Of a stretch of 40,530 nt of DNA, positions 1-40,530 are shown piece after piece. Each line of letters starts with the position of its first letter. Within the stretch, counting starts at the first letter, position 1. Both the position numbers and the translations under genes were made by a program. The stretch is from Clostridia bacterium (GTDB taxonomy: Bacteria; Bacillota; Clostridia; Oscillospirales; Acutalibacteraceae), in the NCBI GenBank assembly GCA_017626295.1, contig JAGAJB010000027.1:1-40530 (forward strand), read 5' to 3'. The notes under the pieces were generated by a model. The model was given only the letters and a program-made list of their open reading frames with translations, did not search any database and had not been told where the DNA came from.

Positions 1-113
1 AGACACTTTTCCCTGTAACATCGTTAAAACTCTTGAAAGGAGAAAGCCTTCCTGCGAGTTTTGCCTTGTTACAGAAAAAATTGCCAAGTATTAAACTTCG
101 CAGAACCTTAAAT
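1..113 (+). repeat. Terminal direct repeat, left copy
   Basis: These 113 bases are identical to 40418-40530. The identity runs exactly to the window edge. This is what a k-mer-sized overlap of a circularised contig looks like, and also what a contig broken inside a multicopy repeat could look like. The repeat lies wholly within the palindromic element described for 1-241. Confidence 0.95.
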
Positions 114-241
114 GCCCGAATTTGCGTGCATTTGGGATTTTTTTTGGCGAAGCAATACTGACGTATTACAAGACAAAAAAATTACAAAGGTGCGTGAATT
201 CGGACATTTAAGGCATATTTGGTTCGAATACATTCACTCTA
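1..241. repeat. Right part of a palindromic MITE-like element
   Basis: This gene-free stretch upstream of clpX is highly self-complementary. Bases 106-122 pair with 197-213, and inside them 138-157 pair imperfectly with 164-183 around a CTGACG loop. The outer edge (214-241) is an inverted copy, 25 of 28 bases identical, of 40381-40408 at the other end of the window; all three differences are A/G. Both edges begin with TA followed by GAGTGA, as expected for an element inserted at a TA dinucleotide. There is no transposase, so this would be a non-autonomous element. Apparent short ORFs here are by-products of the palindrome. The clpX Shine-Dalgarno begins four bases after the element ends. Confidence 0.7.
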
Positions 242-257
242 ATCGGAGGTGCTCTTT

Positions 258-1517
258 TTGGCACGAGAAGACGATAAAGAAAAGAAGGTTCGTTGTTCCT
301 TCTGCGGTAAAACACAGGACCAGGTTGAAAGACTGATTTCGGGTCCGGGTGTATATATCTGTGACACTTGTGTTGAACTGTGTATGGATATTGTCGAGGG
401 TATTCCCACAAAGCAGAAGGCTATAACACCTAAACCCGCAAAAAAACTTCCGAAACCTATGGAGATAAAGAAAGCACTTGACGAATATGTTATCGGTCAG
501 GATGCTGCGAAACAGGTTTTAAGTGTTGCGGTTTATAATCATTACAAAAGAATATACCTTAATTCCCCGGATAACGTTGAGATAAATAAGAGCAATGTTC
601 TTATGTTAGGTCCCACGGGTGTTGGTAAAACACTCCTTGCTTCAACTCTTGCAAAGATACTTGAAGTTCCCTTTGCAATTGCCGATGCTACCACTTTAAC
701 GGAAGCAGGCTACGTTGGTGAAGATGTAGAAAACATTCTTTTAAGACTTATTCAGGCGGCGGATTACGACCTTGAACGTGCTGAACGCGGTATCATATAT
801 ATTGATGAAATTGATAAAATCGGCAGAAAATCCGAAAACACATCAATTACCCGTGACGTAAGCGGTGAGGGTGTGCAACAGGCACTCCTTAAAATTATCG
901 AAGGTACAGTAGCCAACGTTCCTCCACAAGGCGGAAGAAAGCATCCCCAACAGGAATTTATTCAGATTGATACATCTAAAATTCTTTTTATTTGCGGCGG
1001 TGCATTCGCAGGTATCGAGAAACTTGTTGAGGACAGACTCGGCAAAACAGTACTCGGTTTTGGCGGTGAACTTCATTCCAAGAGTGAACTTAAATCAATG
1101 GATATGTATTCTAAGGTGATTCCCCAGGACCTTGTAAAATTCGGACTTATACCCGAACTTGTAGGTCGAATCCCTGTTATTACATCCCTTGAAAGCCTTG
1201 ACGTTGACGGTTTGGTTAATATAATTACACAGCCTAAAAACGCCCTTTTAAAACAGTACAAGAGCCTTCTTAAAATGGATAAAGTTGAACTTGATTTCAC
1301 TGATGATGCCGTTAAGAGAGTCGCTGAACTTACAATTGAGAGGGAAACAGGCGCTCGCGGACTTCGTTCTATTATGGAAAGTGTTCTTATCCCCATAATG
1401 TACAGCGTTCCCTCTGATTCAAGTATTGAGGTAGTAAAGATTACTGCTGATGTTGTTGACGGAAAAAGCGAACCTGTTTACGTGAAAAAGCCAAAGACTA
1501 ACAATAAGGCTGTTTAA
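258..1517 (+). CDS. clpX: ATP-dependent Clp protease ATP-binding subunit ClpX
   Basis: AAA+ unfoldase that recognises, unfolds and feeds substrates to ClpP in the cytoplasm; 419 residues, normal for the family. The N-terminal zinc-binding domain has Cys13, Cys16, Cys35 and Cys38. Walker A (GPTGVGKT) lies near residue 118 and Walker B is IIYIDEID. The pore loop GYVGEDVEN, the second pore loop with GGRKHP and the ClpP-docking loop LGFG are all present. The start is placed at TTG 258 because GGAGG at 245-249 sits eight bases upstream; the GTG at 249 overlaps that site and is rejected. It leads the clpX-lon-engB cluster known from Bacillus. clpP, often just upstream, is not in the window; its place is taken by the terminal repeat element. 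No convincing promoter was found. Confidence 0.97.
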
Positions 1518-1528
1518 TTTGAATTTTC

Positions 1529-1550
1529 GGGGAGTCGTCAACGGCTCCCC
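1529..1550 (+). other. Intercistronic hairpin between clpX and lon
   Basis: Bases 1529-1537 pair with 1542-1550 over nine pairs (one G-U) around a TCAA loop. The following bases are ATAAGTTTT, not a uniform T tract, so this is at best a weak terminator. It may serve instead as an mRNA-stabilising or processing structure that sets lon level relative to clpX. Confidence 0.5.
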
Positions 1551-1573
1551 ATAAGTTTTACAGGAGTATATAT

Positions 1574-4009
1574 ATGACAGAAAAAATTTATCAACCCGAA
1601 ACTTTGCCTGTTCTTGCACTTCGCAACCTTGTAATTTTTCCCGAGCAGACCATAAGTTTTGAAGTTGGCAGATTAAAATCTATTAGAGCAATAAGGTCTG
1701 CAGTCGATACTGAAAGCAGAAAGATTTTTCTTGTTTCTCAAAAAGATGCTTTAGTTGAAGACCCTAAGTTTCAGGATTTGAGCGCAGTTGGTGTTGTGGC
1801 GGAAATAAAACAGATTTCGGGCAGTACGGACAGTAATAATTTTGAAATTGTTGTAGAAGGTCTTTACAGAGCCTGCGTTCGCGAAGTTAACCGCGAGCGA
1901 ATTTCTTTAAGAGCAGTTGTACAAAGACTTCCCGAAGTTTATCCCGATAACAGTGATGTAAAAACTGTTGCGACTTTGCGTACACTTAAAGAATATTTTG
2001 ACCGCTATCTTTCTGTAAGTCCCCGTATTGCACCGGAAATTTTTCTCTCAATTCTTGAGGATGAAGATATTGCCCATGCAACAGACGATATTGCAGGACA
2101 TTTTCATTTCACCGTTGCCGATAAACAGGCACTTCTTGATGAACTTGATGTTATGAAAAGGGCAGAGATGCTCTGTTCAATTCTTTCAAGAGAAGCAGAT
2201 ATTTTAAGGCTTGAACTTGAAATTTCCGATAAAGTTCAGGAAAGAATGGATAAAAATCAGCGCGACTATTATCTGCGTGAACAAATTAAAGTTGCTTCAA
2301 CAGAACTGGGCGACGATGATTCACCCGTTGCAGAAGCGCAAAAATATAAAGACAGAATTGCCGAACTTCCTATTGATGAGAAATCGAAGAAAAAACTTTT
2401 CGAGGAATGCGACAGATTAGTGAAAACTTCGCCCGGCAGCCCCGAAAGTAATGTTTCAAGGACGTATCTTGAAAGAGTTGTTTCTTTACCTTGGGGTGTT
2501 TATACCGAGGATTATCTTGATGTTTCGGCTGCTCGCAAAATACTTGATAAAGAGCATTACGGTCTCGAAGAAGTAAAAGAGCGTATTTTAGAACTGATTG
2601 CTGTTAAAAGACTTGCTCCCGATGCAAATGCTCAGATTTTGTGCCTTGTGGGTCCTCCCGGTGTAGGTAAAACCTCTGTTGCAAAGTCTCTTGCAAAGGC
2701 TTTAGGCAGAAAATATGTGAGAATCTCTTTGGGCGGTGTTCGTGACGAAGCCGAAATCAGAGGCCACAGAAAAACATACATAGGCTCAATGCCGGGCAGA
2801 ATAATTACCGCTGTTGAACAGGCTGAAACCGCTAATCCCTTAATACTTCTCGATGAAATTGATAAATTGGGAAGTGACTACAAAGGTGACCCTGCATCAG
2901 CACTTCTTGAAGTTTTAGACGGTGAACAGAACAATACTTTTACAGACCATTATATTGACGTTCCTTTTGATTTAAGTAAGGCTCTTTTTATAACTACCGC
3001 TAACGATGCTTCCGCTATTACCGGACCTCTTTATGACAGAATGGAAGTAATTGAACTTTACAGTTATACTGCGGAGGATAAATTCAGTATTGCTAAAAAG
3101 CACCTCGTTCCGAAACAGGTTAAAAATTTCGGAATGAACTCCAAAATGGTTAGATTTACAGATGCCGCATTACGAGAGATAATCGCAAATTACACCAAAG
3201 AAGCAGGCGTGCGTACTCTTGACAGAACGATTACAAAAATTATCCGTAAGGTAGCCGTTAAATTTGCAGACGGTTACGAAGGTCGAGTAACAGTTGACCC
3301 CGCATCACTTCAGGAGTATCTTGGCGCACCACGTTATAAAATGTCTAAACTTGATTTTAATGAAATGGTGGGTGCTGCTAACGGACTTGCCTGGACTTCC
3401 GTAGGTGGCGAAATGATGCAGATTGAAGTTGCAGTTCTTGAAGGTAGCGGTAAACTTGAACTTACAGGTTCTTTAGGCGATGTTATGAAAGAATCCGCAA
3501 AGGCGGCGCTTACATATATCAGAAGCAGAGCCGACTCTTTAGGAATAGACGGCGATTTCTATAAAACCAAGGATATACATATTCACGTACCCGAGGGTGC
3601 TGTACCCAAGGACGGACCTTCTGCGGGTGTTACAATGACAACCGCCCTTGCATCTGCACTTACAGGAAGAAGTGTTAATAAAACAGTCGCAATGACAGGT
3701 GAAATTACACTTCGCGGCAGAGTTCTTGCAATTGGCGGACTTCGCGAGAAATCAACGGCTGCTTTCAAAAACGGTATGAAAACAGTGCTTATTCCCGAAG
3801 AGAATAAAGCAGACCTTGATAAAGTTAACGAAACAGTTAAAAAAGCAATTGAATTTATTCCTGTTTCAACCCTTGATGAAGTTTTAAGCGTGGCACTTGA
3901 AGAGCCGAAAAGACAACCTGAGAGAAATACCGATACTAAAAAAAGAAACGCAATAAAAAACGGTGACCCCGAAAAGAAGTCAACCGGTGTTTATTGCAGA
4001 GAGGTATAA
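1574..4009 (+). CDS. lon: ATP-dependent protease Lon (LonA type)
   Basis: Cytoplasmic serine protease with a AAA+ motor that removes misfolded and regulatory proteins; 811 residues. Domains in order: N-terminal substrate-binding LON domain beginning LPVLALRNLVIFP, coiled linker, AAA+ module with Walker A GPPGVGKT and Walker B LILLDEIDK, and the C-terminal protease domain. The catalytic dyad is Ser683 (in DGPSAG) and Lys726 (in GLREKS), 43 residues apart as in Escherichia coli Lon. The last 35 or so residues are a charged Lys/Arg/Asn-rich tail longer than usual. AGGAG lies just ahead of ATG 1574. The stop is two bases before the engB start, so the two genes are co-translated. Confidence 0.97.
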   Translation: MTEKIYQPETLPVLALRNLVIFPEQTISFEVGRLKSIRAIRSAVDTESRKIFLVSQKDALVEDPKFQDLSAVGVVAEIKQISGSTDSNNFEIVVEGLYRACVREVNRERISLRAVVQRLPEVYPDNSDVKTVATLRTLKEYFDRYLSVSPRIAPEIFLSILEDEDIAHATDDIAGHFHFTVADKQALLDELDVMKRAEMLCSILSREADILRLELEISDKVQERMDKNQRDYYLREQIKVASTELGDDDSPVAEAQKYKDRIAELPIDEKSKKKLFEECDRLVKTSPGSPESNVSRTYLERVVSLPWGVYTEDYLDVSAARKILDKEHYGLEEVKERILELIAVKRLAPDANAQILCLVGPPGVGKTSVAKSLAKALGRKYVRISLGGVRDEAEIRGHRKTYIGSMPGRIITAVEQAETANPLILLDEIDKLGSDYKGDPASALLEVLDGEQNNTFTDHYIDVPFDLSKALFITTANDASAITGPLYDRMEVIELYSYTAEDKFSIAKKHLVPKQVKNFGMNSKMVRFTDAALREIIANYTKEAGVRTLDRTITKIIRKVAVKFADGYEGRVTVDPASLQEYLGAPRYKMSKLDFNEMVGAANGLAWTSVGGEMMQIEVAVLEGSGKLELTGSLGDVMKESAKAALTYIRSRADSLGIDGDFYKTKDIHIHVPEGAVPKDGPSAGVTMTTALASALTGRSVNKTVAMTGEITLRGRVLAIGGLREKSTAAFKNGMKTVLIPEENKADLDKVNETVKKAIEFIPVSTLDEVLSVALEEPKRQPERNTDTKKRNAIKNGDPEKKSTGVYCREV

Positions 4010-4011
4010 TA

Positions 4012-4596
4012 ATGAATTACAATAAAGTTCAGTTTGAAGCCGCTTTCGGTACTTTAAAGCAAATACCCGAATCTGATTTACCCGAAATTGTTTTTGCAGG
4101 CCGTTCAAACGTGGGTAAATCTTCAATGCTTAACCGACTTTTTAACCGTAAAAACCTGGCGAGAGTTTCTTCCGTACCCGGTAAAACCATTACCATCAAC
4201 TTTTTCAAAGTTGAAGATGTGCGAATAGTGGATTTACCCGGTTACGGCTATGCTAAGGTTGCTAAGGGTGAAAAACGCCGTTGGGCAGAAATGATGGAAG
4301 GTTATTTCCAAAGTCCGCGAAATATCAAATTAGTAGTTCAACTTGTTGATATGCGCCATAAACCCTCTGAGGACGATTATATTATGATGCGCTTTTTACA
4401 GGATGCGGGACTTCCTTTCATAGTTGCCGCAACCAAGAGCGACAAACTTAATAAAACTCAATATAACGAGCGCAAAAACGCCTTAAGAGAAGAACTTGCA
4501 GAGTTCGGTGAAGATTTAGTCATTCTTCCGTTCTCATCTGAAAAAGGCGAGGGAACAGACGAACTTAAGGGTTATATAGAAAAAGCCATTGTTTAA
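4012..4596 (+). CDS. engB: Ribosome biogenesis GTP-binding protein EngB/YsxC
   Basis: GTPase needed for late assembly of the large ribosomal subunit; 194 residues, normal length. G1 is GRSNVGKS, the switch region has GKTITINFF, G3 is DLPGYGYA, G4 is TKSDK and G5 is near PFSSEKG. The start is ATG 4012, eight bases after AGAGAGG; a TTG at 3994 in the same frame would lie inside that context and overlap lon, and is less likely. The order clpX-lon-engB matches Bacillus clpX-lonB-lonA-ysxC without lonB. The stop codon TAA (4594-4596) is also the first three bases of a heptanucleotide repeat cassette. Confidence 0.95.
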   Translation: MNYNKVQFEAAFGTLKQIPESDLPEIVFAGRSNVGKSSMLNRLFNRKNLARVSSVPGKTITINFFKVEDVRIVDLPGYGYAKVAKGEKRRWAEMMEGYFQSPRNIKLVVQLVDMRHKPSEDDYIMMRFLQDAGLPFIVAATKSDKLNKTQYNERKNALREELAEFGEDLVILPFSSEKGEGTDELKGYIEKAIV

Positions 4597-4631
4597 TGCG
4601 TAATGCGTAATTCGTAATGCGTAATTTTCGG
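4594..4631 (+). repeat. Heptanucleotide cassette 1 (four heptads plus TTCGG tail)
   Basis: Four consecutive 7-mers, TAATGCG, TAATGCG, TAATTCG and TAATGCG, are followed by TAATTTTCGG. An inverted counterpart lies at 4929-4966, so the pair forms terminal inverted repeats around the whole intergenic block. The same plan (four heptads, then AATTTCGG) occurs twice more near 23.6 kb with different heptads. Confidence 0.85.
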
Positions 4632-4651
4632 TGCGTACCGATTATAGATAT

Positions 4652-4800
4652 AAGTTGCGGTATGCGAAGCCTTATCATCCCTGTTTCGACTTTGTCGGAA
4701 TAGGGAGGGGGACCGCGTCAGCGGTGGAGGGTAGTTCACTAACGGTAATTCTTCAGCGTGATAGAACGACCGACTACCGTAACGGACGGCTTGCCCTTAC
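4652..4800. repeat. Single copy of the hairpin repeat unit, with flanks
   Basis: From AAGTTGCGGTATGCGAAGCC onward this block matches 23748-23860, the start of the 102-bp hairpin array. It contains the hairpin TCCCTGTTTCGAC/GTCGGAATAGGGA and the second hairpin around ACCGC/GCGGT. It ends with CTACCGTAACGGACGGCTTGCCCTTAC, which resembles the sequence at the far end of the array (24116-24152). It is one unit, where the 23.8 kb locus has three. No gene is supported. Confidence 0.8.
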
Positions 4801-4826
4801 CGTGATAAAATATTTTTCAAAAAAAC

Positions 4827-4873
4827 AACTACCATAGAACGACAAAATAGATGTCTGCTCTATGGTAGTTTTT
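4827..4873. terminator. Bidirectional terminator between engB and the galactosidase gene
   Basis: A perfect 12-bp stem pairs 4827-4838 with 4859-4870, with a smaller GACA/TGTC stem inside. On the plus strand it is followed by TTTTTC; on the minus strand its far side runs into a T-rich stretch (complement of 4815-4825). It sits between convergent engB and GH36 genes and would end both transcripts. Confidence 0.85.
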
Positions 4874-4928
4874 CATTATGCATGAATTTATTGTTGCGGT
4901 TTATTTATATATAATTGGCAACGCAGTT

Positions 4929-4966
4929 CCGATAATTACGCATTACGAATTACGAATTACGCATTA
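4929..4966 (-). repeat. Heptanucleotide cassette 4 (inverted copy)
   Basis: Read on the minus strand this is TAATGCG, TAATTCG, TAATTCG, TAATGCG, then TAATTATCGG. It continues inward (4928 down to about 4893) as AACTGCGTTG and a few more bases that match the tail of cassette 3 at 23722-23745. It is the inverted partner of 4594-4631. Confidence 0.85.
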
Positions 4967-4970
4967 TTTA

Positions 4971-7100
4971 TTATATCTCTTCGTATAGAATAAGTTCAGA
5001 TGAAAGTGAACTTGGAATATCAATGCTGATTCCATTAAATTTAAGTTCCTTACCTGTTGCGATAAAACTCTCGTTGTCGTTATCAAGTGTAACCTTGTAT
5101 TCTTTTGAAATATCAATACCTTTAGGTTTAACTGTTATTGTATTTTGGTTTGTATTACAAAGGGAAATAACAGTAATCGCACCTCTTGTTTTATCGGGGG
5201 CAGATATTTCAAGAACAGAGTAATCCGCATTTGTTAAATCGGGGGTGTGGTGGAATACTTTTGATTCTGCAAGGAACGGTCTTATAGAACTTTTATAAAT
5301 ATCTGTGGAATGGCGAACAAATGCCATTTGTTTTTCATTTATTTTGGCATTTGCAGGGGAGATTACATTCAGAGAAATATGACCGAGCATAGTATTTCTT
5401 AAATGTGCGTCAAATGAACCGAGCGTATGGCAACCCATACCTGCAAAAAGTCTGTCAACTCTTTCGGTGGGTAAAGCCATTGTCATACCGTTTGTAATCA
5501 TAGCAGAACGGGGCATTTTTTGCCGGTCGGAAACCCAGGTGTGATTAAAATTCTTCATCATTCCAAGGTCAGTTCTTCCGCCGCCGCCTGCACAGTTCTC
5601 AAAAATCACATTGGGGAAACGCTTTTTAAGATTCTCGTACATTTTGTAAACTGCCATATTGTGTTTTACACAAACACATTCGTGAATTCCGTAACCTGTG
5701 TCGCGCATACCGAAATATTCAGTAAAATCAACGTTATGGTCAACTCTTAAAAGGTCAAGTTCGTATTCTTCTATAATTCTTGCAAGTTCATCCTCAGCCC
5801 ATTTACTTACTTCGGGGTTGGACATATCAAGGAATTTCTGCGTTCTTTCACCGAAAACGTTAACGGGTCGCCATTCGGGATGTTCTTCGTGTATTTTGCA
5901 ATATTTTCCGACGCTCTCTATATCAACCCATAAACCGAATTTTAAGCCTTTTGCGTGTGAATAATCGCAAAGTTCTTTGATTCCTTTGGGGTAACGGTCC
6001 TTATCAGGAACATTTCTTCCGTTAAACTCAGGCCATTCCATCTGTTCATTGGGCGGACATTCCCAACCTGCATCAATGGTGAAGATTTCACCGCCCATTT
6101 CTGCAAATTGGTTTATAAATGCTTTACTTTCCTCAACACTCATATCGTGCTCAGCACCCATACCACAGTTAATAAGCGCTTCGGAGCCGTCTGCTTCGGG
6201 GAGATTTAAAACGGATTTTCTTATATGTGAGTGCATTTCGTTTACGGCATCGTCAAGGTCACCGTGAACAAGTCCCATATGAACTGCGGGAGAAACGAAA
6301 TTTTCTTTTGGTCCTATAACATAAATGGGATTATGACCGGTGATTTCTGCTTTAAAAGAAAGGTGAGTGTCAGATTCATATTTCTTAGCATTATAATCAA
6401 CCTTGAAACTGTAACCGCCACTCCAGCCTATTTGCGCAAACCAGATTTTACCTAAAACGTTGTTTTTTATAAAAAGAAGAGGATGACGAAAACGGTTTCT
6501 CATAAAACGGCCGTCAACAGAAGTAGCACCGGGATAAAGCGAGTTCCACTTGAAAAGTCCTTCGTTGCCCCAACGGTCATCGTAAAAGTAACCTGTTGAA
6601 TAATAGTCCTCGATGCCTTTGTCGGTGTTGTAGTCCGAAACATCCATACTTTCCAAAGCACCGCTGAGAACAGATAGTCTGCTGATTTTTATGCATTCAT
6701 CGGAAAGATTTTCAATTTCAATCCAACGGGAATACATCTGAGTTCCGTCAAGAAGTGTGTAAACCTTAATTTTAACAGGTTTTATATTGCTTTTAAGAGT
6801 TAAAACAGAGGTTATGCTTTCTTCGGTTTTTTCGGTTTTAAAATCTTCAAACTCAAGACCGAAATCGACACTCTGACCGTCAATTTCAACATTAAATGAA
6901 AAGGGTTCTGTGTATCTTTTTCTGTTGAGGTATGTGGGGCAGTTTTTCAAAACGTTGAGAGGGTAGCCTGAGGCGTTGTAACCGCAGGAAACAAGCGCAC
7001 CGTCTGAAAAAACCTCTTCATATACCATTTCACCGCTTCTGTAACAGAAACGGTGTTCTTTTTCGTTGTGGTAGTAAATATCAAAAAAACTTTTATTCAC
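4971..7100 (-). CDS. Alpha-galactosidase, glycoside hydrolase family 36
   Basis: Predicted to hydrolyse terminal alpha-galactosides such as melibiose or raffinose-type sugars; 709 residues with no signal peptide, so cytoplasmic. An N-terminal beta-sandwich is followed by a TIM barrel holding FTIDAGW, the nucleophile Asp454 in LLRVDHN, the ENCAGGGGRTDLGMM signature and acid/base Asp525 in TWVSDRQ. These match GH36 (melibiase) motifs, somewhat divergent from the usual KWD and TSDD forms, so exact substrate is uncertain. The start is taken as GTG 7100, nine bases after AAAGGG; the TTG at 7109 abuts that site. It lies 29 bases after lepA, so it is probably the last gene of the obg-mrnC-lepA run, an unusual place for a catabolic enzyme. 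Confidence 0.88.
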   Translation of the reverse strand: MNKSFFDIYYHNEKEHRFCYRSGEMVYEEVFSDGALVSCGYNASGYPLNVLKNCPTYLNRKRYTEPFSFNVEIDGQSVDFGLEFEDFKTEKTEESITSVLTLKSNIKPVKIKVYTLLDGTQMYSRWIEIENLSDECIKISRLSVLSGALESMDVSDYNTDKGIEDYYSTGYFYDDRWGNEGLFKWNSLYPGATSVDGRFMRNRFRHPLLFIKNNVLGKIWFAQIGWSGGYSFKVDYNAKKYESDTHLSFKAEITGHNPIYVIGPKENFVSPAVHMGLVHGDLDDAVNEMHSHIRKSVLNLPEADGSEALINCGMGAEHDMSVEESKAFINQFAEMGGEIFTIDAGWECPPNEQMEWPEFNGRNVPDKDRYPKGIKELCDYSHAKGLKFGLWVDIESVGKYCKIHEEHPEWRPVNVFGERTQKFLDMSNPEVSKWAEDELARIIEEYELDLLRVDHNVDFTEYFGMRDTGYGIHECVCVKHNMAVYKMYENLKKRFPNVIFENCAGGGGRTDLGMMKNFNHTWVSDRQKMPRSAMITNGMTMALPTERVDRLFAGMGCHTLGSFDAHLRNTMLGHISLNVISPANAKINEKQMAFVRHSTDIYKSSIRPFLAESKVFHHTPDLTNADYSVLEISAPDKTRGAITVISLCNTNQNTITVKPKGIDISKEYKVTLDNDNESFIATGKELKFNGISIDIPSSLSSELILYEEI

Positions 7101-7129
7101 AAGTATCAACCCTTTGAATTAAAGTGAAA

Positions 7130-8944
7130 TCAATCTTCATCAAGTTTAAGAATAGCCATAAATGCCTCTTGGGGAACTTCAACTGTACCGAATGAACGCA
7201 TTCTCTTTTTACCTTCTTTTTGTTTTTCAAGAAGTTTCTTTTTACGGGTGATGTCACCGCCGTAACACTTGGCAAGAACGTCTTTACGCATAGCCTTAAC
7301 TGTTTCTCTTGCGATAACTTTACCGCCGATGGCAATCTGAATGGGTATTTCAAACATCTGTCTCGGAATGTTATCCTTAAGTTTTTCGGCTATTTTTCTT
7401 GCTCTGCCGTAGGCTTTGTCAGAATGGACTATAAATGAAAGTGCGTCCACAACATCACCGTTAAGAAGAACATCAAGTTTAACCAGGTTAGAACGCTTGT
7501 ATTCTGAGATTTCGTAGTCGAGAGAAGCATAACCGCGTGTTCTTGATTTAAGAGCATCAAAGAAATCGTAAATAATTTCGTTAAGAGGTAAATCGTACTT
7601 GATTTCAACACGGTCACCTGAGATATAGTCCATATTTTTAAAAGTACCGCGTCGTTCCTGGCAAAGTTCCATAACTGAGCCTACATACTCCTGGGGTGCA
7701 TAAATATGTGCATCTGCAACAGGCTCTTCGCTGTAATCAATGTTAGCGGGGTCGGGGTAATGAGTGGGGTTATCAATTTCCACTACTTCGCCGTTTGTAA
7801 GGTGTATTTTATATACAACACTGGGTACAGTTGTTACAAGGTCTAAATCGTATTCGCGTTCAAGGCGTTCCTGTATAATTTCAAGGTGCAAAAGTCCTAA
7901 GAAACCGCAACGGAAACCGAAACCCAAAGCGCCCGATGTTTCGGGTTCGTAGGAAAGCGAAGCATCGTTAAGTTGAAGTTTTTCTAATGCTTCGTGAAGG
8001 TTTTCGTAGTCAGCACCGTCGGCAGGGTAAATACCGCAGTATACCATAGGTGTTGCTTTTCTGTAACCGGGAAGTGGCTCTGCTGCAGGTCTTGTGGCGA
8101 GTGTTACGGTATCACCGACAACTGCGTCACGTACTGTTTTAATTGAAGCGGTAATGTAACCGACTTCACCTGCACAAAGTTTAGATGTAGGCTGAAGTCC
8201 CGTGGCTTTCATTGTGCCTGTTTCTACGACAGTAAATTCAGCACCTGTTGCCATCATCTTCATTGTGTCACCGGGTTTTATTGTACCGTCAACTATACGA
8301 ACGTAAACGATAACGCCTTTGTAATTGTCATATACTGAGTCAAATATCAATGCTCTTAAGGGGGCGTCGTCATCGCCTTCGGGTGGGGGTACGAGTTCAA
8401 CAATTTGCTCAAGTACCTGTTCCACATTCTGACCTGTTTTAGCAGAAACTCTCGGTGCAGTATCACAGGGGAGACCGATAATCTCTTCAACCTCGTTTGC
8501 CACTCTGTCGGGGTCAGCAGAGGGAAGGTCTATTTTGTTTATAACTGGCACAAGTTCAAGGTTATGGTCAAGGGCTAAGTATGTGTTACCCAAAGTCTGC
8601 GCTTCAATACCTTGGGATGCGTCTATTATGAGTATAGCACCCTCGCAAGCGGCAAGTGAACGGGAAACCTCATAGTTAAAGTCAACGTGACCGGGAGTGT
8701 CAATAAGGTTAAGTTGGTAAGTTTTGCCGTCATTTGCTTTATAATCGAGTTTTACTGCGTGCGCCTTGATGGTGATACCTCTTTCTCTTTCAAGGTCCAT
8801 ATCATCAAGAATCTGCGCTTCCATATCACGCTTTGCAACTGAATCGGTGATTTCAAGAAGTCTGTCGGCAAGTGTTGATTTGCCGTGGTCAATGTGTGCA
8901 ATTATTGAAAAATTGCGTATATTTTCTTTCTTTACAAGGGACAT
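7130..8944 (-). CDS. lepA: Elongation factor 4 (LepA)
   Basis: Translational GTPase that acts on the ribosome and affects initiation and back-translocation; 604 residues, full length. The G domain has [17 protein letters not shown] and [11 protein letters not shown]. The LepA-specific C-terminal domain ends in basic residues near [20 protein letters not shown] 8944 follows an AGGAT site. It lies 28 bases after mrnC and 29 before the galactosidase gene on the same strand, consistent with one transcript. Confidence 0.97.
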
Positions 8945-8972
8945 TTCGGGTTATCCTTTCAATAAATATCTC

Positions 8973-9413
8973 TTATTGGTTTTCTGAATAAAATTTATAT
9001 GTGCTTAATTCAAAAATCTCTTTGATTCTCTCGGTGTTACCGCATAAATATAAATAACCGTATAACGCCTCAAGACCTGTTGCGTAGCGGTAATCCGCAT
9101 CGCTTTGATTTTTCGGTGAATGAGAACTGTGAGCATTTCTGCCACGCTTAAAAACAGATGTTTCATCCTCTGTAAGAACAGGGAGCAGTTCTCTTATCAT
9201 CTGAGCCTGGAAAGCGGCATTAACATATTGAATTGATTCTTTATGTAACTTTCCCGTAGGCTTGTTAGCAGAAAGGGAAAGCATATTTCTGACAAGTAAA
9301 CTGTATACGGCATCACCTAAAAACGCCAAAGTCAAAGGGCTGTACATTCGTGCCTGTGGCTCGCTTAAAGGCGTGCAGATGTCAGTTAAAATATTTGATT
9401 TATCAGGGAACAT
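8973..9413 (-). CDS. mrnC: Mini-ribonuclease III
   Basis: Dimeric RNase III catalytic domain without a double-stranded-RNA-binding domain; in Bacillus it matures 23S rRNA ends. 146 residues. The signature LAFLGDAVYSL holds catalytic Asp34, and the basic FKRGRNA and the second catalytic helix ADYRYATGLEALYGYLYL are present. ATG 9413 lies seven bases after GGAG inside the end of obg; a TTG two codons earlier is less likely. It overlaps obg by 11 bases and is therefore translationally coupled. Confidence 0.92.
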   Translation of the reverse strand: MFPDKSNILTDICTPLSEPQARMYSPLTLAFLGDAVYSLLVRNMLSLSANKPTGKLHKESIQYVNAAFQAQMIRELLPVLTEDETSVFKRGRNAHSSHSPKNQSDADYRYATGLEALYGYLYLCGNTERIKEIFELSTYKFYSENQ

Positions 9414-10674
9414 AGTCAAACTCCAAATCGTAAATACTTACCGTATCACCCTCAGTAATACCTCTGTCAATAAGTGACTGAATGATACCGCTTGTTTGCA
9501 GAATATTCTGGAAATACTGAAGGGAAGAGTAATCGTTTAAATCGGTTTTCATAAGGATTTTACCGAGCCACTCTGCCTCAACAATAAATACATCACCTTC
9601 AACACGGATTTTGTAATCCTGTTTTGCAGATTTGAGTATTTCTTTGGGTGTAATTTCCTGCTTTTCGTAGATTTTAACAGGGGGGAGTTTTTGAAGTTGG
9701 GCAGCAACTGCGTTTATAAGTTCCTGTGTACCTTCCGCAATCGGTGCAATAATTTCGTAATAATCAAGACCCTTTGCGCGTATATATTCACTGAAAGCAG
9801 TCCTCTGCTCGTCTGTTGCAAGGTCAATTTTGTTTCCAGCAACTATCTGGGGATAATTTATCAGTTCTTCGTTATACTTTTTAAGTTCGTTATTTATTGC
9901 CTCAAAATCTTCAATAGGGTCTCTGCCTTCACTACCTGCAACGTCAACAACGTGTACAAGTAATCTGCAACGCTCTATGTGTCTTAAAAATTCGTGACCT
10001 AAACCTACGCCGTCACTTGCACCCTCTATAATTCCGGGAATATCAGCCATAACGAAACTGCTTTCTGGACCCATTCTTACAACACCGGGAACAGGGATGA
10101 GCGTGGTGAAATGGTAGTCCGCAATAATGGGCTTTGCTTCACTTACAACGGAAATGAGGGTGGATTTACCGACATTAGGGAAACCAATAAGACCTACATC
10201 TGCAAGAAGTTTAAGTTCAAGTGTTACTTCCCAATCTTCACCGGGGGCGCCGTCTTTGGCAAACCTCGGTACTTGCCTTGTGGAAGTCTTAAAGTGGGAA
10301 TTACCCCAACCGCCTTTACCGCCCTTTGCGGCAATAAAAGTTTCGTCAATGCTCATATCAGCCATAACGTAACCTGTTTCAACTTCTTTGATAACAGTAC
10401 CGCGGGGAACTTTTATTATAAGGTCTTCACCCTTTTTACCGTTACAGTGTGAGCCTCTGCCGTTTTCGCCGTTGGAGGCTTTGTATTTTCTTTTGTATCT
10501 GAAATCTGAGAGGGTAGAGAGGTTGTCATCAACCTGAAAAATGATGTTACCGCCTCTGCCGCCGTCACCGCCGTCAGGACCGCCTGCGGCAACATATTTT
10601 TCCCTGTGGAATGCAACCGCACCGTTACCGCCGTTTCCTGCAATAATTCGTATTTTCGCTTTATCAACAAACAT
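9403..10674 (-). CDS. obg: GTPase Obg/CgtA
   Basis: Essential GTPase linking 50S ribosome assembly and stress or sporulation signalling; 423 residues. The N-terminal glycine-rich Obg fold (NGGNGAVAFHREKYVAAGG and following) occupies about residues 1-158. The G domain follows with GFPNVGKST, switch I YHFTTLIPVPG, DIPG and NKID. A C-terminal OCT domain occupies about the last 75 residues. ATG 10674 follows GAGGT by seven bases; the TTG at 10701 is upstream of that site. First gene of the obg-mrnC-lepA-GH36 run. Confidence 0.96.
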   Translation of the reverse strand: MFVDKAKIRIIAGNGGNGAVAFHREKYVAAGGPDGGDGGRGGNIIFQVDDNLSTLSDFRYKRKYKASNGENGRGSHCNGKKGEDLIIKVPRGTVIKEVETGYVMADMSIDETFIAAKGGKGGWGNSHFKTSTRQVPRFAKDGAPGEDWEVTLELKLLADVGLIGFPNVGKSTLISVVSEAKPIIADYHFTTLIPVPGVVRMGPESSFVMADIPGIIEGASDGVGLGHEFLRHIERCRLLVHVVDVAGSEGRDPIEDFEAINNELKKYNEELINYPQIVAGNKIDLATDEQRTAFSEYIRAKGLDYYEIIAPIAEGTQELINAVAAQLQKLPPVKIYEKQEITPKEILKSAKQDYKIRVEGDVFIVEAEWLGKILMKTDLNDYSSLQYFQNILQTSGIIQSLIDRGITEGDTVSIYDLEFDYVP

Positions 10675-10715
10675 TGTGTTTACCTCAATTTTAAAATTCA
10701 AGTATTATTTTTACT

Positions 10716-10744
10716 ATTATACATTATTTAATGTAAAAGATAAA
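10716..10744 (-). promoter_or_regulatory. Probable obg promoter
   Basis: On the minus strand a perfect TATAAT lies at 10721-10716 with TTTATC 17 bases upstream (10744-10739). The -10 is consensus and the -35 weak. It is 42 bases from the obg start codon. Confidence 0.5.
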
Positions 10745-10795
10745 TAGTTATTTGAAATTTTTTTACTGATATTTTTGTCACAAAACAGGGAAGAT

Positions 10796-10921
10796 ATGTT
10801 CGGTTTTGTTTGTTTTGGTTGGATGGAAGAACGTGCAAAAGTCTATGAAAAATATAAAAAATTCCATAAATTTCTTAAAAAAACACCAAAAATCGACACA
10901 AAGTACTACAAAAAGGACTAA
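10796..10921 (+). CDS. Possible 41-residue basic small protein
   Basis: An ATG-to-TAA reading frame of 41 codons in the obg to 11021 gap, starting MFGFVCFGWMEER and rich in Lys and aromatic residues toward the C terminus. A weak GGGA lies seven bases ahead of the ATG. No family is recognised and no clear promoter precedes it. The surrounding DNA is A-rich, so the Lys richness may be composition rather than selection. The rest of the 10702-11020 gap holds the obg promoter and the promoter/inverted repeat of the next gene. Confidence 0.25.
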   Translation: MFGFVCFGWMEERAKVYEKYKKFHKFLKKTPKIDTKYYKKD

Positions 10922-10937
10922 AAATTAAAAATAAAAA

Positions 10938-11008
10938 GAACATTTGTGTTGACAAAGTCGAAAAAGGTGATATAATGAAATCACAAAAACAAATGTTCGT
11001 ATTTGTTC
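10938..11008 (+). promoter_or_regulatory. Promoter framed by inverted half-sites
   Basis: TTGACA (10949-10954) and TATAAT (10971-10976) are separated by 16 bases. The inverted arms GAACATTTGT (10938-10947) and ACAAATGTTC (10989-10998) flank the promoter, and a third related half-site TTTGTTC ends at 11008, beside the ribosome binding site. This looks like a repressor-operator layout, though the regulator is unknown. Confidence 0.6.
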
Positions 11009-11020
11009 GGAGGTATATTT

Positions 11021-11302
11021 ATGACAACTTTAACAATAATCAAATTCTTCTTTAATATAGGACTTGTTCTTTTGGGCGCTTATGCAATTTACAGAGAGAA
11101 AGACCTTATTAAATTTGAACGCAAGATTAAGAAATATGTAAAAGCATTTTTTAAAGCAGCGTATTATACTGTTCTTGAAAAGAAACAGAAAAATAATGCT
11201 CCTGTTGAAGAACTTCGTAGTGCAGATTATAGTGCAGACTATGAAGAAATGCTTGCTAACCTCAATAAAGCATCAAAACTTGATGATGTTCTTGTTGCTT
11301 GA
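11021..11302 (+). CDS. Small single-pass membrane protein of unknown function
   Basis: 93 residues. Residues 5-25 or so form one hydrophobic segment (IIKFFFNIGLVLLGAYAIY), followed by a strongly basic amphipathic stretch (REKDLIKFERKIKKYVKAFFK) and an acidic C-terminal third. The likely topology has the basic part in the cytoplasm. GGAGG is eight bases before ATG 11021. I do not recognise the family. It has its own strong promoter framed by inverted repeats, so it is probably regulated. The stop codon overlaps the -35 of the nnrD promoter. Confidence 0.7.
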   Translation: MTTLTIIKFFFNIGLVLLGAYAIYREKDLIKFERKIKKYVKAFFKAAYYTVLEKKQKNNAPVEELRSADYSADYEEMLANLNKASKLDDVLVA

Positions 11303-11327
11303 CAGGGGCGAATCGTAATAATATAAT
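11299..11327 (+). promoter_or_regulatory. Consensus promoter for nnrD
   Basis: TTGACA at 11299-11304 and TATAAT at 11322-11327 are both perfect, with the ideal 17-base spacer. The -35 overlaps the stop codon of the preceding small gene. Transcription should begin near 11334, about 23 bases before the nnrD ATG. Confidence 0.85.
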
Positions 11328-11356
11328 CATATTAGTTCTTTTGGGAAGTGATAAAT

Positions 11357-12253
11357 ATGATTATTAAGTCTTTGGATATTTCTTCTGCCAACGCTATGTT
11401 ACCTAAGCGCGATATTAACGGTAATAAAGGTACTTTCGGTAAAGTTCTGTTAATTTGCGGCAGTAAGAATATGGTTGGTTGCTGTGTTCTTGCCACCAAC
11501 GGCGCACTCAGAAGCGGTGCAGGGCTTGTTACCCTTGCTTTTCCCGATGTGCTTTATAACTCCCTTACAAGCCGACTTACCGAGAATTTATTTTTACCCC
11601 TTGAAACTGATGATAGAGGATTTATAAACTACACTTCTTTGCAAACAGTTTTAGACGCCGCGGAAAAAGCCGATGTTATTATGATAGGTTGCGGTATCGG
11701 TACGGGCTATGCACCTAGTTTACTTACAACATCTTTACTTGAACTAACCGATAAACCAATTATATTTGATGCAGACTCTCTTAACTGTATTTCTGCTTGT
11801 CCCCGGATATTAAAGAAATCAAAGGGTAATGTTTTACTTACACCTCATCCCGGTGAAATGGCTCGTCTTACAGGTAAAAGTATTTCGGATATTGAGTCTG
11901 ACCGTGAAAAAACGGTTATTGATTTCTGTTCCGAATATAAAGTAAACCTTCTTCTTAAAGGTCACGAAACTTTAATATGTAATTCTGATGCTACTGAAAT
12001 GTATGTTAATAAAACAGGAAATACAGGTCTTTCAAAGGGTGGTGCAGGTGACTTACTGTCAGGCATAATAGCAGGTCTCACGCCTTCTTTTAAGGGTGAC
12101 GTTTTTAAATCAGCAGTTTTAGGTGCGTTTGTTCACGGTATGACTGCCGATGTTCTTAAAAAGGAATTTTCTGAATATTCTATATTACCCGGTGATTGCG
12201 CATCGGTTTTACCGAAAGTCTATTCAATTATCGAAAAGGGTGGTATAGATTAA
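11357..12253 (+). CDS. nnrD: ADP-dependent NAD(P)H-hydrate dehydratase
   Basis: Repairs hydrated NADH and NADPH using ADP; ribokinase-like fold of the YjeF C-terminal domain. 298 residues. Supporting motifs are NKGTFGKVLLICGS near the N terminus, AGLVTLAFP, the mid-domain IFDADSLN, LLTPHPGEMARLTG and the GNTGLSKGGAGDLLSGIIAG nucleotide and catalytic loop. Many bacteria fuse this to the NnrE epimerase; here only the dehydratase half is encoded. ATG 11357 is preferred; GTG 11348 is an alternative. It overlaps the next gene's proposed start by five bases. Confidence 0.92.
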   Translation: MIIKSLDISSANAMLPKRDINGNKGTFGKVLLICGSKNMVGCCVLATNGALRSGAGLVTLAFPDVLYNSLTSRLTENLFLPLETDDRGFINYTSLQTVLDAAEKADVIMIGCGIGTGYAPSLLTTSLLELTDKPIIFDADSLNCISACPRILKKSKGNVLLTPHPGEMARLTGKSISDIESDREKTVIDFCSEYKVNLLLKGHETLICNSDATEMYVNKTGNTGLSKGGAGDLLSGIIAGLTPSFKGDVFKSAVLGAFVHGMTADVLKKEFSEYSILPGDCASVLPKVYSIIEKGGID

Positions 12254-12737
12254 AAAACTTTTCAGGTGTGTCTGTTTGGTAATTTCTTGTTTTATCTTTT
12301 TTTCTTCCTGTGATAAAACTCTTATAGGCAAAACCCTTCCGGAAGTTGATTTTAACGATAATGTTACGGACGTTCAATTAACTTACAGGCAAAATGTTTA
12401 TAATACGAAAGTATCTTATTCATCGGGTTTACTGACAATTTCTTTTACTGATAAAGATTCTGCTCTTTGTGGCATTACTTATAAAGTTAATTCACAGGTG
12501 TGTCGGGTTACCTATGGCGATATTTCTCACGATACACCTGTTGAAAAACTTCCTGATTCGTTTTTTCCTATGGTTGTTTATAAGTTTATTTCTGATTTCG
12601 GCGGTGTTATACCAACAGAAAATTACAATTCTCAAAGAGAATGTTCTTATATTTCAAGAAATGTATTCAATACGCGTGTAACGTTAGAAGTATATGAAAA
12701 TGAGAAAAATAAATCTTACTCTCTACACATCACATAA
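12249..12737 (+). CDS. Putative lipoprotein of unknown function
   Basis: About 162 residues if started at ATT 12249, which overlaps the nnrD stop (ATTAA). From there the product begins IKKLFRCVCLVISCFIFFSSC: a two-lysine n-region, hydrophobic core and lipobox Cys21, a complete lipoprotein signal. AAAGGGTGG lies five bases upstream. The first standard start, TTG 12276 with AGGTG upstream, would give MVISCFIFFSSC, too short and uncharged for a signal peptide. The mature part is beta-rich with no recognised domain. It probably sits on the outer face of the membrane. Start choice is uncertain; the frame itself is well supported. Confidence 0.68.
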   Translation: MKKLFRCVCLVISCFIFFSSCDKTLIGKTLPEVDFNDNVTDVQLTYRQNVYNTKVSYSSGLLTISFTDKDSALCGITYKVNSQVCRVTYGDISHDTPVEKLPDSFFPMVVYKFISDFGGVIPTENYNSQRECSYISRNVFNTRVTLEVYENEKNKSYSLHIT

Positions 12738-12779
12738 AAAAGAACTCGTTCGGTTTATCAGCCGAGCGAGTTCTTTTTA
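12736..12779. terminator. Bidirectional terminator between the lipoprotein gene and nagB
   Basis: A 13-bp stem (12741-12753 with 12762-12774, one G-U) has an eight-base loop, an A tract before it and a T tract after it. It therefore works as an intrinsic terminator for both convergent genes. Confidence 0.92.
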
Positions 12780-12794
12780 TACTGTTGTTTACAG

Positions 12795-13523
12795 TTATTT
12801 ACTGAGAAGTGATGCAGCCTCTTCGTCAAGGAAGATAATTACATCTTGGTGTTCCTGTAAAATTGAAGCAGGAACCTGTGCTGTAACAGGGCCTTCAATC
12901 ATATTGCGAACTGCTTCCGCTTTCTTGGGACCTGTTGCAATAAGGATAACTTTCTTTGCAGACATAATCTGCTTAATACCCATTGTTAAAGCGTAGTGGG
13001 GCATGGGGTTTTCATCGAAGTAAATTTTATTAGCGTTTATTGTGCTTTCTGTAAGTTTAACCTTGAATGAACCTGTTGTAAACTCGTCTGCAGGTTCATT
13101 GAAACCGATATGTGCGTTGTTACCGATACCGAGTAACTGAATGTCAATTCCGCCTGCTTCGTTGATTTCGTTGTCATATCTTTTGCATTCTGCTTCGGAG
13201 TCAGCAGCGTTACCGTCAAGGAAATGAACGTTTTCTTCGAGAATATCAAGACCGTTGAATAACTGCTCGTGCATAAAGGTATAGTAACTGTTTTTGTCGT
13301 TCTTGGGAAGGTCGCAGTATTCATCTAAGTTGTATGTTTTTACGTCTTTGAAAGAAATGCCGCCGTTATTGTAAGTTGCTTTAATATTGTTGTATGTAGG
13401 GATAGGTGTGGCACCTGTAGCAAGACCAAGCACACAAGTGGGGTTATTCTTAACCTCATCTGTGAAAATTTTGGCAACTGCAACGCCGATTTCTTCCGCT
13501 GTTTTTAAAATGTTAATCTTCAT
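12795..13523 (-). CDS. nagB: Glucosamine-6-phosphate deaminase
   Basis: Converts glucosamine-6-phosphate to fructose-6-phosphate and ammonia, the last step of amino-sugar use; 242 residues, normal length. Motifs are GLATGATPIPTY, the catalytic-Asp region NLDEYCDL and LGIGNNAHIGFNEP, which holds the active-site His and Glu. The Asn before the His resembles the Gram-positive form. ATG 13523 lies six bases after AGGGTG. A TATACT -10 is at 13559-13554 on the minus strand, with no clear -35. It is a single-gene unit here; nagA is not nearby. Confidence 0.95.
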   Translation of the reverse strand: MKINILKTAEEIGVAVAKIFTDEVKNNPTCVLGLATGATPIPTYNNIKATYNNGGISFKDVKTYNLDEYCDLPKNDKNSYYTFMHEQLFNGLDILEENVHFLDGNAADSEAECKRYDNEINEAGGIDIQLLGIGNNAHIGFNEPADEFTTGSFKVKLTESTINANKIYFDENPMPHYALTMGIKQIMSAKKVILIATGPKKAEAVRNMIEGPVTAQVPASILQEHQDVIIFLDEEAASLLSK

Positions 13524-13609
13524 CTGTATCACCCTAATTCTAATTTAGATTAAAGTATAACATATTTATTGGAAAATTAAAGAGATTTTCTAAATTTTTT
13601 TTAGAAATA

Positions 13610-13637
13610 TTGCAAATTTTTTAATAGATGGTATAAT
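13610..13637 (+). promoter_or_regulatory. Promoter of the 13725 lipoprotein gene
   Basis: TTGCAA (13610-13615), a 16-base spacer and TATAAT (13632-13637). The expected 5' untranslated region is about 80 bases. Confidence 0.65.
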
Positions 13638-13724
13638 GGTATCAAACAAATGGTGTGAGATTGCTGTTGATTAAAAACATCCTTTGAAACTGAAGGCGTT
13701 GAATATTAAAACTGGAGGATATTT

Positions 13725-14543
13725 ATGAAAAAGATAATTGCATTATGTTCTTTAATCCTTTGTGTAGCGGTACTTCTTACTGCGTTTACTTCTTGTGGTG
13801 ATAATAAAGATGACAATCCAAAGAATGAAACTGAATCTTACGTCGCTTCCGTTACAAACGGTGAGTTTTCCTTTACCGCAGAAGTCGGCGAGAAGGAAAC
13901 GGTAATCAAAAATAACGGTAAAGTTTATCAAACTTTGAAATATCCTGTTAATCCCGGTTATCCTTTCGATTATAATTATGCCAAAGAGCGTTCCCAGTTT
14001 ATTGATATGAATTTTGACGGTCAGCCGGACTTTTATATTGCTGTAAGCGCTGAGGCTGAAACAATATACTACTTCTGTTGGCTTTTCAATGCCACAACCA
14101 AGCAGTTTGATTACTCTGTTTCCCTTTCAGGATTAACCAATATTTCTGTTGATGCTGAAAAACAAGTTATCTACTCTACTTTTAAATACAGAGATACAAC
14201 TAAAATTGTCAGTTACAGATGGGTTGACGGTCAGTTGAAGAATGACGAGATTTATGATACGGCTTCCGATACAATACCAGCAGAAGTTACTGAAGCCGCT
14301 AAAGAAAACGCTATCGGAACGGTAACAAAACCTGCACTTACAACAAGTAAACCTAAGCCTACCGAAGAAAATAAAAAACCCACCAAGGATAATAATACGT
14401 CAACAGGCACTACTGCAAACAGCGGTACTGCTTCCTCTGCATCAACAACAGCCGAAGATAAACCGCTTAATACAACAACAACCGAACCCAAGACAGGCGG
14501 TATTCAAATTGAAACCGGCAATATTGATGCGGGTTGGTTCTAA
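13725..14543 (+). CDS. Putative lipoprotein with Thr-rich C-terminal region
   Basis: 272 residues. The signal peptide MKKIIALCSLILCVAVLLTAFTSC ends at lipobox Cys24. Residues about 35-185 form a globular region with an aspartate motif FIDMNFDGQPDFYIAVS resembling a calcium-binding or repeat-protein loop. From about 190 to 260 the chain is low complexity in Thr, Ser, Lys and Pro, a flexible spacer. I do not recognise the family. GGAGG precedes ATG 13725. It is followed 16 bases later by a membrane-protein gene, likely in the same operon. Confidence 0.85.
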   Translation: MKKIIALCSLILCVAVLLTAFTSCGDNKDDNPKNETESYVASVTNGEFSFTAEVGEKETVIKNNGKVYQTLKYPVNPGYPFDYNYAKERSQFIDMNFDGQPDFYIAVSAEAETIYYFCWLFNATTKQFDYSVSLSGLTNISVDAEKQVIYSTFKYRDTTKIVSYRWVDGQLKNDEIYDTASDTIPAEVTEAAKENAIGTVTKPALTTSKPKPTEENKKPTKDNNTSTGTTANSGTASSASTTAEDKPLNTTTTEPKTGGIQIETGNIDAGWF

Positions 14544-14559
14544 GATAAGGAGAATAATA

Positions 14560-14904
14560 ATGAGCGATAATATTTTTACTAATAACGAAAATGAAATTGT
14601 TTCTGAAAAGGAAACTGCTGCAAACAACAATGATAAAAAAGGCGGCGAATTTAAGTTCTTTAAATCCTGTTCCGCATCATTAAAAAGATTTTCTGTAATA
14701 CTTTTTGTTATAAATTTATTCCTTGCTATTACTATTGTTGGTGTGGCTGTCGTTTTACTCGGTGTTTATATCGGTGTTGAAATGCTCGCACTTCTTGCAC
14801 TTCCTGTTTTAACTCTTGCGGTTATTCTGGTCGTTTTGGCAAGATTTATTTCCGCACTTGTATACGGTTTTGCAGAAATCGTTGAAAAACACGAGAATAA
14901 ATAA
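14560..14904 (+). CDS. Two-helix membrane protein of unknown function
   Basis: 114 residues. A hydrophilic N-terminal 35 residues rich in Asn, Glu and Lys is followed by two adjacent hydrophobic helices, about residues 43-70 and 74-100, and a short charged tail. No family is recognised. ATG 14560 is chosen because AAGGAG lies eight bases upstream. Shares a transcript with the lipoprotein at 13725, so the two may act together at the membrane. Confidence 0.78.
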   Translation: MSDNIFTNNENEIVSEKETAANNNDKKGGEFKFFKSCSASLKRFSVILFVINLFLAITIVGVAVVLLGVYIGVEMLALLALPVLTLAVILVVLARFISALVYGFAEIVEKHENK

Positions 14905-14942
14905 TTTTTATACACTTTTATTAAATTTTTATTCATTTTCGC

Positions 14943-14971
14943 TTGACAAATCATTCTTGCAGGCGTAAAAT
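14943..14971 (+). promoter_or_regulatory. Promoter of the aromatic operon
   Basis: TTGACA at 14943-14948, a 17-base spacer and TAAAAT at 14966-14971. Expected start of transcription is near 14978, giving a leader of about 200 bases before the first large gene. Confidence 0.88.
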
Positions 14972-15003
14972 ACCAACTATCATATTTTTGAGAGGTGATA
15001 CGG

Positions 15004-15078
15004 ATGTTCCGTAGTTTATACAATCGATTTTATTACAGTTCTATGGATTGTCTGTGTGCCACTCGTTCTTGCAAGTAA
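15004..15078 (+). CDS. Aromatic attenuator leader peptide
   Basis: A 24-codon reading frame. It starts MFRSLYNRFYYSSM and ends in TAA at 15076-15078. GAGGTG lies about seven bases before ATG 15004. It has two Phe and three Tyr, with Phe10-Tyr11-Tyr12 in a row, in a leader directly ahead of the phenylalanine and shikimate genes. Position relative to the two alternative hairpins downstream matches classical ribosome-mediated attenuation. A small hairpin (15000-15012) overlaps the start codon and may tune initiation. No leader-peptide homology can be claimed from sequence this short; the case rests on arrangement. Confidence 0.72.
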   Translation: MFRSLYNRFYYSSMDCLCATRSCK

Positions 15079-15150
15079 TTGCAACGATTAAGTATATAGC
15101 CAGTCCGCATTCTGCTATGCTTTTAAAGTATAACGGTTTGCGGATTTTTT
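15044..15150 (+). promoter_or_regulatory. Attenuator: antiterminator and competing terminator
   Basis: Antiterminator: 15044-15059 pairs with 15092-15107, 15 of 16 positions paired (several G-U), with one C-T mismatch, enclosing the hairpin TTGCAA/TTGCAA at the leader stop codon. Terminator: 15103-15109 pairs with 15138-15144 and continues inward through CTG/CGG and TATGCTT/AAGTATA, followed by six T (15145-15150). The two share 15103-15107, so they exclude each other. A ribosome stalled at codons 10-12 would leave most of the antiterminator free; one reaching the stop codon would cover the loop and favour the terminator. Confidence 0.75.
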
Positions 15151-15181
15151 ATTTAAATTTTCTAAAAAATAGGAGTTTGTT

Positions 15182-16372
15182 ATGATTTCAGAAAAAATGC
15201 TTGAATTAGGCAAAAAAAGTTCCGTAATACGCGAGATTTTCGAGTACGGCAGAGTTCGTAAAGCGGAAATAGGTGCAGAAAACGTGTTCGATTTCAGTTT
15301 GGGTAACCCAAGCGTACCTGCACCGCAGAAAGTAACCGATGTTATGAACAGACTTATTGCAGAAACACCGGCAGAAGTTCTTCACGGTTATACCTCCGGC
15401 CCCGGCGATTTAAATGTGAGAACTGCAATTGCGGATTATATAAAAAATAAATATTCGGTTAACGCAACGCCCGGTCTGATTTATATGACCTGCGGTGCTG
15501 CGGCTTCGCTTACAATTACGCTTAATGCAATTACTGAACTCGGTGACGAGGTTATAGCATTTGCACCGTTTTTCCCTGAATACAGAGTTTTTGTTGAGCA
15601 AGCAGGCGCAAAGTTAGTAACAGTTCCTTGCAAAACCGAAGATTTACAAATTGATTTTGACGTCTTGGAGAAGTCAATTAACTCTAACACAAAAGCAGTT
15701 ATTATTAACTCTCCCAATAATCCCTCGGGTGTTATAATTCCCGAAAAGGATATAATCAGATTAACCGAATTACTTAAAGCAAAACAGCAGGAATACGGCA
15801 AAGAAATATTCCTTATTTCAGACGAACCATACAGAGAACTTGTTTTCACGGGTGAAAAGGTTGCGTATATTCCCGCATACTATGATAATTCATTTGTTTG
15901 CTATTCTTATTCAAAGGCGCTTTCTTTACCCGGTGAAAGAATAGGTTATATTTTCGTTTCACCCACTATGAAAGAATGCGGCGACGTTTTTGCAGCCGTT
16001 TGCGGTGCAGGCAGAGCCTTGGGTTATGTTTGCGCTCCAAGTCTTATGCAGTATACAATTGCCGAGTGCCTTGATGATACCGCTGACGTTTCGGTTTATG
16101 AGAAAAACAGACAGATTCTTTATGACGGACTTACGGACATCGGATACACCGTTATTAAACCCGACGGTGCTTTTTATATGTTCGTTAAATCACTTGAAGA
16201 AGATGCATATAAATTCTACGAAAGAGCCAAGAAATTTGAACTTCTTCTTGTTCCCGGTGATGATTTCGGTTGTCCCGGTTTTGTAAGAATTGCTTATTGC
16301 GTAGACACAGATTTAATTGAACGTTCACTTCCTGCATTTAAAGAACTTTTCGAGGATTACAAAAATGACTGA
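15182..16372 (+). CDS. Class I/II PLP-dependent aminotransferase
   Basis: Fold-type I aminotransferase, 396 residues. Key parts are the N-terminal FSLGNPSVPAP, the SPNNPSG motif, the Asp/Tyr pair in ISDEPYRELVF, the PLP lysine in SYSKALSLPGERIGY and a C-terminal Arg in GFVRIAYC. As first gene of an operon making phenylpyruvate, it most likely transaminates phenylpyruvate (and perhaps 4-hydroxyphenylpyruvate or prephenate), but aspartate specificity cannot be ruled out. AGGAG is six bases before ATG 15182. It overlaps pheA by eight bases. Confidence 0.9.
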   Translation: MISEKMLELGKKSSVIREIFEYGRVRKAEIGAENVFDFSLGNPSVPAPQKVTDVMNRLIAETPAEVLHGYTSGPGDLNVRTAIADYIKNKYSVNATPGLIYMTCGAAASLTITLNAITELGDEVIAFAPFFPEYRVFVEQAGAKLVTVPCKTEDLQIDFDVLEKSINSNTKAVIINSPNNPSGVIIPEKDIIRLTELLKAKQQEYGKEIFLISDEPYRELVFTGEKVAYIPAYYDNSFVCYSYSKALSLPGERIGYIFVSPTMKECGDVFAAVCGAGRALGYVCAPSLMQYTIAECLDDTADVSVYEKNRQILYDGLTDIGYTVIKPDGAFYMFVKSLEEDAYKFYERAKKFELLLVPGDDFGCPGFVRIAYCVDTDLIERSLPAFKELFEDYKND

Positions 16373-17465
16373 TTACGATAAAAAATTTCAAGAGGCACGA
16401 AAGGCTATCAGCGATATAGATAAAGAGATTGCCGTCCTTTTTGAAAAAAGAATGGAAGCGGCAGTTCACGTTGCCGAATACAAAAAAGTAAACGGTGTTC
16501 CCATTGAGGATATTGTTCGCGAAAACCACCTTATTGAAACTAACAGTATGCTGGTTAAAAATGACGAAATTCGTTCGTATTACGTAAACTTTCTTAAAAA
16601 TACAATGAAACTTTCCAAAGATTATCAGCATAAAATTATAGACGGTACAAGGGTGGCTTTTTCGGGTGTAAAAGGTGCTTTTGCTGAAATTGCCGTAAAA
16701 CGCATTTTCCCTGATGCCGTTGCTGTTCCTTATTCCGATTTTAAATCCGCTTATAAAGCCGTCGAAAACGGAGAATGTGAAGTTGCCGTTTTACCTATCG
16801 AGAACAGTTATGAGGGCGACGTTGCAAGGGTTATGGATTTAACATATTTCGGCTCACTCTTTATTAACGGCGTATATGATATGGCTGTTGAACAGCATTT
16901 ATTCTCCACTCAGGATTCGGACAGTAAAACAATAAAGAAAGTTATAAGTCACCCTCAGGCGCTGGGGCAGTGTGCCGAGTTTATTGAGGAAAAAGGCTAT
17001 TTAAAGGAAGAAGCAGTTAATACCGCCGTTGCCGCAGAACTTGTTTCCAAAAGTAACGACAGTTCTTTGGGTGTTATTTGCAGTCTTGAAGCAGGCAATG
17101 AATACGGTCTTAAACTTATTGACAGAAAAATAAATAAAAACAGTACAAATACAACACGCTTTGCAGTTTTCTCACGAATTCCCAGGGATAATACACCCGA
17201 CCAGAACAATTTTATTGTTTTATTTACGGTTCGTGACGAAGCGGGCTCTTTAGGTAAGGCAATTTCTGTTTTCGGTGAATGCGGATATAACCTTAAAGCA
17301 CTAAAAAGCAGACCTTCAAAAGATGTTATATGGAATTATTATTTCTTCCTTGAGGGTGAGGGTCATCTTACGGAAGAAGCAGAAAAATCAATGCTTGAGA
17401 AACTTTCGGAAGTTTGTACTAACGTAAGATTAGTGGGCAGATATTCCAAAGAGCAAAGTATTTAA
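16365..17465 (+). CDS. pheA: Bifunctional chorismate mutase/prephenate dehydratase
   Basis: Converts chorismate to prephenate and then phenylpyruvate; 366 residues. An AroQ-type chorismate mutase covers about residues 1-88 (IDKEIAVLFEKRMEAA...KK). The prephenate dehydratase domain follows, with the catalytic Thr264-Arg265-Phe266. A C-terminal ACT domain (about 278-355) has EAGSLGKAI and LKSRPSK, near the GALV and ESRP phenylalanine-binding motifs, so feedback inhibition by Phe is expected. The start is ATG 16365, inside the end of the aminotransferase gene; an upstream in-frame start would overlap far more. Many Clostridia split these domains, so the fusion is worth noting. Confidence 0.95.
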   Translation: MTDYDKKFQEARKAISDIDKEIAVLFEKRMEAAVHVAEYKKVNGVPIEDIVRENHLIETNSMLVKNDEIRSYYVNFLKNTMKLSKDYQHKIIDGTRVAFSGVKGAFAEIAVKRIFPDAVAVPYSDFKSAYKAVENGECEVAVLPIENSYEGDVARVMDLTYFGSLFINGVYDMAVEQHLFSTQDSDSKTIKKVISHPQALGQCAEFIEEKGYLKEEAVNTAVAAELVSKSNDSSLGVICSLEAGNEYGLKLIDRKINKNSTNTTRFAVFSRIPRDNTPDQNNFIVLFTVRDEAGSLGKAISVFGECGYNLKALKSRPSKDVIWNYYFFLEGEGHLTEEAEKSMLEKLSEVCTNVRLVGRYSKEQSI

Positions 17466-17498
17466 AAGGAGGCAGACGGTGTACCGTCAGGCTTTATG
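17465..17498 (+). promoter_or_regulatory. Unusual aroB translation-initiation region
   Basis: The strong AAGGAGG (17466-17472) is 23 bases from the aroB ATG (17496), too far to act directly. Between them GACGG/CCGTC (17475-17479 with 17484-17488) can fold into a hairpin that would shorten the gap to nine bases. Alternatively GTG 17479 opens a six-codon reading frame whose TGA (17497-17499) overlaps the aroB ATG, with the AAGGAGG at the right distance. Either arrangement could set aroB translation. Confidence 0.6.
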
Positions 17499-18509
17499 AT
17501 TTTAACAGTTAATACTTCAATGGGCAGTTATGATATTGTTCTTGAAAGAGTCGTAATAGAAAATATTAAACCTTTTTGTAACACAGAAAAACGCGCCCTC
17601 ATAGTTACTGACAGCGGTGTTCCCGAAGAATACTCGAAAACCGTAGCCGCACAGTTCAACAAAAGTATAATTAAAACAATTCCCCAAGGTGAAAAAAGCA
17701 AATGCTTTGATACCTACAGAGAATTACTTGAACTTATGAGCGAAAATGAATTTTCGCGCTCTGACTGTGTTGTTGCAGTGGGCGGCGGTGTTGTAGGCGA
17801 CCTTTCGGGATTTACGGCTTCAACATATATGAGGGGGATTGATTTTTACAATATCCCCACAACACTTTTGTCACAGGTTGATTCTTCAATAGGCGGTAAA
17901 ACTGCCATAGATTTCGGCGGTTACAAAAACACTGTGGGCGCATTTTATCAACCAAAAGCAGTTCTTATTGACCCCGATGTTTTAAAAACACTTGATGAAC
18001 GCCAATTAAACAACGGACTTGCTGAAAGTATCAAAATGGCGGCTACTTCCGATAAAGTTCTTTTTGACCTTTTGGAGAATGATAATGCTTACGAAAACAT
18101 TGATACGGTTATTGAGCGTTCCCTTAAAATAAAAAGGGCAGTTGTGGAAGAGGATGAGAAAGAGTCGGGCTTGAGAAGAGTTCTTAATTTCGGTCACACC
18201 GCAGCACACGCTATTGAAACTGCAACAGGTTTAGGTGACCTTCTTCACGGCGAATGTGTGGCAATAGGTATGCTTGCATTCTCTTCACCGGAAGTTCGTG
18301 AGCGTTTGGTTAAAGTGTTATCTAAATATAATTTACCCGTTGATTTCAATTTCACTTCCGATGAACTCCTTTCGGCTCTTCGCCACGACAAAAAGGCTGA
18401 CAGTACAGGCGTAAATGCCGTGTTGGTCAATGAAATCGGCAGTTTTGAATTTAAGTTTATAGAGTTTTCGGAACTTGATACAATTATTAAGGAGGCGTAT
18501 TTAAAGTGA
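17496..18509 (+). CDS. aroB: 3-dehydroquinate synthase
   Basis: Second shikimate step, DAHP to 3-dehydroquinate, NAD+ and metal dependent; 337 residues, typical. Motifs: the NAD-binding region VVAVGGGVVGDLSGFTAS, PTTLLSQVDSSIGGKTAID, metal-ligand Glu in NNGLAESIK, and ligand His residues in FGHTAAHAIE and LLHGECVAIGM. ATG 17496 is the only standard start in frame near the N terminus; its leader is unusual (see the 17465-17498 entry). It overlaps aroC by four bases (GTGA). Confidence 0.95.
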   Translation: MILTVNTSMGSYDIVLERVVIENIKPFCNTEKRALIVTDSGVPEEYSKTVAAQFNKSIIKTIPQGEKSKCFDTYRELLELMSENEFSRSDCVVAVGGGVVGDLSGFTASTYMRGIDFYNIPTTLLSQVDSSIGGKTAIDFGGYKNTVGAFYQPKAVLIDPDVLKTLDERQLNNGLAESIKMAATSDKVLFDLLENDNAYENIDTVIERSLKIKRAVVEEDEKESGLRRVLNFGHTAAHAIETATGLGDLLHGECVAIGMLAFSSPEVRERLVKVLSKYNLPVDFNFTSDELLSALRHDKKADSTGVNAVLVNEIGSFEFKFIEFSELDTIIKEAYLK

Positions 18510-19600
18510 AAAACACTTTCGGAAACAGCGTAAGCGTAACGCTTTTCGGTGAAAGCCACGGCGTTGCAATCGGTGCTGTTATTGACGGTCTCCCTGCAGG
18601 TATCGAAGTTAATGAAGATTTTATTGCTCATCAACTTGATTTAAGGCGCCCTGTTGGTAAAATATCCACACCCCGACAGGAAGCAGATAAATTTACAATA
18701 TTAAGCGGTGTTTTTAACGGTAGAACTACGGGTACTGCTTTGTGCGTAGTCATTCCTAACGAAAATACTAAATCAAAAGATTATGCATCCTCTTACGGTA
18801 AAGCACGACCCGGTCACGCAGATTTCACAGCGTTTTCAAAATATAACGGTTGTGAGGATTACCGAGGCGGCGGACATTTCAGCGGAAGAATTACCGCAGG
18901 CCTTGTTGCCGTGGGTGCTGTTGCTATTGAAACTCTTAAAAATAAAAATATTCATATAGGTACTCATATCAAGAGATGTGCAGGCGTTGAAGATATTGAG
19001 TTTTCCGATTACAACAAAGATATAGATACACTTTCAAACAAGGTGTTTGCGGTACTTGACGGTAAAAAAGCCGAGGAAATGGTTTCTGCTATTGAAAAAG
19101 CCGCTGCAAATGGCGACAGCGTAGGCGGTATTCTCGAAACGGTTGTAACAGGTTTACCTGTGGGTATCGGTGAGCCTTGGTTTGACAGTGTTGAAAGTAT
19201 GCTTTCTCATATATTATTCTCAATACCTGCAATAAAGGGTGTTGAGTTTGGTGCAGGTTTTGAGTGTGCTGATATGTTCGGCAGTGAAATGAATGATAAT
19301 TTTACTTATGAAAACGGCGTAGTTAAAACACTTACGAATAACAACGGCGGTATTAACGGAGGTATAACAAACGGTATGCCTGTTTTATTTAAATGTGCCG
19401 TTAAACCCACACCCTCCATTTCCAAAGAACAGGAAACTGTTGATTTCATTAAAGGCGAAAATGCAGTTTTAAGTACAAAAGGCAGACACGACCCTTGTAT
19501 AGTACACAGAGCAAGAGTTGTTGTTGACAGCGTTACCGCCATTGTTCTTTGTGATTTACTTTCTCAAAAATTCGGTACTGATTGGCTTGGTGAAAAATAA
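18506..19600 (+). CDS. aroC: Chorismate synthase
   Basis: Final shikimate step, EPSP to chorismate, using reduced FMN; 364 residues. Motifs: TLFGESHGVAIG at the N terminus, RPGHADFTAF, the GGGHFSGRITAG signature and TKGRHDPC. The start is GTG 18506 with AAGGAGG about ten bases upstream, overlapping aroB. The stop overlaps the aroE ATG by one base. Confidence 0.96.
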   Translation: MKNTFGNSVSVTLFGESHGVAIGAVIDGLPAGIEVNEDFIAHQLDLRRPVGKISTPRQEADKFTILSGVFNGRTTGTALCVVIPNENTKSKDYASSYGKARPGHADFTAFSKYNGCEDYRGGGHFSGRITAGLVAVGAVAIETLKNKNIHIGTHIKRCAGVEDIEFSDYNKDIDTLSNKVFAVLDGKKAEEMVSAIEKAAANGDSVGGILETVVTGLPVGIGEPWFDSVESMLSHILFSIPAIKGVEFGAGFECADMFGSEMNDNFTYENGVVKTLTNNNGGINGGITNGMPVLFKCAVKPTPSISKEQETVDFIKGENAVLSTKGRHDPCIVHRARVVVDSVTAIVLCDLLSQKFGTDWLGEK

Positions 19601-20850
19601 TGGAATACGGTTGTATAGGTGAACATCTTTCGCACAGTTTTTCAAAAGAAATTCACAATGCCCTGGCTGATTATGATTACATTCTTAAGGAATTAACAAG
19701 AGAAGAGTTGCCGTTATTTTTAATTAACAGAGAGTTTAAAGCAATAAATGTCACTATCCCTTATAAACAGGATGTTATCCCTTTTCTTGATTTTGTTTCC
19801 GACGAGGCGAAATCTATAAATGCAGTTAATACCATTGTAAACCGTGACGGTAAACTTTACGGATATAATACTGATTTTTACGGTCTGAAGTCCCTTATTG
19901 AACGGGAAAATGTTTCGTTGAACGGTAAAAAGGTGGCTATATTGGGTAGTGGCGGCACTTCAAATACCGCAGTAGCAGTTGCTGACAGTATGGGTGCTGA
20001 AACTGTAAAAAAAGTTTCACGAAATAAAAAAGAGGGCTACATAACTTACGAAGAACTTTACGAAGTTTTTTCGGACTGCGAAATTATATTAAACACAACT
20101 CCTTGCGGTATGTTTCCCAATATCGGCACAGCGGCAGTTGAATTAGATAAACTACCGAAAGTCGAAGCAGTTTTTGATGCGGTGTATAATCCGCTTAAAT
20201 CTAAACTTATTTGCGATGCAAAAGAGCGCGGTTTAGTGGCAACAGGGGGACTGTATATGCTTGTTTCACAGGCTGCATATGCGGTTGAAAAGTTTATAGA
20301 GTCGCCCGTTAACGATTGTGAAGTTGAGAAGATTTTTAAAAATCTTTATAAAAACAAAATGAATATTGTTCTTATCGGTATGCCTGCCAGCGGAAAAACT
20401 TCTGTGGGAAAAGAACTTGAGAAAGTTTTAAATAAGTCCTTTGTTGATACTGATGATTTAATAGTAGAAAACACAAAAAAATCTATTTCCGATATTTTCA
20501 AAGACAGTGGTGAAAAGGCTTTCAGGGAAATAGAAAAAGATGTGATTTTTAATATTTCTAAAGAAAATAACAAAGTTATTGCCACAGGTGGCGGAGCAGT
20601 TCTTAATAAAGAGAATATTGATATTCTTAAAGAAAACGGCAGAGTTTATTTTATAAACAGACCTTTGGAAATGCTTATTGCTACTGATGACAGACCCTTA
20701 TCAAGTAACAGGGCAGACCTTGAAAAAAGGTTTAACGAGCGTTATTCAATGTACGTTAACTCTGCAGACGTTGCTATAGACGGCACAGGAACAGTTAAAC
20801 AAGTGGCAGAAAGAATTGAGGCGGATTATAATGAATATTCTTGTAATTAA
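19600..20850 (+). CDS. aroEK: Fused shikimate dehydrogenase-shikimate kinase
   Basis: One 416-residue polypeptide covering two steps. Residues 1 to about 250 are shikimate dehydrogenase: shikimate-binding SHSFSKEIHN, catalytic Lys in VTIPYKQD, NTDFYG and the NADP loop GSGGTSN. From Met254 to the end is shikimate kinase: Walker A GMPASGKTS, DTDDLI, FREIE, GGGAVLN and the lid arginine in DRPLSSN. No Shine-Dalgarno precedes Met254, so the kinase is not separately started. Fusing these steps may channel shikimate. The reading frame is continuous with no sign of an assembly-joined stop. Confidence 0.95.
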   Translation: MEYGCIGEHLSHSFSKEIHNALADYDYILKELTREELPLFLINREFKAINVTIPYKQDVIPFLDFVSDEAKSINAVNTIVNRDGKLYGYNTDFYGLKSLIERENVSLNGKKVAILGSGGTSNTAVAVADSMGAETVKKVSRNKKEGYITYEELYEVFSDCEIILNTTPCGMFPNIGTAAVELDKLPKVEAVFDAVYNPLKSKLICDAKERGLVATGGLYMLVSQAAYAVEKFIESPVNDCEVEKIFKNLYKNKMNIVLIGMPASGKTSVGKELEKVLNKSFVDTDDLIVENTKKSISDIFKDSGEKAFREIEKDVIFNISKENNKVIATGGGAVLNKENIDILKENGRVYFINRPLEMLIATDDRPLSSNRADLEKRFNERYSMYVNSADVAIDGTGTVKQVAERIEADYNEYSCN

Positions 20851-21265
20851 CGGACCTAACCTTAATATGTTGGGTATCAGAGAACCGGACATTTACGGCA
20901 AAGAAACTTATAATTCTCTGGTTGAAAAAATCGAAAAATACGCAAGCGAAAAGAATGTGTCTGTTAAATGTTATCAGTCCAACCACGAGGGCGATTTGGT
21001 GGATAATATTCAGTTTGCATACGGCGTATTTGACGGTATAGTTATTAACCCCGGTGCTTACACTCACACAAGTATCGCAATTCTTGATGCGTTAAAATCC
21101 GTTAATATTCCTGCGGTTGAAGTACATATTTCCGATGTTTCTTCAAGGGAAGATTTCAGGCAAATTAGTTATGTCCGTAACGCCTGTTTCAAAACCATTT
21201 GCGGTAAAGGAACAGACGGCTATCTTGAAGCAATAGACGCTTTAATTGAGAAGGTGAGTGGATGA
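20831..21265 (+). CDS. aroQ: Type II 3-dehydroquinate dehydratase
   Basis: Dehydrates 3-dehydroquinate to 3-dehydroshikimate; dodecameric type II enzyme of 144 residues. Motifs: GPNLNMLGIREP with Arg17, catalytic Tyr22 in IYG, NPGAYTHTS with Asn73 and His79, and EVHISD. ATG 20831 is placed six bases after GAGGCGG inside the aroEK end; the upstream TTG in frame is not supported. It overlaps aroEK by 20 bases and aroA by four (ATGA). Confidence 0.95.
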   Translation: MNILVINGPNLNMLGIREPDIYGKETYNSLVEKIEKYASEKNVSVKCYQSNHEGDLVDNIQFAYGVFDGIVINPGAYTHTSIAILDALKSVNIPAVEVHISDVSSREDFRQISYVRNACFKTICGKGTDGYLEAIDALIEKVSG

Positions 21266-22467
21266 ACGTTTCCGTAGTGCCTTCAAAAGCCCGTGGTGAA
21301 ATGCAAGCGCCCGCTTCCAAGAGTTACGCTCACAGACTTCTTATATGTGCAGCACTTTCTCAGGGTACGAGTGTAATAGAGAATATCGGTACAAATGACG
21401 ACATTCTTGCAACGGTATCTTGCCTTAAAGAGTTAGGTGCTGAAATAGTAATTAACGGCACAACCGCAACCGTCAGAGGAATAGATTTTACTCATAAAAA
21501 AGAGAAACTCAGCCTTTTCTGTAATGAAAGCGGCAGTACTTTAAGATTCTTAATTCCTCTTTGTCTTGTGATTTCACAAGAGGTTGAATTTACAGGCAAA
21601 GGCAGACTGTTATCCCGTCCTCAGAGCGTGTATGAGGAACTTTTTAAAGAAAAAGGTTGTTGCCTTGAGAAGTGCGAAAACTCTCTTTTTGCAAGCGGTG
21701 AACTTAAAAGCGGTACTTATAAAGTTCGCGGTGACGTCAGCAGTCAGTTTTTAACAGGTTTACTGTTTACTTTACCTCTTTTAGAGGGTGACAGCGAGAT
21801 AGTTTTAATTACTAAACTGGAAAGCGCACCCTATGTTGATATAACAATTGACGTTCTTTCAAAATTCGGTGTTAACGTTATTAAAACCGAATACGGATTT
21901 TTTATAAAAGGCTCACAGAAGTATAAACCCTGTAATATTACCACCGAGGGCGATTGGTCTAACGCGGCTTTCCTTGATGCATTTAATCTTGTGGGCGGTA
22001 GCGTAACAGTAAAAGGACTGAATAGCGACAGTTTCCAGGGCGATAAGATTTACAGAGAGTTTTACGGTAATCTTTCTTGTGATAATCCTCAGTTTGATAT
22101 TTCTGACTGTCCCGATTTAGGCCCTGTGCTTATTACTTGCGCTGTATTAAAACACGGCGCGCTTATTAAGGGTACAAACAGACTTAAAATAAAAGAAAGT
22201 GACAGGGGACAGGCAATGGCACAAGAACTAAGAAAGTTCGGTGTCCATATTGAAATCGGTGACGATTTTATAAAAATCCCCGATGTAGTTCCCCAAAAAC
22301 CGACGGCGGTTATTGATTGTTGTAACGACCACAGAATTGCAATGTCTTTTGCAGTTTTGTGTAGTGTAACAGGCGGTGTTTTAAAAGATGCCGAATGTGT
22401 AAATAAAAGTTATCCCGACTTTTTTAAGGATATTAAAAACCTCGGAATACAATATAAAATTATCTGA
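21262..22467 (+). CDS. aroA: 3-phosphoshikimate 1-carboxyvinyltransferase (EPSP synthase)
   Basis: Joins shikimate-3-phosphate and PEP to give EPSP; 401 residues. Key parts: SKSYAHR with Lys20, NESGSTLRFL, LLSRPQSVY, catalytic Asp in DCPDLGP, KESDRGQAMAQEL and CNDHRIAMSFAV. The NESGSTLRF segment replaces the GNAGTAMRP of class I enzymes, so it is probably a class II-like or divergent enzyme. Translationally coupled to aroQ by the ATGA overlap. Confidence 0.94.
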   Translation: MNVSVVPSKARGEMQAPASKSYAHRLLICAALSQGTSVIENIGTNDDILATVSCLKELGAEIVINGTTATVRGIDFTHKKEKLSLFCNESGSTLRFLIPLCLVISQEVEFTGKGRLLSRPQSVYEELFKEKGCCLEKCENSLFASGELKSGTYKVRGDVSSQFLTGLLFTLPLLEGDSEIVLITKLESAPYVDITIDVLSKFGVNVIKTEYGFFIKGSQKYKPCNITTEGDWSNAAFLDAFNLVGGSVTVKGLNSDSFQGDKIYREFYGNLSCDNPQFDISDCPDLGPVLITCAVLKHGALIKGTNRLKIKESDRGQAMAQELRKFGVHIEIGDDFIKIPDVVPQKPTAVIDCCNDHRIAMSFAVLCSVTGGVLKDAECVNKSYPDFFKDIKNLGIQYKII

Positions 22468-22482
22468 TTGGAGAGATTTAAT

Positions 22483-23511
22483 ATGGCAATGAATTTCAAA
22501 AGAAAACTCCCCATTCCGATGGATATAAAGGAACAGTATCCTCTTACCCTTCAGATGGCAGAGCAAAAAGCAAAAAACGATGCGGAAATTAAGGCTGTTT
22601 TTACAGGCGAGTCAGACAAACTCCTGCTTGTTATCGGACCTTGTTCGGCAGATTCTAAAGAGCCTGTTCTTGATTATATTTCACGCCTTGCAGAAGTTCG
22701 TGAAAAGGTGAAAGACAGAGTTGTTATTGTTCCGCGTATTTATACCAATAAACCCCGTACAACAGGTTCGGGTTATAAGGGTATGCTTCATCAACCCGAC
22801 CCCAATGAAAAACCCGATATGCTTCACGGTATTGTTGCTATCCGTGAACTTCATATGTGTGCTCTTAAAGAGTACGGTTTTTCTTGTGCTGACGAAATGC
22901 TTTATCCTGCTAACTACCGCTATCTTTCCGATTTGCTTTCCTATGTTGCAGTAGGCGCTCGCTCGGTTGAAAACCAGGAACACCGCCTTACAGCAAGCGG
23001 ATTCGATATTCCCGTTGGTATGAAAAACCCCACAAGCGGTGACCTTTCAATAATGATGAACGCAATTATGGCAGCACAAAACAGCCACACCTTCCTTTAT
23101 AGAGGGTGGGAAGTTGAAAGCGAAGGCAACCCCTACGCCCACGCAATTATGCGCGGTTTCGTTGACCGTGACGGACACAATATTTCTAACTATCATTACG
23201 AAGATTTACTTAACCTCAGCGATACTTATGCAAAATTTGGTCTTAAAAATCCTTCTTGTATTGTTGATGCCAACCATGCAAACTCAGGTAAAAAATATCT
23301 TGAACAGGTTCGTATTACAAAAGATATTCTTTACAGTCGCGCTCATAATGATGATATTAAGAAACTCGTTAAGGGCATTATGATCGAAAGTTACATAGAA
23401 GACGGCGCACAGAAAATCGGTGACGGCATTTACGGTAAATCAATTACCGACCCCTGTCTCGGTTGGGAAAAAACCGAAAGACTTATCCTCGATATTGCAG
23501 AACAGGCATAA
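22483..23511 (+). CDS. 3-deoxy-7-phosphoheptulonate (DAHP) synthase, AroG type
   Basis: First committed step, PEP plus erythrose-4-phosphate to DAHP; 342 residues. It matches the type I-alpha (Escherichia coli AroFGH) family: VIGPCSADS, RIYTNKPRTTGSGYKG, DEMLYPANYRYL, GARSVENQEHR, PVGMKNPTSGDL and DANHANSGKK. Family members are feedback-inhibited by one aromatic amino acid, but which one cannot be read here. GGAGAG lies about seven bases before ATG 22483. Last gene of the operon, with a terminator directly after it. Confidence 0.94.
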   Translation: MAMNFKRKLPIPMDIKEQYPLTLQMAEQKAKNDAEIKAVFTGESDKLLLVIGPCSADSKEPVLDYISRLAEVREKVKDRVVIVPRIYTNKPRTTGSGYKGMLHQPDPNEKPDMLHGIVAIRELHMCALKEYGFSCADEMLYPANYRYLSDLLSYVAVGARSVENQEHRLTASGFDIPVGMKNPTSGDLSIMMNAIMAAQNSHTFLYRGWEVESEGNPYAHAIMRGFVDRDGHNISNYHYEDLLNLSDTYAKFGLKNPSCIVDANHANSGKKYLEQVRITKDILYSRAHNDDIKKLVKGIMIESYIEDGAQKIGDGIYGKSITDPCLGWEKTERLILDIAEQA

Positions 23512-23513
23512 CA

Positions 23514-23546
23514 AAAAGAACCTTGTCGGTGGACAAGGTTCTTTTT
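23514..23546 (+). terminator. Terminator of the aromatic operon
   Basis: A14-bp stem (23514-23527 with 23532-23545) with a GGTG loop, ending in five T. The A tract before the stem would let it also act on the opposite strand. Confidence 0.92.
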
Positions 23547-23583
23547 AAATGCAAAATGCAGAATGCAAAATGCAGAATTTCGG
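23547..23583 (+). repeat. Heptanucleotide cassette 2
   Basis: AAATGCA, AAATGCA, GAATGCA and AAATGCA, then GAATTTCGG. It has four heptads and an AATTTCGG tail as in cassette 1, but with a different heptad. It is followed by GGCTTACGCCGATTTTTATTGCG, loosely matching the tail of the other cassettes. It starts right after the operon terminator. Confidence 0.85.
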
Positions 23584-23685
23584 GGCTTACGCCGATTTTT
23601 ATTGCGTTTTGCGTAAGCAAAATATATCGCATTCATTGAATATATCGCGCGTCAGCATATCGCACCGTAGGTATATCGCTATTAT

Positions 23686-23748
23686 AATTGCAAATTGGAA
23701 ATGGCAAATGGCAAATTTCGGAACTGCGTTGGCGATTTAAAATAAAGT
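23686..23748 (+). repeat. Heptanucleotide cassette 3 with tail
   Basis: AATTGCA, AATTGGA, AATGGCA and AATGGCA, then AATTTCGG, then AACTGCGTTGGCGATTTA. The tail matches that of cassette 4 (4893-4928, minus strand). It leads straight into the hairpin array through AAGTTGCGG, just as cassette 1 does at 4652. Confidence 0.85.
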
Positions 23749-23768
23749 TGCGGTGTTGCGAAGCCTTA

Positions 23769-24111
23769 TCATCCCTGTGCGCTTTTGCGGATAGGGAGGG
23801 GGACCGCGACAGCGGTGGTGGGTAGTTCTCTTGCGGTAATTCTTCAGTCGGATAGAACAATATTTTATCATCCCTGTTTCGACTTTGTCGGAATAGGGAG
23901 GGGGACCGCGACAGCGGTGGTGGGTAGTTCTCTTGCGGTAACTCTTCAGTCGGATAGAACAATATTTTATCATCCCTGTTTCGACTTTGTCGGAATAGGG
24001 AGGGGGACCGCGACAGCGGTGGTGGGTAGTTCTCTTGCGGTAATTCTTCAGTCGGATAGAACAATATTTTATCATCCCTATTTGCAAGCAAACAGGGATG
24101 ATAGGCTTCGC
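23769..24111. repeat. 102-bp tandem hairpin array (three units plus inverted end)
   Basis: Units start at 23769 (99 bp, shorter first hairpin), 23868 (102 bp) and 23970 (102 bp), with a partial unit from 24072. Each holds the hairpin TCCCT...AGGGA, a second hairpin ACCGC/GCGGT, and TCGGATAGAACAATATTTTA. The array is bordered by inverted copies of TGCGAAGCC-TATCATCCCTGTT (near 23754 and 24090-24111). Because 102 is divisible by three, long frames stay open on both strands, but these repeat a 34-residue unit and are not judged real genes. Confidence 0.9.
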
Positions 24112-24128
24112 ATCGACTAACTAATCAC

Positions 24129-24226
24129 CGTAGGGTAAGGGCTTGCCCTTACCGAATACATAAATCACTTACTAAAATTTAAACCCTTTATAAAAATAAC
24201 TGTTTGCTTACGGCACGGGCAAGCCC
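24129..24226. repeat. Two REP-like palindromes
   Basis: GTAAGGGCTTGCCCTTAC (about 24135-24152) and GGCACGGGCAAGCCCGTGCC (about 24203-24222) share the core GGGC-T/A-AGCCC or GGGCTTGCCC pattern. A degenerate copy of the first (GGCTTGCCCTTAC) is at 4788-4800. The A/T-rich DNA between and after them up to 24258 shows nothing else. Confidence 0.7.
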
Positions 24227-24264
24227 GTGCCCTACATTGTTTTTTATTCATATTTAATTTGTTA

Positions 24265-24291
24265 TTGATAAAAAGCAAAGAATGTGATAAA
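24265..24291 (+). promoter_or_regulatory. Probable promoter of the structured RNA
   Basis: TTGATA at 24265-24270, a 15-base spacer and GATAAA at 24286-24291 preceded by TGT (extended -10). It is a moderate match. Transcription would begin close to the first paired base of the RNA below. Confidence 0.5.
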
Positions 24292-24296
24292 CTAAT

Positions 24297-24454
24297 TTTG
24301 CGACGTAAACTGAATAAAATTTTCAAGGAATCATAACCTGTGTTTAGGTAAAAACACGGGCTTCGTTCTTATGGTTCTTTGGTCATTTGATAGTTTGCGT
24401 CGCAGCAAAAGAAGCCTTGTGTTTTTCGTGCGTGGCTTCGGCTGCGCATTTTTT
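24297..24454 (+). ncRNA. Structured small RNA candidate, 6S-like layout
   Basis: Closing stem 24299-24311 with 24392-24404 (13 pairs). Then a large open bubble of 13 and 11 bases. Next a 12-pair stem 24325-24336 with 24369-24380, an eight-base bulge, and a nine-pair stem 24337-24345 with 24352-24360 with a six-base loop. It ends in a terminator (24429-24436 with 24441-24448, TTCG loop, T tract). Five or more G-U pairs occur on the plus strand that would be A-C mismatches on the minus strand, so the plus strand is the RNA. Closing stem, open bubble and terminal stem recall 6S RNA, but it is shorter than usual and no conserved 6S bases were recognised. Confidence 0.6.
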
Positions 24455-24456
24455 AT
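24429..24456 (+). terminator. Intrinsic terminator of the structured RNA
   Basis: An eight-pair stem, GCGTGGC-TTCG-GCTGCGC plus a closing U-A pair, with the stable TTCG tetraloop, followed by ATTTTTTATTTTT. It ends just before the stop codon of the converging phosphoesterase gene. Confidence 0.85.
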
Positions 24457-24458
24457 TT

Positions 24459-25865
24459 TTAGAACTCTATAAAATAATTATTGTTATCAAGGGGTCCGCC
24501 TGTCATAAGTTCGTGGGCGGCGTTTTTAAGGTGTGTTAAGGTCCTTATAAGACCACCGTTTTTAATGTGTAATTTTTTAACTAAACGCAAGGGGAAAGCA
24601 AGAGCCTGTGTGAAAACAATATAATAAGCGGAGCCTTCTTCGTGTTTAACCAGTGAACCGTCGAGAATTGAGTGGAAAGTTGAGAATATAACATCTTTAA
24701 CTTTCAGGTCGCCGATTTCTTTGGCGGCTTTCTTATCAATAGCCTTGCCGAAAGAAATAAAGTTCATAATTCTTGCGGCTTTCTTTATTGTAAGTTTATC
24801 TAGCCATTTTAAAAGCGGTTTTGCAACTATCCAGATTTTATTTGCTTTTTCTTCGGTAACACCCAAACACGCAATTAAAGCAGAGAATTTATCCTTCTCG
24901 TTACTTGAAGCGGCTGCAATAACCTTAGTAAATAAGCCTGTTGCGTGTTCTTTAAGGTAGTCGTTTGTGTATTCTTTGCCGTTATATGTAAAACTCTTAA
25001 GATGCTCGGTCTTTATATCAATACCGTCTTTTGAAGCCTCGCAATAAACTATGGGAGCAGGGTAGCCGCTTATAGATCCCACATTGATTTCATAAAATGG
25101 GTTACCGTTTTCTGAATCAATTCGCCTGATGTGTTGCATATGGGAGTGACCTGTAAACATAACAGGGAAACCTATATCCGCAAAATTCTTGCAAAGTTTT
25201 TCCCTGTATTCTACTGAGCCTTTGCCGTTAATAACACGGTCAAATTCAGTTAAATGCAGGTGGTGATGTTGCATACCGAAAACAATGTCACTGCGTTTTT
25301 TCGCTTCTTCGGTTTGTTCTTTTATCCACTCAAAATGTTCGTCCGAGTAACCTGCACCGCCTTCGCCGTTCTGGTCATCATCAAGGCAGAAAACCGTTAC
25401 GCCCTCGCAAGGTCTTACCACGTATGAAACTTTATCCTGATGTGTATGAAATTCGGAAATCGAGTCATTTAAGCCGAAATCTCTGTAAAACTCGTGAAGT
25501 TCATTGGGGGCAAGGGTTTCAACGTCGTTAAAAACTTGGTCACCCTCAAATCTTCTGGGGTTACCGTCACAGCACCAATCGTGTGTGGCGGTGATTACGT
25601 AAACAGGTTTGCTCTTTTTGAACTCGTAGAGCATCTCGCGAATTTCTTCGTGAGAGCAACGCTCACCGTCATTTGAAAGGTCGCCTGCAATCATAAGAAA
25701 CTCTGCATCAGAACTTTTAATTTCTTCGAGTGCTGCCGAAATAGTTCCTTTGCTTTTTATGAGCATCTTTTGGTCGGAGCCTTCGCGCCTTTCGTAAGCG
25801 GAGCCTTCACAACCTAATTTTTCGGAATAATAGTGGGGGTCTGCAATAACTGCAAATTTTGTCAT
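24459..25865 (-). CDS. Calcineurin-like metallophosphoesterase
   Basis: 468 residues. Metal-binding motifs in order: ADPHYY (Asp9, His11), AGDLSNDGE, ATHDW in place of the usual GNHD, MQHHH and GHSHMQH. These define the catalytic domain, about residues 1-290; the remaining 175 or so residues are mostly helical and unrecognised. No signal peptide, so presumably cytoplasmic. Substrate unknown; phosphodiester or phosphomonoester hydrolysis is inferred from the fold. It starts 13 bases after the lipoprotein gene on the same strand, so the pair is probably one operon. Confidence 0.88.
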   Translation of the reverse strand: MTKFAVIADPHYYSEKLGCEGSAYERREGSDQKMLIKSKGTISAALEEIKSSDAEFLMIAGDLSNDGERCSHEEIREMLYEFKKSKPVYVITATHDWCCDGNPRRFEGDQVFNDVETLAPNELHEFYRDFGLNDSISEFHTHQDKVSYVVRPCEGVTVFCLDDDQNGEGGAGYSDEHFEWIKEQTEEAKKRSDIVFGMQHHHLHLTEFDRVINGKGSVEYREKLCKNFADIGFPVMFTGHSHMQHIRRIDSENGNPFYEINVGSISGYPAPIVYCEASKDGIDIKTEHLKSFTYNGKEYTNDYLKEHATGLFTKVIAAASSNEKDKFSALIACLGVTEEKANKIWIVAKPLLKWLDKLTIKKAARIMNFISFGKAIDKKAAKEIGDLKVKDVIFSTFHSILDGSLVKHEEGSAYYIVFTQALAFPLRLVKKLHIKNGGLIRTLTHLKNAAHELMTGGPLDNNNYFIEF

Positions 25866-25878
25866 AAATTCTTCCGCC

Positions 25879-26877
25879 TTACCACTTAATATTTACTGTT
25901 GAGCCTGTTACCTTGTATGTAATCGGGTCTAAAAGTGACGTGCTTGCGGTCTTCTTTAAACTTTGTGCAAATGCCTGAGCCATTATTTTGTTTGAGAATT
26001 TTAAGGTTATGTCAAGGTCAATGAGTATCGGCACACCCACATTAAGAATTTTGAATCCTGTAAGCCACCAATGTTTTTCGGGACCTCTTGAAAATACAAA
26101 TTCATCCTGGTTATAAAAATCAAACTGCATTTCTATAAGGTCTTCATCGTCTGCACAGTCATACTGGAAGTTTCTTTCGGGGTCACGGTTATAAAGACCG
26201 ACTTCTGCACCGGCAGTCATACCGTACTGACCTTTCCAAATTTGTATCATCCATTCTCTGTTGTCGTAAACGAATTCGATACGCTTGGTGTCATAGACCA
26301 TACCAACCATAGGTGCAGCCATATCGTAAACTAAGTTGAATCCGAACTTTCTTTGAAGGGGATTCATCTGTGAATAATAAATACCCTGTTTTTCGTCATA
26401 CTCGAAACCTGCAAATTCAAGAATTTTACCTGCTGTGTTGGGGTCTTCCGTAGCAAATAATAAGTCCTGAACATCTTTAATGGGCATTTCTTTTAAATCT
26501 TCTTCAGTAACGTTATCGTCAACAACAGGTGTATTTGTAACAGGTTCCGTTACGTTCTGACCCACTGACTGAGTTGTGCTCTCTGAAGGTTTAGTCTGCG
26601 GTTTTGTTGAAGAACTGTTCTGTGTAGCAGGGGGTGTTGAAGTTCCGTTTGTAGCGTTAGTTGAGGGTGTTACGATAACTGCGCTGTTTGTAACGTCTTG
26701 GTTTCCGGGAACAATAACATCACCTGTGTTTTGCGTGTTACCTACGTTTGTTACGTCAACATTGTTGTTCTTCTGAATAATTGATCTTGTAAATTCAATG
26801 ATTCCGCAACCGGAAAAACAGATTACAATTGCGAGTATAAGTGCAACAGCCGAAATCGGTTTTGCAAGTTTTCTCAT
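25879..26877 (-). CDS. Putative lipoprotein with Thr/Asn/Pro-rich linker
   Basis: 332 residues. The signal peptide ends at lipobox Cys24 (CFSGC). A low-complexity linker of Thr, Asn, Ser, Pro and Gln covers about residues 40-120 and would hold the folded part away from the membrane. The C-terminal 200 residues are globular, with aromatic-rich beta stretches, and match nothing I recognise. AAGGAG lies about eight bases before ATG 26877. It is divergent from araD across a 131-base gap and precedes the phosphoesterase gene. Confidence 0.85.
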   Translation of the reverse strand: MRKLAKPISAVALILAIVICFSGCGIIEFTRSIIQKNNNVDVTNVGNTQNTGDVIVPGNQDVTNSAVIVTPSTNATNGTSTPPATQNSSSTKPQTKPSESTTQSVGQNVTEPVTNTPVVDDNVTEEDLKEMPIKDVQDLLFATEDPNTAGKILEFAGFEYDEKQGIYYSQMNPLQRKFGFNLVYDMAAPMVGMVYDTKRIEFVYDNREWMIQIWKGQYGMTAGAEVGLYNRDPERNFQYDCADDEDLIEMQFDFYNQDEFVFSRGPEKHWWLTGFKILNVGVPILIDLDITLKFSNKIMAQAFAQSLKKTASTSLLDPITYKVTGSTVNIKW

Positions 26878-26954
26878 TTAAATCACTCCTTAATCCATAA
26901 TAATATAACATATATTTAAATAAAAGTCATCACTTTTACAAAAATTTAACATCA

Positions 26955-26984
26955 TTGACAAAACACAGGATAAAGTTATATAAT
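26955..26984 (+). promoter_or_regulatory. Promoter of araD-dnaE
   Basis: TTGACA (26955-26960), an 18-base spacer and TATAAT (26979-26984). The start codon follows about 25 bases later, giving a very short leader. Confidence 0.8.
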
Positions 26985-27008
26985 TTCTTTATATTCAGAG
27001 GTGATATT

Positions 27009-27707
27009 ATGTACGAAAAAATTAAAGATATTGTTTGTAAAGCCAATATAGAACTTCATTCTTTGGGGCTTGCACCTTTTACCTGGGGCAATGTTTCACA
27101 GGTCGACCGCGAAAACGGTGTTTTTGCCATAAAACCTTCGGGCGTTCCGTATGCTGATTTAACACCCGAAAAAATCGTTGTCGTGTCCTTAGAGGACGGC
27201 TCGGTTGTTGAGGGTGAATATAATCCCTCGTCGGATACACCTACCCATTACATTCTTTATAAAGAATTTTCTAATCTCAACGCAATTGTTCATACACATT
27301 CGGTTAACGCATCTTCCTTTGCACAGGCAGGTCGCGAAGTGCCCGCTTACGGAACAACACACGCTGATTTTTCTTATACATCCGTACCTTGCACACGCGC
27401 TCTTACGGAAGAGGAAGTTAAAACTGAGTATGAACTTAACACAGGTAAGGTAATTGCCGCACATTTTAAAGAAAACGGACTAGATGTTGAGTCAACACCC
27501 GCGGTTCTCGTGCGTTCACACGCTCCTTTTGTTTTCGGTAAAAATGCAGGTGATGCGGTTCATAATGCGGCTGTTCTCGAAATTGTTGCGGAAATGGCAC
27601 TTAAAACAGAGGTTGTTGGCGGTAATGTTCCCCAAATTGACAAATATCTTTCCGATAAACATTATTTCAGAAAACACGGTAAGGACGCCTATTACGGCCA
27701 GAAGTAA
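27009..27707 (+). CDS. araD: L-ribulose-5-phosphate 4-epimerase
   Basis: Interconverts L-ribulose-5-phosphate and D-xylulose-5-phosphate, linking arabinose to the pentose phosphate pathway; class II aldolase fold, 232 residues. Motifs: FTWGNVSQVDRE, IKPSGVPYADLTPE, the zinc His pair in IVHTHSVNAS, GTTHADF with a further zinc His, and VRSHAPFVFG. ATG 27009 follows GAGGTG; the longer frame from 26955 starts within the promoter and is rejected. araA and araB are not adjacent. Shares its transcript with dnaE, five bases downstream. Confidence 0.93.
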   Translation: MYEKIKDIVCKANIELHSLGLAPFTWGNVSQVDRENGVFAIKPSGVPYADLTPEKIVVVSLEDGSVVEGEYNPSSDTPTHYILYKEFSNLNAIVHTHSVNASSFAQAGREVPAYGTTHADFSYTSVPCTRALTEEEVKTEYELNTGKVIAAHFKENGLDVESTPAVLVRSHAPFVFGKNAGDAVHNAAVLEIVAEMALKTEVVGGNVPQIDKYLSDKHYFRKHGKDAYYGQK

Positions 27708-27712
27708 AAATT

Positions 27713-30700
27713 ATGACTGATTTTACACATTTACATCTTCATACCGAATATAGCCTTCTCGATGGCGCTTGTCGTATCGGGGAGGTGGTTTCGCTTGCCA
27801 AAAAACTCGGTCAGAGGAGTATTGCCGTAACCGACCACGGAGTGTTATACGGCGCGGTAGCCTTTTACAAAGCCTGTAAGGCAGAGGGCATTAAACCGAT
27901 AATCGGTTGCGAAGTTTATGTTGCTCCGCGCTCAAGATTTGATAAGGTACACGGTATAGACAGCGACCGTTATCACCTTATTTTGTTGTGCAAAAATGAA
28001 ACAGGATATAAAAATTTACTTAAACTGGTTTCTTCTGCCTGGGTTGACGGATTTTACACAAAACCGCGAGTTGACAGAGATATACTTGAAAAATATCACG
28101 AGGGTCTTATTGCACTTTCAGGTTGTCTTTTCGGTGAGGTATCTCAGCGTATAATTCAGCGTAATCTCAGCGAGGCAAAAGAAACTGCCCTTTGGTATAA
28201 AAACACTTTCGGTGAGGGCAACTATTACCTCGAAATTCAAAATCACGGTATGGTTGAAGAAAGAGAAGTTATAGACGGAGTTATTTCCATCAGCCGTGAA
28301 CTGAATATTCCCGTTGTTGCTACAAACGACGTTCACTACTGTGAGAAAAGCGATGCTGATGTACAGCGCGTTTTAATTGCAATACAGACTAATAAAGTCG
28401 TAGGGGAAGATAACGCCTTAGAATTTACCAGCGATGAATTTTATCTCAAAAGCGGCGATGAAATGGCGGAGGCTTTCGCAGATTATCCCGAAGCGGTTTC
28501 AAATACGCAGATTATTGCTGATAAATGTAATTTTGATTTTGAGTTCGGTGTTACAAAACTTCCTCATTTTAATGCACCCACCGAGGACCATAAAGCGTAT
28601 TTAAAAGAGGAATGTATTAAAGGACTCAATAATATTTTCGGTGATATTCCCGAAAAATATATTAAGCGACTCAATTACGAACTTTCCGTTATTGACCGTA
28701 TGGGTTTTAACGATTATTTCCTTATAGTTGCAGATTTTATTCGTTTTGCAAAAAGCAAAAATATACCCGTAGGTCCCGGCAGAGGCTCTGCGGCAGGGTC
28801 CCTTGCGGCTTTTGCATTGGGTATTACAGGTATTGACCCCATAGAAAACAAACTTCTTTTTGAGCGTTTCCTTAACCCCGAAAGAGTCAGTATGCCCGAT
28901 ATTGATATTGATTTTTGTTACGAGCGCAGAGGGGAAGTTATCGATTACGTTACCGAAAAATACGGTAGTGACAGAGTGGCGCAGATTGTTACATTCGGTA
29001 CTTTACAGGCAAAGGCAGCAGTCCGCGATGTTGCACGCGCATTGGGTTTGCCTTACAGTACAGGTGATATTGTAGCAAAGCAGATAACAAGGGATTACCG
29101 CGATATTCAGGATGCGTTAGCAAAAAACAATGACTTAAAAGCACTTTATGATTCCGATGAAAATATCAGAAAAGTTATAGATATGGCTTCGCGGGTTGAA
29201 GGTATGCCACGCCACGCTTCAACACACGCTGCAGGTGTAGTTATTACCCGTGACGAAGTCAGTTCTTATGTTCCTCTTGCCAAAAACGGTGACCAGGCAG
29301 TAACTCAGTTCACTATGACCGAAATTGAGCAACTGGGTCTTTTGAAAATGGATTTTTTGGGACTTCGTACGCTGACCGTTATCAATGATGCGGTGGAAGA
29401 AGTTAAAAAAACAGAGCCTGATTTTGATATTTCTAAAATACCACTTGATTATAAAGATGTTTTCAGAGAAATGTCGGCAGGCAATACTGTGGGCGTTTTC
29501 CAATGCGAGTCTGCGGGTATGACTAACCTTATTGTTAATATGAAACCCGAAAGGTTTTCGGATATAGCGGCAGCTATTGCTCTTTACAGACCGGGCCCTA
29601 TGTTCTTTATTGACACTTATCTCGATAACCGCAAAAATCCCGACCATATTACTTACAGAACACCGCTTTTAAAAGATATACTTGACGAAACCAACGGCTG
29701 TATGGTGTATCAGGAACAGGTTATGCAGGTTTTCAGAACTCTGGCAGGCTATTCATACGGCAGAGCCGACGTGGTGCGCCGTGCAATGAGTAAGAAAAAA
29801 CGCGACGTTATGGAAAGCGAAAGAGAGATTTTCGTTAACGGATTAAAAGACGAAAACGGTGAATATATTATTGACGGCGCAGTGCGTAAAGGCATTGACC
29901 CGAAAACTGCCGACGATGTATTTTCCGATATGATTTCATTTGCTTCATACGGTTTTAATAAAAGCCATACCGCCGCCTACGGTCTTGTAGCGTATCAGAC
30001 CGCGTACCTTAAAGTGAAATATCCAAAGGCATTTATGGCGGCACTTCTTACAAGTGTTATAGGTGATGTTTCCAAAACAGTTATTTATATAAATGAGTGT
30101 GCGCGGCTTTCAATAAACGTGCTTTCACCCCACGTAAACAGAAGCGGTAACAGGTTTACCGTTGCGGGCGAAAATATTGTTTTTCCGCTTTTGGGCATTA
30201 AAAATCTCGGCAGAGCGCTTATTGAAAAAATCGTTGCCGAGCGTAATGAGAACGGAAATTTCAAAAGTTTTTGGGATTTCTGCAAAAGAGTCAGCGGTAC
30301 TGAACTTAACAGACGCGCTCTTGAATGTCTTATTAAGGCAGGAGCATTGGACGGCCTTGACTTGAACCGCTGTGAAATGCTGAGAAATATTGACCTTGCC
30401 GTTGAAAGTGCCGCTAAGGAAAATTCAATGTATGCAGGCGGTCAACTTGATATGTTCTCTGTTTTCGGCGGTGAAGATTTCTCTTCCGAGCCTGTTTTTT
30501 CAAGATGTGATGAGTTACCGAAAAATGAACTTTTGAATTTTGAAAAGGAAGTTGCGGGACTTTATTTTTCGGGCCATCCTTTAGAGGAGTACAGAAAAGT
30601 TTCTGAGGCACTTAATTGCCCGAGGACTGTTGATTTATATGAAACTCTCGAATCAGGCAGAGAGAAAACCATCGACAACAAAAAGGTACAGTTTATCGGT

Positions 30701-31210
30701 ATTGTAAACTCTGCTAAAAAGAAAGTTACAAAACGCGACGATATAATGGCGTTTTGCGGTCTTGAAGATTTATACGGCGATTTGGAAATGATAGTTTTTC
30801 CGAAAGTTCTCGCAATGTATTCGGGTCTTTTGAACGTGGGTAATATAATACTCGTTGAAGGTAAAATTTCCGTTAAAGACGACGAAATTAAACTTCTTGC
30901 AGAAAAAATTTCGCTTGCACCTAAAACTGTTGAAGTGAAAATTGAAACTGATAATAAGAAAACCACTAAAGACACCGCAAAACAGAAAAAAGGTCTGTTT
31001 TTGCGAATTTCTTCCGAAAATTTGCCGAAAACAAATTCAATAAAAAATCTTTTGTCGATTTTTGAGGGAAAAACACCTGTTTACCTCTTCTTTACCGATA
31101 CCCAAAAGTATGAATTTTTAGGTATGGAATTTCTTACAGATGTAAATATTCCGCTTATAAATGAGTTAAAATATAAATTAGGGGAAGAAAACGTTGTTTT
31201 AAGGCAATAA
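27713..31210 (+). CDS. dnaE: DNA polymerase III subunit alpha
   Basis: Replicative polymerase of the C family, 1165 residues. The N-terminal PHP domain starts HLHLHTEYSLLDGA, with AVTDHG following. The polymerase core carries GPGRGSAAGS and the catalytic Asp396 and Asp398 in MPDIDIDF. After the fingers and tandem helix-hairpin-helix region (about 800-870) an OB-fold region begins near 990 (IGIVNSAKKKV). There is no inserted exonuclease, so it is DnaE, not PolC. ATG 27713 has only a weak ribosome binding site and may depend on coupling to araD. Confidence 0.97.
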   Translation: MTDFTHLHLHTEYSLLDGACRIGEVVSLAKKLGQRSIAVTDHGVLYGAVAFYKACKAEGIKPIIGCEVYVAPRSRFDKVHGIDSDRYHLILLCKNETGYKNLLKLVSSAWVDGFYTKPRVDRDILEKYHEGLIALSGCLFGEVSQRIIQRNLSEAKETALWYKNTFGEGNYYLEIQNHGMVEEREVIDGVISISRELNIPVVATNDVHYCEKSDADVQRVLIAIQTNKVVGEDNALEFTSDEFYLKSGDEMAEAFADYPEAVSNTQIIADKCNFDFEFGVTKLPHFNAPTEDHKAYLKEECIKGLNNIFGDIPEKYIKRLNYELSVIDRMGFNDYFLIVADFIRFAKSKNIPVGPGRGSAAGSLAAFALGITGIDPIENKLLFERFLNPERVSMPDIDIDFCYERRGEVIDYVTEKYGSDRVAQIVTFGTLQAKAAVRDVARALGLPYSTGDIVAKQITRDYRDIQDALAKNNDLKALYDSDENIRKVIDMASRVEGMPRHASTHAAGVVITRDEVSSYVPLAKNGDQAVTQFTMTEIEQLGLLKMDFLGLRTLTVINDAVEEVKKTEPDFDISKIPLDYKDVFREMSAGNTVGVFQCESAGMTNLIVNMKPERFSDIAAAIALYRPGPMFFIDTYLDNRKNPDHITYRTPLLKDILDETNGCMVYQEQVMQVFRTLAGYSYGRADVVRRAMSKKKRDVMESEREIFVNGLKDENGEYIIDGAVRKGIDPKTADDVFSDMISFASYGFNKSHTAAYGLVAYQTAYLKVKYPKAFMAALLTSVIGDVSKTVIYINECARLSINVLSPHVNRSGNRFTVAGENIVFPLLGIKNLGRALIEKIVAERNENGNFKSFWDFCKRVSGTELNRRALECLIKAGALDGLDLNRCEMLRNIDLAVESAAKENSMYAGGQLDMFSVFGGEDFSSEPVFSRCDELPKNELLNFEKEVAGLYFSGHPLEEYRKVSEALNCPRTVDLYETLESGREKTIDNKKVQFIGIVNSAKKKVTKRDDIMAFCGLEDLYGDLEMIVFPKVLAMYSGLLNVGNIILVEGKISVKDDEIKLLAEKISLAPKTVEVKIETDNKKTTKDTAKQKKGLFLRISSENLPKTNSIKNLLSIFEGKTPVYLFFTDTQKYEFLGMEFLTDVNIPLINELKYKLGEENVVLRQ

Positions 31211-31234
31211 TTTTACAAATTTTGTCTTTTTCTC

Positions 31235-31263
31235 TTGTTAATTTGGTTTTTGTGTGTTATAAT
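31235..31263 (+). promoter_or_regulatory. Promoter of pfkA
   Basis: TTGTTA (31235-31240), a 17-base spacer and TATAAT (31258-31263). The start codon lies 45 bases downstream. Confidence 0.75.
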
Positions 31264-31307
31264 CCCTAAGATTTAATATTACAGTATGTGATATGGAGGT
31301 CCTGAAA

Positions 31308-32276
31308 TTGAAAACTATTGGTGTTCTTACAAGCGGCGGAGATGCTCCGGGTATGAATGCTGCCATTCGTGCAGTTGTCAGAAGCGGTTGTGAAAACGGA
31401 ATGCGCGTTATGGGTATTCGTCGCGGTTATAAAGGTCTTATTGAGGGCGATATGTTTGAAATGAATCTTCGCTCGGTTTCTGATATTATTCACCGTGGCG
31501 GTACTATGCTTTATTCAGCACGTTGCCCCGAATTTTCCGAGTCAGAAGTACAGGATAAGGCTGTTGAAGTATGTAAGGAGTTCGGTCTTGAGGGTATTGT
31601 TACCATCGGCGGTGACGGCACATTCAAGGGTGCTCGCGCTCTTACACTCAAAGGTGTTCCCTGTATCGGTATTCCCGGAACTATCGATAACGATATTTCT
31701 TCCTGTGATTATACTATCGGTTATGACACAGCGTTGAATACGGTTATGGATATGGTTGACAGAATCCGTGATACAACTGAGTCTCACGACAGATGCTCAA
31801 TCGTTGAAGTTATGGGCAGAAATGCAGGTTACCTTGCTCTTAATGCAGGTATTGCAGTCGGTGCAACTTGCATTCTTATTCCCGAAATAGACTATGATAT
31901 TGATTCATACATAATCGAAAGAATGAAACGTACTCAGAAAACAGGTAAAGAGCATTTCGTTATCGTTGTTGCTGAGGGTGTTAAGGGTATTGACGTTAAC
32001 TCTCTTGCAAAATACATCGAGCAGAAAACAGGTGTTGAAAGCCGTGCAACAATTCTCGGTCACGTTCAGCGCGGTGGTTCGCCTTCAGTTCGCGACAGAG
32101 TTCTTGCAAGTCAGATGGGCTTCTATGCAGTTCAGTTGCTTAAAGAAGATATCGGTAACAGAGTTGTTGTTGTTAAAAACGATAAAATTGTTGATTTCGA
32201 CATTATCGAAGCACTTAATATGAAAAAATCAATAGATCCCGAACTTTACAGAATCGCTAACGAAATTTCTATCTGA
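31308..32276 (+). CDS. pfkA: ATP-dependent 6-phosphofructokinase
   Basis: Glycolytic phosphorylation of fructose-6-phosphate; 322 residues. Motifs: KTIGVLTSGGDAPGMNAAI, IGGDGTFKGA of the ATP-using class, catalytic GTIDNDI, and TAL-TVMDMVDRIRDT followed by VEVMGRNAGYLA. The start is TTG 31308, eight bases after GGAGG (31295-31299); the ATG at 31293 overlaps that site and gives an odd N terminus. A clear terminator follows. The usual partner pyk is not present. Confidence 0.95.
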   Translation: MKTIGVLTSGGDAPGMNAAIRAVVRSGCENGMRVMGIRRGYKGLIEGDMFEMNLRSVSDIIHRGGTMLYSARCPEFSESEVQDKAVEVCKEFGLEGIVTIGGDGTFKGARALTLKGVPCIGIPGTIDNDISSCDYTIGYDTALNTVMDMVDRIRDTTESHDRCSIVEVMGRNAGYLALNAGIAVGATCILIPEIDYDIDSYIIERMKRTQKTGKEHFVIVVAEGVKGIDVNSLAKYIEQKTGVESRATILGHVQRGGSPSVRDRVLASQMGFYAVQLLKEDIGNRVVVVKNDKIVDFDIIEALNMKKSIDPELYRIANEISI

Positions 32277-32291
32277 TTATTCAAAAATTTG

Positions 32292-32322
32292 GCAACCTTG
32301 CAAATGCAGGGTTGCTTTTTAT
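32292..32322 (+). terminator. Terminator of pfkA
   Basis: A ten-bp stem GCAACCTTGC/GCAGGGTTGC with an AAAT loop and five T. Confidence 0.9.
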
Positions 32323-32394
32323 TTTGCTTATTTTAACATTTTTATTTATTTAACCTCTGCACAAATTAAATTTGTGAGTGTGGAGGTGTGAAAA

Positions 32395-33567
32395 ATGAAA
32401 AAAAGCAAAGCATTTTTATCGTTTTTTTCTATTTTAATGTGTGCGGCATTGATGTTTACTGTTTTTTCATCGGCAGCATTTAAAAATTCTGCGGTTGCCG
32501 ATGTGAAGTTATCGGGTGTCAGCGGTAAACTGTATAAATTCGGTGAAAGTATAATCGATGCAATATATGACGAGGAAAAAGTTGTACCGATTGAGCCGAA
32601 AACCGAGACGGCAAATCAAGAGAAAGTAAGGCTTGGCGGTTATCCCGTAGGACTGAAATTATATGCAGACGGTGTCGTGGTTGTGGGGACAGAGTCGGTT
32701 GATACTTCCGAGGGTGAAGTAAATACCGCAGAAGATGCAGGACTTAAAATAGGGGATATAATAAAGAAAGTTAACGGCAATAAAGTTGAAACAAATTCCG
32801 AAGTTTCAAAGTACATCGAAAACAGTAAGGGCGAAGAATTGCATTTTGAAGTACTAAGAGAGCAAGAAATACTTAATATTACCTTTAAAGGTGCGTTTTC
32901 CGTCAGCGAAAACAGATATAAGGCGGGTATATGGATAAGGGACAGTTCGGCAGGGATAGGTACTGTTACCTTTTGTACCGAGGACGGTTTCTTTGCTTCT
33001 TTAGGACACGCTGTATGTGATATTGATACAAAAAAAGTTTTACCTATTTCACAGGGAGAATGCACTGATGTCAATATTACAGGCTTTGTTAAAGGCAACA
33101 GCGGTACGACAGGGGAACTTTGCGGTTTTTTGGAGAATGAAAGTAACGGTAATATTTACTGTAACGGTGATATAGGTGTGTACGGGGAGTTTGAAGTGAT
33201 ACCTCAAGGCGAGAGTTATTTAATTGCCGAAAGAAGTGAAGCGGTAACAGGGGAAGCAAGCATTTTTACAACATTGGAAAACGGAGTTATGACAGAATAT
33301 AAAGTCGAAATTGTAAGCATAGATATGAATTCGAGCGATAATAAAAATCTTGTTTTAAAAATAAATGATTATGATTTAATTGAAAAAACAGGCGGAATTA
33401 TTCAAGGAATGTCAGGTTCGCCCATAGTTCAAAACGGCAAAATTATAGGTGCTGTAACCCACGTTTTCTTAAACGACCCGACAGGCGGTTACGGAATATT
33501 TGCAGAGACAATGCTTGAAAATATACAAGAAATAAAAAAAGAACAAGCACTTAAAAAAGTGTCGTAG
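32395..33567 (+). CDS. spoIVB: SpoIVB peptidase
   Basis: Forespore-secreted serine peptidase (family S55) that triggers pro-sigma-K processing in sporulation; 390 residues. An N-terminal signal or membrane segment covers about residues 5-30. A PDZ domain near 95-150 has AEDAGLKIGDIIKKVNG. The peptidase domain carries catalytic His205 in SLGHAVCD and Ser340 in GMSGSPI. The last 60 residues resemble the family. In Bacillus it is expressed in the forespore from sigma-F/G; no clear site of that kind was found here. It neighbours spo0A as in Bacillus, but with xylB between them. Confidence 0.95.
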   Translation: MKKSKAFLSFFSILMCAALMFTVFSSAAFKNSAVADVKLSGVSGKLYKFGESIIDAIYDEEKVVPIEPKTETANQEKVRLGGYPVGLKLYADGVVVVGTESVDTSEGEVNTAEDAGLKIGDIIKKVNGNKVETNSEVSKYIENSKGEELHFEVLREQEILNITFKGAFSVSENRYKAGIWIRDSSAGIGTVTFCTEDGFFASLGHAVCDIDTKKVLPISQGECTDVNITGFVKGNSGTTGELCGFLENESNGNIYCNGDIGVYGEFEVIPQGESYLIAERSEAVTGEASIFTTLENGVMTEYKVEIVSIDMNSSDNKNLVLKINDYDLIEKTGGIIQGMSGSPIVQNGKIIGAVTHVFLNDPTGGYGIFAETMLENIQEIKKEQALKKVS

Positions 33568-33569
33568 TT

Positions 33570-33602
33570 AAAACCTCAAGTTCAACTTGGGGTTTTCTGT
33601 TT
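33570..33602 (+). terminator. Terminator of spoIVB
   Basis: An 11-bp stem (33570-33580 with 33586-33596, one G-U) with a five-base loop, then CTGTTTTT. It separates spoIVB from xylB. Confidence 0.85.
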
Positions 33603-33607
33603 TTATC

Positions 33608-33635
33608 TTGCATTATTGGTGATTTTATTTATAAT
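33608..33635 (+). promoter_or_regulatory. Probable promoter of xylB
   Basis: TTGCAT (33608-33613), a 16-base spacer and TATAAT (33630-33635). It lies 37 bases before the start codon. Confidence 0.55.
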
Positions 33636-33671
33636 ATAATCAGTTCTGTAATTTATAAGGGAGTAAGTTTT

Positions 33672-35150
33672 ATGAAATATTATATCGGTGCTGATTTAGG
33701 CACATCTGCATTGAAATTGTTGCTTGCAGATACTGACGGAAAAATTATAAATACTGTTACTAAAAGTTATGATGTTTATTTTCCTAACCCCGGTTGGAGT
33801 GAACAAAATCCTCTTGATTGGTGGGAGGCGCTTGTTTCGGGTGTTAAAGAATTAACTGACGGAATTGACAAAAATTCCGTGTCGGGTATAGGTGTGGGCG
33901 GTCAAATGCACGGTCTTGTAATACTCGACGAAAATGATGAAGTTATCCGTCCCGCTATTCTCTGGAATGACGGCAGAACACAAAAAGAAGTAGACTATCT
34001 TAACAATACCATCGGTAAAGAAAAACTCGCTTCTCTTACAGGTAACATTGCTTTCGCAGGGTTTACTGCACCTAAAATTTTGTGGCTAAAAGAGAATGAA
34101 CCCGAAAATTTCGGGAGAATTTCAAAAATAATGCTCCCTAAAGACTATATAAATTACCGCCTTACAGGTGTTCATTCAATAGATTATTCGGATGCTTCCG
34201 GTACACTTCTGTTGGATGTTGAAAATAAATGTTGGTCCTGTGAAATGCTCCGTATATGTGATGTCAGTGAAAAACAATTGCCGAAACTTTTTGAAAGTTA
34301 TGATAAAACAGGTGTTATTCTTCCTGAAATTCTTTCTGAGTTAGGTCTTGATGGTGATGTTACGGTTGTGGCAGGTGCAGGTGATAATGCAGCGGCAGCG
34401 ATAGGTACAGGTACGGTTTTAAACGGAAAGTGTAATATTTCCCTTGGTACTTCGGGAACATTTTTTGTGTCTTCGGATAATTACGCAAAACTTAACAATA
34501 ACGCAATACACTCCTTCTGCCACGCTAACGGAGATTATCATATTATGGGTTGTATTCTAAGTGCCGCCTCCTGTAACAAGTGGCTTTGTGAGGATATTTT
34601 AAAAACAAATGATTATAATGAGGAACAAGCAGAGATTACCGATGAAAAGTTAGGTTGTAACGATGTGTTCTTTTTGCCTTATTTAATGGGTGAAAGAAGC
34701 CCCATAAATGACACGGATGCCCGCGGTGTTTTAATCGGAATGCGCCTTGATACAAAACGTTCAGATATTGTTCAGGCAGTTCTTGAAGGTGTTGCTTTTG
34801 CGGTAAGGGATAATTTTGAAATCGCAAAAGAAGCAGGCGTAAATATTTCGCGCAGTACCCTTTGCGGCGGCGGTGCCAAGTCACCATTGTGGCGTAAGAT
34901 TATGGCAAACGTTCTTAATATCCCCATTGACATTCCCTCAGCGGAAGAAGGTCCCGGTTTTGGCGGTGCTGTTCTCGCTATGATAGGTGACGGTGTTTAC
35001 CGAAATGTTTCGGAATGTGCAGAAAAATTTGTTTCAGTTAAAGGTACGGTTATGCCCGATGCAGATACAGTTCGGCGCTATAATAAACAGTACAACAAGT
35101 TCAGACAAATTTATCCGTCTTTAAAAGAAGTTTTTAAAGAATTGAAGTAA
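33672..35150 (+). CDS. xylB: Xylulokinase
   Basis: Phosphorylates D-xylulose to D-xylulose-5-phosphate; FGGY carbohydrate-kinase family, 492 residues. Motifs: ADLGTSALKLLL (phosphate 1 loop), GGQMHGLV, LWNDGRTQ, LPKDYINYRLTG, YSDASGTLL, AGAGDNAAAAIGTG and the late LCGGGAKSPLWR adenosine-binding region. QMHGLV with WNDGR favours xylulose over glycerol or gluconate. It has its own promoter and sits between spoIVB and spo0A, which are neighbours in Bacillus, suggesting later insertion. Confidence 0.92.
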   Translation: MKYYIGADLGTSALKLLLADTDGKIINTVTKSYDVYFPNPGWSEQNPLDWWEALVSGVKELTDGIDKNSVSGIGVGGQMHGLVILDENDEVIRPAILWNDGRTQKEVDYLNNTIGKEKLASLTGNIAFAGFTAPKILWLKENEPENFGRISKIMLPKDYINYRLTGVHSIDYSDASGTLLLDVENKCWSCEMLRICDVSEKQLPKLFESYDKTGVILPEILSELGLDGDVTVVAGAGDNAAAAIGTGTVLNGKCNISLGTSGTFFVSSDNYAKLNNNAIHSFCHANGDYHIMGCILSAASCNKWLCEDILKTNDYNEEQAEITDEKLGCNDVFFLPYLMGERSPINDTDARGVLIGMRLDTKRSDIVQAVLEGVAFAVRDNFEIAKEAGVNISRSTLCGGGAKSPLWRKIMANVLNIPIDIPSAEEGPGFGGAVLAMIGDGVYRNVSECAEKFVSVKGTVMPDADTVRRYNKQYNKFRQIYPSLKEVFKELK

Positions 35151-35183
35151 TTATCCCTCTCATTTTTAAGGCTGAATGTCATA

Positions 35184-35212
35184 TTCGACAAACTATTCGA
35201 CAAATTTCGACA
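35184..35212 (-). promoter_or_regulatory. Three tandem 0A boxes
   Basis: TTCGACA, the complement of the Spo0A-binding core TGTCGAA, occurs at 35184-35190, 35196-35202 and 35206-35212. They lie about 80-110 bases upstream of the spo0A promoter -35, suggesting autoregulation. Confidence 0.85.
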
Positions 35213-35292
35213 AAAACAATTCACGATTGACTTTTTATAAAAAGGTGTTTTATTCCGATTTTGTTTAAAGTAACGATATTTGTTGAAAGTAC

Positions 35293-35321
35293 TTGATGAA
35301 TGGCGGTTCGGGTGGTATAAT
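35293..35321 (+). promoter_or_regulatory. Promoter of spo0A
   Basis: TTGATG (35293-35298), a 17-base spacer and TATAAT (35316-35321), a standard vegetative-sigma promoter. No sigma-H-like motif was convincing. Confidence 0.75.
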
Positions 35322-35350
35322 CTAGACACTTTTTAGGAGGTGTTTACGGA

Positions 35351-36115
35351 ATGGTTAGCAACTTATCTGTTTTATTGACTGATGAAAAGGATGATGCTAC
35401 TCTTAAGCTTGCAACAGTTCTTCGCAGCAATAAAATGGATGTGAGGATGTGTGCAAAGAACGGGGCGGAACTTTTAAAATGTTACGAGGAATTTCACCCC
35501 GAAGTTATAATTATGGATGCTTTTTTACAGCATATTGATGCAATGGGGGTAATTGCAAGAATCAATATGAAAGACCCTGTTAAGAGGCCTTTAATTATTG
35601 TTATGTCGGGTATTGATAACCCGAACTTTGAAAGAGAAATTACAAAATGCGGTGTTGATTATTATTTCCTTAAACCTATTGACCCGCAAATGATGGCTGA
35701 ACGTATTATTCAGATTTCCAGTTGGAAAGGTGTAGGCATTACTGCCCATTACGAAGCACAGGAGGATTTAACGGTAGTTATTACCGAAATTTTGCACCAG
35801 ATAGGTGTTCCTGCACACATTAAAGGGTATCAGTATGTCAGAGAAGCAATTAAACTTACTGTTGAAAATCCCGAAATGTTAAATTCGGTTACAAAAATTC
35901 TTTATCCTACCGTAGCAAAGAATTTTAAAAGCACATCTTCACGTGTTGAAAGAGCCATTCGCCACGCTATTGAGGTTGCCTGGGACAGAGGCGATGTAGA
36001 AGTTCTCAACTCGTATTTCGGTTACACAATTCAAAGCCAACGCGGTAAACCCACAAATTCCGAGTTTGTTGCAATGATTTCTGATAAAATCAGATTAAAA
36101 AGAAGAGTTTCTTAA
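35351..36115 (+). CDS. spo0A: Sporulation transcription factor Spo0A
   Basis: Master regulator of entry into sporulation; 254 residues. The N-terminal receiver domain has acidic Asp11 and Glu12, phosphoacceptor Asp56 in IIMDAF and Lys108 in YFLKPID. The C-terminal DNA-binding domain is highly conserved: EILHQIGVPAHIKGYQYVREAI, YPTVAKNF and SSRVERAIRHAIEVAWDRG, ending KPTNSEFVAMISDKIRL. AGGAGGTG precedes ATG 35351. Three 0A boxes stand upstream. The receiver around Asp56 differs from Bacillus, in line with the different kinases used in Clostridia. Confidence 0.97.
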   Translation: MVSNLSVLLTDEKDDATLKLATVLRSNKMDVRMCAKNGAELLKCYEEFHPEVIIMDAFLQHIDAMGVIARINMKDPVKRPLIIVMSGIDNPNFEREITKCGVDYYFLKPIDPQMMAERIIQISSWKGVGITAHYEAQEDLTVVITEILHQIGVPAHIKGYQYVREAIKLTVENPEMLNSVTKILYPTVAKNFKSTSSRVERAIRHAIEVAWDRGDVEVLNSYFGYTIQSQRGKPTNSEFVAMISDKIRLKRRVS

Positions 36116-36121
36116 AAATTA

Positions 36122-36152
36122 TGCCGGCAGTTTTCTGCCGGTTATATTTTTA
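36122..36152 (+). terminator. Terminator of spo0A
   Basis: A seven-bp GC-rich stem (36124-36130 with 36135-36141) with a TTTT loop, then TTATATTTTTA. Confidence 0.82.
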
Positions 36153-36207
36153 TATTCTGTTGTGTATTTTAAATATAAATAAACGGTTAATTTTAGTTAA
36201 TTACCTA

Positions 36208-36236
36208 TTTACAACAGTTTACATTTATTGTAAAAT
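36208..36236 (+). promoter_or_regulatory. Promoter of the pyrH operon
   Basis: TTTACA (36208-36213), a 17-base spacer and TAAAAT (36231-36236). A small hairpin CCGTA/TACGG sits between it and the pyrH ribosome binding site. Confidence 0.65.
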
Positions 36237-36286
36237 AGTAAAGTAAAATATTGTGCCGTAATTTACGGTCGAAAGGGGAAATATAT

Positions 36287-36991
36287 ATGGAACCTGTTTA
36301 TAAAAGACTGCTTCTTAAACTCAGCGGTGAAGTTCTCGCAGGTGAAGCAGGTCACGGTTTTGATTTCAATGTTATTAACGATGTTTGTAACGCGGTAAAA
36401 AAAGTTACCGATAAAGGCGTTCAGGTTGGTATCGTTGTTGGCGGCGGTAACTTCTGGCGCGGTCGTTCCAGCGGTGATATGGACAGAACAAGAGCCGACA
36501 GTATCGGTATGCTTGCAACGGTTATGAACTCTCTGGCACTTCAGCAAGGTTTCCTTGATGTCGGTGTTGAAGCAAGAGTTATGTCCGCAGTTCAGATTAC
36601 AGGTGTTGTTGAAACATTTATGCGTGATGAGGCTGTAAGACATCTTGAAAAGGGCAGAGTTGTTATTTTTGCAGGCGGTACGGGTAACCCGTTCTTCTCA
36701 ACCGATTCGGGTGCTGCTCTCAGGGCTGCTCAGATTAACGCCGACGTTTACTTTAAAGCAACTAATGTTGACGGCGTTTACGATAAAGACCCCAACAAGT
36801 TCAGCGATGCAGTTAAATTCGATAAGATTTCACACGATGAACTTCTTTCGAGAAATCTTGCGGTTATGGATACTGCCGCTGCTGCAATTTGCCGTGAAAA
36901 CAATATTCCCATACTTGTTTTTAACCTTAATGACACAGAAAATATAAACAGGGCTGTATGCGGTGAAAATGCCGGTACGGTAGTTTCTTAA
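36287..36991 (+). CDS. pyrH: UMP kinase
   Basis: Phosphorylates UMP to UDP; amino-acid-kinase fold, hexameric, 234 residues. Motifs: LLLKLSGEVLAG, VVGGGNFWRGR, RTRADSIGMLATVMN, the UMP-binding FAGGTGNPFFSTDS and KATNVDGVYDKDP. ATG 36287 follows AAAGGGG; the longer frame from 36251 begins before that site. First gene of the pyrH-frr-uppS-cdsA-dxr run. Confidence 0.96.
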   Translation: MEPVYKRLLLKLSGEVLAGEAGHGFDFNVINDVCNAVKKVTDKGVQVGIVVGGGNFWRGRSSGDMDRTRADSIGMLATVMNSLALQQGFLDVGVEARVMSAVQITGVVETFMRDEAVRHLEKGRVVIFAGGTGNPFFSTDSGAALRAAQINADVYFKATNVDGVYDKDPNKFSDAVKFDKISHDELLSRNLAVMDTAAAAICRENNIPILVFNLNDTENINRAVCGENAGTVVS

Positions 36992-37008
36992 TTAACGGAG
37001 GTACTATT

Positions 37009-37563
37009 ATGGATTCAGTATTTGCAAAAGCAAGAGAAAAAATGGAGAAAACAATCTCTTCACTTAAGTATGAGTATAACTCAATCAGAGCAGGCAGAGC
37101 CAATGCCGCTGTTCTTGATAAAATCCAGGTTGACTATTACGGATGCCCCACACCCATCAACCAGATGGCTGCTATTTCCGTTCCCGAAGCAAGAATCCTT
37201 GCAATTCAGCCTTGGGATGCATCTGCACTCAGCCTTATCGAAAAAGCAATTCTTGCTTCTGACTTAGGTATCAACCCATCTAATGACGGCAGAATCATCA
37301 GACTTGTTTTCCCTGCTCTTACAGAGGAACGCAGAAAACAACTTTCAAAAGACGTTGCCGCATACGGTGAAGATGCTAAAGTTGCAATTCGTCAGATAAG
37401 ACGTGACTGCATCGAAAAAATCAAAACAATGAAAAAGAATTCCGAAATCACCGAAGACGATCAGAAATACGGTGAAGAAGAAATGCAGAAGATTACAGAC
37501 GAATTTATCAAAAAGATTGATGAAATCGCTGCTGCAAAAACTAAAGAAATAATGGACATCTGA
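37009..37563 (+). CDS. frr: Ribosome recycling factor
   Basis: Splits post-termination ribosomes with EF-G; 184 residues. Typical segments are IRAGRANAAVLDKIQVDYYG, ISVPEARILAIQPWD, INPSNDGRIIRLVFPALTEERRKQL and VAIRQIRRDC. GGAGG is seven bases before ATG 37009. Follows pyrH by 17 bases, the usual arrangement. Confidence 0.97.
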   Translation: MDSVFAKAREKMEKTISSLKYEYNSIRAGRANAAVLDKIQVDYYGCPTPINQMAAISVPEARILAIQPWDASALSLIEKAILASDLGINPSNDGRIIRLVFPALTEERRKQLSKDVAAYGEDAKVAIRQIRRDCIEKIKTMKKNSEITEDDQKYGEEEMQKITDEFIKKIDEIAAAKTKEIMDI

Positions 37564-37565
37564 TT

Positions 37566-38297
37566 ATGAACGATAATATTCCTGTATTTGAGGTTTTACC
37601 GCAACACATCGGTTTTATAATGGACGGTAACGGCAGATGGGCAAAAATGCGCGGTCTTGAGCGCAGTGAGGGTCACAAAGCCGGTGCTAAGACTTTCCGC
37701 AGAATAGTTGAATACTGTGCCGATGTGGGTATTAAACACGTGACTTTTTACGCCTTTTCCACTGAAAATTGGAGCAGACCCGAAAAAGAAGTCAAGGCTC
37801 TTATGAAACTTTTTAAAGAGTATCTTTTAGAGGCTGACGAGCGCGAAAAAGAAAACGATATACGACAATCGAGAATTCGTTTTATCGGTGAACGCGAGGG
37901 ACTTCCCAAAGACCTTTTGCGCCTTATTGAAAAGGCTGAAAAAGTTTCAAATAAATACAGTAAAATCACGGTCAATGTTGCTCTTAATTACGGCGGCAGG
38001 GCAGAACTTACCCACGCTGTAAAAGAGATAGCCAAAAAAGTTAAAAACGGTGAAATGTCGGTTGACGATATTTCCGAAGACGTTATCGGTGATTACATTT
38101 ACACCGCAGGTCAACCTGACCCGGATATTATTGTAAGACCCAGCGGTGAATACCGTTTGTCTAACTTTTTAACGTGGCAGTCAGCCTATTCGGAGTTTTG
38201 GTTTTCCGATATACTTTGGCCCGATTTTACGGAAAAAGATGTTAACGACATTCTTTTTGATTATCAAAAACGTAATCGCCGTTTCGGTGGTGTGTAA
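37566..38297 (+). CDS. uppS: Isoprenyl transferase (undecaprenyl diphosphate synthase)
   Basis: Makes undecaprenyl diphosphate, the lipid carrier for peptidoglycan; cis-prenyltransferase, 243 residues. Motifs: IGFIMDGNGRWAK with the catalytic Asp, HVTFYAFSTENWSRP, LNYGGRAE and VRPSGEYRLSNFLTWQ followed by SEFWFSDILWPDF. It starts two bases after frr without a distinct Shine-Dalgarno, so it depends on coupling. Confidence 0.96.
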   Translation: MNDNIPVFEVLPQHIGFIMDGNGRWAKMRGLERSEGHKAGAKTFRRIVEYCADVGIKHVTFYAFSTENWSRPEKEVKALMKLFKEYLLEADEREKENDIRQSRIRFIGEREGLPKDLLRLIEKAEKVSNKYSKITVNVALNYGGRAELTHAVKEIAKKVKNGEMSVDDISEDVIGDYIYTAGQPDPDIIVRPSGEYRLSNFLTWQSAYSEFWFSDILWPDFTEKDVNDILFDYQKRNRRFGGV

Positions 38298-38306
38298 TAA
38301 CGCTGT

Positions 38307-38350
38307 TTAAAATCCGTATGCATTTTTGCGTTCGGATTTTAACGGCTTTT
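38307..38350 (+). terminator. Long hairpin between uppS and cdsA
   Basis: Ten pairs (38307-38316 with 38333-38342) continue inward, after one mismatch, through ATGCA/TGCGT to a TTTT loop; CGGCTTTTTG follows. It resembles a partial terminator inside the operon and would lower expression of cdsA and dxr relative to uppS. Confidence 0.45.
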
Positions 38351-38385
38351 TGAGAAACTTTAATCCTGTCAAGGAGATTTATTTT

Positions 38386-39225
38386 ATGAAACAAAGAGTA
38401 ATAACGGGTGTTTTGTTTGCAATAATATTTATTGGTGCAATTCTTCTTATAAACACCATTGTATTCCCGATTTTTGTGGCAGTTCTTTCGGGTATTGCCG
38501 TTTGGGAAATTGAAAAGGCGGTGGGACTTAAAAATAAATTTATAATGATATTAAGCCTTGCTGTTTCTGTTTGTATTCCGTTTATTTTTGAGTTTGGTAT
38601 TTCAATATCCGTTGCAGGTTTCGGCGGAATATACGTTGTTGCAGTTCTCATTCTTATGTTATTGCAGTATGAAAAAACACGTTTTCAGGAAGCGGTTATG
38701 GCAATATTTGCGTCAATTTGCGTTCCGTACGCATTCTCTGTTATGATAATTTTCAGAGATATTGACGAATATATTGACGGTTACTCAAAGGTTGAGGGTA
38801 TCTATTTACTTATTTTTTCATTTTTCGCTTCTTGGATGACCGACATCTTTGCGTACTTTATTGGCAGTAAATTCGGAAAACACAAACTTTGCCCTAAAAT
38901 CAGCCCCAAAAAGTCTGTTGAAGGTGCAATCGGCGGTATAGCGGGTGCGGTGCTTCTGAACGTGTTGCTTCTCTTTGTTTTCAAAAAATTTATATTCGAG
39001 GGCGAAGCTCGTCTTTCTTACATAGATGTTGTGCTTCTCAGCATAATTCTTTCGGTTGTCAGTATGTTCGGTGACCTTGCCGCTTCAACTATCAAGCGTA
39101 ATTTCGGTATAAAAGATTTTGGTAAACTTCTTCCGGGTCACGGCGGAATTATGGATAGATTTGACAGTGCTTTGTTCGTAATGCCGGTTCTTTACTCGGC
39201 TATTTATATAGTGAATTTATTTTGA
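38386..39225 (+). CDS. cdsA: Phosphatidate cytidylyltransferase
   Basis: Integral membrane enzyme making CDP-diacylglycerol for phospholipid synthesis; 279 residues, about eight transmembrane helices. The C-terminal signature STIKRNFGIKDFGKLLPGHG, continuing GIMDRFD, matches the CDP-diglyceride synthase pattern. AAGGAGA precedes ATG 38386; the longer frame from 38326 includes the intercistronic hairpin and is rejected. Confidence 0.96.
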   Translation: MKQRVITGVLFAIIFIGAILLINTIVFPIFVAVLSGIAVWEIEKAVGLKNKFIMILSLAVSVCIPFIFEFGISISVAGFGGIYVVAVLILMLLQYEKTRFQEAVMAIFASICVPYAFSVMIIFRDIDEYIDGYSKVEGIYLLIFSFFASWMTDIFAYFIGSKFGKHKLCPKISPKKSVEGAIGGIAGAVLLNVLLLFVFKKFIFEGEARLSYIDVVLLSIILSVVSMFGDLAASTIKRNFGIKDFGKLLPGHGGIMDRFDSALFVMPVLYSAIYIVNLF

Positions 39226-39234
39226 TTTTGTATT

Positions 39235-40383
39235 ATGAAAAGAATTAATTTATTAGGTTCCACAGGTTCCATAGGAATACAGACCCTCGACGTTGCAAGA
39301 GCAAGAGGGTATAAAATTGAATCCCTTGCCGCTTTTTCAAACGTTGACGTAATTGAAAAGCAGATAAGGGAGTTTAAACCCGCTTTCGCCGCACTTGTTG
39401 ACGAAGATGCCGCTAAAGAACTTAAATCAAGGGTTGCGGATTTACCTGTCAAAGTTTTAAGCGGTTTAGAGGGTGTTTCGTTTTGCGGTGCAGAGGCTGA
39501 CGGTGAAATTACCCTTAACTCTGTTGTGGGGATGGCTGGTCTTAAACCCACTCTGGACGCGGTAAACGCAGGTAAAATTATTGCCCTTGCCAACAAAGAA
39601 ACTCTTGTTGCAGGCGGTAAACTCGTTACCGATGCCGCTAAGAAAAATAACGTTCCCATTCTTCCCGTTGACAGCGAACATTCCGCTATTTTCCAATGTC
39701 TTTTAGGTGCTCCGAGAAATTCTGCTCTGAAGCGTATTATTTTAACTGCTTCGGGCGGTCCGTTCTTCGGTAAAACTAAAGAGGAACTGAAGAACGTTAC
39801 CCTTGCGGATGCACTTAAACATCCAAGTTGGAGTATGGGTCAGAAAATCACAATCGACAGCGCTACTATGTTTAATAAGGGTCTTGAACTTATTGAGGCG
39901 GTATGGCTTTTTGACGTCAGCCCCGATATGATTGACATTGTAGTTCACCGTGAAAGCATAGTTCATTCGCTTATTGAATATACGGATAACTCTGTTATTG
40001 CTCAACTGGGTCATCCCGATATGCGTTTACCCATTCAGTTTGCAATAACATATCCCGACAGGTTTGAGTCACCCGAAAAGCAACTTGATTTGTGGGAAGT
40101 GGGTAACCTCTCTTTCTACAAACCCGATTATGAAACTTTTCCGTGTATGGATATATGTCGGAATGCAATTAAAAAGGGCGGACTTATTCCTGCGGCGGTC
40201 AACTGTGCAAATGAAGAAGCAAACTTGCTTTTCAGACAGGGTAAAATTTCATTTTGCGAAATTCCCGAACTTATTTCAGCGGCATCAGATTATGCCGACC
40301 GTAAAGAAGATTACACTTTACAGGATGTTCTTGATACAGATGTTCTTATGCGTGAAAAAGTACGCGAATTAGCATCTGTTTAG
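39235..40383 (+). CDS. dxr: 1-deoxy-D-xylulose-5-phosphate reductoisomerase
   Basis: Second step of the non-mevalonate isoprenoid pathway; 382 residues. Motifs: NADPH-binding LLGSTGSIG, ANKETLVAGG, the metal and substrate motif PVDSEHSAIFQ, TASGGPFFG, HPSWSMGQKITIDSATM and NKGLELIEAVWLF. ATG 39235 lacks a clear Shine-Dalgarno and follows cdsA by nine bases. The stop TAG is also the first three bases of the terminal repeat element. In related bacteria an intramembrane protease (rseP) often follows; here the window ends. Confidence 0.96.
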   Translation: MKRINLLGSTGSIGIQTLDVARARGYKIESLAAFSNVDVIEKQIREFKPAFAALVDEDAAKELKSRVADLPVKVLSGLEGVSFCGAEADGEITLNSVVGMAGLKPTLDAVNAGKIIALANKETLVAGGKLVTDAAKKNNVPILPVDSEHSAIFQCLLGAPRNSALKRIILTASGGPFFGKTKEELKNVTLADALKHPSWSMGQKITIDSATMFNKGLELIEAVWLFDVSPDMIDIVVHRESIVHSLIEYTDNSVIAQLGHPDMRLPIQFAITYPDRFESPEKQLDLWEVGNLSFYKPDYETFPCMDICRNAIKKGGLIPAAVNCANEEANLLFRQGKISFCEIPELISAASDYADRKEDYTLQDVLDTDVLMREKVRELASV

Positions 40384-40530
40384 AGTGAGTGTGTTCGAAC
40401 CAGATATGGTTTAATACAGACACTTTTCCCTGTAACATCGTTAAAACTCTTGAAAGGAGAAAGCCTTCCTGCGAGTTTTGCCTTGTTACAGAAAAAATTG
40501 CCAAGTATTAAACTTCGCAGAACCTTAAAT
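40381..40530. repeat. Left part of the palindromic MITE-like element
   Basis: 40381-40408 is the inverted partner (25 of 28) of 214-241. From 40418 on it is identical to 1-113. Read across the window ends, dxr - left part - right part - clpX would make one element of about 278 bases with TA at both borders. As given, the two parts may equally belong to different copies of a repeat. Confidence 0.7.
40418..40530 (+). repeat. Terminal direct repeat, right copy
   Basis: Exact copy of bases 1-113, ending at the window edge. See the left copy. Confidence 0.95.

Follow-up and report, generated by a model that had tools for sequence, protein, structure and literature searches.

A predicted ribosome-mediated attenuator responsive to phenylalanine and tyrosine at the head of a shikimate operon in Clostridia

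Introduction

How does a Clostridia bacterium of the family Acutalibacteraceae match the synthesis of its aromatic amino acids to supply? Amino-acid operons of Firmicutes are usually under T-box or TRAP control. The window studied here (the whole stretch of DNA that was analysed, 40,530 nucleotides) carries a phenylalanine/shikimate operon for which a preliminary description, made from the bare sequence, had proposed control by a leader peptide in the manner of pheL and trpL of Proteobacteria, whose leaders form mutually exclusive hairpins. The genome (2.43 Mb in 42 contigs) is 96% complete, and several relatives in the genus come from herbivore gut samples. Here we present comparative evidence that the leader very probably acts as a ribosome-mediated transcription attenuator, which would sense charged tRNA-Phe and tRNA-Tyr through a short leader open reading frame (ORF).

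Results

An eight-gene operon and the parts of its leader

Profile matches identify the following genes, which are separated by intergenic gaps of -17 to +30 nt and bear out the phenylalanine/shikimate operon claimed in the preliminary description:

15182..16372, + strand, PLP-dependent aminotransferase (AT; NF005305, PRK06836)
16365..17465, + strand, chorismate mutase-prephenate dehydratase (CM-PDT, pheA type; PF00800 and PF01817 over cut-off)
17496..18509, + strand, aroB, 3-dehydroquinate synthase
18506..19600, + strand, aroC, chorismate synthase
19600..20850, + strand, shikimate dehydrogenase-shikimate kinase fusion (aroE-aroK; PF08501 and PF01202 over cut-off, both halves below NCBIfam cut-offs)
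20834..21265, + strand, aroQ, type II dehydroquinase
21262..22467, + strand, aroA, EPSP synthase (272 bits, just below the TIGR01356 cut-off of 287)
22480..23511, + strand, DAHP synthase (aroFGH type)

Just 3' of the operon, at window positions 23633-24120, one peptide block occurs about three times over in overlapping ORFs on both strands, an indication of tandem DNA repeats.

The stretch upstream of the aminotransferase gene contains these elements:

14943..14971, + strand, sigma-70-type promoter TTGACA-17-TAAAAT (11 of 12 consensus matches)
14989..15006, + strand, segment 1, the Shine-Dalgarno (SD) region and start codon, able to pair with segment 2, to which its complementarity covaries
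14990-14999, + strand, ribosome-binding site GAGAGGTGAT
15004..15078, + strand, leader peptide ORF of 24 codons, MFRSLYNRFYYSSMDCLCATRSCK*
15025..15036, + strand, conserved core CGA-TTT-TAT-TAC (Arg-Phe-Tyr-Tyr), the presumed stall codons
15045..15059, + strand, segment 2, the antiterminator 5' arm
15092..15106, + strand, segment 3, the antiterminator 3' arm, overlapping the terminator 5' arm
15102..15150, + strand, intrinsic terminator, with a 3:4 stem (15102-15109/15139-15146), an inner hairpin and a U tract (15145-15150)

The promoter is the best of 33 sigma-70-like matches in 14500-23700, a region whose shuffled versions give 22.1 +/- 5.1 such matches, and by eye a TTGACA...TA.AAT pair also precedes the genus homologues. 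The antiterminator comprises 14 standard pairs with a single mismatch (15051/15100), to which T15044-G15107 can be added. It is mutually exclusive with the terminator, as 15102-15106 are common to both, and 15107 too if T15044-G15107 is counted. A simple terminator scan does not have the 15102-15150 terminator among its matches because it accepts a single stem closed by a loop of 3-8, whereas the stem here is interrupted. The leader RNA (15038-15155) folds at -37 kcal/mol, compared with -22.3 +/- 3.0 for dinucleotide shuffles, none of 200 being as stable; the fold of 15038-15107 has a z score of -5.7. Each part named in the preliminary description is thus present where it had been placed: the consensus promoter, the ribosome-binding site, the 24-codon leader with Phe-Tyr-Tyr (15028-15036), the antiterminator of 15 pairs when T15044-G15107 is included, and an overlapping terminator, whose stem shares 15102-15107 and is followed by its T run. 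What that description overlooked is the 1:2 pairing of the SD region with the antiterminator 5' arm: in folding, 14989-15006 is able to pair with 15049-15064.

The leader is kept within the genus and recurs beyond it

A DNA search of 22 genomes of the genus gave strong matches (E<=8e-19) in 14, all of which have the leader; at E<=10 chance-level matches appear in all 22. The aminotransferase gene itself is found at E<=1e-50 in 15 of these genomes and is preceded by the leader in 14, the exception being G021, in which there is no such leader in the 500 nt 5' of the gene. R-F-(F/Y)-Y is present in all 14 genus peptides and is followed, after three or four residues, by an Asp-Cys-Leu that the antiterminator arm encodes. 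One genome with no aminotransferase match at that threshold (G003) carries a leader of diverged sequence, MIRTAYFFNRFMYYISADRLRA*, immediately 5' of its pheA-type gene, first seen as a weak match (E 0.072), and the remaining six genomes lacking the aminotransferase gave no leader match in the same search. We note that in one relative (L011, G007:C3) the aminotransferase starts 291 nt after the leader end, much further than in the others, and that the extra stretch between leader terminator and gene looks like an inserted small repeat element.

Within the 14 genus leaders alone, covariation of the antiterminator is no better than in shuffles, and more distant leaders were therefore sought. A covariance model built from the 14 (R1) matched 26 of 398 genomes of the family, and one built from 34 leaders (R2) matched 37 of 394 genomes of the order and 7 of 391 of the class. 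These counts are lower bounds, since filters were strict and eight candidates were scored per genome; the samples overlap. Order-search matches were inspected singly for 31 of the 37 genomes. On the opposite strand of true leaders, too, the models give matches of up to 31.8 bits, so the weakest tabulated matches (33-35 bits) rest on inspection; opposite-strand matches were dropped, ten in one search and one in the R1 family search. The resulting table, compiled one by one, holds 65 homologous leaders, which come from nine of the families in the class (f1, f15, f16, f17, f19 and f20, with f34, f40 and f99 outside the order); the diverged G003 leader and L075 (E 0.028) were kept out of it. The first gene after the leader is an aminotransferase in 35 cases (for example after MLQKFYYYYYYFNKDCLFSSKEQHA*), pheA (CM-PDT) in 15 (MLFTARFYYFKQDCPFSAIFG*), DAHP synthase in 14 (MKNKFYFYFYYFKKGCPSSVISED*) and unclassified in one (L108).

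A survey that started from the genes and used no RNA model found leaders on the sense strand in front of 6 of the 25 aminotransferase genes and 5 of the 30 DAHP synthase genes sampled, and on the antisense strand at none of the 55. Among the five DAHP synthase leaders, L188 is possibly of another type; L144, an aminotransferase locus, is absent from the model matches. We note that L188 (before DAHP synthase in G111) has a short ORF, MSKVMNAYNAFTYFYFRSWGYYFSGLVVVH*, which contains aromatic runs and does not resemble the leader type described here. By the simple criterion of this survey, 19 of the 25 aminotransferase genes taken from the family lack the leader, and no acceptable one was seen at 7 of 8 homologues that are more distant; many of the sampled DAHP synthase genes are probably not first in their operon. 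The element is patchily distributed.

Both stems covary, and the ribosome-binding site covaries with the antiterminator

Across 34 leaders, 85.7% of antiterminator pairs are standard and 9 of 14 pairs show two-sided changes. The covariation score is 0.323 as against 0.208 in shuffles (0 of 500 reach it), and pairing falls to 25-39% when the partner is shifted by one to three columns. These antiterminator counts lean favourable, because the distant leaders were picked by a model that holds the antiterminator and the Phe/Tyr core. At the terminator stem base 97.1% of cells are paired, with two-sided changes in 3 of 8 pairs and a score of 0.193 as against 0.138 (0 of 500). Covariation of both stems, on which the preliminary description had staked its reading, is thus found across the wider family sampling; for the antiterminator it does not extend to the genus taken alone.

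The pairing of the SD region with the antiterminator 5' arm provides an independent test, since the SD region lies outside both covariance models. Over 64 leaders (L108, whose leader start lies at a contig end, was left out of the pairing tests), pairing between the SD region and the antiterminator 5' arm of the same leader averages -15.7 kcal/mol, compared with -11.0 +/- 0.37 for permuted partners (0 of 5,000). The result holds with one leader per similarity cluster (0 of 20,000 for each of 50, 30 and 22 clusters), and there is no significance for a control window taken 26-50 nt upstream of the start (4,414, 2,746 and 2,030 of 20,000). In all 64 leaders the stretch that pairs best with the 5' arm overlaps the SD, and the complementary solutions differ by group: GGAGGCAG with CTGCC, CAGA with TCTG, TAGA with TCTA. 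This covariation supplies a full set of 1:2, 2:3 and 3:4 pairings in which the ribosome-binding site serves as segment 1.

A small frame rich in phenylalanine and tyrosine codons

Phenylalanine is encoded in all 65 leaders, and both phenylalanine and tyrosine in 64, so the small frame with Phe/Tyr codons that had been expected in relatives is indeed kept. Start codons are ATG in 59 and GTG or TTG in 6, and an SD was found by pattern in 61; SD, start codon and frame together suggest that the leader ORF would be translated. Phe and Tyr make up 55% of the codons between start and segment 2 in frame, compared with 16% and 18% in the other frames. Because the model included part of this stretch, the count was also restricted to codons upstream of the model's first position, where, over 64 leaders, the figures are 39% in frame and 14% and 16% out of frame, with an average of 8.6% in nine coding sequences (CDSs) of the window; start codon and frame were chosen by a score favouring aromatic runs, and the frame content is to that extent selected. 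The leaders use TTT 176 times, TTC 31, TAT 148 and TAC 71, and tryptophan occurs once in the 65 peptides, beyond segment 2.

We also note that the arginine before phenylalanine in the R-F core (window 15025-15027) is encoded by CGA in 29 of the 30 leaders that have R-F, and that CGA accounts for 9 of 158 arginine codons in the nine window CDSs. A slow codon and a constraint at the RNA level are both possible explanations of this preference.

Ribosome position and folding

A ribosome covers about 15 nt ahead of its P site. In 53 of 64 leaders the distance from the end of the last aromatic codon to segment 2 is 5 or 8 nt (the value of 25 for L058, whose start was set by hand to an upstream GTG, is invalid), so that a ribosome stalled on this codon would reach with its front edge to about the first bases of segment 2. 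A ribosome at the stop codon has its front edge short of segment 3 in 53 of 63 leaders; in 4 the edge coincides with the first base of segment 3 and in 6 it falls within that segment, L058 being left out of folding by ribosome position. When only RNA downstream of the ribosome is folded, 62 of 63 leaders have a more probable terminator with the ribosome at the stop codon than with it stalled. This treatment replaced a first model that allowed pairing across the stalled ribosome, in which the terminator was lower in the stall than at the stop in only 37 of 64.

In naked RNA, the terminator outweighs the 2:3 pairing in 57 of 63 leaders, and 1:2 has a mean probability of 0.63. In the stalled state, equilibrium folding places the antiterminator ahead of the terminator in 29 of 63 (mean 0.51 vs 0.65); as this state lies near balance at equilibrium, the switch would need the co-transcriptional order, in which the antiterminator is transcribed first.

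A separate tyrosine-rich leader and T-boxes in the same genome

The only prephenate dehydrogenase match of the genome, tyrA on contig C30 (L191:402), has its own leader, MKTNFAVTYYYYYYLVK* (L191:241-373), with six consecutive Tyr codons and one Phe codon, a promoter-like TTGACA-17-TACTAT and a strong intrinsic terminator. Its stems are of another design than those of the window leader, for in the fold the Tyr codons pair with the stretch just after them; it is a single case in one genome. A leader ahead of tyrA was also sought in cases where it precedes DAHP synthase, at 10 of the 13 further TyrA-matching loci (L191 and L108 aside); three weak matches (three aromatics in six) appeared to lie inside coding sequence, and none resembled a leader. 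In 8 of 10 scanned loci, tyrA appears to follow an aroA-like coding sequence directly.

The genome also has 11 T-box matches (L031-L041), six of them over cut-off; judging from the proteins encoded, we take one to precede a pheS-like gene and others to precede thrS, alaS and ileS genes and two trpB-like genes. Uncharged tRNA-Phe may therefore be sensed in one genome by both a T-box and a leader peptide. The trpE domain (Anth_synt_I_N, PF04715) was not found in this 96%-complete genome, and this may be why an operon for the common pathway listens to phenylalanine and tyrosine only. Given the missing trpE domain and the two trpB-like genes after T-boxes, the host is a probable tryptophan auxotroph or indole user.

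Discussion

Our results support the reading of the leader as a ribosome-mediated attenuator, as first proposed in the preliminary description, with the covarying stems and the conserved Phe/Tyr frame as the comparative evidence. The case is built from sequence comparison, which establishes the parts, their conservation, the covarying stems, the spacing and the codon content; from these we infer the dependence on phenylalanine and tyrosine supply, the kinetic order of folding and the transcription of all eight genes from the promoter at 14943-14971. The naked leader RNA would fold as 1:2, the SD region with the antiterminator 5' arm, plus the terminator, so that the default would be off with the leader start site masked. 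A ribosome running to the stop codon would pass segment 2 and usually halt just short of segment 3; segment 2, under or behind it, could re-pair only with segment 1, and the terminator would form for that reason. A ribosome stalled on the Phe/Tyr codons would instead sit between segments 1 and 2 and keep them apart, its front reaching about as far as the first base of segment 2, so that segment 2 would pair with segment 3, the terminator would lose its base and the eight-gene operon would be transcribed. The working principle would be that of a classical leader-peptide attenuator, whose defining features at the level of sequence are present here.

We consider it improbable that the attenuator is gated mainly by translation initiation or ribosome availability, with 1:2 reporting ribosome loading and the aromatic codons tuning the stall position. 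The covariation of the SD region with the 5' arm is a strong pairing signal that would fit such gating, as would the naked RNA, in which the terminator prevails and 1:2 is well populated; but under it the Phe/Tyr codons would not need their near-fixed distance from segment 2, and the leader of tyrA would not be nearly Tyr-only.

That the leader is instead some other known device, whether a T-box, a TRAP-like protein target or a metabolite riboswitch, we regard as very unlikely. T-box and TRAP control is the usual pattern in Firmicutes, and T-boxes do occur elsewhere in this genome, yet an Rfam scan of the window gives no match at gathering score, the best being RF00513 (Trp_leader) at 19.2 bits (E 0.14, cut-off 41). 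Rfam Phe_leader, which we take to be RF01859, has no match at E up to 10 on 14900-15200 (four families listed). The T-box model RF00230 has no match in the window, none of its 11 matches in the genome lies on contig C3, and 18 leader loci gave none up to E 5. On these scans of window and leader loci we rejected T-boxes, riboswitches and the other RNA families already known. A scan of 20 aminotransferase loci (L144 and 19 that lack the leader) and of 19 among the 30 DAHP synthase loci (L188 and 18 that lack it) likewise found no T-box, and among known RNA families only tRNAs and one ZTP riboswitch. Equally hard to credit is a functional small protein gene with an ordinary terminator, the operon being driven by another promoter: such a gene, too, would show a small conserved ORF and a good promoter, SD and terminator, but the peptides differ in length and in sequence except in the aromatic core and where the antiterminator arm is encoded, the constraint sits in RNA pairing, and the element stays 5' of Phe/Tyr pathway genes although the first gene changes.

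The predicted attenuator resembles E. coli pheL-pheA in having a leader ORF with consecutive end-product codons followed by an intrinsic terminator, and pheL stands before a fused chorismate mutase/prephenate dehydratase. It differs from pheL in that both Phe and Tyr are encoded and the ribosome-binding site is segment 1. In our own folds the SD region of E. coli trpL pairs with the stretch just before the terminator and that of pheL pairs weakly with the leader end; masking of the SD is thus not itself new, and what sets the present leader apart appears to be that the SD serves as segment 1.

The preliminary description held a peptide-based attenuator to be unusual in Firmicutes, which stands; such control is nevertheless not unknown there, given a leucine-rich ilv attenuator in Staphylococcus aureus (PMC5794164), His leader peptides in Bacillus (PMC2965389) and a predicted Phe-codon uORF before a terminator and aroF (DAHP synthase) in Acholeplasma, the uORFC-13-1 motif (PMC8632094). 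As outlined in those sources, the ilv and His leaders are, like the present one, Firmicutes leader-peptide attenuators that stand in for T-boxes; they concern other amino acids and lineages, and the outlines contain no RNA family recurring before three different first genes. The uORFC-13-1 motif, compared here by its description, is given as 24 sequences from Acholeplasma and unassigned environmental sources only, and the account of the motif does not describe it for Clostridia (PMC8632094). The list of Merino, as cited in PMC1173090, has predicted terminator/antiterminator pairs before tyrA operons, some of them Gram-positive; in that citing text it carries no leader peptide or codon-based mechanism, and in the part of its table covered here we recognised no member of the present lineage. 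For Actinobacteria, the relevant text of PMC1262725 describes leader peptides and reports having seen no conserved RNA structure in front of phenylalanine or tyrosine genes. In our searches, which covered open-access PMC papers, we recognised no description of the present element.

We lean, by a small measure, towards a broader reading, in which these leaders form a previously undescribed RNA family of Clostridia: a Phe/Tyr attenuator whose protector is its own ribosome-binding site, which moves between first genes, and which shares a genome with the tyrA leader and the T-boxes. If this is true, one helix would both mask initiation and preset termination, and the design, with the SD as segment 1, predicts that initiation and termination are coupled through it. 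The element would move between aminotransferase, pheA and DAHP synthase genes but keep its place at the head of Phe/Tyr synthesis. Within this one genome, biosynthesis would be sensed by ribosome stalling, with a separate Tyr-rich attenuator for tyrA, and tRNA-charging enzymes by direct binding of tRNA, through T-boxes before the Phe-tRNA synthetase gene and others. The RNA model is ready for use in annotation, where it would mark Phe/Tyr pathway genes together with a small ORF that is easily missed in metagenome-derived genomes, and a leader-peptide attenuator that recurs in nine families of a gut lineage, with T-boxes beside it in one genome, would offer a natural test of why cells use two devices to sense the same tRNA.
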